Below, piece by piece: positions 1 through 64,000 of a DNA stretch of 64,000 nucleotides; position 1 is the stretch's first letter; every line of letters begins with the position of its first letter. The translations under genes were made by a program, and so were the position numbers. Origin of the DNA: Odontesthes bonariensis (taxonomy: Eukaryota; Chordata; Actinopteri; Atheriniformes; Atherinopsidae). Under the pieces are notes generated by a model, which was given only the letters and a program-made list of their open reading frames with translations, ran no database searches and was not told the origin of the DNA. Where the stretch lies: assembly GCF_027942865.1 (NCBI RefSeq), contig NC_134514.1, forward strand, positions 17,407,965-17,471,964, written 5' to 3'.

Positions 1-3000
1 TCCAACCATGAGAAAAAGTCCCATTTTTTGTTTTCTATTTTGGAAAGATGTATTGTAAACATGTCCAGTTTTACAAATGCAGTCTGTACCTTTGTTTGTA
101 TGTTAGCTGATACTGTGAGTAAAAGACAATGTATTTCTGGGAAATTGTTAAGAGATTTCTCGTAAGCATTATTGCATATTTCCCGTAAAGAGTAACTCTC
201 TACCGCTACATCACACAGTAAACATGTCACTGATCTTCACAGTGATTAGAGAAATAATAATAATAGGTCATCAGGCAGCAGAGCCTTTTCTCTAGAATGA
301 TATTATTTTTCACTCTCTCATGCATCAGAGACTGCTACGGACAACACATATTGCATAATATGTGTTACCTTTCACATTTCTGATCAGACAGCACAAGTAC
401 TTCCTTATGCTGAAACCCCTTTTATTTATCAGGAAGTGGCTGACCAATGATACAATAGCATCAATAGAGAAAAGTTCCCAAAGGAGAGTTGTGCAACAGA
501 GTTGTTTACAATTTGATTGAACCACCACATAATGAATTCATTGCAAAGTAGATAGATTTGTAATAGTTTTATCTTGTGCATTGAGGGAAATAAAAGATCG
601 AAAAGAATATCTTAACGTCTATTCATAACAGAGCGGCTTTTTGGGTCATTAATTATTTAATTGTAACCATTTCTGATAATATTCCAACTAATTCTAAAAG
701 GAAAAATGGTGTGACCGTACGTGAGTGCGTGTGTGTGAGTGAATGATGTAGAGAGACAGAGGGGAGAGAGAGTTTGTTTGCCGTGGTGGTGGAGGGCAGA
801 GAGGTGGGATGAAGGAACTCTGAGGGGTGTTGCCTGTTGAGACGATAAATATTGCTTCAGATTGTCCTCAGAGAAAAAATGCACAACTTCACTCTGGGAT
901 TACTTCTTCGACCAGTTTTTTGCTCACCTTCAGGTGTTTTACTGACAAAAAGCAGCAGACTGAAACCTACAGTGCAGGTGAGGAAGACTGCAGTGCAGTG
1001 AGCTATGATTTCTTATGATGTCTTCCAGATGTTTCTTTATCTGATTTTATTCCAAAATCCAGCTCCAAATACGCAATCACACAACCATCATGACATCCTT
1101 ATGGTTGTGTACTTTTCAACAACAAAATCATAGCGTGGGAGAAAAGAATGAACAACTTTTGGGTGAGTTATAGATGTGAGGTTAGATGAACTAACCTCAA
1201 GCCTGAAATAAACTTGAGGTTGAACCACTAAACTTTAACTTTTCATCAACAGGTCTGATAAGGATACACGTTTCTTTAAAGGGGATGTTCCAACTTGTAA
1301 ATCAATTCTGTCTTCATGATTTTTAGTGGAAATGTATTGAATAATATCAACAGATGATAGAAAGCTGTCAAGATCCAAAAACCAATCAAAGTCGAGTAAA
1401 ACTTAAGCTCTATTTGAAGTAAGAGATCAAATTCAAACAGTATTTTAATCTGTTGCTGCTTTATTTTGAAAGTTGGTGTAAAATAAGAATTTTCCAAACA
1501 TGCTCTTCGACACTAGGCCTTATACGTAAATAGAAGGATTGGTAGGCTTCTGATTGTGAGTAAAAACATCCCAGCAACAACCCTGCATGGATGCGTTAAT
1601 ATGTAACTTGTTTGACCTGAATGCTGTTCAGGAAGCTTGCAGAATAACTAGTTGTCCTTGAGATGTCCAGAGAATCCAGTTTCAATGGAAAATACCTTTG
1701 AAGCAGATGGTTTTATTGACAAGAAATAAAGAATAATGAATTAACAAATTTCTTCCAGCTGATGTGGACTGTGGCTATTGTGAGTTGATATCTGTTTATA
1801 AACTAAATGACGTAGTTTGATTATTCAAGCAGTGAAAGCTGAGATTTTAAAAAACTCAAACAAGGGTGTATATTAAAATCATTCGATCTCTCCATTGCTT
1901 CTTTGTGCAGCCACTGCTACTGAAGGTAAGGCTATTGAAGGTCATGTGATTTATAAGCTGTGTGAGAAATGTGCAGCAGCAGGGGAGGATAAAGTACAGT
2001 GGAGGGAAGGAGGGTAACAAGATGTTTAATTTACTTTTTCTTTACTTCAGCATCAAGTGGTAACTTGACATCCAAAGGAAGCTCTTTTCACTGAACCCAA
2101 GTCAGATAATTGCACAGAAAGCGGTCACAGACTATTCTTCATTCCAGGGTGGGGCCTCTAAATGTCCTGGCAATAGCATACCTTAATAACAACAAGGTTA
2201 ACAGCAGCTACTGGCTGAGTGTGAAGCTGTGTGTCGAAAATGCAAACCCACCTGTAGTTAAAGATGTAGCCGTCTGTCCACTTTTATATCCACTGTTAAT
2301 GTATGAGACAACTGCTGCTACTGTATTGGGATTTTGCAAAGTGAAGAAAGTCTGGAAATTTGTTTTCAGGATCACGGCATCCAGTGGTCGAGGTCAAGCA
2401 ACACAATCAGCTGCTGTTTATAACAAAGGCTCTTTCTCCTCAGTCAACCTTGTCAATCTAGTCTCTCGCACTCCAAATCAAGCTTTTTTTTTACCCCTCT
2501 CCCTTTGTTATCTCTGCTCAGTGTCCCAAAACATTTACAGTGGCTACATTTTTAGAAGCATCTTTAAAGGCCAATATAACCCTTCTAAAGCAAGAAGTAA
2601 AATCTGTATCTGTAGTGGTCTTTATATGTTGACATGTTCAGGCTTGTTGAACTATAGTGCATAATCCAATCAGAGCATATAATCTAAATGCAGCTGCAAC
2701 AGTGATATTCTTATACTTTTTACTTTAAACCTCTATGGCTATGGTTGCCATGTTAAAACCGAGTTTCAATGCTACAAAGAGTTACAGCATTTAGAAAATG
2801 TATCTAACGTGAAATGTCAGTCTTTTCTTACTAGCTACACAGGTTGTCAGTTTGTCCCTTTTGGTCAAGACTGAGATGAGACAGCCACTGTCATTTCATT
2901 TAAAATTTCTGGTGCGGAAAGAATTCTGACCAATCCCAACTATTACACTCATGTGGTATTTTTTTGTTTTAATAAATCATATTATGGACACTTTTACAAG

Positions 3001-4590
3001 ACAATAAAAGCTTAGAGTAGCAATTTTACTCCTACTTTTACGTACTTAAACTAAGCTTATGTTTTAGGCTACTTTGACATGTTGTAAAGTTTGTCATTTT
3101 TCTATGAGATTAAAAGCACTTTTTGTACATCTGATGCAAGCCGCCAAATATGTTTCAAAAGAAAAAACAGTGTTTTGGTTGATTTATTGTTTATTGATTA
3201 ACTAACTAGCTAAAACATACTAAAGCTGTCAAGCCAACGTTTGTTCTTTTTTTTAACATATATATTTTCAATTTTATGATATAGATTATTTAAATTCTTT
3301 CTAAAAAATTAAGCAGCTTGTGAAAGGATCGGTCCACATTCCAAGATTCAGTTTCTGGCATTCCTCAAGGTTGCCAATCGAATGAAAAGTATTTAGTCTG
3401 GGAAAACAATAAAGTTGATGATTTGTGTTGAATTTCAAAATCACGTTACAATGAAACTTCCTCTGAAACTTTATGTTTTATGAGCATTAAGTACGAGCAT
3501 TTGTGTCTCCAATGGGAGGTATTGTAATACCATTAATGGTTTTGTCATTTCTAGAAATGTGTGAAGTACTTTGTTGACTTGAAAAATGTATAATATTTTA
3601 ATGAGCCGGAGCTGGACCTAGCACTTAGCGCTGAGAAGCATATGTTAGTGTGCTGGCAGACAGCATTGTGAAGGTAAACATGATTACACTCTGCTCTCTA
3701 ATCTTCAATATGATACAAAAGGCTGTGGGAATATAACATGAAGCGTGTTTTTCAAAGTCCTCTTCTGTGCCTTGCTTGTGGCTTTGCATGAGTCACAGTT
3801 TGATGACAGACAGTCCTCTGACTTATGCCAACTGACTTCATATCTGTCAAAACAAAGTAGGTTAGGTCCACACCTCAGCCTTCGGACATATTATTGCACA
3901 CACTTTCAACATCGTGTTGTGTGTGTTGCCTCCGTATTTTTGCATATATTTGTATCCATGCAGCGCTGCACTTTGTGTCTATGTTTGGAGAAATTTTGCG
4001 AAATAGACACTGAAAAGACAAATGTGTTGTAAAAGACACAAAAGTGGGGCAAAAAGAGATATCTTACCAGTAAATCTAACTTTAAGAGCTCCAGAAGTTT
4101 TCTTAAAAGTTGACAGGGAAGGTATGAGAGGGGGGAGGGACGAAACAGTGGAAGACACACAGGTAGGAAGATAGGAGGGTTGAAGTGTCAGGTTACCTGG
4201 ACTTTAGTTTTGTTTTGTCAGCAGGGCTGGGTTATTCAAAATCAACCACTTCTAAGTCTGCGTGGCGGCGACACACAACACTGTACACCAGCACTCTTTA
4301 TCACAGCCTTGGGGTTTCGAAGAGGGGCAAGCCAGGCATCCTTCAAGCCAGATTTAGTTACACTACTGTAGAAAGAAAAGGGGACGGAGTAGGGAAGAGA
4401 GAGGGACATAATCACAGCAGGTATTGCAGTTTAAGCCAGTGAAGCGGGACACCAAGAGGAAGAGGAAGAAGGATACGGGGGACTGCAAGTTTTTTAGGGG
4501 AGTTCCACCTCCAGGTAGGGAGGGCAAAGTTTGTTTTTTGTACTGAGACGGAAGAGGTCCATCCAGCAAATCGAGAAGGACAACAACATC
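1..4590. other. Intergenic region upstream of tmprss4; no gene recognised
   Basis: No splice-bounded exons or protein families were recognised on either strand. The sequence is AT-rich with short simple repeats such as the AAT run near 255-267. The longest open frame (2110-2664, +) has no recognisable domain and no supporting splice signals. The last few hundred bases should contain the tmprss4 promoter and 5' UTR, but no clear TATA box was seen directly upstream of the proposed start codon. Confidence 0.5.
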
Positions 4591-7500
4591 ATGTGGGTGA
4601 GTGCAACTGAAACTGAAATAGAATGATAAAAAGGTCAGGTCAATGTTTAGCATGAAGGAAGAAATTTGAATATGTCCTGGTGAGAATCTTTTTACCATAC
4701 TTGGCAGAAAGAAACAAACCAGTTTCTGCCATGTACTGAAACAGCAGCTCCACCAATACTAAGCTTATATAGCTGCCCTATATAAAGGATTGTACCAAAA
4801 GTGTGTGCACATTAGCAGTAATTATGATCATCAAATAGAAATTATTGTGCCATTATTATAGATTATGGACTTCTCCAACAGGTTTGATATGTGCACAATT
4901 GTTGGGGATTTAACACAGAATGCTATGTTTATAAGAAAATTCCATCCATCCATTCATTTTCTATACCCGCTGAATCCGTCAGTCGGGTCGCGGGGGGGCT
5001 GGAGCCTATCCCAGCGGTCAATTGGGTGAGAGGCAGGACAAGCTGCCAGTCCATTACAATTAACTCTCCTATTTATTCAGTTGTAGCAACAAGAACCATT
5101 TCTAAATCCCCTGTGAACTCTGAAGATATGTATCTTCAATCGCAGTGCTGATGGTTTCAACAATATGCGTGTGTGTGTTTCCACCGTTTGCCCCGTACAG
5201 CAGCAATTATCATCATTGATTACTCATCAGGTATCATCATCAGAGCCACAGATGTATGCCACGGTTTTTTTTTGTGACTACAAAAACTCCAAGCTGACCA
5301 CAATATATAGTTTGGCTCTTTGAAGTGCACATATATTTGTTTTTGCCCCTAAAAATCTAAATGTGTGAAGTAGAATTTCACCATCGATTAACACTCATCC
5401 AACTTGTCACATGTACAGTCTCAAAAGTCCTTTTATGAACACCTTAGTTTGAAAGAACATAATCCAGAAAAGCTGAGAAGCAGCAAGGAATGCCTTTTTT
5501 TAAACAAAAGGTTTTCCGTGTCAAGACTTTTATCTGTTTGGGCTGACCCAGTTATGCTTCTCTTGCTGAAGCAGAAACGGTTCCCGGTTAACTAGCTGAA
5601 CTATACACCTCCGGGTTGTTATGACTCAACAAAAACATAATCAGGTTAGCTCGTGCCTGCCTGTTTGGAAGTTGTGCTCTGGTTCATAAAGTGTTTTATA
5701 TTAGTCACTGGTGTTTACAATAACAGATCATGTGCATCATAGTTTCACGAAGCAGGAAAGTTTCTGTCCTTTACAGACATCATTGATTTCTTAAGCCATC
5801 ATTCTTGTTCCCCAGGTTGCATGACGTGCCAGTTTTCATGTTTGTACTGCCTTTATTCATTCTCATACTTAATACCAATCAGGTGATGATGACTCCCCTG
5901 CTGTTTTGTTGCCATGTAAATTATTTCAGGGTGGTAAAATGTAATCAATAACTTTTTTTATGGCTAATATTTTAGGTATCTTCATACAGTGTGAGGTCAA
6001 AACTTTTCCCTTTAGATACAACAAATGTTTAAACAATGAGGATCAGATGATCTTTTTTCCCCAAAATATCTGAGGAGGGGAAATCTCAGGATCACCTTGC
6101 GTTCTGTTACATAAAAGGAAAAGTATATGGCCATACATTGGTCCTGTGAACAAAATAACATTTTCAGTTATTTGTGAAAACAGCTCTCATGTTACACACA
6201 AAAAGGCTGCAAGGCTAAAAGCACGACAGGGCAACATTCGTTCTTTAAATGTGACGAGAAATCTGAGAAAGCTTTGACGACATGACATATAGACTACAGA
6301 ACAAAGTGTCTCAGTGTTTATTGTATGTATTCAGCCTTTATACATTCAGCTGGATGCGGCCATTTGTCTTATATAGAGGTGTGTCAGGGAACATAGCCAA
6401 AGCCTGCATAACCAATTCACCCAGAGATAGTGCAAAAAAAGAAAAAACTTGCCCAACAACATTCTTCGACCCTTGCTCTATTCATGGAGTCCATAAACTT
6501 TGTCATCTTCTGGTTGCAAACAAATATGAAAAAAAAAAGCAGAAGTGAAAATCATGCAAAGAATCCTTGATAAGCAGTCATGAATCACCAACTATATACT
6601 CACAAAAGCAACGCATAACATTATGACCACCCACTTAATGCTGAGCAGGTCCTCCTCAGGCTGCCAAAAAACCTCTGAACAGTCACATTGTGGACAATAA
6701 ACATCTCCCCAGATTGGAAGCTGGGTGAACACCTCAGAATTGAACAGTTATTGCAAGCCTAACCGCTGTCCTACTGGGGGAGGGTGCTATTGTGGGGAGG
6801 GGGTACTGTAGCCTTCCGGGGTGCAGGACTGGTCTGCAAAATGTTTGGGTACTTGGAAATGTCAAAGGAACATCCATGAGAAAGCCAGGATGTATATTTT
6901 CTTAACAGAACATTGCATTGTAACAAATGAGCAGTGTGACTCATTTTACCTGTCTGTGTATTTTTTTTGTAAACTAGATTCTTAGTTTCAAAGAGTGGGT
7001 GTGATTGGTCGTTGATTGAAAATATAAACAACATCACCATCAGTCTGTCCATGTCTAACAATTTTTCAACAAGGACACAGAGCTAGCATCTCAGCATATT
7101 TGATGCATTTCCATTGCTAATTTTCTTTTACACAAAATACCGACTTTAACTGTCTATGCAATTATTCATAGATCAATAAAGGGTGGTTACCCCTCTTTGT
7201 TTCATCTTGTGACTTTACTGTGTGATTTTTATATTTTTTTTACAATATGAGTTGCATTTGAATAAAAGACTAATCAAGTCTCATTAGACATTGCTACACT
7301 ACATAGTACATATATGCCCAAAGAGGCAAATGGGTGTAACTTTACAGCTAACACATGCCAGCTGTATGTATGTGTGTCTGACCGGTGATGACTCTCCCCA
7401 TTATGAGTTGTATTATCCACATTTCTCTTGGCCTATGTTCTAATTTCATAGTGTTTGGGGACAGATGTATGATATTTACTCACCCAAATATTTCTTTACA

Positions 7501-10500
7501 CTAACATTAATTGTGTGGGAAAAAAAAAAAAAAAAAAAAAAACCTCAATCACAGACCTAGTGACACACACACACAAACTCTCCATTTCTTCCCAAGGCAT
7601 GCAGTGTGGAAGCCCCGCTGTTGTACCGACACCTTGTCTTATGTCTCTTTTTCATTTTGTCCCTAGACGTTTGCTCTGGTGCCTGATGATAGTTCCAAAC
7701 CTTTGAATACAAGGCACGCAGGTAAGCAATCAGTCTGTGTTTGTGTTTGTTCTCTGTGTGTTGCTGATGAGAAACTTTTGAATACCATGTTTTATGTTTC
7801 AAACTATAGGGTTGGTCTGACATGGGAACTTCCTTTATACTCAGTTCAAGATATATTTTTACCTTTCTGCTCTTTTTCTGTCTTCCCATTTCTGTCACTT
7901 CTGTTCTGTCATCTCATGTTCCTGTCCCTTCCTGTTTTTTTTTTCTCTCACGATGCTCTCGCTTGCAGTTCCACAGCCAGGCCATCGCAGAAAGCCCATG
8001 ACGGCTCCAAAGCCCCAGAAAGACAAGGCGTCTAAGACGAAGAAAGTGTTGCTGTCTCTTCTAATAGTTGTGGTGATACTGGGCACACTGATCACTGCGG
8101 GATACTTTCGTAAGTCAAAATTCCTGCCTGTCGTTTCACCTGCAGGACACAGACCCAGTTACACTGCAGGATTCAAAACTAGTCTTTTCTTGTGAGAGAA
8201 ACTATGAGAAACTTGTGCAAAGGTTTACAATCAATGAAAACATCTGGCCGTTAAACATTTCTAACTTGCGTCATCCCAACTCTTCCAACCCTTTTCTCTA
8301 CAGTTAAGAAGCTGATTGAAAGCAAATACTTCTTCTGCAAACGTTCAGTGAAGTTTATCCCAATAGACAAAGCCTGCGATGGGAAAGATGACTGTGCAGG
8401 AGGAGAAGATGAACTTACTTGTCTGTCAGACTTTAAAGTCAACACAACATTTCCAGGTAAAATGCGCACCTGAAACTTTCTCACGGTGTCTGCAGACAAA
8501 GACAACGTTTGAAATTACTCCTCATTCTCTCTATACCATGCCTCCCTCCAGTGCGCCTCTCTTCAGATCAGCTCATCCTGCAGGTGTACAGTCCTGCTGC
8601 AGGTTGGGGGAGTGTGTGCAGCGATGATTGGACTACTCAGCACACACAGACAGCTTGTGCGCAGCTTGGATACACAAAGTGAGTTTGCAGCCACTAAAAA
8701 TCGAAAATCTGTGGTTATTCAGCATGAAGTCAGGCCAAACATCATTCCCTCTATGTTCTCACAGCAAACCTCGTAGCTCCATGGTCAGAGTGGACACTTT
8801 GGGGTTTTCCCTAGAAAATGGACCATTCAGAGCTGTCATGCCTGAGACCACGAGCACACCCATACATCAGGCTACCATGGAACGGTGAGAAGGGCAAAAC
8901 ATCTGTCATCATAAGGCAGCCTCACAGTATGACATGATTATGTGCCATTGCTACATATATTTAAATATGACTTAAACATGCGTTTTGGAGGCATTCGTAC
9001 CATGTGTCCCTTTTTGTGTGAAATGTATTGTTATATTTAAGCATCAGGCAGTCTCAGTGAGCTCAAATATTATGGAAACTTTGGAGAAAGAAAAAAGGAG
9101 AAGCTTCGTATATTGTTTGCTAGAAAAAATTCCACTTCGGTTCTCTTTTTTGCTTTTGAAATTTAACTTTTGCTCTCAGTTCTCTTCTCCTTGATAGACC
9201 TCTCTCACATTAAAAAAAAAACAGTTTCTCTTCCCAAAAAAAAGAACGTCCCCAGTTTTTCTCTCCTCTGTGCCTATCGTGAAAGTGAACAAAACAGGTG
9301 CTTTACCGAGTCAAAGCAGAACAAAAATGGGAACATAGTTCAACAGGGAGTCAAGTTAGGTCAACGAGTGACTTTGTTTTTTCATGTTTCACTGATTTTT
9401 GTGGTCATTCAGATTTAGAATTATAGAAGATTTTAAAATATCACACCTTTTTTTTATTTTTTCAAACAGCAAAGTGTGCAGATCCGGATCTGTGGTGTCT
9501 TTGACTTGTTCAGGTGAGTGGGGGCCGTAGTCACTGACTGAACTCCTGTTGTAAGTCTGGCACTGACAGGCCTGTACATGTCTAAGAGCAAAACTCTCAA
9601 CAACACTTGACAGAGCAGCTCACCATTCCTCAAAACATGTCGCTCGACTTTGTAGAGGAATAAAAAGTTGTTACTTGAATGCAAGAAATTTGACGTATTA
9701 ATCAACAAAGGAATCAATCTTTGAAATGAAACACAATAAAAAAGAAAACTGTTTTCTTTCTCAGACTGTGGACAGGTGGGCTCTCAGGACCGTGTTGTTG
9801 GGGGAACAGATGCTTCCATTGAGGACTGGCCCTGGCAAGTGAGCCTGCAGCAAAGTGACCAACATACATGTGGAGGCTCGCTGGTGTCACCTCGCTGGGT
9901 CGTCACTGCCGCCCACTGCTTTACTGGGTCTGTGAAGACTCTGTGCATCATTTCATTTGAATTTTCCGTTGCGTATACATCTGACACATGAACTCATGCT
10001 GCCAATTCCTCTTTGCCATCTTCTTTTGGGCTTTGCAGCAATAAAAGGGAGCTGAGTCGGTGGAGAGTGGTGTCAGGACAGACACACATGAGCACATTAG
10101 GAGGTTCCTACGTCGACAGGATCATATTGAACGGAGACTACAATCCAGATCGAAACGACTACGACATAGCTCTCATGAGACTCAGTAGTCCGATCACACT
10201 GGGAGGTTAGATTTCATATCTATCAATTATCAATGAGTTTGTTAACTAACCATCTTAAATGATATGGCTCAAGTTGAAATTTGATTAAGTTGGATGAGGT
10301 ACATGGAAGGACATATATTCAGTAGGCTTTACTCTTCTGCCTTCTAGTGGTCTGGTGTCAAACAGCAAATTCTTAAGTATTGATATAATTAAGCCACTGT
10401 CATAAGTTAATTATTTAATCATGTAATCTTAAATGCTTAAATAGAGGGCAGCTTTATTAGACTGTACCTTAAAACTGTAAAATTTTATTAAAAGAGACTA

Positions 10501-11446
10501 TTATTTCTAACTTTCATAATAATAATAATTTTATTCCAGAGAGCCGAAAGCCAGTTTGTTTACCTCCCCAACCTTTCGGGCTGGCTGCCGGAGCCTCCAT
10601 GGTTGTCACAGGCTGGGGATCCCTGGAGGAAAATGGTGAGAAATCTACATCCATCTCATCATTACTACCTTGAGAACAGACACCATTTCTCCTTCATTTA
10701 GATTTTGCCCCCTTTCACTTGACAGTTATATCCTTGTTCTGCCTTTAGGGAAGGTTTCTCCTTCGCTGCAGAAGGCCAGCATCCCTCTGATAAGCCAGAG
10801 TACATGTTCGAGCTCTACGCTGTATGGTAGTTACATAACGCCAAGAATGCTCTGTGCTGGTTACCTGGAGGGAAAAGTGGATGCCTGCCAGGTAATAAGC
10901 CACTTATTCAGGTTAAAGATTAACAAAGGTCTGCAATAGATGTATCCTCTGTATATGTCCATTATAAATGTCCTCCTCTTGCAAATAGTTTAGATCTTAA
11001 AAACTCTCAATGATCAATTATTTTTGTGTTGTATTTGACTCCAGGGGGATAGCGGGGGCCCTTTGGTGTACTTGTCCTCCTCTCGGTGGAATCTGGTGGG
11101 AGTGGTGAGCTGGGGCGTAGGCTGTGCACAGAAGAACAGGCCTGGGGTCTACTGCAATGTGGAAAATACGCTCAACTGGATTCGTACAGTCATAGAGGTA
11201 TCACATGTAGGATATGCTCCAAATCTGTGTCGGTGAACTCCACTCAGAGGCTGTAATTCTTAATTCTCAAGAACAGCGAAAGAAAATATATTCCTAACTG
11301 ATAACAATACTGTTCCGTTTTGAACTGCACAGTAACTGCTCAGAGAGTATTTCACTTTTATAACAGTCTAACACCATAAGAAAAATGCAATATGTACATC
11401 CTTGTCACCAATGATCTCTACTTTGTCTTTTCAGAAACATCCTTGA
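4591..11446 (+). CDS. tmprss4: Type II transmembrane serine protease, TMPRSS4-like
   Basis: A membrane-anchored trypsin-like serine protease of 459 residues (human TMPRSS4 is 437). The proposed coding exons are 4591-4596, 7667-7721, 7969-8109, 8304-8456, 8552-8678, 8765-8884, 9470-9513, 9765-9927, 10039-10205, 10540-10635, 10749-10891, 11045-11197 and 11435-11446; their phases agree and total 1,380 nt. Residues 1-46 are cytoplasmic and basic, and 47-67 are a transmembrane helix ([20 protein letters not shown]). An LDLa domain ([16 protein letters not shown]) and an SRCR domain follow. The protease domain starts after R225 at VVGGTDAS. Its catalytic triad is H266 (TAAHC), D312 (YDIAL) and S408 (GDSGGP), and D402 predicts trypsin-like specificity. 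The segment [14 protein letters not shown] resembles TMPRSS4 more than TMPRSS3 or TMPRSS13. The first exon encodes only Met-Trp and is the weakest part of the model; Met31 is an alternative start. The last exon adds only three codons. Confidence 0.82.
4779..4787 (+). promoter_or_regulatory. TATA-like box in proposed tmprss4 intron 1
   Basis: The sequence TATATAAAG is a good TATA-box match, about 190 bp downstream of the proposed first coding exon. It could be an alternative promoter, or the true promoter if the Met-Trp exon is wrong. AT-rich DNA gives such matches by chance, so support is weak. Confidence 0.2.
4941..5058 (-). repeat. Teleost dispersed repeat fragment (CATCCATT-tailed family)
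   Basis: The segment begins with a CCATCCATCCATTCATTTTC tail, followed by text resembling the very common teleost repeat whose sense strand ends 'gggataggctccagcc...gcgaccc...ggatgg'. Related fragments lie at 24365-24485 and 62108-62372. This copy is in reverse orientation and truncated, inside tmprss4 intron 1. The family name is not assigned. Confidence 0.55.
6600..6690 (+). repeat. Degenerate dispersed repeat fragment
   Basis: The words AACATTATGACCACC and CAGGTCCTCCTCAGGCTGCCAAAA match, with changes, a repeat I recognise as widespread in teleost genomes. Only a short stretch aligns from memory, and no terminal repeats are visible. Confidence 0.35.
7518..7541 (+). repeat. Poly(A) mononucleotide run
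   Basis: An uninterrupted run of about 24 A lies in the tmprss4 intron, about 125 bp upstream of the second coding exon. It is followed near 7563 by a short CA repeat. No polyadenylation role is apparent because it lies inside the gene. Confidence 0.85.
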
Positions 11447-12589
11447 TGTTGACCACTGTGGCCAAAGCCACTACAAGACTCCATTCCACTCGTCTTCAGA
11501 CTGTGAAACTGAAAGGAAGCTTTTGTTTCGATGTAAAGAATAGAGAAGGACTGGGGGAAAGTTGAAAACGCACCTGAACAGACAAACTGTCCAACAGCCA
11601 TATTCATAAACACTGCACCCACACATACACACACACACGTCATAAAACTTATTTCAGATGTTGTCTGTGCCATTTTTAGATTCTTATCTCAGGGGACATA
11701 TTTATGTTAGCGGCCACCAGCCAGTTTATGGCAGAATGCTCAAACAAACATGTTTTTAAGCTTCTATAATGCTGTCTTTGACAGACCTAAGTCAGTAATT
11801 AACTGAGTTGATAAAACAAGATTAAAATTGAGTGGAAGTTGAAACTTTGATCAATGGTACAGATAATGTACTTGGTAACTGCTGTATGAGCGATAACTTT
11901 AGGTGTGGGTTCTTGTACTAAACTGCTGTGTAGAGATAAGTGACAGACTTGTGTCATCGGGAGCTGGTGTGACGTGTGAAGATTCATGCAATGGACCCAC
12001 TATAAGAGTTGAGTGCACGTATAGTACTGATTTCCCAGTGGATATGTCCTCCCTCTTTACAGCACAGACGTAAGACTTATTTCCTACCATAGAATGATTC
12101 AAATGAGCACTTTAAGTGGGAAGGGAGTTACTTGAGCTTACCGTCTGTGCAAATGATTAACGTAACTTGTCTGATAATGCACTGAATATAAAAAAAAAAT
12201 ATCTACTGTTATGTGTTCCTCACTGAATTACAGTGTAATGTCTGGAGTGTCTTCAAAATACCCAAACTAATGGTCACATTGAAAGTGCTGGTCACTTCAC
12301 TTTTTTTTTTTACTTCCCTGCTCAAATGATACAATTTTATTCATAAAAATGTGTAACTTTCAACGGGTAAATTTCCATCAATCTTTATTTCCTCATTTTA
12401 AAATTCTCATTCCAGTTGTAACATTAAAATACCTCCTGAATTGGAATTTTCAAGTAAAATACACCGTTGTCTTGTGAATATGAACTGCGTTTCAGGGGGT
12501 TTCAATGTTGTGTGAGTATCATGGTTGCTGATAACTGTCAATATGGTGCATTTTGTTCATTTCTACTACTGTAAATAGTTTTTAAATAT

Positions 12590-12595
12590 ATTAAA
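12590..12595 (+). terminator. Candidate poly(A) signal of tmprss4
   Basis: ATTAAA lies about 1.1 kb after the tmprss4 stop codon in AT-rich DNA, and is the best candidate before the convergent mre11 gene. This implies a 3' UTR of about 1.15 kb. There is no transcript evidence. Confidence 0.35.
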
Positions 12596-12898
12596 AGCTT
12601 TCAACCTTCACCAGGGAACTGGGCCTTTTGTTTTGTGAGATAATGTGGTATTCTCCAAAAGTCATGAAAGTGAATGTACCGACATTAGATCTCTCCCTGT
12701 TCCATTCAGTCATGCGCCTCCTGGAGGGTGTGTGCACACCCTCTGAACCGAAGGCAACTATGGGAACAAGAGAGAACCAAAGTTTACGTGAATCATTATA
12801 TAAACCTTCAAACTTTCAAACGCTATGTGACTTTGTAGCCACAGCCTTTGGGAGACAAAAATCCTCATACGAATTCGGTAAACGATGTATGAAAAACA

Positions 12899-12904
12899 TT
12901 TATT
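12899..12904 (-). terminator. Candidate poly(A) signal of mre11
   Basis: TTTATT on the + strand is AATAAA on the mre11 strand, about 340 nt after the mre11 stop. A second candidate (ATTAAA on the minus strand) is near 13045. If either is used, the convergent tmprss4 and mre11 transcripts end only a few hundred bases apart. Confidence 0.4.
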
Positions 12905-13240
12905 GTACCCAGAAAGAACGACAAAGACCAGTGAAAAACAACCAACAGCGGTCAGTGTTAAAATAGAAAGCCCAGAGGCTCTCTACCTGCTGGGTTGGGT
13001 GGTGGTGACTTTCTTCTTTCCACCAACTTGCACCCCGAAGCCTTTAATTAAGATTGTTTTTTTTCCCTGTGCAACAATGGTTGACAAATGTAATAATTCA
13101 ATTGAGAAAACTGAATTCACATGCTTTGAAGAGCTCCAAAACAATACAACAGCAGCTTGCTCACAAATCAATTTTTTTTTCTTCCTTATGTTATCAAATC
13201 AGCTACATTAACACATAAAGCGTAATGGTTGCACTGGTGG

Positions 13241-18274
<5,034 letters not shown>

Positions 18275-18931
18275 CTGCAGAGAAAAGGAGGATACATATA
18301 ATCCAGAACATCTTCATTTAAAACATGCTACTTAAAAAAAAATAAATCAAAAATTAAACTTCTGCTTGTAAGTAAACATACATACTGGCTCTAAGTATCT
18401 CTTATATTTCTTCTTAGATTGAGGTATTTCTAACTGCTATTTTAACATTTACCATGGTCACTGGGTCAGTGGCACATGTGCTTTTTCACTGGAGCATGCA
18501 GTACTTATGATCACTTTAAACAGAACTCATCAGTCAACCCAGATGTCAAGCTCGATATTAGAATATTAGCTACGACGTGTTTGTGACACAATTCACCAGT
18601 GTGCTTGTTGCTGCTGTTTACATTCGCATGATGCACATAGCAAAACAGACACATGGTATTTCATAGTACCTTGTGAGTTAATATAGCAGCTACAGTAACA
18701 TGTAACTGAATGGTCATTTACTGTCGCGATAAAAAGCTAGCATAAACTTCTAGTGAAACACCTATTAGTGAAATGCTAACACGAACTGAACTTTGTGCTA
18801 TTGCTAAACGTAAACCACCATCAAAAGAGGAACGTAACTTTAATTAATTGTTTGTAATGTACAAAAAACAAGTGCAATAAGACAGAACAACAAGTCATGC
18901 CTCCTACCTCCTAAAAAGACCCTCAACTTAC

Positions 18932-19409
18932 CAAAAAACTCCCGGCAACTCTTGCAAAGCAACGACCCGCCCCCCACAGATGTCTCTATGTCATTGTAGT
19001 TTTATTGTGATGCATCGCTCTTTTAAACTAAGAAATCGCAGCTAAAGAGGACTACATTTCCGCTGAGCTAAATATGTTCGTTTGCTTTATTCATAGACAC
19101 ACACCGCGTTAACCCAACCCTCAACTTCAATGTTAAACTTTATCCGCCAATTGTCTACCGGGCCAAGCTGGAGTAGATATCAATCTTATATCCAAGAAAG
19201 TCTGTGTGACTCCGTTAGCGATTCCTTTTTACACAGTACTGTGTGTATTTGCACAGGCGGGTTGCATGGAAAACGGTGCTTAGCTAGCAAGTCATCAGTC
19301 CCATTTTAAAGGGCACTGTTGAGTAAACTTTAAACTAACATTAGCTCAATACCCAAAGTTACTCCCTGCTTTAAGTACAAACGAGGCAGAGTGGATTGGC
19401 TGTATTACG
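18932..19409. promoter_or_regulatory. Shared bidirectional promoter region, mre11 / cep57
   Basis: The two genes diverge from here. On the minus strand a non-coding mre11 exon appears to end at 18932 (donor TTTTTTG|GTAAGT) and to splice to the ATG exon at 18274. On the plus strand the cep57 ATG is at 19410. Under 480 bp separates them, with a GC-box-like CCCGCCCCCCAC near 18970 and no TATA box in good position. This is typical of housekeeping divergent promoters. Transcription start sites are inferred. Confidence 0.6.
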
Positions 19410-22400
19410 ATGGAGACTCTATCAGAAACACCCGCAGCTGAATCTACGAGGGAGAAGGTAGCTGTGAGATTTTACCTCATTCAACTTGAAAGATAACTTT
19501 ATGAAATATATGTTTACGAGTCGTTAAGTTGAATTAGCCGGAGCACTGCATAGCAGCCGTTGCCACAACTCAGAGCAGCTGAAGTTGCAGACTGTAAACT
19601 GGAGTTGAACTGAGCAAACAAATAATATTGCACCATTAGATTAAAGTTTATCTCATATTTCCTTCCACTTGTTCTCCCTTTTGCTGGTTGTTGGTTATGA
19701 TAACAAGTCTCCCTCCCCTTCACTTAACCTGCAGTGAATGTAGTGTATAGCTATAGTGTGAATATCTACAATGGGGCAACATCCTGCAGATGTTACGAAT
19801 TCTGTTTTAACAGTTGGTCTTCTTTCTCTGCAGGTGCCTCGTCCACCTCCACAAACCGGTGGAGTAGTGTCTGACAGCTTGTCACTGCCATCTTATAAAG
19901 ACTATCCTTCTCATCGTCCTTTCATCAACACACTTGTGCATTATACACCTCAAACACGCAGTCAATACTCATGTCGTCCATCATCACCCAGTAAAGCCTT
20001 CCCAGAGACCAGCAGTGCGGGTAAGCGCTTTATTGATGCCTGTTTGTATGTGATCCTTGTGTCTTACAACAAAGTTTCCACTCAAACACTGTGGTGTGTC
20101 AGAGCTCCATGGTTACACGTGCAACATGATGCCTCACTACTTAAATGTCTCGGCTCCACCAACCTCTATTCATTCCTCCACATTATCTACTCAGAGCTCC
20201 TGTCCTAGTATTTCATTCAAGCTTGAGAAATACCATGTTACACCATGCCTATAACCTCTCCTCAGATATGGTTGAAATCTATCAGTATACCGTAGTGTGT
20301 ATATATATATATATGAATATATGTCCCCATTAGCGTCACGCGTATTTATCACACCATTTCTGTGCGTGCACATACAGCGATCTTATCTGCCTTGAGGAAC
20401 CTTCAGGAAAAAATAAGAAAGTTGGAGTTAGAGAAAGGACAAGCAGAGCTCGGTTTGCGATCTGTAGGGAAAAGTGCATCACGCACACTTCTGCGGAGTG
20501 AAAGAGATGCACAAAGGCTCCTTAATGAGCAGACAGACACAGAAAGAGAGACGATTGGCCAGTCCAGCTGCAACCAAGGTGATTCCATCAGTAATATATA
20601 CTGCAATAATTCACTTTGAAAAATGTTGGTTTGCATCTAATGGTGTATACCGTCACGTTATTTATAGTGCTGATCACCCACCTCGCTGCTGCAGAGTCTC
20701 GCTGTGTGAAGCTGGAGCGACAGCTGGACCACATGAAGAGGATGTTGTGTAATGCCAGGACAGAGAGGACCAGCCCGCTCCATCAGCAGGTAAATGCAAT
20801 TTCAACTTAGATGAGACTGTTTGCATAGAAATACACACAAATTCTGAAGTGTATTTGAGAGAGTTGATTGGTAAAAGTGTATTCTTTCCATTTAGTCTTC
20901 CACAGAGAAAGCCAGAGCAGCGGATCAACAGTCTGACACAGTGTCTGAGCATGCCCAGTCGGAAAAGCTGGAGAGACTTGAGCATGGGTATCTTAGGCTG
21001 ACACATAAGCAGAAAAATGCAGAGGTACACTAAATCTACTGTAATATGTCAATTCAGAAAATCGTAACTATTGTCTCAAAGACATAAGCAGAAGGTATAA
21101 AACTGTATAAAGCCCATGACAAACTTGCACTGACCGTGTTACCCTTCATGGTAAATCCAAGGGGTTCCAATTAGACTAAAAAGGGTGAAAATTAATATTG
21201 TGTGACTTTCTTCACTTCTCCTTGTGGCATTCTGGATACCTATACCTTCCGAAGTTCACATAGAAATAAAAAGAATATTCCCAATGTCTTTGAAACTTCT
21301 CACAGCTCGTGTTTACAAAGTTATTAAAACGTTTGGGGAACCACTTGATCCACTGAGTAGTTCAGAATTCTGGAGTCTGGGTGTAAATTTAGACGTGAAC
21401 TGAAATCGCACCTTAACAAACTGACCTTAACTGAACTTAACAAAACACGCACACTAACAGTTTTTACTCTCTCAGAAATAGTTTCAGGGTGAGGCTGTAA
21501 TTACAGAATTGTTGGTTTTGATAATCCATTTTATTATCAACACTGTGTTGATGACTGTGTCTCTGGATCTGTCAGATGAAGATTTGTGAGCTGGAGAGGA
21601 AACTACAGGAAGAGGAGCACCAGAGAAAGCTCATACAGGATAAAGCCAGCCAGGTAGAAAAGACTTGATTGTGCTCCTGTTTGTCATTATTTTTTCTGCA
21701 TGAACTCACAATTGTCAGTCTGCTTTTTTTTTTTGTATAGTATTTGGAAAGAGTTTGACACATGTGCAAACTGCTTTTGTTTTCTAACTGTCAGCTACAG
21801 ACAGGTTTGGAGGCTAATAGGATCCTGCTGCGGTCAGTGTCGCCTCACCTGTCCACCAGACAGCCTAAAGAGAAGAAGTTTAGTTCGAAGGTGAATATCT
21901 CCATACAGTCGGGGTGTTTAAGCAGCATTTGAGCCTGCTGGGAATGTTTTGTTATGCTCCAAACAAGCTGCTGTTAACCAATAATTTCCTCATTTCTTTG
22001 TTGGGTTGATGAATAATGACAATAGAAATATGCATATAAGCAGATAAGTAAACACAAATACATTCTTAATATAGATCCAACCCAACTTTTTCTAACCCAA
22101 ATTTCTAAAAGCTTTATATTTTTTCATTTATTTTGAAATAGTACAACAGACAACATGTCAAATATTAGAATGTAAATTTTACTTCATTATCATTTTGAAT
22201 TTGATGCCGGCACCAACACAGGTGTTGGTCAGGTTTATGTTATGCTCTATATCTTCTTCTTTTAATGAATAGAGGAAACCAACTGCTGTAGTTCTGAAAG
22301 TTCTTGCCTGTTATATATTTTCAGCTTCTCAACAGTTCAGGGCCTCCTTTGGTTTATAGTTATTTCATAAAGCTCCACATGTTCTCAGTGGGTGACAGCT

Positions 22401-24083
22401 CTGGGGCTGCTGACAGGCCAGCTCGGTATGAAATTTGCAGACAGTTGTTTGGCTTTGTCCAGAAGATGTTGCCTGTATATTTAGTTCAGCATTAATGGTG
22501 CCTTCAAAAAGGTGCAAGCTACTCATGTCACCATCATATAGACACTGGCTTTTGAACTTAGCCTGAAAGATGCAGTGTCCATGATCTCCAAAAAGATTTC
22601 AGAATTTTAATTTGTCAGACCACAAGGCGGTTTTCCTCTTCATCACAGTCATTCTTTGCTCATCTAAATTAGCTTGGGCCCATAGTTTTTCTTTGCATTG
22701 CAGAAATGTTCTTGCATTTGTTGGTCACAGTGACAAACTGCAGAAACCGACACAGATTTGATGATTTCCACAACACAGTCCTGTCCGTTTTTACATCGGA
22801 GCCGCACAACGACTTGGAGATCATGGACATTCAATTCTGGTTTTTATTCTTGTTTTATGCTTGTCCCATACGTGCAGACATTGCATCAGCAGTTCTAGTA
22901 TTGGTTGGAACATTTTTCACAAGATGCTTTTGTTTTCTTTTGTATTACTTCTATGTAACCCTGTAGCTGATATCACATGTACATTTAGCATATGATGTCA
23001 AAAGATACCTCAATTTTAGCATTTTGCATGTTGTTTTGCACAGGTTTTTTTTTTTTAATGGAACATTCAAACATTATGTACATCAGATGATGAAATCTAT
23101 TTATTATTTTGGTTAAGTAATAAAACCAATATTAAGTTGCAGGCATACGTTATAGTCCAACCAACCACTGATGGTGATTTTTGTCTCTCCAGAAATCTTC
23201 ACCACGGCAGACGCCCCACACGGAGCCACACTACAGACTGAGCCTCAGAGATGTACCTTTTGTTGCTGGAACGGTACCGAGGACACTCGTGCATTCGTGG
23301 TTATCGCATAGGACTAAAATAGCTTGATTTAGTGCCTTCCTCACTTTGACTCTCCTCTCCTACCTGCTTTCAGTCAGTTGGCTGCAGCCACTCAGTCAGA
23401 GCCAACGTCCAGGCAGTGTTATCTCTCCTTAAAAGACACCAGCCAGACCTCTGCAACAGCCGTGTCCTGTCTCGCAACGCGAAGCACTCTGAAACGGGTA
23501 ACCAGTGGCATTCAGACAGTTCCTCCTCTTCCTCATCAGCTAACGAAGAGGAACTATCAGAGCTACTGCAAGCCTTACATGAGGAGCTGCGACTCATGAG
23601 CTTGTGAGTGAATTTGCACTTGAGTTGGGTTTGGAGTTATGATTGTTGAAAGTGTTAAGTTTTGCTCTTTGTGCCTGTTGCAGAGAGCATGATGAGTTAT
23701 TGAGGCAGGTGGAGGACAGTGTGTCTGAAGAGGAAAGAAAAGAGCTGCAGAGGGAGCAAGAGAGGCTGTTACTGAAAATGGAGAGAAAAGGAGAACAAAT
23801 CAGTAAGCTCTACAAACACAAATCACAGGTATGGTTGACCAAGAAAAGTCATTTCACAGATGAGATTTTCTTCCCCTTTGCATCTTCGGCTCCTTAATTT
23901 TTTAATTTCCTCCCCTAGATCAAAAAGTTAAGAAGGGAAGTTAATTCTACCCCGAGCCATGGGAGAGTTTCCACCAGAGGGCGCTCTGTTGGAACAGTGA
24001 AAGCTCAGCCAGGAGAGAGAAGCAAGAAGAATCTGAGGCTACTGAGGGACATGAAAGCTCTGCAGGCCTCACTACGGACCTGA
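19410..24083 (+). CDS. cep57: Centrosomal protein CEP57
   Basis: A coiled-coil scaffold of the centrosome and kinetochore; family members bind microtubules through the C terminus. Eleven coding exons total 1,482 nt (493 aa; human 500): 19410-19457, 19834-20020, 20378-20578, 20668-20789, 20896-21024, 21576-21653, 21795-21890, 23193-23273, 23374-23603, 23684-23828 and 23919-24083. The N-terminal coiled coil starts near residue 79 (AILSALRNLQEKIRKLELEK) and runs to about 285. The conserved hinge PHYRLSLRDVPFVAG follows at about 299, and a C-terminal coiled coil ends PGERSKKNLRLLRDMKALQ. The hinge and C terminus match CEP57 rather than its paralog CEP57L1. The acceptor at 20668 was chosen because THLAAAESRC aligns with human LLAAENKC. 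The gene is head-to-head with mre11, and intron 7 holds a transposon relic. Confidence 0.95.
22230..23160 (-). mobile_element. Degenerate Tc1-like transposon relic in cep57 intron 7
   Basis: On the minus strand, words such as GAGCTGGCCTGTCAGCAGCC and CACTGAGAACATGTGGAGC correspond to the Tc1-type region DWPACSPDLSPIENVW. CAGCATTAATGGTGCC and GGCATTCAATTCTGGTTTT-like words occur in matching order along the element. Frames are broken by many stops and indels, so this is an old inactive copy. The exact ends were not located. The family match is from memory of teleost Tc1-like elements. Confidence 0.6.
23971..23985 (+). promoter_or_regulatory. CTCF consensus match in the last cep57 coding exon
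   Basis: CCACCAGAGGGCGCT fits every position of the 15-base core CCASYAGRKGGCRSY. It lies within codons for Ser-Thr-Arg-Gly-Arg-Ser. Occupancy is unknown, and the coding constraint could explain part of the sequence. Confidence 0.45.
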
Positions 24084-24364
24084 AACTCAGGAGGACATGA
24101 ACACCCCCCATTTAATTACTCTTCTTGGTGCTATCTGTCAGCCACTGCTCATCATGTCACCATCAAAACAGCCACTGACTGAAAAACAAGACTGAAAGAT
24201 CTACTATACTTTTTACCACATTTAACTTGTTTCTACTTATCGTAGCAAAATTATTTTTATCAGTGCATTGTATTATTTGTCAGTTTAGTGTCTAATGAGG
24301 TGGAATCCAGAATATTTGAAAGAGAGAGAGCTTTATATGATAGTTTATTTATTGTTTACAAGTG

Positions 24365-24485
24365 TTATCTTGGGCTGCATGGTGGTGTGGTGGCCCTGCA
24401 ATGGACGACGGCGACCCGTGCAGGGTAGGACAGCACCAGCACCCCTGCGACCCTGCATAGGATAAAGGAGGTCCAATTAATGAAT
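24365..24485 (+). repeat. Teleost dispersed repeat fragment, sense orientation
   Basis: It begins TTGGGCTGCATGGTGGTGTG, continues GCGACCCTGCATAGGATAAA, and ends near AATGAATGGG. This is the same family as 4941-5058 and 62108-62372 but internally deleted. It lies in the probable cep57 3' UTR. Confidence 0.6.
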
Positions 24486-24602
24486 GGGTGAAGTACTATG
24501 TAAGGGGCTGATGGAGCGTCTCCTTCAACTCAGTTTCTTTACCAGCACAGCGCCTCAAAGTAGCTGCTTCTGTACCTTTGAATCCCACATCCTGTTGAAA
24601 AA

Positions 24603-24608
24603 AATAAA
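24603..24608 (+). terminator. Candidate poly(A) signal of cep57
   Basis: AATAAA lies about 520 nt after the cep57 stop codon. No earlier perfect signal was seen. If used, the transcript would include the dispersed repeat at 24365-24485. Confidence 0.4.
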
Positions 24609-24999
24609 CGGTTAGATTTTCATTTTAGTTATCTTGTCCCATTACATTGGAAAATAGTCTTATTGTTCCTTGAATAAAGGAGAAAAGATTTTTTTGGCTT
24701 TATTAAGATTCCCAGAAAGTGCAACTTATTGAAAATGTAAGGAAACTGTGGAGAGGCTATATTCAGTTTGGTGACCAAGCCAAAGCTAAAAGTGATGCAG
24801 CGATCCTGCACATGATGAATAAGTTTCCAATCCCAAAATCTGGAAAACCATATGGATTTAAAAGGAAAAAAATAAAAAAGATCGATCAACCTACAACCTT
24901 CCACCAGCAAAGGAAGTAAAGTTTTTAAAGTTAATGCAGACAGTTCCTACAAGTGCTCCAACTTCAGTTCACCATTTTACTTGCATTCCCTCTGTTATG

Positions 25000-25500
25000 G
25001 TCCCCTTGCCCTCTTAGGTGCTGGCCCTCCTACCTTGTGTCTTTCCTACTCTCTCCTCCCTCTGTTTTGTGTGTCTGTGGGCGTGAGCACCAACTCTGTG
25101 TACCCTCCCATAAGCAGGCGTGGCTGCCCCAGTTTCTCCTGCACACCTGACCATCATCATTCATCTGCCACAGTATTTAACCTGGACTCTCCTTCCACTC
25201 ATCGCCTGATTGTTAATCTACATTGAATGGTAGTGTGATCAAAGCCTCAAACTTTGGATCTTGCTTTTGACCTAACCTTGCCTGTTTTTTCCATGTGTCC
25301 TATTCTCCTCTGCCACAGACCCAACTCCGGTGTGCCTGCTAACTTACATGCTGACAAGTCCTGCGGTGTTCTCACCTTCAAGCCTCATTAAAACAAAAGA
25401 CACTATTTGCCATATCCCATTGTGTGTGCGTGTGTCCTGCTATGAGTCCTTTTGCAACCCCCCCTATGTGACACCCTCTGCCTGCACGGACACAGGGCGG
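25000..25500 (+). mobile_element. Possible LTR or SINE-like retroelement remnant
   Basis: The order of pyrimidine-rich text, CCTGACCATCATCATTCATC, GCCTCATTAAAACAAAAGAC, then GTGTCCTGC and CCTATGTGACA resembles retroelement leader or LTR sequence common in teleost genomes. No paired LTR, target duplication or coding remnant was seen, so class and borders are uncertain. Confidence 0.3.
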
Positions 25501-25989
25501 GGGCGTCTTTCTACGTCCTCAGCTCTATTATTAAGGCAATACTGTTCTACTGGAATTATTTAAAAAAAGTCAAGTAACAAAGGCAGACAGAGTGGCTGGC
25601 GTAGGGTGAGAGGAAAAATCAAACATTCTTAGAGAATCTTCAACCCTACCAAGCAGCGTAGCAGTGAACTGGACTGAACAGCGACATTTTCTGCAACAGT
25701 ACAGAGATGTTTTTATCATGTCTACACACAGCAGGAAGATTGCATATTGTGTACTGGACTGATGAGGGAGACAAAAAAATAAAATGTTTAAATGTAAGAT
25801 TTTCTTTTTATAAACAATATTTAGATCTTTGCTCTGATTTAACCATTCACACTGACAGTTGCTATGAATGTTAGTAACAGCCAGAGAAATAAAGTTCCTC
25901 TGAAGATTTTGAACTTAATGGATCCATTTAATGATCATAATATTTGTGCAGTTACTTCCACAAGATGTTTGTGCATGTTTTGGACAGAG

Positions 25990-26061
25990 ACTAAGTTTCA
26001 TGTAACTGTTTGTACATGAAATGTGCTATACAAATAAATTTGATTTGATTTGATTTGATTT
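25990..26061 (+). mobile_element. 3' end of a non-LTR retrotransposon (LINE tail)
   Basis: The phrase ATGTGCTATACAAATAAATT followed by repeats of TTGAT is the usual 3' tail of L2-like teleost LINEs. Only this 5'-truncated tail is evident. Confidence 0.6.
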
Positions 26062-27832
26062 AGGGCTCTTTTGGTCCGGTGCTCAATTTTATTCAGAGAT
26101 TTTCCAATGAACAGCCGTGTCATCATGATGCGGGTTGATGGCTGATTTCATTGAAATCACATCCAGCTCAAACGACATAAGTTTGAGGTGGATGTGGTTC
26201 GCAGAGGTCTGAAGGGTCCCTGGTATTTCTGTGTTGTGTGGCTAAAACAACTTGATGAAGATTTTCTGAAGAAGATATGGTTTGGTACTTAATTTTTGAA
26301 TGTTTTGATTTGTATCCCCAGAACTGACTATCATCCATGATTACAAGCTACCATTGTGATCGTAATAGCTTTATTAACAGCTGTTTTGCAGGTTTGTTAA
26401 GCCAAGCTCGAGTTAAAGACAGGAAAATGTGTGTATATGTATATAATCTGTGGCTGTAGATGATGCATGAAGCTAAAAAATGAATGCTGAAATATGATTG
26501 CAATTTTAAGTTAAAGAGATACAACTGGCAAATAAATGAATCTCCATGTCACTATTAAGGCTGAAGCTGGAGTCAGGGGTACCTTCCTGTCATATAAAGT
26601 CTATAGAAATGACATCTCAATTCTTATAGCTACAGAGGCCTTTTTGATATTCGAGTTATTAACCCTGTGACAAGAAAACGCATTCAGGTGCAGCAATATT
26701 TGGCCTGCATTTCCCAAATAATTAGTGCTGAAAGAACAAATGCACAATAACTCTGTTCAAGTATTCCTATTTTCTGCTACCTCGTACTTTTTCCTTTATG
26801 CATGAAACTGGCTTTGTTGTCGTTCGTGAGCGACGTGTTGCTTTCCTCTAGATCATGATTTTCATGACACTACATGCTTCACTTGTTACTTGTGCATAAA
26901 GCGTTCTAAATTATAACCATAGCATTTGCTGAAGGTACAGTGTTTGTTGATTTGATATATGACAAATGCTTCTTTTGCATTCCTTCTTTTTCTATAATTT
27001 CATCAATTCAAAATGCGCAACAAGAAGAACAGCCGTTTTGTCTAATCCTTTTCTCAGTGTGGTGCAGACGTCTAACAAAAACCTCAGGAAGCAAAAGTGG
27101 ACTTTAAAACGCTACGTTATGCCAGTGTAAAGCTGAATTTGTTTAATTTTGACATATTTGAACTGACCCATGAGACAGATGATGGAAATTTTAGAGCAAC
27201 AAGCTTTTTAAAAATGGTCCAAACACTCTTTACGCAGGTGTAACCTGACAGCTAAAGATAGCTGACTTTAATTCTGTTTCATTATGATGAACACTGCCTT
27301 GTTTAAAACAATGTGTGATACATGAACAGGGAGACTACAGTATTGTTTGCTGTAAAAAAAAAAGAAAAAACACTCTTTAGGACACTTTAAATAAATGGGT
27401 CACATCACGAGGCCTTTTGACCATCCATTTCATTGTAAAGAGAAACAATGATGTATAATTAATGAATGTGATGTTGCTCACGAGGCAGCGACCACAACTG
27501 TCCATTAAAGGGCTGTCACCTGCAGGTGTGTGTATCACCCTGAACAGCTCAGGTTGGGAGAGGAGTCCAGACACATGATCCTCTCTGCAGAGGGGCCCGT
27601 GTCTCATCACTGCTGCCCGGGCCTGGATTGCCGTGGCCAAATGAAAACAACACGTGTAACCAGAGTCTTTGGTTTTTACGGTCAGGTGCAATAAAAATCA
27701 GTCTGTTGGTTCAGTCATTAAGAGCCCAATCTAAATTGACCTAGAAAAGGAAGCTTACTTGGTTCCGGTCACAGTTTCAGTTTCTATCTGCATTGTGTCC
27801 CATTGCCATATCCAAAGTCTGTAAATGTTCCC

Positions 27833-29067
27833 TCAAGAATCGGTCTCAGTTATGGAAGCCAGGTCAGTGATTTTAGGCTCCTCCTGGTGTTTGGTCAGAA
27901 CAGGCCGGCTGGTGTAAATGTCATCAACGGGTAGAAGGAAGGTGACCGTTTTTACTTTGGCCCTGAAAGAATGAATCAAATCACAAGAATCATTTGGCTG
28001 CAAAGTTGCAGCTGAGTGACAGAGAAAATGCCCCAAAACACATCAGTAAAGTTTGTCTTTACTGAGGAGGATATTTAATACTTTTGCCGTGTCAAATTGA
28101 AAACAAACTTTCCACTGTGATTTTCCTTTTTACGTTTTAAAGTGTTTCTCTGTACCTGTTTTTATGGACATATTCCTGCAGAGAGTGCCGGTTGGTGACT
28201 TTCTCCACTTCTTCTTTTGCTGAGTTCTCAAAGACTTCATTCCCATGCTGGATTTCTTCCTGCAGTCTTCCCCATCCAGAGTTGCTACGCCTGCCACTGT
28301 CAATCTTCCCCTCTGTCACTGTAACCCCAGAGAGGTTGGAGCTTGTAGAGTACCTTCGGACAGTCATGACTGTGTTCTCTGTAAAACATGCACACCATGG
28401 GATTGATTTTAAAAAGAGAAAAGAATGGGAAATTGTTGTACTGTCTATTGTCAATGTAAAGTTTTTGATGATTTAAAGATCTTACGCATTTTAACATGCA
28501 CTCCAATAAACCCTCTGGCACTTTGTTGTGAATGAAAAATGCAATGCTCTTAAAATGTTCCAGTATCCTGTGATGATTAATCAATTTGCCTTGAGAAGTT
28601 ATCCTAAGGGTTTCATTGGGATTATCTTGGATCAGAATACAAGTTTCTCCTCTAATTTAGGTGTTTTGGCGTTCATGGTACTGTTGATGATTGAAGCTTT
28701 TCCTCTTACCTTTGTATTGTCCCTCCAGGACTGGCGCAGACACATTTCGTCTCATGTTCACATAGGGGTTTTCCACTATTTCCCCCTGCTCTTTGTCTGC
28801 CGGAGACACCGGGCCGGCTTCTCCTGGCATGTTCCCAAATGAACGCTGACTGTTGTCTCCACGCAGCTCTCGGTTCTCCGCCTCCAACTTCTTGATTTCA
28901 TCTCGCATCTCCATGATGACATGCGCCAGGCTGCGGGTGCTCTCCATGGTGCTGCTGCTGCGCTGCCAGTACCACGGCTTCCCAAAAACCGGCGGAGAGT
29001 CGCTGAGGAACTCACCGTGTTGCTGAGGTTTTAACATGCTGCTCCCAAGACTGATGCTGCCCTCCAT
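27833..29067 (-). CDS. Small coiled-coil protein, CCDC195-like
   Basis: A three-exon gene of 236 residues: 28710-29067, 28156-28378 and 27833-27962, with compatible phases and a TGA at 27833-27835. The likely coiled coil is MESTRSLAHVIMEMRDEIKK followed by a leucine/glutamate-rich stretch. A second conserved-looking block is TVMTVRRYSTSS. From memory, mammalian CCDC195 begins with a similar MRLIQEMRAEINKLEKEN segment and carries a VRRY-S motif; its function is not known to me. Here the model starts 39 residues upstream of that segment. M1, M11 and M40 are all in frame, so the true start is uncertain. It lies next to dock10 on the same strand. Exon structure is solid; the name is tentative. 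Confidence 0.7.
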
Positions 29068-32000
29068 CTGTGTGCCTCTCCAGGTTCTGTGTGTCTCTCA
29101 ATCTCAGTCCAGTTCTTTTCGTGGGGAGATTATGTCGCCTTTCACCACTTAAACAGCTGAAAGGGCTCTGGTGATCAGCCAGAGGCGCAATGAGGATGTT
29201 TTATTCATCAACCTCGGCGTCCAGTTTCAGGAAAGCTAAGCAGGGGTCGGAAATTAAATGTGCAATGTAAAAGAGTTTTCTTTATATTTGGAGACTAAAC
29301 CCGGACGATCGCTGAATTTGATATCTTTCTGATCCAACAATGTAGCAACTTTAGCTAAAGAGAATGTTTTTTTTTTGTTTTGTTTGTTTGTTTGTTTTTA
29401 GACCAAACTAGCTCTTATAATGTCCATGTGGGATTTCAGTATGCCCCTGATGAAATATTAATCGGTCAGTGAAGATATCCTTTCGAAGTGATCTAAAAAA
29501 AAAAAAAATCAGTTGTATGTCTTCATTTTACAGAAGAATATTATTTACAGAATGTTAAATCACATGACTGAGCATTTAAGCAGGGATCAGATTTAATTAT
29601 TCTATACATATAAACTGGGTGCATCTCTTTAAAAACTAAAAAGCTCACTAAATATATGCACTGTACACGCATATAGGCTGACACAGGCCGAGATCAAGGG
29701 GTCAGCCAAATGATTACAAGTAGACTTAAGATTTTATAGATGTTTAAATAAGGAATCACGACAACAAACATCAAATACAGGTGGACCGCACGCAAAGGAG
29801 ACGATTACAGAAAATTTCACTCAAAGGGATTTCCATAGTCAGAATGAATGGTCAGGTGCTGTCATAACAGCCCATGTGACTGTAAACCCATTATAAAAAG
29901 ACCACACAGTGAGTGAGCTTGGCCTGACTCCAAGTTACAGTACTATGTTGCTATAGTATTATTTCAAACATTAAGTTAGGCTGCAGGTACTTTAAAGTAA
30001 TATAAAACTAAAATGAAAGGCTATTTAGAAGAGCCAGTATGGTTGCTAATGCAATACCTGAACTAAAAATAATTCCTAATACCCAACAGTTAGGTTTGAT
30101 GCGCGGTATCAACGGCGTGACTGGGTTTTCTTGTCTGTGAAGGGGACTGAATGGTGCTGGCTGAGAGCAACCTGACCCTGCCAGAGTCTAGGGCACAGGG
30201 AGGGAGACAGGCACACACAAACCAATCTGTAAAGGAGAGAAACCCAATCAGCCCTCCATTTCTGGTTCACAAAATAGGCTATAGAGCAGTCAGGAGGCCA
30301 GAGAGATGAGATATAGGAGGAGAGAAATACTGATCGGGTGGAAGGACAATAGTTTGTGAAGGAGGCATTTTGCAGGAGGTCAGTGCAACCTCATCCACGT
30401 CACTACTGGCGTGCAACAGAGCGAGAATGGAGAGACAGTAATATAAACGTGTCAACTGTTTTGTCAGACACAGATAGAAACTGAGTTAAAGAGGCACAGG
30501 ACCACATGCTGTCTTTTACCACCTGTTGTAAGTTCAGGGCCACTTAACCTCTTTTTTCTGTGCTGTGTCCCAGCACCAGGCTTAGCATCAATAAGTAAAC
30601 AACCACTCAGCTATTCTTTCTCTTTGCATGGTCAGTAATTATACCCAACAATTGGAAAAAACTGACACCAAATCCCACGGACCTGTTCTTTGTCAGGGCA
30701 CATGCTAAATTTTAATGCCATTTCACTTTCAGTGAAAGTCCGACCTAAAAATGTTTGTACTTTTCCATATGCTAAAGATATATGGTACATGAGTACATTT
30801 TGAGTTTTATTTTGCATCAAATACTTAGAGAGAGGAGACAGTCTGATATAGAGATATGAAGAGTGATTATGAGCTCAAATGTAAAAAAAAGATCTGCTCA
30901 GGTCAAGTGTTTTTTTGGCATTTTAATTCTGACCCATCTGGAAAACAAATCACTAATTTGTAAAGACATAATTGATGCTTTTGCAACCAGTCCACTCATG
31001 TAAGCCTTTCTAAATTAAAAAAATGTTTTAACTCCTCCTGAATATGCGTTAAAGTTTGTGTTAAAGTTTTTATTTGACATACATATAAAAAAATAAATAT
31101 TATTGCCTTCTGGTCAAAAACCAGCAAAGGCTTTTTATTATTTCTAAAGGAAATTACTATTTATTTTGGCAGTTGGTTTGTGAATTGATCCCATACACAG
31201 TCTCCTTTTGCCTGCAACTCTTACATAATCTCGAGTGGGTGATTCAGCCACAGTCAGTAAAAAGGCAGATCTACTCCACAAATGCTCCACATACATAACG
31301 TATTTAATGTAGCCAAAGTATGATCCCTGACAGAGAGGGAGAGGCTGAAAAAAAAGGTAGAAAAAGGTGGAAATCTTGTCTTCTCCTTAAAAGGTTTTTC
31401 TCTAAGCCAAAATAATGACATTTACTGCACCGAGTGACAGGATTACCGTCCAGCTAACCCTCTGCCAACAAACTGAGAGCAGGATTTTCAGAGAATGGAA
31501 AATGGAAATGAGCCATCGACTTGCTCTGTTTTACACATTTGGACCAAGGAAAACACAGAATAATGTGGGCGTGTACAGCAAAACCTTATCACAGAAGAAA
31601 AGTATCAGTGATAAATGTTAGGTTTTTGAGTTAGTAAGAGGTATACCAAACCAAATTTTAGTGAATTGTCTGTTTAACACATAACATTTCTGTTTTACTG
31701 CTGCTGTGTTTACACAAAACACACAAATTTCCACATTTTTTTCTTGATAGGGATACCCTCAAAACCTTTTCAGAGCAGTTTTACTTTTTCTTTTTTCTTT
31801 AATTCATAAGCTTTTTCAGTATATGGTTTCTAGCTCACATCAAACACACACACAAACCCTAACCATCAAACCAAGTTCAGACCCTAAAAAATACCTTTAA
31901 ACATGTGCAGCTCACCATTTGGCTTCATAAAACCTGTTGGACACTCCACACGTATAGAAGACTAGCACTTATAATGTTTCATTCACATTAAACAAGATTA

Positions 32001-34683
32001 CACAAATTTACTCTTATTTCATGGAGACTCGATTGCTATTATGTCATCCCTATTGTATTTCTTTGTTTCTTCTAATTTCAGAAACAATAAAAACATCAAG
32101 ACAGTTACAGGTGCTTAACTCAAAATTAATTTAAACTTTTCTAACATTCAACTGGTTTTTGTTACCATTTCAAACAAACTATTCAACTTCACTGTCTTAG
32201 AAGCAAGCATAAGGACAAGAGCAAATTTCAAATGGCCTTTTTTTTAACCGTTTAATTTACTGTTTCTGCACTTTCTCGCTGTCACATTCACATCTAATGT
32301 GTACATCACGGTAAATCATTAGCTGCACCCAAGTCAAGTGTTAATTTTAGAAAGCTATTTCATCCCAACTTAATAGGATTGATTATGACCACAAAATGAA
32401 CAAATGCAACGAACATACTGAATTCTGAATTGGAATTTGTGAGATGCACTTCTGCACAAACCGATAATGGACATACAATTGTAGCAACATTGTCACGAGG
32501 ACAGCAAATAAAGTCATGCAGAAGAAAATGACAGAAGAGTGATCGTGACTTTCGGACATTAACAAATTTTTATTTAAATGTTATACATAAAACTTTAGTT
32601 TATGTTTTTTTTTTGTTTTTTTTACTCAGCTAAACAAATATTTATATACTGTATATTTTATAAAAAAAAAAGAAACATTTCAAACATTTTTAAATATTAA
32701 TATTTCTTATTTACAATTCAAAACCATACAGGAAATAATAACAGTAACAATGCAATTTCAATTATAAAAATGTTACAAAACATATTTTATTTTTATTTTT
32801 TTTGTTTCCGTTTGAAAATCCGCAAGGTGATATTTCCAGAATGTTAGCAAGGATACAAAGTAGCAATGAAGAGCTGTTCTACATTCAAACAAGAACTGGA
32901 GGTGCGTTCAACTCCTTGGATTCTTAAGACCTGCATTGAAATTCATTTTTCACATTAGTTATCCTGTTATCCCTACACATCTATAGATAGTTTGAAGTAC
33001 ATTGATTTTTCCACAGAAAAAAAAAGTAAAAACTTTTATGAAAATGCACCAAAAAGTTATACATTACATGTACAGCTGAACGCACCTCAAGCTCATTAAG
33101 GTCACTGTTCTCTAAAGGGTCAGGGTTGTGGAGAGAAGGCGCATGTTGTCTGTTTCCTGTGCATGTGTGTATGAACAAATGCACCATACATTTTTGTTTA
33201 GGACTGTATCTGTCTGTATGTAAATTAATGAATCCGCTTATAGGACAGGGGAATGTATAGGCCTACCACACATGGATCGAGTCTTTTAAACCAAAACAAA
33301 TAGTATCTAAAAGTCCAGCAGCCTTGCCTCTATTGTAGACAAAGTTCAACGACAGGACAACCAGCTCGGTCTCACAAGAAAATGTGTAATAGGTGCGTTT
33401 GTTCACATTGCAAACATGTAGCAGTGTCACAAGTCATGGTTAAAAATCTGCAGGGTGTTGTATGATGTAGAGGAACACCAACATGAGATTACAATACATC
33501 AGAATCTTTGAACTTTAAAAGATGTGAGCCCTAACTGTGTCATTTTCCAAATCTCAATCATATTTGCATAATATGTAAACCTAATCATGCACATTGATTC
33601 TGGCCCTAACCATGTAATGTAAAAAAGTGAGGCATCATGAGTGATAGTGAAGAAGAAAAGTGAAAAGATTGAGGAAAACTTGTTCGATTGGTGCCTATGG
33701 ACTAACGCCATACCCTCTTTCTCCTTCTAAGGAGCAAATTAACAGTATGAAATGAGGATTTATTGGCATTAGCAAGGCATCACAAGTTGGTGCTGTATCT
33801 CATCATGTAGCGATACTTAACTGTCAACACTTCGCTGCAGTTTAACACTGACACAGTCATGCACAACATGATAGCTGTGTCTGTTAAAAAAAAAAAAGGA
33901 AAATGGGTTGGGGAAAACAATGTCAATGTAAAAACTGTTTTTGTCAAACTGCCATGTTTTGCACTGTGGACAATCGCAGCTATTATACGTTCTGTGGTGA
34001 GATCACATTGGGACTACAGACTACCACAACCACAGTCTACACACTTCTTCCCTCTTTTTCTTTAAACGCGCCATCAGTCACAGTTCCACTAACCCACCAC
34101 TCCCTGCAGCGGGGGAAAGAAATTTAAAAAAAAAACTACAATCAGAAACAAACAGAAACTGGCACAAAGAATTTCTGGTGAATCTAATTGCCATTCAGTA
34201 GGTGCTGTGCCGTTCCGTTCCTGGTTGTCTTGTGTGAGGAATCTAGAGAAGAGCAAGGATGAAAAGCTGGTATTGGAACAGGAAAATGCAAAAGAAAGCA
34301 AATATCAAGACAGGCACTTTTACCCCCCGGAAAGGCAAACATTAAGGAAAGATAGCATGCGGTTAGCAAGTTGCAAGGTGACAAGATGTCTTTTATAAAG
34401 GAACTTGGTGACATGACATACCGGTATTAGATAGAGTGGACAGAGAGCTGTTAGACATAGAGGAGGTACTGAAGGCAAGAACATATTTTTCAAGCTGCAA
34501 TGAGAGAAAAAGTTGGAAAAGAAGTAGAAAAAAACTATGCAGTTGTCATAGACGCTCATGAATCCCATGAAAATGCAGAATGTCGTATAATATAATATAT
34601 GAAAGATGAAGCTGAGTGTGCCATGCAATTGAACTGGGAAAAGCAACAAAAAAGCCACTGAATGAATGATAGAGTCTGGATAT
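29068..34683. other. AT-rich region between the CCDC195-like gene and the dock10 stop codon
   Basis: The right part (about 32570-34683) is probably the dock10 3' UTR. The left few hundred bases should hold the promoter of the CCDC195-like gene. The rest (about 29400-32500) has no recognised exon or transposon; a TTTG run lies near 29380. Two short splice-bounded candidates for alternative dock10 3' exons are noted at 34195-34242 and 33112-33156. Confidence 0.45.
32569..32574 (-). terminator. Candidate poly(A) signal of dock10
   Basis: TTTATT on the + strand reads AATAAA on the dock10 strand, about 2.1 kb after the stop codon and within very AT-rich DNA. It predicts a long 3' UTR. Other signals are possible. 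Confidence 0.35.
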
Positions 34684-36366
34684 TTATTGATCATTACATA
34701 GTGAGACCTGTTCATTCATGACGCCAGACAGCTCGATGAGCATGTCTCGGTAGTGAGCTCTCATTTCCTCCTGGTATTCCAGCTGGTCCTCCTTGATGAG
34801 GCGCTCATTCACATCCAAAGCTTGACCACAGGCCTCTGCAAACTGCCTGCAGAGGGCACATCAGCATGGACTTAAAGTAATGTGCTGATAAGTGACACTT
34901 TGAACCATAATGTTAAATATGACTTTTATGATAAGGTAAGAGAATCTTTCGAATCTATTAAGCTATCGATATGTTTGTCTGATTAAATCAATCTGAAACT
35001 CAAGTAGTCAAGTGTTTGCATCACTTCAAACTGTAATAACCTGGAGCAGGTATTATGTATGCTTTGTTGATTATATATGGTGAACCTTAATGCAAAATAT
35101 AAACCTACAACTTAACACTGCAAGCAAAAATCACAACATTTGCACTGAACTATGCAGGGAAGTCCTACCTGAATATCTCTTTGAGAAGTTTGACCTGGTT
35201 GTCTGGGTACTTCTTTGCATTCTTCTCCTCCAAAAATGCCCTTGCGTAAGCCATAGGCCCTGCGTTCACCTGGAGGGGGACAAACAGGCGATATAAAACA
35301 ACGCGAATAATAATCAAATACATGTGTGCGTATTTTTAGAAGAATCCCCACCTTGACACTAACACTGCCCTGCAGTTTTAGCTGCAGCCGGATCATGTCC
35401 ACCTCCTCCATGTTGCAGAGCTGGTTGAGCTCAGAGACTTTACGTGACATCTCATCGATGGCTACTTCAATCGGATTCATTTCTGTGCTTTGCTGCTCCA
35501 CCACCTGAATGCGCTTTTTTAGATATGGGAAGCTGGAACTCGCTGAAGTGAGAAAAACAAAGATCTGCTGGTCAGAAAAATGATATTTTACAGTTCCCTG
35601 CCACCCTGTTGTAATTAGAAAAATTGTCCTGACAAATCTAAAGCCAGTAGAAGTCTGTAAGTATCTGAAAGGGTGCAAAGTTGTAATTTTTTTCCCTCTG
35701 TACACCACCACAATGCATTTTAGTTGAAGCCATGAAGATGCAACTGAAGAAGTGTGGAACTTTAGCTTTAATGTTGTATATATTGTGGAAATATCTGTGA
35801 ATGCAAATGTGTCTTCCAATGACTTGTTCACTGTCGACACAAACTGTGCCACATATAACAGATCTGGAACGATTGAAAGAAATACTAACTGGTCAGTATG
35901 GTGCGTCTCTTGCATTGCTCCTCCACATCTCCATGTTTCTTTCCCGACAGAGTGAATGGCGTCTCAAACACAAAGCGATTGATGTTGTGATGTCTCTCAA
36001 AATCTGTCCTTTTGTCCTGTTGCTCTTTCTCATCAAAGAAGGGAACCACATACGTCACCTGAATGTAGGCAAACTTGGAGTCCAGGTCTTTAGGATTCAC
36101 CTTTATTCAATGAATTATGAACACATGGTTAGGATATTTTGTGTGAAACATATCAAAAACAGTAATAAGAACAGCCAACCAACTCATTCATTTTTGTCAA
36201 TTACCTTATTGGAGTCCTGAATCATTTTGACATTATCAGCTCCAAACTTGTCTGAGTAGAGTTTGAGTAGTCTCTGGGATATTTCTGACAGACCTGTCAA
36301 CTTCGGCTCTTTGTAGATGAACTCTTTGCTCTCCTCCTCCTCAAAGAAGCCCTACCAAAACACACA

Positions 36367-36446
<80 letters not shown>

Positions 36447-39400
36447 TCATTGAAGCCTGTTACAATATATTGGTCGGCGTCTGTGACAGCACAGCACAGC
36501 ACAGAATAATGACAGTATACCTAGTTGCTTTTGTCAATCTGATTCTGCGTTGCCATACACTGGTATCTTGTATATATTCATACAATAAAACATTGTCATT
36601 TTGTTAGAGAGCCTCACTCAGCGCCAACAGAGTGTCAGTGTTAAGATTTGGATGAGAGAGTGTAGAGTTCCTTTTTAACGCAACACTGGAATCAACTGTC
36701 AAGTGGACGAGGTTATTTTAAAAAGTATCTTTCTCTCTAATGTGAAGGACTGACATCAACTCCTCTTAATGTTTAGGGTGGGTACAACTTCACCATTGGG
36801 CATTATGGGAAGTAAAATGGACCACAGCAAGCTTCACGCAAAACCCCTCAAAAGGGTAAAAGCAGCAGATGTTAATACTGGTAAAAGGAGAAGCAAGGTA
36901 AGAAGTTGTTAGAACTGAGGAAAATGAAGAATCAAGGGGCATCCAGAACTTACCGCAATCTTGATATAAAATATAACAAAAAGGAAGAAGAGAGCAGACA
37001 GAAAAATTAAGGAAACTGGCTCAGAATTAGCTTTTTAGACCCATTCTAAAATCCAGGATTCTGAGATGTCTGTACAGAAATATTATCCCCTCGATAAAAA
37101 ATTACATTTAAAAAACAGAAACCATGCTCAACATCATGGTTCCTGAGCTCCAACTGCACAATTCAAAGGATTTAAAGACAAACCAAGGCAAAATGTACCT
37201 GTTTTTACCTTTTCTGAAGAGTAAAGCAACCAGAACTAAATGAAAACCTTGCTACTCAATGATAGTTTCCTTCACTATCATGTGAGAAAATGCATTATTG
37301 TGTCTCTTACTTGTTTTGGGATTGTCATTTATATGGTTACTTTCATTGATCTTGAAGGTATGTGCAGGTGTGTCAATGTCATGCACTCTTGCTCACCTGT
37401 CCATAGAAAGCTACACGGTAGTATCGACCAAAAAGCCGTTTTTCTGAGTTCACCACCTCCGTGACCTTCAGATAGGAGCGATGGATGTCATAGTACAGCT
37501 CTGACAGCCTCTGTGGGTACACACAAGTGCACAATGAAGATGCAAGCTAAGCTCATAATGCACACTCTTACAAATACTTACTAAGGAAGAGAAGCAGGAC
37601 AACCATTACCTTAAAATCCCTCCTTTTCTCAAAGACAGCAATCACAGGTTTGTTGATGTCTGCAATGAGCTCATATCTCTCTGATTTCCACAGATAGTCC
37701 ACACACAGCTCCAGCTGCTCCACCAGGGTGTCCTTCGCGGCACAGTGAGAACAATCGGTCTCAGTTATAAGCCCATTCCAATTTCATCACGTCTCAAACT
37801 GAAATCCTGCTACGTTAAGGACTTTTTTTTAAGAATGAGAGGTTAACACTGACCTCAGTGTATGGTGTGTCTTGTGTACCAGTGTCTTCCTTCATGGCTC
37901 CCTCCTCCTTAACATTAGGGCTGATGCACATAAATGCTGCCCAGCCCATGGAGAAAGACGCTGGGGTTTCAAACAAGTGAAACTCATATCAGGGCATGTC
38001 ATTCAAAAGATGTGTCTGTACACTACTTACAAAGGTCCCACATCATTGCTGATGATGTATTCAGCTTGTAACATACAGATGCATAAAATGGCTCAAACGC
38101 AAATAGCCTTGTATGAAAATACAAGATGTTAACACAGTAAAACATTCCACTTTTTCCAGCCTTGGACAAAAGTAAAAACATCAAATGTGAGTGTGCTTTT
38201 TATCAAATGCCAGTGACACTGAGCTTCTTATCCAGTGGGTCTTGTGTGAACAACAACAGTCAGGCAGTGACGGCAAAAATGAACCTCAAACAAACTCAGG
38301 TAATCAAGGCCAATACACTGGTCCTTAATCAGCACAATATAATACAGTGTACAGTAGAGAGGCGGATAAAATGTGAACCAGCACCAAACAGCCCGATGTC
38401 CCGTTAATCCAAATCTTGTTCTTCTCTCAGTATCAACACCTTCTACCAAATATATGACGAATATAGGTGCACACCCGTTTTCCCCCTTTCTCATCATTAG
38501 CATCTCCCAGCCCCACCACCCAACAGACCCCAGGCGCACACACTCACTGTCTTGATCTCGGGAGGTAGTTAGTAAGGAGCTACATTTAAAGACAGGGCTT
38601 TCTTCAGGGGACACACTGGACATCCTGGCCTTGTCAGTTCTCCAATAGCCTGTTTGGTAGGAGGGGAGGAGGAGCAGCAGGTTTACAAAGTTTACCATAT
38701 TTGATTTTTTTTTTCTGATGCTCAAGGACGAGGCTCACAAATGTGCTGAGCTCTTGGCACTAGCTATCGGCTCACAGGCTCAAGTGAGTAAAGCACATGC
38801 GAACGGATGCAAGGGACATACAGCAAAACGTACACGCATGCTTTAAACAAGGCTGCGTGCACACATAAGAGTAAACAGATATGCACATAGAAAACATGCA
38901 GCACAGAAAAAATAATAACAATAAAAAATAATAATAAGTAAACAACTGTCTGTTTCTCTACTGGAAGTTGAGAAGTGGATGTTAATTAGATGTGAAAACA
39001 GAGTCACTGTATATTACTAACTGGGAATTCATCTGCATTCCCTGTGAGTTCTTAGATAATCTTCAGCAACCCCCATGATTGAAGGACCGATGGAAAAAAA
39101 TGTAAATGAGTATGTTAAGAATGAAAGAGGTTTTTTCTGTTTGACAAAAGACAGATGTGGTTTGTCAAACGAAAGTTATACCTGCAGAGATGCACAGCAT
39201 TGATATATATGCACAGATTTTTGTGCATGTGCTAATACAAACAGACCATGCGGCAAAAAGCTTGTTAGTTGTAGGTGGCGGCACGTATGGACTAACCTCT
39301 CCTCTTGAGTGATTCAGCAATCAAGGCTGAGATGTGGATGTAGCACATGGCAGCCTAAAGGGGAAAAAATAATTACAAAATGTCATTTTTGCTTTATTGA

Positions 39401-39668
39401 AGATGTTAGTGAAGTTTCTGAAGTAAGACCAAAGAAGCATAACATGTATCACCTCTGACAGATCACCGTTGCGGACATGAACCTTGGCCATGCTCTCTAG
39501 CCAAGTGCGTCGCAGTTCAGGCGTGCTAGCGTAAGAGTTGGCCAGACTGTACTGCAGATCCACCAGCATTTCTGGATCTTTCTCATGCTCTTTCATTTGG
39601 GCGGTGGCCATCAGGACCGTCCTGATCCGTTTGGTCAGGTCCTTTACCTCAGCAGGGAATGGAGTGTT
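34684..39668 (-). other. dock10: dock10 exons for the DHR2 exchange domain
   Basis: The exons are 39453-39668, 39297-39354, 38548-38649, 37854-37960, 37610-37732, 37397-37510, 36205-36351, 35890-36100, 35352-35542, 35169-35269 and 34684-34846. Motifs include [54 protein letters not shown] and CKRRTILT. The catalytic loop [17 protein letters not shown] spans the 35352/35269 junction. The valine after the junction corresponds to the nucleotide-sensor position known from DOCK9. All key segments are present, so an active exchange factor is predicted. Confidence 0.92.
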
Positions 39669-42600
39669 CTGTGGAAAACATGTTAAGAAGATTCACTACC
39701 TAAAATTGAAGCACACCTTACACGATAATTATTGATAAGGACTCTTTATCAAAACCAGGAAATATGCTATACCTTGAGTCGTGCATCTCCATTGGCAAAG
39801 TTGTTGATGATAGCCAGGGACTGTTGAAACCTGGAACCTCCAATTCCAGCATCTGCTATCAACTGGCTCACTGCTTTGATAACCTGCAGTGGTGAGAACA
39901 GTAAAGGCTCTGAGCGGCTCCATGTTTAGCAAAGCACATAATCAAGAGATTATGCACATGCAGTCTTTCACCACTGTGCAATACGTTTACTGACCTGCAG
40001 ATGTGAGCGAACTATGGATTTGCCCTTTGTAAACTCAAAGTTTTGTCTCATGAAAAAATACAGCAGGGCAGCTGCCTCCGTCTGAGTGGAGCTGGATCGG
40101 TGGTTACAGCACTTGAGGATCTCATAGCACAGACAGCCACACAGGTCTGCCTTACCCTGGAAGAACGCACTGGGAAACTGTACAAAGACAGAAAGATAAG
40201 ACTGCAAATGAGAAAAGCAACCAGGCTCTTCTCTTAGATGGTGTGTGTTGAAATGAAATTTGCTGGACCTTTTGTACAAAGAGCCTGAGTACAGCAAAGA
40301 CATGTCGTAGAGTAGTAGTTGACTGGTTGATCTGAAAGAAGAGGAAGTAGGTGTCCAGCACCTTCTTCATTAATGTGTTCTGTCCGTCATCCAGCAACAG
40401 TTGCTTCTATGTGGAAGGATATTAGGGGAGCAGAAAAACAGATGTCATTATCACAGTCTCAAGAGTAAACATTAAAAACTATACAGAAAAGTTTGTATTT
40501 CTGAGTATAAAATATTTCTGCCACTAGGTGGCAGTCAAGTATCAGCTGGGTTGGCCTCAGAATGCTTTAAATGCCACATGATTCCCACCACATTCCCCCC
40601 TGGATCCAACAATGTTGGAAGAAATAGTTAAAGGGACTAGTTTCACACATTAGAATCTAATTTGTAACTCTGATTTAATATAAAAAAAAATAATGATTAA
40701 AAAAAACTGAAGAAAATAATCAATTTACAAATAATTCTATTATTTCGTTTTGACTACACCAAACTTTTTATTTTATTTTGTGTATGTATGTCAGTATGAT
40801 ACAATAACAGACCTTGTGGTGATGAACAAAAAGTTCGAGTACATCGAGCACAGTGAGTGCCACCTCCGTAGATAAGTTGGCCTCAATATCTGTAGGACTC
40901 AGTGTGTCCCCATCCTGAATACTCCCATCTAGAAACAGAACTAGATATGAATAACTCAAAATCTATCAAAAGTAACCATATAGTCACCTTAGTTTATGTG
41001 TGTTACCTGTTTCCATCATCTGCAGCAGCTTTGGGTTGGTGAGGGCATTTTTGCCCCTGATGATGGGCATGGTTTGGGAGCGGGCGTGTCGGTGGCCTTC
41101 ACCGCCGGATGCCATCCTGGAGACCACAGTAGGAATCAGCAGCTGATATCAACCATTGTTCAAATTATACTACAGCAAATGTAGCACTACATCTATGGAC
41201 AATTAAACACTGGAATACATATATAGTCTATTAACCCAAAGTAGTACAGAGACAGACCAAACACTGCGGGTATGAGGAGGGGCATGCTGAGAACACAGTT
41301 ACAGATTGGGGCATGGAAACACAGTGGTCACAAAAATGATGAATATACACAGGACAAAAATGCATTAATTTAATTTGATCTAAATCTATGTGTTCACAAT
41401 GAGGATGTAGGTTGCACCTGTATTTGGAAAGTCTGGAGGTTCTTGCTACTACAACCAATCACCAGACATTATTAGCATTAAGAGTAGCTGCAGTAATCAA
41501 AGACTCAGCATCTTCGGTTTAACTCTGTCATCATGGCTGTGGCGAAGGGTGATTACCATTGTGGGAAGAGGCTTGAGGGCTGAGAGGACTGGGAGGGGTG
41601 GTTAGAGCCCTTCAGGGTGCCATTGGTGTGGGTTGACTGGGCCAGCTTTACTGCCGCTGCTAGCTTCCTGTTCACAAGCCAACCACATCAGAACTAACAG
41701 TTAGTTTAATTAAGACCATCATTGTTTTAGTGTCCATTATTAGAAGTCAGTGATCTGAACTATGAATAGCATAGCTGTCGGGGTATGCCTACAATGAATA
41801 AAAGCTCTTAATGTAAACACTTTGCAGGGCAGTACTGTTTTTGCACGTTTGTGACCTTGTTACATATTTCTAGCAGCTGGGTCACATTGTTTTTCAGCAA
41901 AGCAAAAGGAAATACAGAAAGCATACAAGATCTGCAATTGACCTTGGAGCAAATAGAAAAAAAGATCAGCTCATACAGAGAGGAAGGTCAGCCAGATGGA
42001 GAGGCTAGAGACATAGCAGTCAGAGGTTTTTGTTTGTGAGTAGTATAACATTGTTTAAATGTTCTACCCACTCTTGGAGGAGTTTTAATGGAGAGCTTTC
42101 GATTAGCATTAATGTAAAACAATGGGAAACATGGGAGTTAAAATGTATTGATGTGACGATGCAGAATGTTAGCTAGGTCTCAATAATCAGATCCTCAACA
42201 TATTATAGTCATATGATTCTTAAATAAAGTCCAATAGGGGACAGCTGCCAGTCTAAGAAAAGCAAGTAGTGACTTGGTAAGACAAAAGAAAGGAGACACA
42301 ACTGATGTAAATGGAGTCCATCCAACCATAAAGCAGGTTGACAGTAATGTGCAACATCAATGAGACAAAAAAATATATGTGTAACAGACATCTGTTTATG
42401 AGTTGTGTCAACACAGAAAGGATTAGGTGAATAAATGTGCAGTCACACTGAAAGACTATAACAGCAGCAGCATGCACAGAGGGAGCAGGGAGAAGGCATG
42501 CACAATGGTGGAGACTACAATACAACAGTAAGGTCGAACATGGAGAAAACAATACAGCTGACAGTTACTTGTTTGTGTCATGGAGTGTACGTTGTGCAAG

Positions 42601-45600
42601 TGCAAAGTTGTTCATATAAAAATATATGCTAGAAGTATGTCTGAAAATAAACTTAGGCACTGCTGACTAAACCAGATTCTTGCTTTCAGCAATGACCTAA
42701 AATAAATGTTTTGTTTATTTTAAATGTTGTTATTTTTGTTCATGTCTGTTCACTTGGTTCATTTCTAAAAACTGCAAACTTCCATTGCCACACATTCCCA
42801 ATGAAAACGATGAGCATTTTTTGGTGGTTTCAATAACGATCTTTGCTTTGTTTTTTAATGCTATAAAAAAAAGATTTATAACCATGTTTGAAAGAGCTTT
42901 AAAGCCTGAATTGTTGTCTGGCGCATTGGCTAACTAGCTTCCTGGCTAGTGGCACACAGCTGTTGTATTTCATCACTCCTGAACTTCAATGGGTGCCCAC
43001 AGTGACTCAGCTGGGAGTTAAGAGAGAGACACTGAGGCAGACACAGGCGTAAGACTGTGAATCCCTCATGGCCTGGTATTACAGACGAATGTTAAGTAGC
43101 TAGCAACCCCAGACGGGCTCAGCTACGACTGAGAGCCCTCGCCAGGCTTCCAGCTATCTTTATTCTGTTAATGCCTCCACACACAGAAAAGCAGTGTGTT
43201 CGTTCAGCCTTTTGTTGGCTTACATCTCAGCATCCCTTTTCTGAAAGGAAAAAAGAGGGCTAATTTAATTAGCTGGGAGGAACCAGTAGATGGAAGAGTC
43301 TAGCAGTGCCAATGGCTTTACTCCAGTAAGAATGCACACACACACACACATATGCACACACAGTAACAACCCCCATCTAGTGCTTGCCAACCATTACAGT
43401 AGAATATCCAGCAGTGATTCTTTCTTTACAGAAAGATCCAGGAGTTTCACCTCCCCCTCTTCCTTTTCTTCCCTCCTATACCTCTTCCCCTCTTGAAACT
43501 CATCTCCAAATGTGCACATGCATACAGAACACATATTAGTATTTCTGCCTGACTGTGTCTGATTCATTTATTTGTGTGTGTGTGTTTTTCTTGTATTTAT
43601 GTGTGGCTGCATTTACACTTGAGTGCGCCCATGTGTGAGCATGATTATATGAATTATGTATCAGCGGATGGGGGTGTTCCAACCTTTGGCTGCAGCATGT
43701 ATACTGAGTTAATAAGCTGGTCCCATATCTGCAGCTTTATAATAAATGCATGTGAATGACATCTGGTGCACCCCTTTGACAGACTTACCTGGCTATATGG
43801 CGTTTTCCGAGGAACCTGAAGTGCTGAAGACAAAGCCTGAGGGGGAAAAGGATTTATAAAAAACATCTTGTGAAGAAGTTGCCTTGTTTTTGTGCATTTT
43901 TCTAAAATAAGAACACAGGCTTAATAGAGAGCATGAGATCAAACTGAATAACACCAGAACACTCTAGATGCTGAGACAAACAGGAAGCATAGAAAGTTAA
44001 TTTGAAGCACTCCTCAGTGGATAGGGCGCTCCAAGTAGAATTACAGTCTGTTTTTCTTCTCTTTCTCTTGCTGTGTCATTATTTTCATCTGTTCCCTTCT
44101 GGCCATGCTCCATTTTCTTCTTATTTGCCTGTTCCCTTGTTGAGCTGCTTCATTTTTTCCCATCTGTCTGCAGGCTACTACGAATCAGTCTGACAGGCAA
44201 TGCTATTTTAACAAACAGAAATAAGAGCTCTTACTCCAGGATGTTAAAGAAGTCTGAGATCTCCTGGTGAATGGCCCGGTGCCAGTAGGATACTAACACA
44301 TCTGGAAACAGATAACAAAAGTGCTAAAATCACATACCACAGCAACACTAAGAAGCTTTTTAAAGAGTCAACATGTCATGTGTTGTACACACTATATGTA
44401 TGTGTGTACAACACACATCCATAACTAAATTTCCAACACAATTGGACAGGGTTCTGATTTGGTCCTATGGAATCATGTATACATTGTCTCAGTAAAATGT
44501 TTATTTTTTTACCTTCAGATATGGTTTTCATGATGTGCAAAAAGCACATGAGAAGACTGCGGGTCTCTGCCTGGTCTAGCTTGTCACAACGAGACCCATA
44601 TCCGATCAGGGACTGGGGCCGGGCAAACTGAGCACAAAGATTTAGACAGAAAAGCAGTCAAGGATAAACTTTCAGGGCTGCGGGTATCATTGTGGACACT
44701 GACGTCATGCCTTCAGTATTTGTTCATGGGAATTTAGAGGATTTCACCAGCCTTGAACTAAAGTGACACTTAAGAGGGTCTTTTTTTTTTTTTTTTAATT
44801 TTAACAGTATAAGCTGATTGCAGCATTTGTAGATAACATTTTACAACTTTTAGACCAACAATTGCAGTCTTATATCACAAAGAAACTGTGAACTTGTTGA
44901 CTGAAGAAGGAAACTTAGTGAATGGATCCAGAAGTCTGGCAGCAAAATAACGTTAAGTGGATGGAAGTTTCAGTATTTTCCAGCCAAAATTTTATTCCAT
45001 ACTAAGGAGGGAATGTTTGGAAATATATTTTATTGCTCATAAGTTTTAATGTTGGAAAACAACATTTCCAGGAAATATGGTAAGACAGGTAATTATTTGC
45101 ATGAAATATGAGAAATGTAGGTAATATAAAAGTTTTTGAAAGCTGTCAAGAAGTGGTGGTCATGTAGGTTGCTGGAGGTACTGATGACATTGATATTTTT
45201 TTAGGCAATGTTCTACTTTTATTACATGGTATCATTAAAAATGTATAATATGCTGAAAGTTACCAGCTAGAATTGAACATTGCTGTGGATTAGGTGAAAA
45301 TACAGCAAAGTCGGTGTTGGAGCAGCGTGTTCAGTCCTTTTGTCCACCATCAGCAGTCTAAAATTGGCCTTGTTTCTGCATATTCCTCTTTCATAAACCA
45401 ATAAATAGTATTGATATTTCTAAGATAAACAGCTCATGATGAAAAAGAAGCAGAGTATTTAACATATAAAGATTTAAGCTCCATCGACAGATGTGCTCGC
45501 TGCCCCATACATCATGCGGGGTGTGTCTTTCACCTTCTCACATCCATCCATCTTCTCACTGTTCCTGTCACTGTTGCTAGGGTTGGAGTCCACACTGATC

Positions 45601-48600
45601 AGAGAACCTCGAGAGTCCGCCTGGTTACCCGTAGCAACCGCCAAGGATGAGAAAACTGTTGCAGAGGGGGAAGGGCGTCGGCCTCATTGTCCTGATTTTA
45701 CACCTTTGTACAGTATACTGCGTCACAAAATAGACAAACATATATCACACAGTGCTACCTGTAATGGAGTTGAGCACTTCTTTGGAAAAGGAGGCATCAA
45801 CAGAGTTGGCATGGCGAGGAACAGGAATCACTCCTCCTGCCATCCCCCCTCCCACACTGACGTCATCTCGAGAGCCCTGTGAGGGGTGCAGGGTAGAAAA
45901 GAGTAGGTGAGGAAATGCTTTTTTGTTCGGAGTATTTTATTTTAAAGTCTACCAGTTTCATTATTCATAAAGTTTGATTGAAAGCAGCTACGGTGCTGCA
46001 CAAAAATGTTCACCATGGCATTATGGTTCAGATGAGAGGCTGCAGGCCCCAAAAACCTAACAACTAAAAATAAGACCCCTTGCTTTGAAAAAAAATATCC
46101 AGCAGGTAAAATAGGAAAGAAAAAAAATCATAACAGATGTACACTGCATACTCTTATTAAGGTTTGCGTTTTTCGGCCAACATAAATTATTGTCAAGTTG
46201 AGTTTAGCTCAACTGTGTCAAACTGTGGTGCAATTCACCAGGTAAAATACATGTAACAATCAAAAATGAAAGCTGGAACTTTCTGTTCAGTAATGTGGTT
46301 AAAAACGCTACAAATTAGGAGGCGAGTTGAATCAAAAGACTTTTCATGGTATTATTGGAGCAAAAAAACTGAACACCTGTGAGAGTGGGAGTTTTTGGAA
46401 AAAAGTCACACGAATGAAGTGTATTGATAGATTTGAAGCTTTACAAGGTGCAAACTCAATACAACAGTTACAACCCCTTGAGTTCTTAAAATCGACCAAG
46501 TACAAATCCTACTCTACAAATCGTAAACTGAGAAATGTATTCACTTTGCTACCGTTGCTGCTGTAAATATGCACATTTATGCATGTGTGAAACATCCTCT
46601 TCAAATAATGTGAAGTTAAGGACAAATCTGCACATCATTATGTGAATTCAGTTACACGACTGTAGAGCAATAGATCTTCCACAGTAATAGGTTATTTGTC
46701 GTTTTGCTCCAATAATACCTTATATCAACCACATAGTACACGGAAGGGCAGCCATTTTTTCTTCCTTCTTGACTCTTACCTGGTCACTAGAAGTGAAGTA
46801 GATGGGGAAGAGGTCCCTGAGGAAGAATCGAGGCATGTTGTCAAGGATCAAGCCATACAGAGGCAGGTAGAGAGATGCAATTCTTGCCTGCTTCTCCTGA
46901 AAAAGCATCAAGTTTGACAGATATCACATAAAGCTCATGAGAGACTTCTGCAGATTCACTTTCTTGGAAATCAACTAATCTATTAGCTTAAAAAATAAAA
47001 AGTACAAACATAAGTTGACAAAAAAGTTTGCACGTTGTTTCTCTCAGGTATTCTCTAGTCATAAACGTAGTCCACTACCACTTAAGGAATAGTAGTAGTA
47101 TTGGATCGTTACGGAACAGCTATTGAACATTCCTGACTTGTACTAATGTGAAAAAACATTGTGGGCTTTCAGAAAAACTTCTCTGTTTTACTATTTTCCA
47201 TTTTATTCCCAATGACACATTTGGTTTTGACTCAGACCCAGTCTGGGCCTTGACTACAGTCCTGCCATTGTGTTGTGTTTGGCAGCATTAAACAGAGGGC
47301 AGATTACTAGCTTGATCTGATCTAGATACTTCCCAGCATTCATTAAGATATCCACAACGCTGTTTGCAGCTGCTAAGAAAAATCACATGTCAGTGTGTGT
47401 GTGTTAGTATGTATGAGTCACAGTGGAAAAACTTCTGCTGTGTGCACGAGTCATTTTCATGCCTTTTGGTTTTCTCCCAGATAAACATGTCTACCTTGGT
47501 GGCATATCGTGCATCCAGTGAATGTTTGGCCATCAGAGTCTTCAGGGTGGCCAAGGCTAAATGTCTCAGGTCCTGTTCATCCTGGAGAGCCAGTCCCAGC
47601 TCCCGTAGCAACAGGCCCGTCAGGAAGTGTTTCCTGCAGAACTCTCCAGTCAGGTTGTATTCAGGCACTGACACTAAGCCGAGACGACAAATGGAAATTA
47701 ACAGAGCTGCACACAATTTAGATAAAGCTCTTGACAATATTTGCTTTTCATCACAGAGTTCATCCATTTCTAAACAGAAATCTGGTCACAGTGGACAAAT
47801 AATGCCACATGCAGACAAGCACACACTCTGTAGCACATACAACCGTACAAATGAATGGGTGAACATATTTACCATGAGTGCTTTGTGGCTCAGGGGATGC
47901 ATGATCTGACATGGACAAATTAAATTAAAAAAGAATGGCAGAAGGTGAAAGAGAGATTGACAGAGAGTTAATAAAAGGATGAGTGTGAGCTAATCGATGA
48001 ATGGTAGTTACCACATGAACACTGGTGGCACTGGGCTACAGGCAGGGTGTGACTTGGGCCCTTACCTGTGATGCGAGCAGAAGGTAAGGGCAGGCTGAGA
48101 GGAATGTAGTGCTCGTGGTTACACACCTCTCTCAGGAACTCAAATTTCAGCTCACACAGGACCTATCAGTCACACAAAAAACATTATTCCATTGTCAAGT
48201 ATGCATGTCATTGTTTAGTCGCAAACATCACACGATTGCTCCACTTTTAATATTGACTTTTCCTTTCTTTTGTTACCTTGCTGTCAGTAGCAGTAATCAT
48301 GTTGATGTAGTTGCTTATCAGTTTGAATGTAAAGCCCCTGTCCATCAGCGTAAAGCAGCGCTGCAAAGAGACAGAGAATTAGAGATCCAACTCCGAATAA
48401 GATAAGAGTGAGAGATAGGCTGCTTAACACAGATAGAGTTATCAATGGTTAACAGTTTTTATCTGTAAACGGTTTATACATATTGTTTTGATCCCTCTAA
48501 AAGCAAAATGCCGAAACACAGTGCTGCATGTTTTCCTTCGCATGAGCTCAACATGGCCCCCACACAGTCAGTATATAGTCTTTCTGAAAATGATTGATTT

Positions 48601-51600
48601 AACATAATGCAGATCCATGATACAATTTCTTAAGATACATCTCGCACCTTGACAAAAGCTGCCACAGCTAAGTTGGCACTGCGTGTCTCTTCACCCAGTT
48701 CTTTGTACTTCCAAAAGATATGTTCAGACAAGGTCTCCACCAAGGTCTCCACGCGGCTCAGATAGGATGAGGGGAAACGCTGCGGCCTCAGAAGCTATAG
48801 GGGAGTGTAAAACAGTCATTTACCATGTCCCAGGAAAGAGTGGAGGTGAGGGGTTGCAAAGCAAAGTGTGAGACCTTACCTTTACCTTGTCAGAGTCCAT
48901 CAAATGCTGAGCCATTGACTTGACGATAAGCTCAAAGAAGAACCAGGAGAACTGAAAGCAGGAGAGGCAAAAACATGCCCAACATTTAGTTGAGACTGAG
49001 AATCATCCGTATTCTCTATCTAAGCCTTTGAGACATTATAACTTTGGATGGATAATAATTTCCCATTTTACAATCAATAATCTGATGAGTGGGTAGACTA
49101 ACCTTGAGGACATTTCTGACTGCTGCCTGCTCATTACTCTTCAGGTCAAAGGTCATCCCCTTAGACAGCTCTTCATGGACTGTCCTGAAGCCACAGGCCT
49201 CCGACTTGAACACATACTACAAACACAGAGAAAAGAAATAAGAAGTAGCAATTTATTTCAGTCTGACTGAAGATGACAGAGGAAACGCAATGTTGTGAAT
49301 GCGTGTGTCGTAGATAATGGATAGGAATATCTAAAAAAAAAAATTTTTAAATCGATTTAATACCTGTCGTATGAAATGGTAAATGAATGAAAAATAAAAA
49401 GTGATTAACGTTCTATTCAATACCGATTCATAGCCAAGATGTTTTTTTGTGTTTCCTGTTAGAAAACATATTTCACTAAATCTAAATGTTACTTTACATT
49501 ACAAAAAAGGAGCCATTGCCTTTTAATATATAAAATGTGTGTTTTTAAACAGAAAACACTTAACATATATCATTATTATTGTTGCTTAAAGCTGCAGTCT
49601 GCAACTCTTTTTCAAGCATAATGCCTGGAACTGTCCGGGGATTCTGAAAGTAGTACATTAAATACCCCAATACAAAAAAAAAAGAGTTCTCTAGGTCCCC
49701 TATATGTCCCGCTAGGTCCCTCCAAAGCCAGCAGGTTTGTTTACAAAATTGCAGACCGGACCGGTAAAAGGTAACCAATCAGGTTTACGAGCTGGGCTCT
49801 GCTGCCTGTCAATCACCGATTGTGCACGCGCGATACAAGGTAGGCTCGTCCCCACGCTTATTTATCTAGACTATTGAACTTCATTACAGGCTAGTCTACT
49901 TACTGTGTCTTCCATGATCGCAAATGACAGGTGAGTTGATGAATGAGGAGTCGTGTAGGCGCATCTGGCGTGCACGTCTACGTGCACGAGTTCTCATGTG
50001 TTTTGAAGGGGCGGGACAGGAAGTTGAATAACTTTTTATTTTTCGGTTAAAAAATAAGCATTTCTTGCATTTTGCGACTACGTAGGTCACCGTTTTCAAC
50101 TTCAAGCGTTCTGATAGATCATGTAAACTCTTAAAATGCCAAAAAGTAGGACTTTACGTATGACAACAACAAATCTTGCAGACTGCAGCTTTAAGCAACG
50201 TTCCTTTTGCTTTTGTTGTCAGTTTTTCATTATTGTAATTATCATTATTTTTTAATTTCCCCCATTGGGGGATGAATAAAGTATTTTTCTATTCTATTTC
50301 TATTCTATTATATACAACAGTGTATTTTGATTATTTTTAAGTGAAAGGACTTTTAGAAAATGTAAAAAAATGGATCAAGTTACAACAAACAAAACAAAGA
50401 GCTTCAACATGATTGTGAATAAAGTTCCTTCATACAACTCAATTCAAGCTAGAATGTTTATACAGACTCAAAATGCTTCGACTCACAAACTGGATACCAC
50501 TAGTACAGAACATCATGCCAATCTGTTACTATGGCAACCTTGGTTTCATTAGCTGTGCTGGTCCTCTCCTCTTACTCCTCTTCCCTCCCACCACTCCTGT
50601 CTGCTGTTGCCTCTCCAGACTCTGCAGTTTCCTGCTTTGTGGTCACAGTGAAACAGGTCTTGTGGTTTCTCCTCCTCTTGTCACTAATTCTCTCACTGAT
50701 TTGCCCCCCTAAATAAACATGCCTTGTGTTTCTGATTAAGCGGCTCAAATGTCCTACTTTGCCTCCCTCTCAATCAACCTTTCTTCGCCCTCTTCTTTTT
50801 CGCTTTCCTTTTCGATGTGTGTTTGTGTGTTTGCACAGTGTTCTGGGCACGTGGCCCTGGCCAAACACACGCATAAGTAAACATACAAACACATAAAGCT
50901 CCCTTCTGCTTCTTTTTTCACCCTTCCACATATTCAATTGCCTGTGTTGGATTTCCACTCCACTTTGAAACAACAGCTTTGTCAATCATTGTGTGATCTT
51001 CACACATAACTGTCTGCCACAGTATACCTTGATATAGGAGTGCAGGTAGTGATCCAGATTTTCTTCATGGCACTTGCCAACAATGTGGACCAACACTCTG
51101 CAGGATGACAACAACAACAATGGTTTTATCTGTTACAGCTTTCATGAATAAATTATGGTTCACAAGAATCTGTCAAAAACATTCAATGTCTTTGCTTCTC
51201 TTCAACACCTGGAGGATTTTTTAATCATGAATCATGTTCCATTTAAAAGGGAGGAAGAAAAACACTGACTTTTAAACCGTGTGCTTTTCTTGCTGCATGC
51301 TTTCTCACATCTACTGAGCCTCATCAGAAAGACTAATGTGGGTTAGGGATACTTGCAAGACCACTGCCTACCTGGTGGTGGCAGTAGTCACCTCATCGTC
51401 ATCATTCTGAGTAAGGACCTTGAACAGCTGGTTGAAAAGCACTGGCAGAAACCGTACAATCACTGGGATTCTCTCCATGCTGAGAAGACCCTAGAGAAGA
51501 GTGGGGAAAAAAAAGTTGAAAGGAGGAGAGGATTGAAAGTGAAAAGCGTGAAAAACAAAAAATGCAAAAAGAGACTGAAAAAGGTCTGACATGGTGTTAC

Positions 51601-54600
51601 TCTCATTAGACATGAAGCTTTGGTTGCTAAGGTTTTAGTTTCAGTCCCAGTTGGTGATTATTGAGGAAATTCAAACACTTTTCTCTGACCTTCAGGCAGT
51701 TGAGGAAGTTGGAGGTAGGAGGCTGAGAGAGGTCCAGCTCTCTCTTCTGGCACTGCTGGAAGAATCGGTTCAGGTGGGGGTCCTGGCACAGACAGAGGAA
51801 TTCATGAAAATCAGCAGCCGGCAGCTGTACTATTACTTAGTGAACTTGCTCCTTTTTTTAGTTTGACTTTTTAAGACAGTTAAGGGTCAAATTTGAACAT
51901 ATTATCATACAACTATGTAATTGAGCAGTTCAGTATTAACCTTATCTTAAGTCCCCGTAATTTACTGTACAACTTTGAAAACAACAGAAAATAACCAAAT
52001 TTAATTAGTTGGCGTCTTGGGCAGATAATTGTGCTACTCTGGCTTATACATGATATCTATTCAGATTCCTTGTGCTGATGATAAAAAAGGCATATGTAAT
52101 GATGACTCTTTAAAAAGCTTCTTAGAGCTGCTGCGGTGTGTGATGTTAGCACTTTTGTTATCTGTTTCCAGATGTGTTAGGATCCTACTGGCACCGGTCC
52201 ACAAAAAAGGCTTTCTAGCAGAAGTTTCTTTTTATGAAATAAAATCTCTTTTTTAAAGATATCATCTGTCATTTGGGGTCATCATTCACACATTGTCTGT
52301 GACATATGCTTATTGCATTATAACATGTAACTAAAATGAGTTCATTTAATTGATCATTTTCTTTTGCATGTTTAACTTGTTTGTAAAATAATACTATGTT
52401 TTCATGTGTTTTGATCCAATTTAAACAGAAAACTAAACAGAAACAGTCCATTTCCTTTTCTTTTTTTTTGTCTATGTGCAACACAACACCAGAAGAGGTA
52501 TCTCTACACTTTCCACTAATGCAAAATGTGCATCTTGGACTCACACTGCGTTGTTTTGCATGGATAAGCACTCTGGGTAATTTGTTTAGTGTTGCCTAAT
52601 GGTCATTTTAGGCCCATTGTACTGTTACACTCAAGCAGGCGCCATTCATTCTAATTCTGCAGGAGAATGTGGGGGCGATACCAAGACAAAAATGACTGTC
52701 AATTTCACTTGCTCCTTTGAGATTAAGAACTTGACTGGATGTGCTATCATTCTGGCTCACTTTACAATAATGTACACTGGTGGCTGAGACAGCAATTAGA
52801 AAGCCAGCAGTCCACCCATTTTCGAAATGACTCCAGAATTTTCCAGAGATATGTGGGACGGTAGTTTCTCCCAGAGTTTACTGGTCAAAAAACAGGCATA
52901 CTGTAAATATACCACCAAACAAAAAAAAATACCAAGAATCAACTAGAAACAAAGATGATAGTCTTACCTGAGTGTACACTGTTGAGACGACATTGGAGGA
53001 CACTTTAAAGATCGCTTTTCCTCCATCGACCCATTTTACATCGGCTGCATTCTGTAAAAAGTGTTTCAGAATCAGCCTGAATCTGAACACTGGAAAAACC
53101 CAAACACTATACGCTGCAATGCAGCACGTCAAAGTTTTTACCTCACAGCTATAATTTCCATTTTATAATCCTTTTTCACTTCCATTTTCTTCCTCACTCT
53201 CACCTTGGTGTTGCTGGCTTCCTTGATGGCCAAGTATCCCGGGGGCAGATTGCAGGAGACAGGGATGTTGAACTCCTGAGATGACACACGGCCTTCTTTG
53301 AGAAGAGGCAGCCAAGAATACCCCACTAAAAAAAAAATGGAAATGTTAAAAAAGTAAAAGGAATACTTAACAGTGGGAAAAAACAATCTCCACATAATCA
53401 GGCTCAAAATCTACCACCATCTCACCTGGAGTCTCAAGTGTCTCTTTCCTTTTTGAATTGGTCTTAGCATTGATGTCACAGGTGACGTGGTAAAAAGAGA
53501 AAAGCAGATGGTGCTTTTCATGAAGCTGGGTGGGAAGCTCAATCTTCACCTGAGGACACAAAAATAATTTTTGTACAGTACTGTGTCTTATTTAGCAAAT
53601 CATGAGAAAACATTAGCCAGTTCAAGATTCTTTTTATTTCTATTTAATAAGTTCATAAATCCCTTTTCTTTTCCTCACCTCATCGTAGAAGTCAGGGTTC
53701 TGAGAGTGATGGAGGACTGTGGAACAGGCTGCAGTGGTGAAGACTGGTCCTCCAGGCTTGCCGTAGATACACTACAAAAATGGAAAATTTCATTACATAG
53801 AGAGCTCAACTGGACAGAAAGTGAGTCCCATAAAGCTAATATATGTCCTCTGGGCATTTAAAAAGAAAAATAATGGCCCACCTTTAGGGGTTTGGCAACT
53901 TCTTCGTCTGAGCTGCGGAACTCCACATACACGGCAATGTTACGAGCCTGTGAACAAGAGGACCATTGTAACATTAATGAGTGAAAACAAAAGGAAAAAA
54001 AAAAACTACCAATATATAAAAACTGTTCAATAAAAGGACACGAAGAATGTAAAAAAAAAAAAGAAAATAATTTCACAATTGACACATGAACATGTTACTC
54101 GCCTTCGCAAAGCTTTTCTGACTGTCATACTTGAGGTGTTTAGGGTACACATAGATGTGGTTTCTGTAGACACGGTGTGGCTGGGTGAACTTGGTGGTGT
54201 CTTGGACAAACTCCTCCACCTCCACCATAGGCTGGTGTTTGCTCAGGTCCTCAAAGGGCTTCACTGGAACATATGAGGATGTCACGCAGTCTGAAAGAGA
54301 AAGTTTCATGTCAGAGCAGAAAAAGGAAGGAGGCAGACAGAGGAGATATTTTGGCTTGACAACAGACATACTAGGATGCTCCATTGGAACATAGTCCATT
54401 GCGATGTCTATTGTCCCTGGCACAGACTGTAGTTTGCTGGTCTTCTCAGCCCTGCAAAGGAAAAATTTGGTTTAAAATATTGTAAAGAATGTGTCTCTAA
54501 TCTTTGCCATCCTTTCCGGTGCAGGCCATTTTACCTCCTGTACTCAGTCACCAACTTTATGAGATCATCTGTGGAAATCTTGTTACTCTCCTGTTTGAAA

Positions 54601-57600
54601 AGAGGTGAGAATCGAGACTCTCTGTCCAGCGCCCCATGGTTGTCCTTAAACACTGACCTATAATAGTACAAAAGAGGTATAAACTGCCAGTGTTGGGACC
54701 AGACAAAATCAGAGTGACAGGGTATAGACATTTCTAAATTAGTCTTGAGAAAAACTGGAACTGACCTGACAGACCAGGCAAACGGCATATGGTACTTTCC
54801 CAGTTTGCTACAAAACTGCTTGTTGGATTTTAAAATCTTCTGAACAGTCTGTTAAAGATTCAAGCGAAGAAGTGTTGACAGAGAAAAATGTTAACAAGAC
54901 ACCACAGCTGACATTCTTGAACACAATGAGATGTGATCAGACCTCAATTCTTGCTGACCTTCACAGCGTGACAAACTAAATCAGGGGTTGTTTAACAGTA
55001 ACTGTGACAGCAGGTTGAATGTCTGCTGATTCATTTAGCCATTTTAACATGGACCATGTGAAGCACTGCCAGCGTCTTGGATCGGATCTCTTAAAGACAT
55101 CATTTCTGAGCTATCTGGCATGCAGAGATGAATATAAACCCTGGCTTTACAGGAAAACCAATTGCAAATATCAGTATAAACAGTTTTACTAAATTAAGCC
55201 ATTTTTCCTTACAATAAATGCCTTATCAGCGTGTTACATGGGCCACATTTTACATTCACATTTGGATTTTAACATCAAAGCAACAAAGTCACAGGAGTGA
55301 GAATGAAAAAAGTTACTTTCTGACCTTGCTGGAGTCAGTGTTCTTGATATAAGGTTCAGTGCCGCAAGCAATATTTCCCATCAGCACCTTTTCCACTCTT
55401 GCCACCATGACAATATCGGTATGGGGATTGGTTACTGAGAAAATAGCCTGCATGGACAACATTGGAGGGGCACGTTAGAGTAAATGTTCAGGGAAAATTC
55501 AGAAAAAGGGCTGGAAAGTGAGCATACTGTAGGAGGAACTTCCCTGTACCTGTTTGGGAAAGCAAAGCCAGTGTTCCAGGTCCAGGCTGAGGTGACAATC
55601 ACCTGGCTTCCTCTCAGCAGGAGAGCTCAGGCCATTCTCCTGAGCTCCAATGCCCGTACCTGGAGTGCCTGTATTGTTGCTGTAGCTTCCAAGCATCTGA
55701 CGCACTGTTTCGTGGTTGAGGTCTACATGGAAGTCTGCAGAAACCTTTCTCCCTTCTCGTACATCCAGCAAAGCCAGCGACACAAAGAAGGGTTCAATCT
55801 AGTGGAGCAGATTCAACCCAGTCAATATTTGCACATTTACCTTAACTGCTTTAAGAACATTACATTATTTTTCTTCCTTCATGTGCTTATGATGTAAGTA
55901 AACAGAATAGATATCACACAAATCATCTTCAGATGTGAATCTAAAAATATCCACTCAGTTCACAGAGACAGATAAACACAAACATTAGCACTAAGCGTGA
56001 GAATAACTACTTGACAATGTCACAGCTGTACAGTTGTTCTGCTCACATTGGTGACTGGTTCAGTTTCGCTCTCGTTGACACAGCCCTGCAGCATGAGGTT
56101 CAGCGATCTGCAAGTTATCATAAACCTTCTGCCAAGCTTCTCCTCAAACGGACGCACTGGTGTGTTTTCAGCTGATGAATGTTCAGACCGAGGGCTCCTC
56201 AGGACCTGCGGTTGGAGAAACACAGTTTCAAATAGGGAATTCTTCACTTTTTCTTTTAATCCAAGGAGGAATTATAGTTCTGTTCTGTATAAAGTGCAGC
56301 AATGCATAAAGACAAAATCGAAAGTTTTAGGATTCACTGTAAAAGAAGTCTTACGGGCGTGTCAGGATCAAGAGAGAACAGATTCAACCGCTCTTCTCTT
56401 CTGGCAGAACGAATTCCCTCGTCTGTCTCTGAGATATACTGTGACAGAACAGATGGCAGGAAAACAGGAAAGGACTGTCAGAGAGAGACTTACATTTGTA
56501 TATTGCAATGGTGTTTGATTTTTATATTTCTAGCTGTGTGTTAACCTGAGTTGGACTGAAGAGAAACCTGTGAAGTTTTTCTTGTAAACAAAGAAAATTC
56601 TGACTTTGTTCTTTCTGTTTCACAAAAAAGACAACTTCCTTCCTTCCTTTAGCTTTTGAAGTCTTTTGGATTTCTCGAAACCAAGATTATTTAAACCGTG
56701 TCTACACAAAGTGCCAGACTTATTTCTGTTCTTTTGTTGAAATACTGTTATGTGTCAGCTGTTGATATTCGATGATATATTCGAATGATACGATGCATCA
56801 TGCCAGTGCTTGAGTGAAAACAGTGTGTACACAATAAAGAAAAAACTACTCACTACTAAGGCACTGTAACCAACCTTTGCCAGCTCTGGATTGATGCCAT
56901 TTTCTGTACTTTCTTCATTTTCCTGCAAACAGCACTCACTCAGCGAAAGGTCAAACACATCTGCAGAGAAAACAAACACAATCAGCACTCCTAAGAGTTT
57001 GTTTATAAGTGACGACTGCCACTATTGAATGGATGGGAAAATTTACCCAGGCAATCCATTTCATATTAAAGTAAATATAACCGTTTCTAAAGTAGGTTCA
57101 GCAGTAAAGTAAATACACATTAACCACATCCAGCAGACATACATTGAATTGAGAATAAAATATGACCCCATCTGTGGCGTTTTATGGATAATAAGGCAGG
57201 CAGTCTTCTGCAGAAATGTACCCTTCGTATTGCCTGGAGCTACTCTTCCCAAAAGCCATCCTGAACATAATGGCTCATTAATGGTAGGTCACCACACACC
57301 CTCAGCCTGATTTAGAGGCATGCTAACAGACCGCAGAGCCATGACGGCTGAGGCTATTACATCATTCCTTCACTTTTCACTGGTTTCAGTGCTCCATCAG
57401 CATGTTATGTTAGGTTACAGACGGTGGACCGATGCCCAACCTCTAACAGAGCTGGCACACAAGATCCCTCAAGAACTACCCCTGATGTATTAAACCAAGG
57501 TGGAGTCACTGTCAGGGCTCATTTCCTGAAAGTGATGTTGTACACTCAGCCTAAACCCAGCCAATGCCATGGCAGGATAACAAATATTACTAAGTTAAAG

Positions 57601-60600
57601 TAAGTCAGACAGAGAGGAAAAGTTTTGCTGTCACTGAGCATAAAACCATATTTTCCCTGAGGGCACCATGACTTATCCACATGTTGGAGTCAAGCAAAAG
57701 TTTTCTCTTCATCTCTTTTTAAATGCTAGTTTCTCCACTAAATTACCATCCGTGCTTCCACCTCCTTTTCCCTATCCAACAGCTCTCTTCCCCAACTTCC
57801 ATTGAAGATAATCTTCGTGTACATGACCTGTCTCACCCTGTCGATGTTCAGTGAGGTCCTGACTCTTGCGGTCAGGAGCAGGCGCTTCGTGGGGACTGAT
57901 CTGTAAGATGCGGGTCAGCGTGCTTATCCACTCTTCCATGTCCTGCTCGCTCTCTGCGGCCAGCACGAAATACGTCACTTCGTTCATCTTCAGTTCAAAG
58001 GCGTGTTTCCTCAGGCGGTTATTCTTTAGGGATGAAGAGAAGGACGGGATAATGTAACAACACAGCCACAGCGCGATTCATTTTTTAGACACTGTTACAG
58101 GTTTTACTTTTATATATATCCAAATACTGAAGCTTGGTTATTCTGTCCGGATCACTCATACAGCCACATTTTCTATCTTTCATCAACAAAGCACTATTTT
58201 ATGTCTATACATCTTGCTGCCTTTTATGGTGTGATCACGTGAGTTTGAGAGTTTGTAAGTCAGCTGTCTTTCGTCATTACTTTGAATTTTGTCATTTACA
58301 GCTGCATAAAGAACACTGTGTACAGTATATATTATGTGCATCAAGCATTGTGTTGCTTTCTTATATGAATCTATTGAGACCCACCTGTACTACACCTGTG
58401 CATGAGTCAAGAAAGATGCAACCTTTGGGTTCCTTAGAGATCTTTTCATCTTTGTAGAAGTTCATGATGTAGGAGTTATCCGTGAGCTGAGTGAGCTGGA
58501 AATATCTCCTCTTGAATGACTGCACACAGAGAAATATGTTTTAAATACAAAACCTAGCTTTAAGTTACAGCTAACTGATAATACGGTCTATTGAGTAAAA
58601 CAAAATAAAAACAAAGAAAAAAATGTGGATTTTTCTGTGTGAACTTTGAATTATACATGGTAATACTGGCAGTGGTATACCTGCTGAAAAATCATTGTTA
58701 ATTCTTGTTTAAACTTGTTATGGACTGCAGACAAAATTAAATTTTGAACAGAGTTTATCAGAGTTTCTAAGATTTGAGGATGGAAACAGAGGAAGACCTA
58801 AGGATAAGCATGACAAGAGTGTGCAGGTGTAAAGAGGGTCGACGTGAGGCGTTTCCTCACCCGCACAGTGATACTATTGTTAACGGTGCTGTTGAAGTTC
58901 CCTTTGTAGAGCCAGCCTGACCGAAACACACCGATCCCTCCTCCTCCACCACCACCTCCACCCCCTCCTCCTTTGGACGAGGAAAGAGAAGTGGTGTCCT
59001 GTACAACAAAGATGATCAGTTAAATGCATTAGCTCTCCATTAATCTCTCGGCTACAAAGGAGCAGATCAATACGGAAGGAGACTTTCTAGACTCTTGACT
59101 GGCCATTCGTCACACAAATTATGCTGATTTACCATGTCCCACTGGCCTGTGATGAACTGTCTGATCTTACAAACTATAAGCTAAGCTTTAAGGGTGCAAT
59201 AAAAATATCAAAACATGATGTCCAGAATCAAGCAGTTTGCAATACCTTTACCCGAAAAAGCACTTGAAAGAAGATGGTCATTACTGACCTCATCTTTGTC
59301 CACGTCTTCATAGTCAATCTCAAAAGAATGGGATGGTAGCTTCTCTGCTTTGTACAGTTTTCTTTAAAGGAATGGGGAAAGAAAAAGAAGATGTTGAGAC
59401 ATGATGGATCTCTGATCATGAAACAAAACAAAAAAAAATATTCCTTGAATTCAATTAATCTCCATATGAGTAAAGCAAACTACTGTGGGTGGCTGACTCT
59501 GCTCCATTGCCCTCTGTAGGGAGTCAACAATAGGTAGTCTTTGCTCAGTGCTGCTCCACTGATTTCACAGGCAGACTCGTCTTTGTGTCTGAGCTTCGGG
59601 GTGAAATGTCTTTGTGTGTGTGCTGTGAGGTGCAGACAGAGAGGCTGCAGCGTGTAGAGGATAACACTGGAGCCGCCCTCTGCTAAAAGTCCAACAGCCA
59701 TAAAAGCTGTCGGACAAAATCTCTTGTTGGACTATGTTTATAAAAAACTGTGGCAATTGTGGGCTGGACACCGACCCAGGAATGCTACTACTGGCCAGCA
59801 CAAATTAAGGACGCTACATTCAAATCACAGCAGTAAGAACTGGCTGCTTTTCAGCCTGTTCAATAAATCTGGAAGCAAACAGCTAGTTTACAAGCATGGT
59901 AAACAAACAGAATGATACATGTGTTTCCTTCATTTAAAATGACAGGATATGCAACCTTTATGGAATAATACTTGTGTTAGAGTCTTGTTTTACTTTATAG
60001 TTAATCCTTGATGTCATTGCAGAGGTCATGTGAACTGACTGAAAGAATCCAATGGCAACCCATGGGACAGAGGAGGGACATTCCTGTGGCTGCGGGGCAG
60101 CTCTTGGACAGTCTCACAGGGAATAACTAAACTAAAGAAATCAGTGACTGACAGATAAAATGAATGTTTGACTGGATGACTGGCATCCAAAAAGTGAATA
60201 GAGTGAGCGCTTAAAGGTCATTAGCAAGAGCAAGATGGTGGCTTAAGTTGAGTGAAAGAGAAGCCATGGGGAAATTCTTCCACTGTAAGTGTAATAAAGT
60301 GCTGTTTAACAGCTACTTATTGATCATTAGAGGAAAAATACATTAGTCAGGTCAGGATGTCAAACAAATCTGAATGCACATCTTTCATATACAGAGCAAT
60401 GCTCGATTGGACTTTCAGAAGAGTTTCTAACCAGCAAAGTAAAGACAAACATTTAAGTACTTGCAGTATAAAAATAATTCTTCAGGGAGCCTCAGACAAA
60501 ACGTTATTCTTCAGTCGAGATGATTAGCTGATATATTTGCATATTTTCAGATTTTCCATTACTCCTTTGCTAGTCCTAGTTCGGAGTTGGTTCAAGCATC

Positions 60601-63077
60601 CAATAACCAGTTAGTTTTTCCACTGGCTTGGGAGCCACCATGAAGCCACATTATTAAGTCACTGCCATACAATGTTTAATTTCACAAGGTTTTTTAAACT
60701 GTTCAAAACAGCGGTTTGTGTCTATGAATGCCATTTGCAATCTAAACCAATGTTGCTTGTTACAACATTCCTTTGATCACTTTGTCTGGTTAGTAAATCG
60801 GCTTTGATGATACCAGGTTTTTTAACTCAGAACCAAAATAAGACTTCTTAACAAAATTCTTAACAAGTGTTTAATGTCAGCTTCCTAAACAAGCCAAGCC
60901 CTATAGGAACATGATAGAAAAGTTAAAACAGAGGTTATTACCTGGGCAGCAGGCGATAGTCTCCAGCATACTCATCATACTTGAACTGGACCTCATTTCG
61001 CTCAGAGTTGTAATATTTGCAGGCCTGGACAAAAGATTGAAGATGTATCATCAACTTTTAAAAATGGTGCCCTCTCTGGGAAATGTGGACCTGGAGTAGT
61101 TTAAGTATGCACAGACAGCTACAGTGACTCTATGGTACAGGCTGCTGTGCAAGCTGAGCTTCATCATTAGATTATTATGATAAAAAGGAACTGAATTAAA
61201 ATTCTGTCTGCAGGGAATCTACAAATAAAGATGTCTTTACATCTCCAGAGACCATGAGTCTGGTTAAAGGTTCTCAAACAGGGCATGTGCAGTACAGTGG
61301 AAGTCACAGAGACTGCAGGGTACTTTCACATCCTGTCTGCTCATTGATGGCAGAGTCACAATTATCTTTAGTCAGTTTATACGGAAAGATGTTGAGCATC
61401 TGGTAACAATGTCACAAATTATAAATAAACCCAACATGCTATCAGATGCAACTATAGACAAAAGAGCACCTACACATAAACACACAAGAAGTCAGACACA
61501 TTAAGTCATCTCCAATGAGCTGTGACTTTCCGGGGGGGGTTTCCATATATGCAGATGAAGCTTCTCAACTGGAACCTGCTGATTGTGGCTGGTCAATTAA
61601 AAATTAACCATGATACACACTCACATCTGGTTCATTTTGAAGGTACGGTATAACCACACTTCTGCCAACAGCAAGTCATATATTAAGAACACCCTAAACT
61701 GACAAACTACCAACCAAAACCTTTTTCCATTTGAAACCACAATGGTTTTTACCAAAGTCAAGCACGTTAGAGGATGCATGCGTATCAGAAACACCCAAAG
61801 AAACATACACACAACTTAGCTACTCTTTGTCAGTCTGTTTTTACTGTACGCACAAAGAGATGTGTTCATTTTCTCAATGCTCCATTTCGTTTATTTCAAC
61901 ATCATAAAAAAAGGAAATAACTCGCCTGGATGAAAGATCCCACTTGAGTCTAAGAATGTAAGGCTAATTGATCAGAAAGCAGTTTAGCAAGCAACGGCAG
62001 CTTACTTCTCACAACTGATAATCAGTTTCCCAGCTTAAGACAATCTAAAACATCTGGTAATTTCTTTTAAGTGCTGACTTACAAAAAGATATAGATATTT
62101 TGTCTATTCTTGTCTTCCCTCATTCATTTTCGATAGTCACTCTATCCTATTTAGGGTTGCAGGGCGCCGGAGCCTTTCTCAGCGGCCACTGTGCAAGAGG
62201 CGGGGCCAACACAGAGGCAAACAACCACACACACTCACTCTTAGGGTTAATTTAGAATTGCCAGTCAGCCTAACGTGCATGTTTTTGGACTGTGGGAGGA
62301 AGCCAGAACAACCAGAGAGAACCCAAGCTAGCACGGGGAAAGCATGCAAATTCAAAACAGAAAGGCCCCAGCAAAGACCAGGCATTAGGAACCTTATTGC
62401 TGTGAGTGCTAATGACCACACCATTATGTAGCCCTCTTTCCTTTACATCTATAATTCCCTAACCTCAGGTATCAGCCAAGGCTCCCTTCGTCAGCTCCAG
62501 TTGATTAAAAATGCTGCAGCAAGACTTTATTAGGACCAAAAGGCATGAACACGTCACCCCTGTCCTTGCTTCCATATTAGATTTCATAATCATTTAAAAA
62601 TCTTACTGCTCACCTTCAGCCTTAAACAGCTTTGCCCTAAATTACATCTCAGACTCACTAACCTGGTATGATCCTTCCTGATTTTTCAGATTCACACATG
62701 CCAACTCTTCCCAGATATCAGTTTTTTGATAAAGGGAGATTGGACCTTTCACATTTGAGCTCCCATCTTATAGAACATTTTGCCCAGAGAAATCAGGCAC
62801 ACAAAGTCTGTAGCTACCTTCCAATCCCGACTTAAAACATTCCTCTTTGAGAGAGCCTTTGGGAAAGTCTAATACTTTTATCATTTCATTATTGCGTAAC
62901 TGTGAACATCCACCTGACTCTAACACACCTCATGCCTTCTTGTAAAGCACTTTGTGATACCCTTTAGAGAAATCATTCTTATATTACCTGTCTGACCAGC
63001 AGACATTCAGCCTGTAGTTCTGCTCCCTCTGGAACAGTTGACTTCAGAGTTCGTTTCTCCTGAGGCACCGTGGATAC
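34684..63077 (-). CDS. dock10: DOCK10, zizimin-family guanine nucleotide exchange factor (5' end outside window)
   Basis: DOCK10 activates Cdc42 (and Rac) at membranes to drive actin remodelling, through a DHR2 exchange domain. I assembled 52 exons totalling 6,222 nt, about 2,073 residues, open throughout. The first exon in the window (62988-63077) reads [20 protein letters not shown], matching human residues near 90, so the start codon and the first few exons lie beyond 64000. Domain order is PH, C2-type DHR1, long helical region, DHR2. Identity to DOCK10 rather than DOCK9 or DOCK11 rests on long matches such as [50 protein letters not shown] and the C-terminal [18 protein letters not shown]. 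The stop follows [11 protein letters not shown], whereas mammalian DOCK10 continues for about 38 more residues. There is one GC-AG intron and a (CA)n tract beside one acceptor. Introns hold several transposon relics. Confidence 0.96.
36361..36445. repeat. (CA)n microsatellite beside a dock10 splice acceptor
   Basis: A nearly pure CA run covers 36371-36445 (about 37 units), preceded by an interrupted stretch at 36361-36370. On the dock10 strand it is (TG)n and ends about 7 nt before the AG acceptor of exon 36205-36351. It therefore occupies the place of the polypyrimidine tract. Confidence 0.95.
40521..40535 (+). promoter_or_regulatory. CTCF consensus match in a dock10 intron
   Basis: CCACTAGGTGGCAGT fits every position of CCASYAGRKGGCRSY. 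It sits in the intron between exons 40269-40406 and 40813-40928. It has the same orientation as the match at 23971. Binding is not shown by sequence alone. Confidence 0.45.
44272..44372 (-). repeat. Source arm of an intragenic inverted duplication (dock10 exon boundary)
   Basis: On the dock10 strand this covers about 71 nt of intron, the acceptor TTTCCAG, and the first 30 nt of exon 44235-44301 (ATGTGTTAGTATCCTACTGG). It aligns in opposite orientation with 52101-52201, with about 8 mismatches in 101 positions by my count. The exon encodes conserved DOCK10 residues, so this arm is the original. Confidence 0.9.
44379..44415. repeat. Perfect 14-bp stem hairpin
   Basis: TGTGTTGTACACAC at 44379-44392 is followed after 9 nt by its reverse complement at 44402-44415. 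It lies in the dock10 intron, immediately next to the outer edge of the duplicated arm 44272-44372. Confidence 0.85.
46348..46719. repeat. Widely spaced 18-bp inverted repeat, possible MITE
   Basis: GGTATTATTGGAGCAAAA at 46348-46365 has its exact reverse complement at 46702-46719, in the intron between dock10 exons 45759-45876 and 46780-46896. The 336-bp interior has a short frame with no family match. Flanking target duplications were not found. Confidence 0.55.
49581..50199. mobile_element. 619-bp MITE with perfect 24-bp terminal inverted repeats
   Basis: The left end (49581-49604) starts GTTGCTTAAAGCTGCAGTCT; the right end (50176-50199) is its exact reverse complement. TTAA lies 5 bp inside each end, so the true ends may be TTAA|AGCTGCAG with TTAA as target duplication, as in piggyBac-like elements. 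There is no transposase. The interior is richer in CpG than its surroundings. The element lies in the dock10 intron 49217-51027, and its ends are undamaged, suggesting recent insertion. Confidence 0.85.
50225..50315 (+). mobile_element. LINE-like 3' tail fragment
   Basis: TTTCCCCCATTGGGGGATGA followed by ATAAAGTA and repeated TCTAT units is a familiar teleost retroelement 3' end. It starts about 25 bp after the MITE end. No coding remnant is visible. Confidence 0.45.
52101..52201 (+). repeat. Inverted copy of a dock10 exon-intron boundary
   Basis: This + strand segment repeats the dock10-sense text of 44372-44272, including CTGTTTCCAGATGTGTTAG and ATCCTACTGGCACCGG. It lies in the intron between exons 51690-51782 and 52968-53051, opposite to gene orientation. 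Similarity stops abruptly after CCA at 52201. It is not a functional exon in this orientation. Confidence 0.9.
52968..54290 (-). other. dock10: dock10 exons for the DHR1 (C2) domain
   Basis: The exons are 54103-54290, 53882-53947, 53679-53771, 53426-53549, 53204-53325 and 52968-53051. Recognisable text includes [51 protein letters not shown] and NLPPGYL, all characteristic of the DOCK C2-like DHR1 lipid-binding domain. Exons upstream of this block (54372-54451, 54535-54657, 54766-54848, 55325-55447, 55550-55798, 56047-56205, 56355-56426 and 56875-56960) encode the linker with [10 protein letters not shown]-like and MPFAWSVRS motifs. Confidence 0.9.
53948..54102 (-). other. dock10: GC-AG intron of dock10
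   Basis: The exon ends GCGAAG and the intron begins GCGAGTAAC; the next exon starts GCTCGTAAC after TTCACAG. The junction gives [14 protein letters not shown], matching human CFNKARNITVCIEF. Using the nearby GT (GCGA|GTAACA) would create a stop in the next exon. Intron length is 155 nt. Confidence 0.85.
62108..62372 (-). repeat. Longer copy of the CATTCATT-tailed teleost repeat
   Basis: It begins CATTCATTTTCGATAG, has GGAGCCTTTCTCAGCGG, and continues with AATTGCCAGTCAGCCTAACG, TTTTTGGACTGTGGGAGGAA and AACCCAAGCTAGCACGGGGA. It is the same family as 4941-5058 and 24365-24485, inserted antisense, in the dock10 intron 61025-62987. Confidence 0.65.
62440..62980 (+). mobile_element. Degenerate L2/Rex1-type LINE, 3' end of the reverse transcriptase region
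   Basis: The + strand translates in broken frames to [34 protein letters not shown] and [17 protein letters not shown]. This is the well-known C-terminal pattern (QNAAAR, ITPVL, LWNSLP, FKxxLKTxLF) of teleost L2-like LINEs. Stops and frameshifts show it is dead. The tail TTGTAAAGCACTTTGTGATA ends within about 10 bp of the splice donor at 62987, antisense to dock10. Confidence 0.75.
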
Positions 63078-64000
63078 CTGAAAGGACAAAAGGGTAGGGG
63101 TGGATTGGTTTATCTCTTTTCCAAATATGGCCACGTCTGCCCAAAGACACTCAAGAGGGCAATGGTCAAATACTACACAACAGTTGATATCATGGTGGCC
63201 ACGGACATTTCTTCTTAACCTTCTAAGGATTTTATGAGTATAAAAACAAAGTGCGATTCATAGAGTAAATGTTATTGTAACAACATGTGACAAATCCGCC
63301 CTATTTTCATTTAGTTTTGATTAACACATTAAGAAGACGTAAAATCTTTCTATCTTTAAGAAGACTGGTGTTCTTCCAACACATGAATTAGCATTAAAGA
63401 TTTTGGCAACTGTTTGGCAGTTAAGGCAACACAGATGTTATCCATGCCCTTTAAATAAAGGACAACAGATACCCACTGATATTTGCCGTGCACTGCCAGA
63501 AAAAAAATCAAGGGTATGCATAAAGATATTCAGAATATTCATTTAATGATCATTTTCCTTTTCTCAGCACAGACTGAGGAACTAATCATTTGACCTATGA
63601 ATCATGCAGCTTTAATTACAAAAGAGTATATTTACGATCCATGAAACAAAAAAATCTAAATTCAATCTTTTGGGAGCATATCCATATTCAGAATTTAATT
63701 CTGAGGTATACCTCCCTGCACCTCCATGCAGAAAGAGAATAGAAACAAGTAAGCATAAAAAGGCACTTTGATTTAGATGTTTTGCCGTCAGCTGGCCACA
63801 GCTCTGAGCTCACCAATGAGATGGCAAGGAAGCAGATCAAGTAAATGCCTTTTGCTCATTAGCAATAGCTTGTCAAGCCACAGTCACTTACAGGGATGGA
63901 AACTGCAGAAAAAAAAAGCTGAGGAGATTGCTTAGCAGCCAAACAGAGCTGTGAACCAGTGGAGTCATACAATTAAACTTCATCTCTGAGGTCCATAAGC

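Follow-up and report, generated by a model that had tools for sequence, protein, structure and literature searches.

An inverted copy of a dock10 splice-acceptor region in an upstream intron of the same gene, probably left by local repair-mediated duplication

How does part of an exon, together with its splice acceptor, come to lie in opposite orientation in another intron of the same gene, and does the transcript make any use of the two complementary arms that result? The window, a 64-kb stretch of DNA, contains a gene on the minus strand, two exons of which, from the DHR2 region, match the solved DOCK10 best (E values 6.2e-31 and 1.4e-29), and which is here referred to as dock10. The positions and number of its exons were taken from a home-made ab initio exon chain and have the standing of a model. 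The copy is found in an intron upstream of its source, with 13 modelled exons between that intron and the exon whose acceptor was copied. The earlier note had counted 13 exons between the arms, in agreement with the model (about 13), and had described the source exon as 67 nt long, so that skipping it would shift the frame; the length was confirmed, and the exon has AG before it and GTAAG after it. A search of Pfam found no family for this exon, and DOCK6, the structure of which has been solved at full length, gave no alignment to it. The features are collected in Table 1.

Table 1. Coordinates of the dock10 inverted pair and of neighbouring features, as positions within the window.
Feature	Position	Strand	Remarks
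Source arm	44272..44382	-	81 nt at the 3' end of a dock10 intron, 3' splice site and first 30 nt of the 67-nt exon
67-nt dock10 exon, acceptor and first 30 nt copied	44235..44301	-	CAG before, GTAAG after; exon model
Inverted copy	52091..52201	+	plus strand has the sense of the dock10 transcript; in dock10 pre-mRNA the copy is antisense to its source
dock10 intron containing the copy, 1185 nt	51783..52967	-	exon model; between exons 53051-52968 and 51782-51690
Stretch between the arms with 13 modelled exons	44513..51782	-	exon model; loop if the arms paired
Left direct repeat AAAAAAGGC	52083..52091	+	perfect 9 bp, TSD-like
Right direct repeat AAAAAAGGC	52203..52211	+	perfect 9 bp, TSD-like

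The results from a self-BLAST of the window (+1/-1 scoring, word 7, E<=1e-3) comprised three off-diagonal pairs, the sole inverted one being that of the dock10 arms (E value 1.9e-31) and the other two weak direct pairs; the self-alignment thus recovered the match, and the E value rules out chance similarity as its source. A match of about 101 bp in opposite orientation, with about 8 differences and made up of 71 nt of intron, the acceptor and 30 nt of exon, had been claimed previously; this composition holds, and there are exactly 8 differences within those 101 bp. Under stricter scoring the pair is ungapped over 111 bp, with 100 identical positions and 11 differences, and its arms are separated by 7709 bp. 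Lax scoring stretches the pair to position 44219 by way of gapped, poor sequence (79% over 168 columns). With another scoring, a perfect inverted pair of 24 bp is also listed at a different place in dock10.

A search of the genome (945 Mb), with either the source arm or the copy plus its flanks as query, returned the same two places and no others, a count that holds within the limit that the search passes over very common words. A dispersed repeat or transposon cargo is rejected because source arm and copy with flanks match just these two places; presence at many sites had been named beforehand as the result that would speak against a local duplication. As a background sample, the window and 200 kb of flanks (264 kb) were screened for pairs of at least 80 bp, within 20 kb, at E<=1e-6. 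Four inverted pairs passed, namely the dock10 pair, a 0.93-kb self-matching palindrome, and two weaker pairs (74% and 77%), the arms of which have further matches in the sample, while no direct pair passed these thresholds.

The copy is flanked by 9-bp direct repeats, and when the ends of the source arm were compared, the direct repeat there did not exceed 3 bp. Flanking repeats of at least 9 bp occurred in 9 of 20,000 random 111-bp segments, and at 1 of 332 places beside an A6 run, the copy site itself being counted among the 332. The right repeat opens with A6 directly after the insert, these adenines belonging to the repeat, and a T precedes the left A6. One unmatched base (52202), possibly a filler of 1 nt, stands between copy and right repeat, and the bases shared at the copy junctions number one or two. 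Because the repeats flank the copy and not the source, the copy may be read as an insert that entered at a staggered break and was templated by neighboring sequence. In a laxer screen, which comprised nine low-multiplicity pairs (18 arms), two arms carried a 9-bp flanking repeat, namely the dock10 copy and an arm belonging to a 77% pair in direct orientation. Since this unrelated pair nearby has such a repeat at one arm, a 9-bp flanking repeat alone is no proof.

The reading that we favor, with a probability of roughly 0.65, is a local repair-mediated duplication followed by free drift of the copy, the arms seldom pairing. A staggered double-strand break, or offset nicks, would have occurred in the dock10 intron near position 52091; the break would have been repaired with about 110 bp copied, inverted, from the acceptor region 7.7 kb away, and fill-in of the overhangs would leave the 9-bp direct repeat on either side of the insert. 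The copy would have drifted freely afterwards, the source exon staying under coding constraint. The earlier note had suggested an origin by template switching. Its local inverted duplication stands; since the copy is a discrete insertion with 9-bp repeats, a staggered break mended with DNA templated close by fits better than unspecified template switching. Three further observations, besides the repeat at the unrelated 77% pair, tell against repair: the donor distance of 7.7 kb lies beyond the 5 kb that delimits the published proximal class, the A6 that opens the right repeat also suits reverse transcription, and base 52202 is unmatched.

The differences between the arms were divided into 9 of 81 intronic and 2 of 30 exonic positions. 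If the source exon were frozen and the rest drifted, 1.7 exonic differences would be expected, and the two observed are also compatible with free drift of both arms (P=0.34). The pattern would thus fit a copy drifting freely beside a conserved exon, although 11 differences afford little power; with the same little power, the split between intron and exon gave no sign of selection on pairing. Exons similar to the 67-nt exon are present in three DOCK-like loci of the same genome (C17, C16 and C24). The 23-residue exon query matched dock10 (E value 3.2e-9) and, weakly, C17 (E value 5.72, 43% identity), while the neighboring exon matched, besides dock10, C17 (3.8e-7), C16 (7.4e-6), C24 (1.6) and C13 (8.33). 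The first three were accepted because a matching second exon can be read by eye in their DNA; C13 was dropped as a weak match. At the two exonic difference sites, the source codes V and A and the copy would code G and S, where the three paralogues have F, F, M and A, A, I. Judged from these residues, the source appears to resemble the paralogues and the copy to depart from them.

Alternatively, the insert might be RNA-templated: after nicking at GCCTTTTTT/A, a LINE-type enzyme would have reverse-transcribed part of an unspliced dock10 pre-mRNA, and the product would be a retrocopy that has no tail and is bounded by a target-site duplication of 9 bp. The T before the A6 of the repeat gives TTTT/A on the other strand, the RNA-sense strand of the insert is on the side required by the LINE model, and a duplication of at least 5 bp at a TTTT/A site is present, as AAAAAAGGC occurs twice. 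Published tailless copies were filtered on TSDs of 8-35 nt and 3' truncation (PMC5322556), and class 1 TSIPs are marked by TTTT/A sites and TSDs (PMC5110952). However, a donor 7.7 kb off in the same gene is unlikely for an RNA that could be inserted anywhere, and there is no poly(A) beyond the A6 of the repeat itself; a single base between copy and right repeat leaves no room for a non-templated poly(A) of 10-40 nt with its signal, as class 1 TSIPs or LINE-mediated retrocopies would carry. Moreover, poly(A/T) tracts accompanied 0 of 39 proximal insertions versus 17 of 29 others (PMC2671141), and tailless copies are tied to mammalian L1 machinery, with none detected in either platypus or chicken and no mention of the word fish in that paper (PMC5322556). 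We consider reverse transcription unlikely, and less likely than locally templated break repair.

Slightly less probable again is a template switch during replication, by fork stalling or microhomology-mediated break-induced replication, for which the opposite strand 7.7 kb off served as template. No staggered break would be involved, and the 9-bp repeat would be a by-product or due to chance. The inverted orientation and local donor would suit such an event, and reverse-complement copies are known to arise in this way (PMC8794818 and PMC7954356). Such a switch does not, however, predict a 9-bp flanking repeat, the junctions share only one or two bases, and the short-range events of great apes copy a median of 12 nt and a maximum of 128 (PMC7954356).

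As the earlier note had proposed, the two arms are predicted to form a duplex over the splice acceptor, with 100 pairs and -166.5 kcal/mol, whereas 300 other non-overlapping segments average -39.0 and reach no lower than -58.3. A perfect run of 35 bp spans the splice junction, and both arms lie within 10 kb of one pre-mRNA, one of them over the acceptor. An effect on splicing is possible, and similar pairings can matter in human genes (PMC8052449). That the copy has been kept because it pairs with the acceptor and so controls exon skipping, editing or the formation of circular RNA from the 13 exons in the loop is nevertheless improbable: the exonic and intronic differences fit free drift, only 2 of the 11 are tolerated as G-U, and pairing would endanger an exon whose loss shifts the frame. 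Furthermore, conserved pairings in human genes show a depletion at splice sites that are highly used and in the vicinity of exons that are looped out (PMC8052449). Under repair-mediated duplication the arms would be able to pair in the pre-mRNA, but most likely rarely: 7.7 kb of transcription separates them, and splicing can take out the 1.2-kb intron with the copy ahead of, or shortly after, synthesis of the second arm. The copy is probably a neutral passenger, at most a source of slight splicing noise.

Finally, an assembly artefact is extremely improbable, as 11 of 111 sites (10%) distinguish the copies and only one of them has the flanking repeat.

On the favored reading, the locus shows how one round of repair may bring a complementary arm of 100 bp to face a splice site within its own gene. 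A comparison between species that have the copy and species that lack it would amount to a natural experiment: either the duplex, distant as it is, is tolerated because introns go first, or it alters splicing. A long shot is that the repair scar acts as a new cis RNA switch, in which the antisense copy would pair with the 67-nt exon's acceptor, and a duplex tuned by ADAR or helicases would set the ratio of full-length dock10 mRNA to frame-shifted or circular products; if so, the birth of a long-range splicing structure would be datable to one insertion.

Judged by titles and abstract openings, the literature contains no report of the dock10 copy among the matches listed. The tandem-duplication model for mutually exclusive exons (PMC6071210) was judged not applicable. 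Conserved long-range complementary regions likewise consist of two complementary arms within 10 kb, one over an acceptor, but they are defined by vertebrate-wide conservation (PMC8052449), whereas the dock10 arms are known from one genome. Short-range template switches resemble the dock10 case in the reverse-complement copy of nearby sequence and differ from it in size and reach (median 12 nt and maximum 128 in great apes, versus 111 bp taken from a donor 7.7 kb distant and flanked by a repeat; PMC7954356 and PMC8794818). With TSIPs (PMC5110952) and tailless retropseudogenes (PMC5322556) the copy shares a short unique insert and a direct repeat at a TTTT/A-like site; unlike them it has a local donor, no added poly(A) tract and no evidence for an RNA template.

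The repair-mediated duplications (RDs) of vertebrate genomes described by Pace et al. 2009 include 80 zebrafish cases and a human exon, from ACSBG2, of which an inverted copy lies in an intron of that gene (PMC2671141); proximal events have a median size of 147 bp, some donors are partial exon/intron sequences, and 6 of 39 inspected proximal events show TSD-like repeats. The RD method requires a transposon as acceptor, and the dock10 acceptor site is not a transposon. An inserted sequence of at least 50 bp with one other place in the genome is present in dock10 (111 bp, two places); the donor lies 7709 bp away, outside the 5 kb of the confident class, a cut-off which the authors call ad hoc and beyond which 58 same-chromosome cases lie. 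Because the donor is beyond 5 kb, we claim a mechanistic resemblance and not the strict RD label. With regard to breakpoint signatures, the copy has the 9-bp repeat, a possible 1-nt filler and A6 within the repeat, as known from one genome. In toto, a single extra copy, a size of about 100 bp, a donor in the same gene and, for some RDs, TSD-like repeats are common to both, and by this analogy the dock10 copy would be a fresh instance of an already described, repair-mediated duplication-like process.

Self-alignment of the window with +1/-1 scoring yields three off-diagonal pairs at E<=1e-3, and the single inverted one (E=1.9e-31) is the dock10 pair that an earlier note had reported as a ~101-bp inverted copy of a splice-acceptor segment; the eight differences counted there within the 101-bp block recur on re-alignment. 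Stricter scoring aligns 44272-44382 with 52201-52091 free of gaps, 100 of 111 bp being identical, and the outermost 10 bp contribute three further differences. Lax scoring extends it, with gaps and 79% identity overall, to 44219, an extension which we take as noise. The observation is confirmed and sharpened, and the interpretation attached to it is supported in part.

The source arm matches two places in the 945-Mb genome (187 contigs, window included), its own locus and the copy, and a 651-bp query comprising the copy plus its surroundings returns the same two. Because the queries match only there, the arms and the copy's flanks lie outside any dispersed repeat detectable by this search, which passes over very common words; within that reach, the possibility of a repeat, for which the same note had proposed looking for the 101 bp at many sites, is ruled out. 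Other inverted structures were also seen: a perfect 24-bp pair in the dock10 region (49581-49604 and 50176-50199, 572 bp between) and, beyond the window, a 928-bp near-perfect palindrome beginning TTAAAGGGGAAC (L018:7981-8908, i.e., G000:C14:17529980-17530907), which matches its reverse complement at 97.8% identity and is a foldback element, a MITE-like element or an assembly fold-back.

Direct repeats of 9 bp flank the copy, extending to 11 bp if one mismatch is tolerated, while the ends of the source arm match over 3 bp only. Among random 111-bp segments given the same 3-base slack, a flanking repeat of at least 9 bp occurred in 9 of 20,000. It is a strong insertion mark, not a unique one, since an unrelated 79-bp direct pair nearby (77% identical, 10 kb apart; L004:4656-4734 and L005:4802-4879, upstream block positions 14656-14734 and 24802-24879 on G000:C14), perhaps an old SINE or other local copy, also has a 9-bp direct repeat around one arm. 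With nothing comparable at the source, the flanking repeat marks the 52-kb place as the recipient without a coding argument, and the coding evidence concurs.

Features of the dock10 copy and of related loci in the same genome (G000; C16, C17 and C24 are contigs)
Feature	Coordinates	Strand	Remarks
67-nt dock10 exon	44301-44235	minus	CTGTTTCCAG precedes, GTAAG comes after
Copy-bearing dock10 intron, 1185 nt	52967-51783	minus	exon model
Left direct repeat AAAAAAGGC	52083-52091		flanks copy
Right direct repeat AAAAAAGGC	52203-52211		flanks copy
DOCK-like locus	G000:C17:20864530-20864777		exon pair matching dock10 44627-44513 / 44301-44235
DOCK-like locus	G000:C16:15991700-15992800		exon pair matching dock10 44627-44513 / 44301-44235
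DOCK-like locus	G000:C24:27445500-27446550		exon pair matching dock10 44627-44513 / 44301-44235; weak match

Ab initio exon chaining, by a simple script with hand-set weights for splice sites and codon usage entered in the same way, gives a long gene model on the minus strand. Two DHR2-region exons have DOCK10 as best match among solved structures (E 6.2e-31 and 1.4e-29), ahead of DOCK6 and DOCK9 for both and also of DOCK7 and DOCK8 for the latter. Among five exons scanned, Pfam DHR-2 lobe A exceeds its cut-off (45.1 vs 26 bits), whereas all remaining matches fall under the respective thresholds; for the copied exon Pfam gives no match. The model places 13 exons between the copy's intron and the 67-nt exon, the number previously proposed, and the frame shift predicted on skipping that exon follows from its length; by the model's phases, a splice from the exon end at 52968 to the exon start at 44301 would also shift the frame. 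Downstream of dock10 in the transcript direction (~14000-18100, minus strand) lies a gene with open segments which we take to be MRE11-like.

Between the arms, 9 of the 81 positions in the intronic part differ and 2 of the 30 in the exonic part (JC distances 0.12 and 0.07). Were the intron halves drifting freely and the source exon frozen, 1.7 exonic differences would be expected, so that the two observed are what a free copy would show; weak selection on pairing, or drift of both exon parts (P=0.34), would also be compatible. At assumed neutral rates the duplication would date, as a guess, to the order of ten million years. The source encodes V and A at the two exonic differences, where the copy would give G and S; the matching residues at the C17, C16 and C24 loci, compared by eye, are F, F and M at the first and A, A and I at the second, the C24 match being weak (E 1.6). 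These loci are serviceable as outgroups for the 67-nt exon.

The duplex over the acceptor suggested in the earlier note is feasible, because the two transcript arms by themselves are predicted to form 100 pairs at -166.5 kcal/mol, against a mean of -39.0 (sd 7.7, minimum -58.3) for 300 other gene-region segments paired with the same arm. A perfect 35-bp run takes in the last 26 nt of the intron and the first 9 nt of the exon, and G-U pairing is retained at 2 of the 11 differences. The transcribed distance between the arms is 7.7 kb, which would take minutes at typical elongation rates, and the upstream arm's intron may be removed before the second arm is made. Both points disfavour frequent formation in cells, as does the pattern described for human genes, in which conserved pairings are depleted around exons that would be looped out and over splice sites in heavy use (PMC8052449). 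An efficient duplex would be expected to harm dock10.

As to origin, repair-mediated duplication, in which a nearby donor would have been copied into the dock10 intron and a TSD-like repeat left at the ends, fits because the donor is local, the copy short and single, and poly(A) absent beyond the repeat. The A6 start of the flanking repeat and the strand of the insert would also suit an origin from unspliced dock10 pre-mRNA by target-primed reverse transcription (PMC5110952, PMC5322556), but this reading ranks second because the donor is close by and a separate tail is absent. Template switching during replication, taken narrowly (see also PMC8794818), is disfavoured, since the copies described from great apes are mostly far shorter, with a median of 12 nt and a maximum of 128 (PMC7954356).

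Strict membership of the repair-mediated class is contestable, as the 7.7-kb donor distance exceeds the ad hoc 5-kb bound of Pace et al. 2009 (PMC2671141). The likeness lies in local donor, shortness, single copy and TSD-like repeat: the same account describes 824 proximal human duplications with a median length of 147 bp, 80 zebrafish cases, TSD at 6 of 39 inspected proximal breakpoints, four partial exon/intron donors, and a human ACSBG2 exon copied in reverse orientation to an intron within that gene. The dock10 copy is probably a neutral instance of this already described kind, though it may affect splicing.
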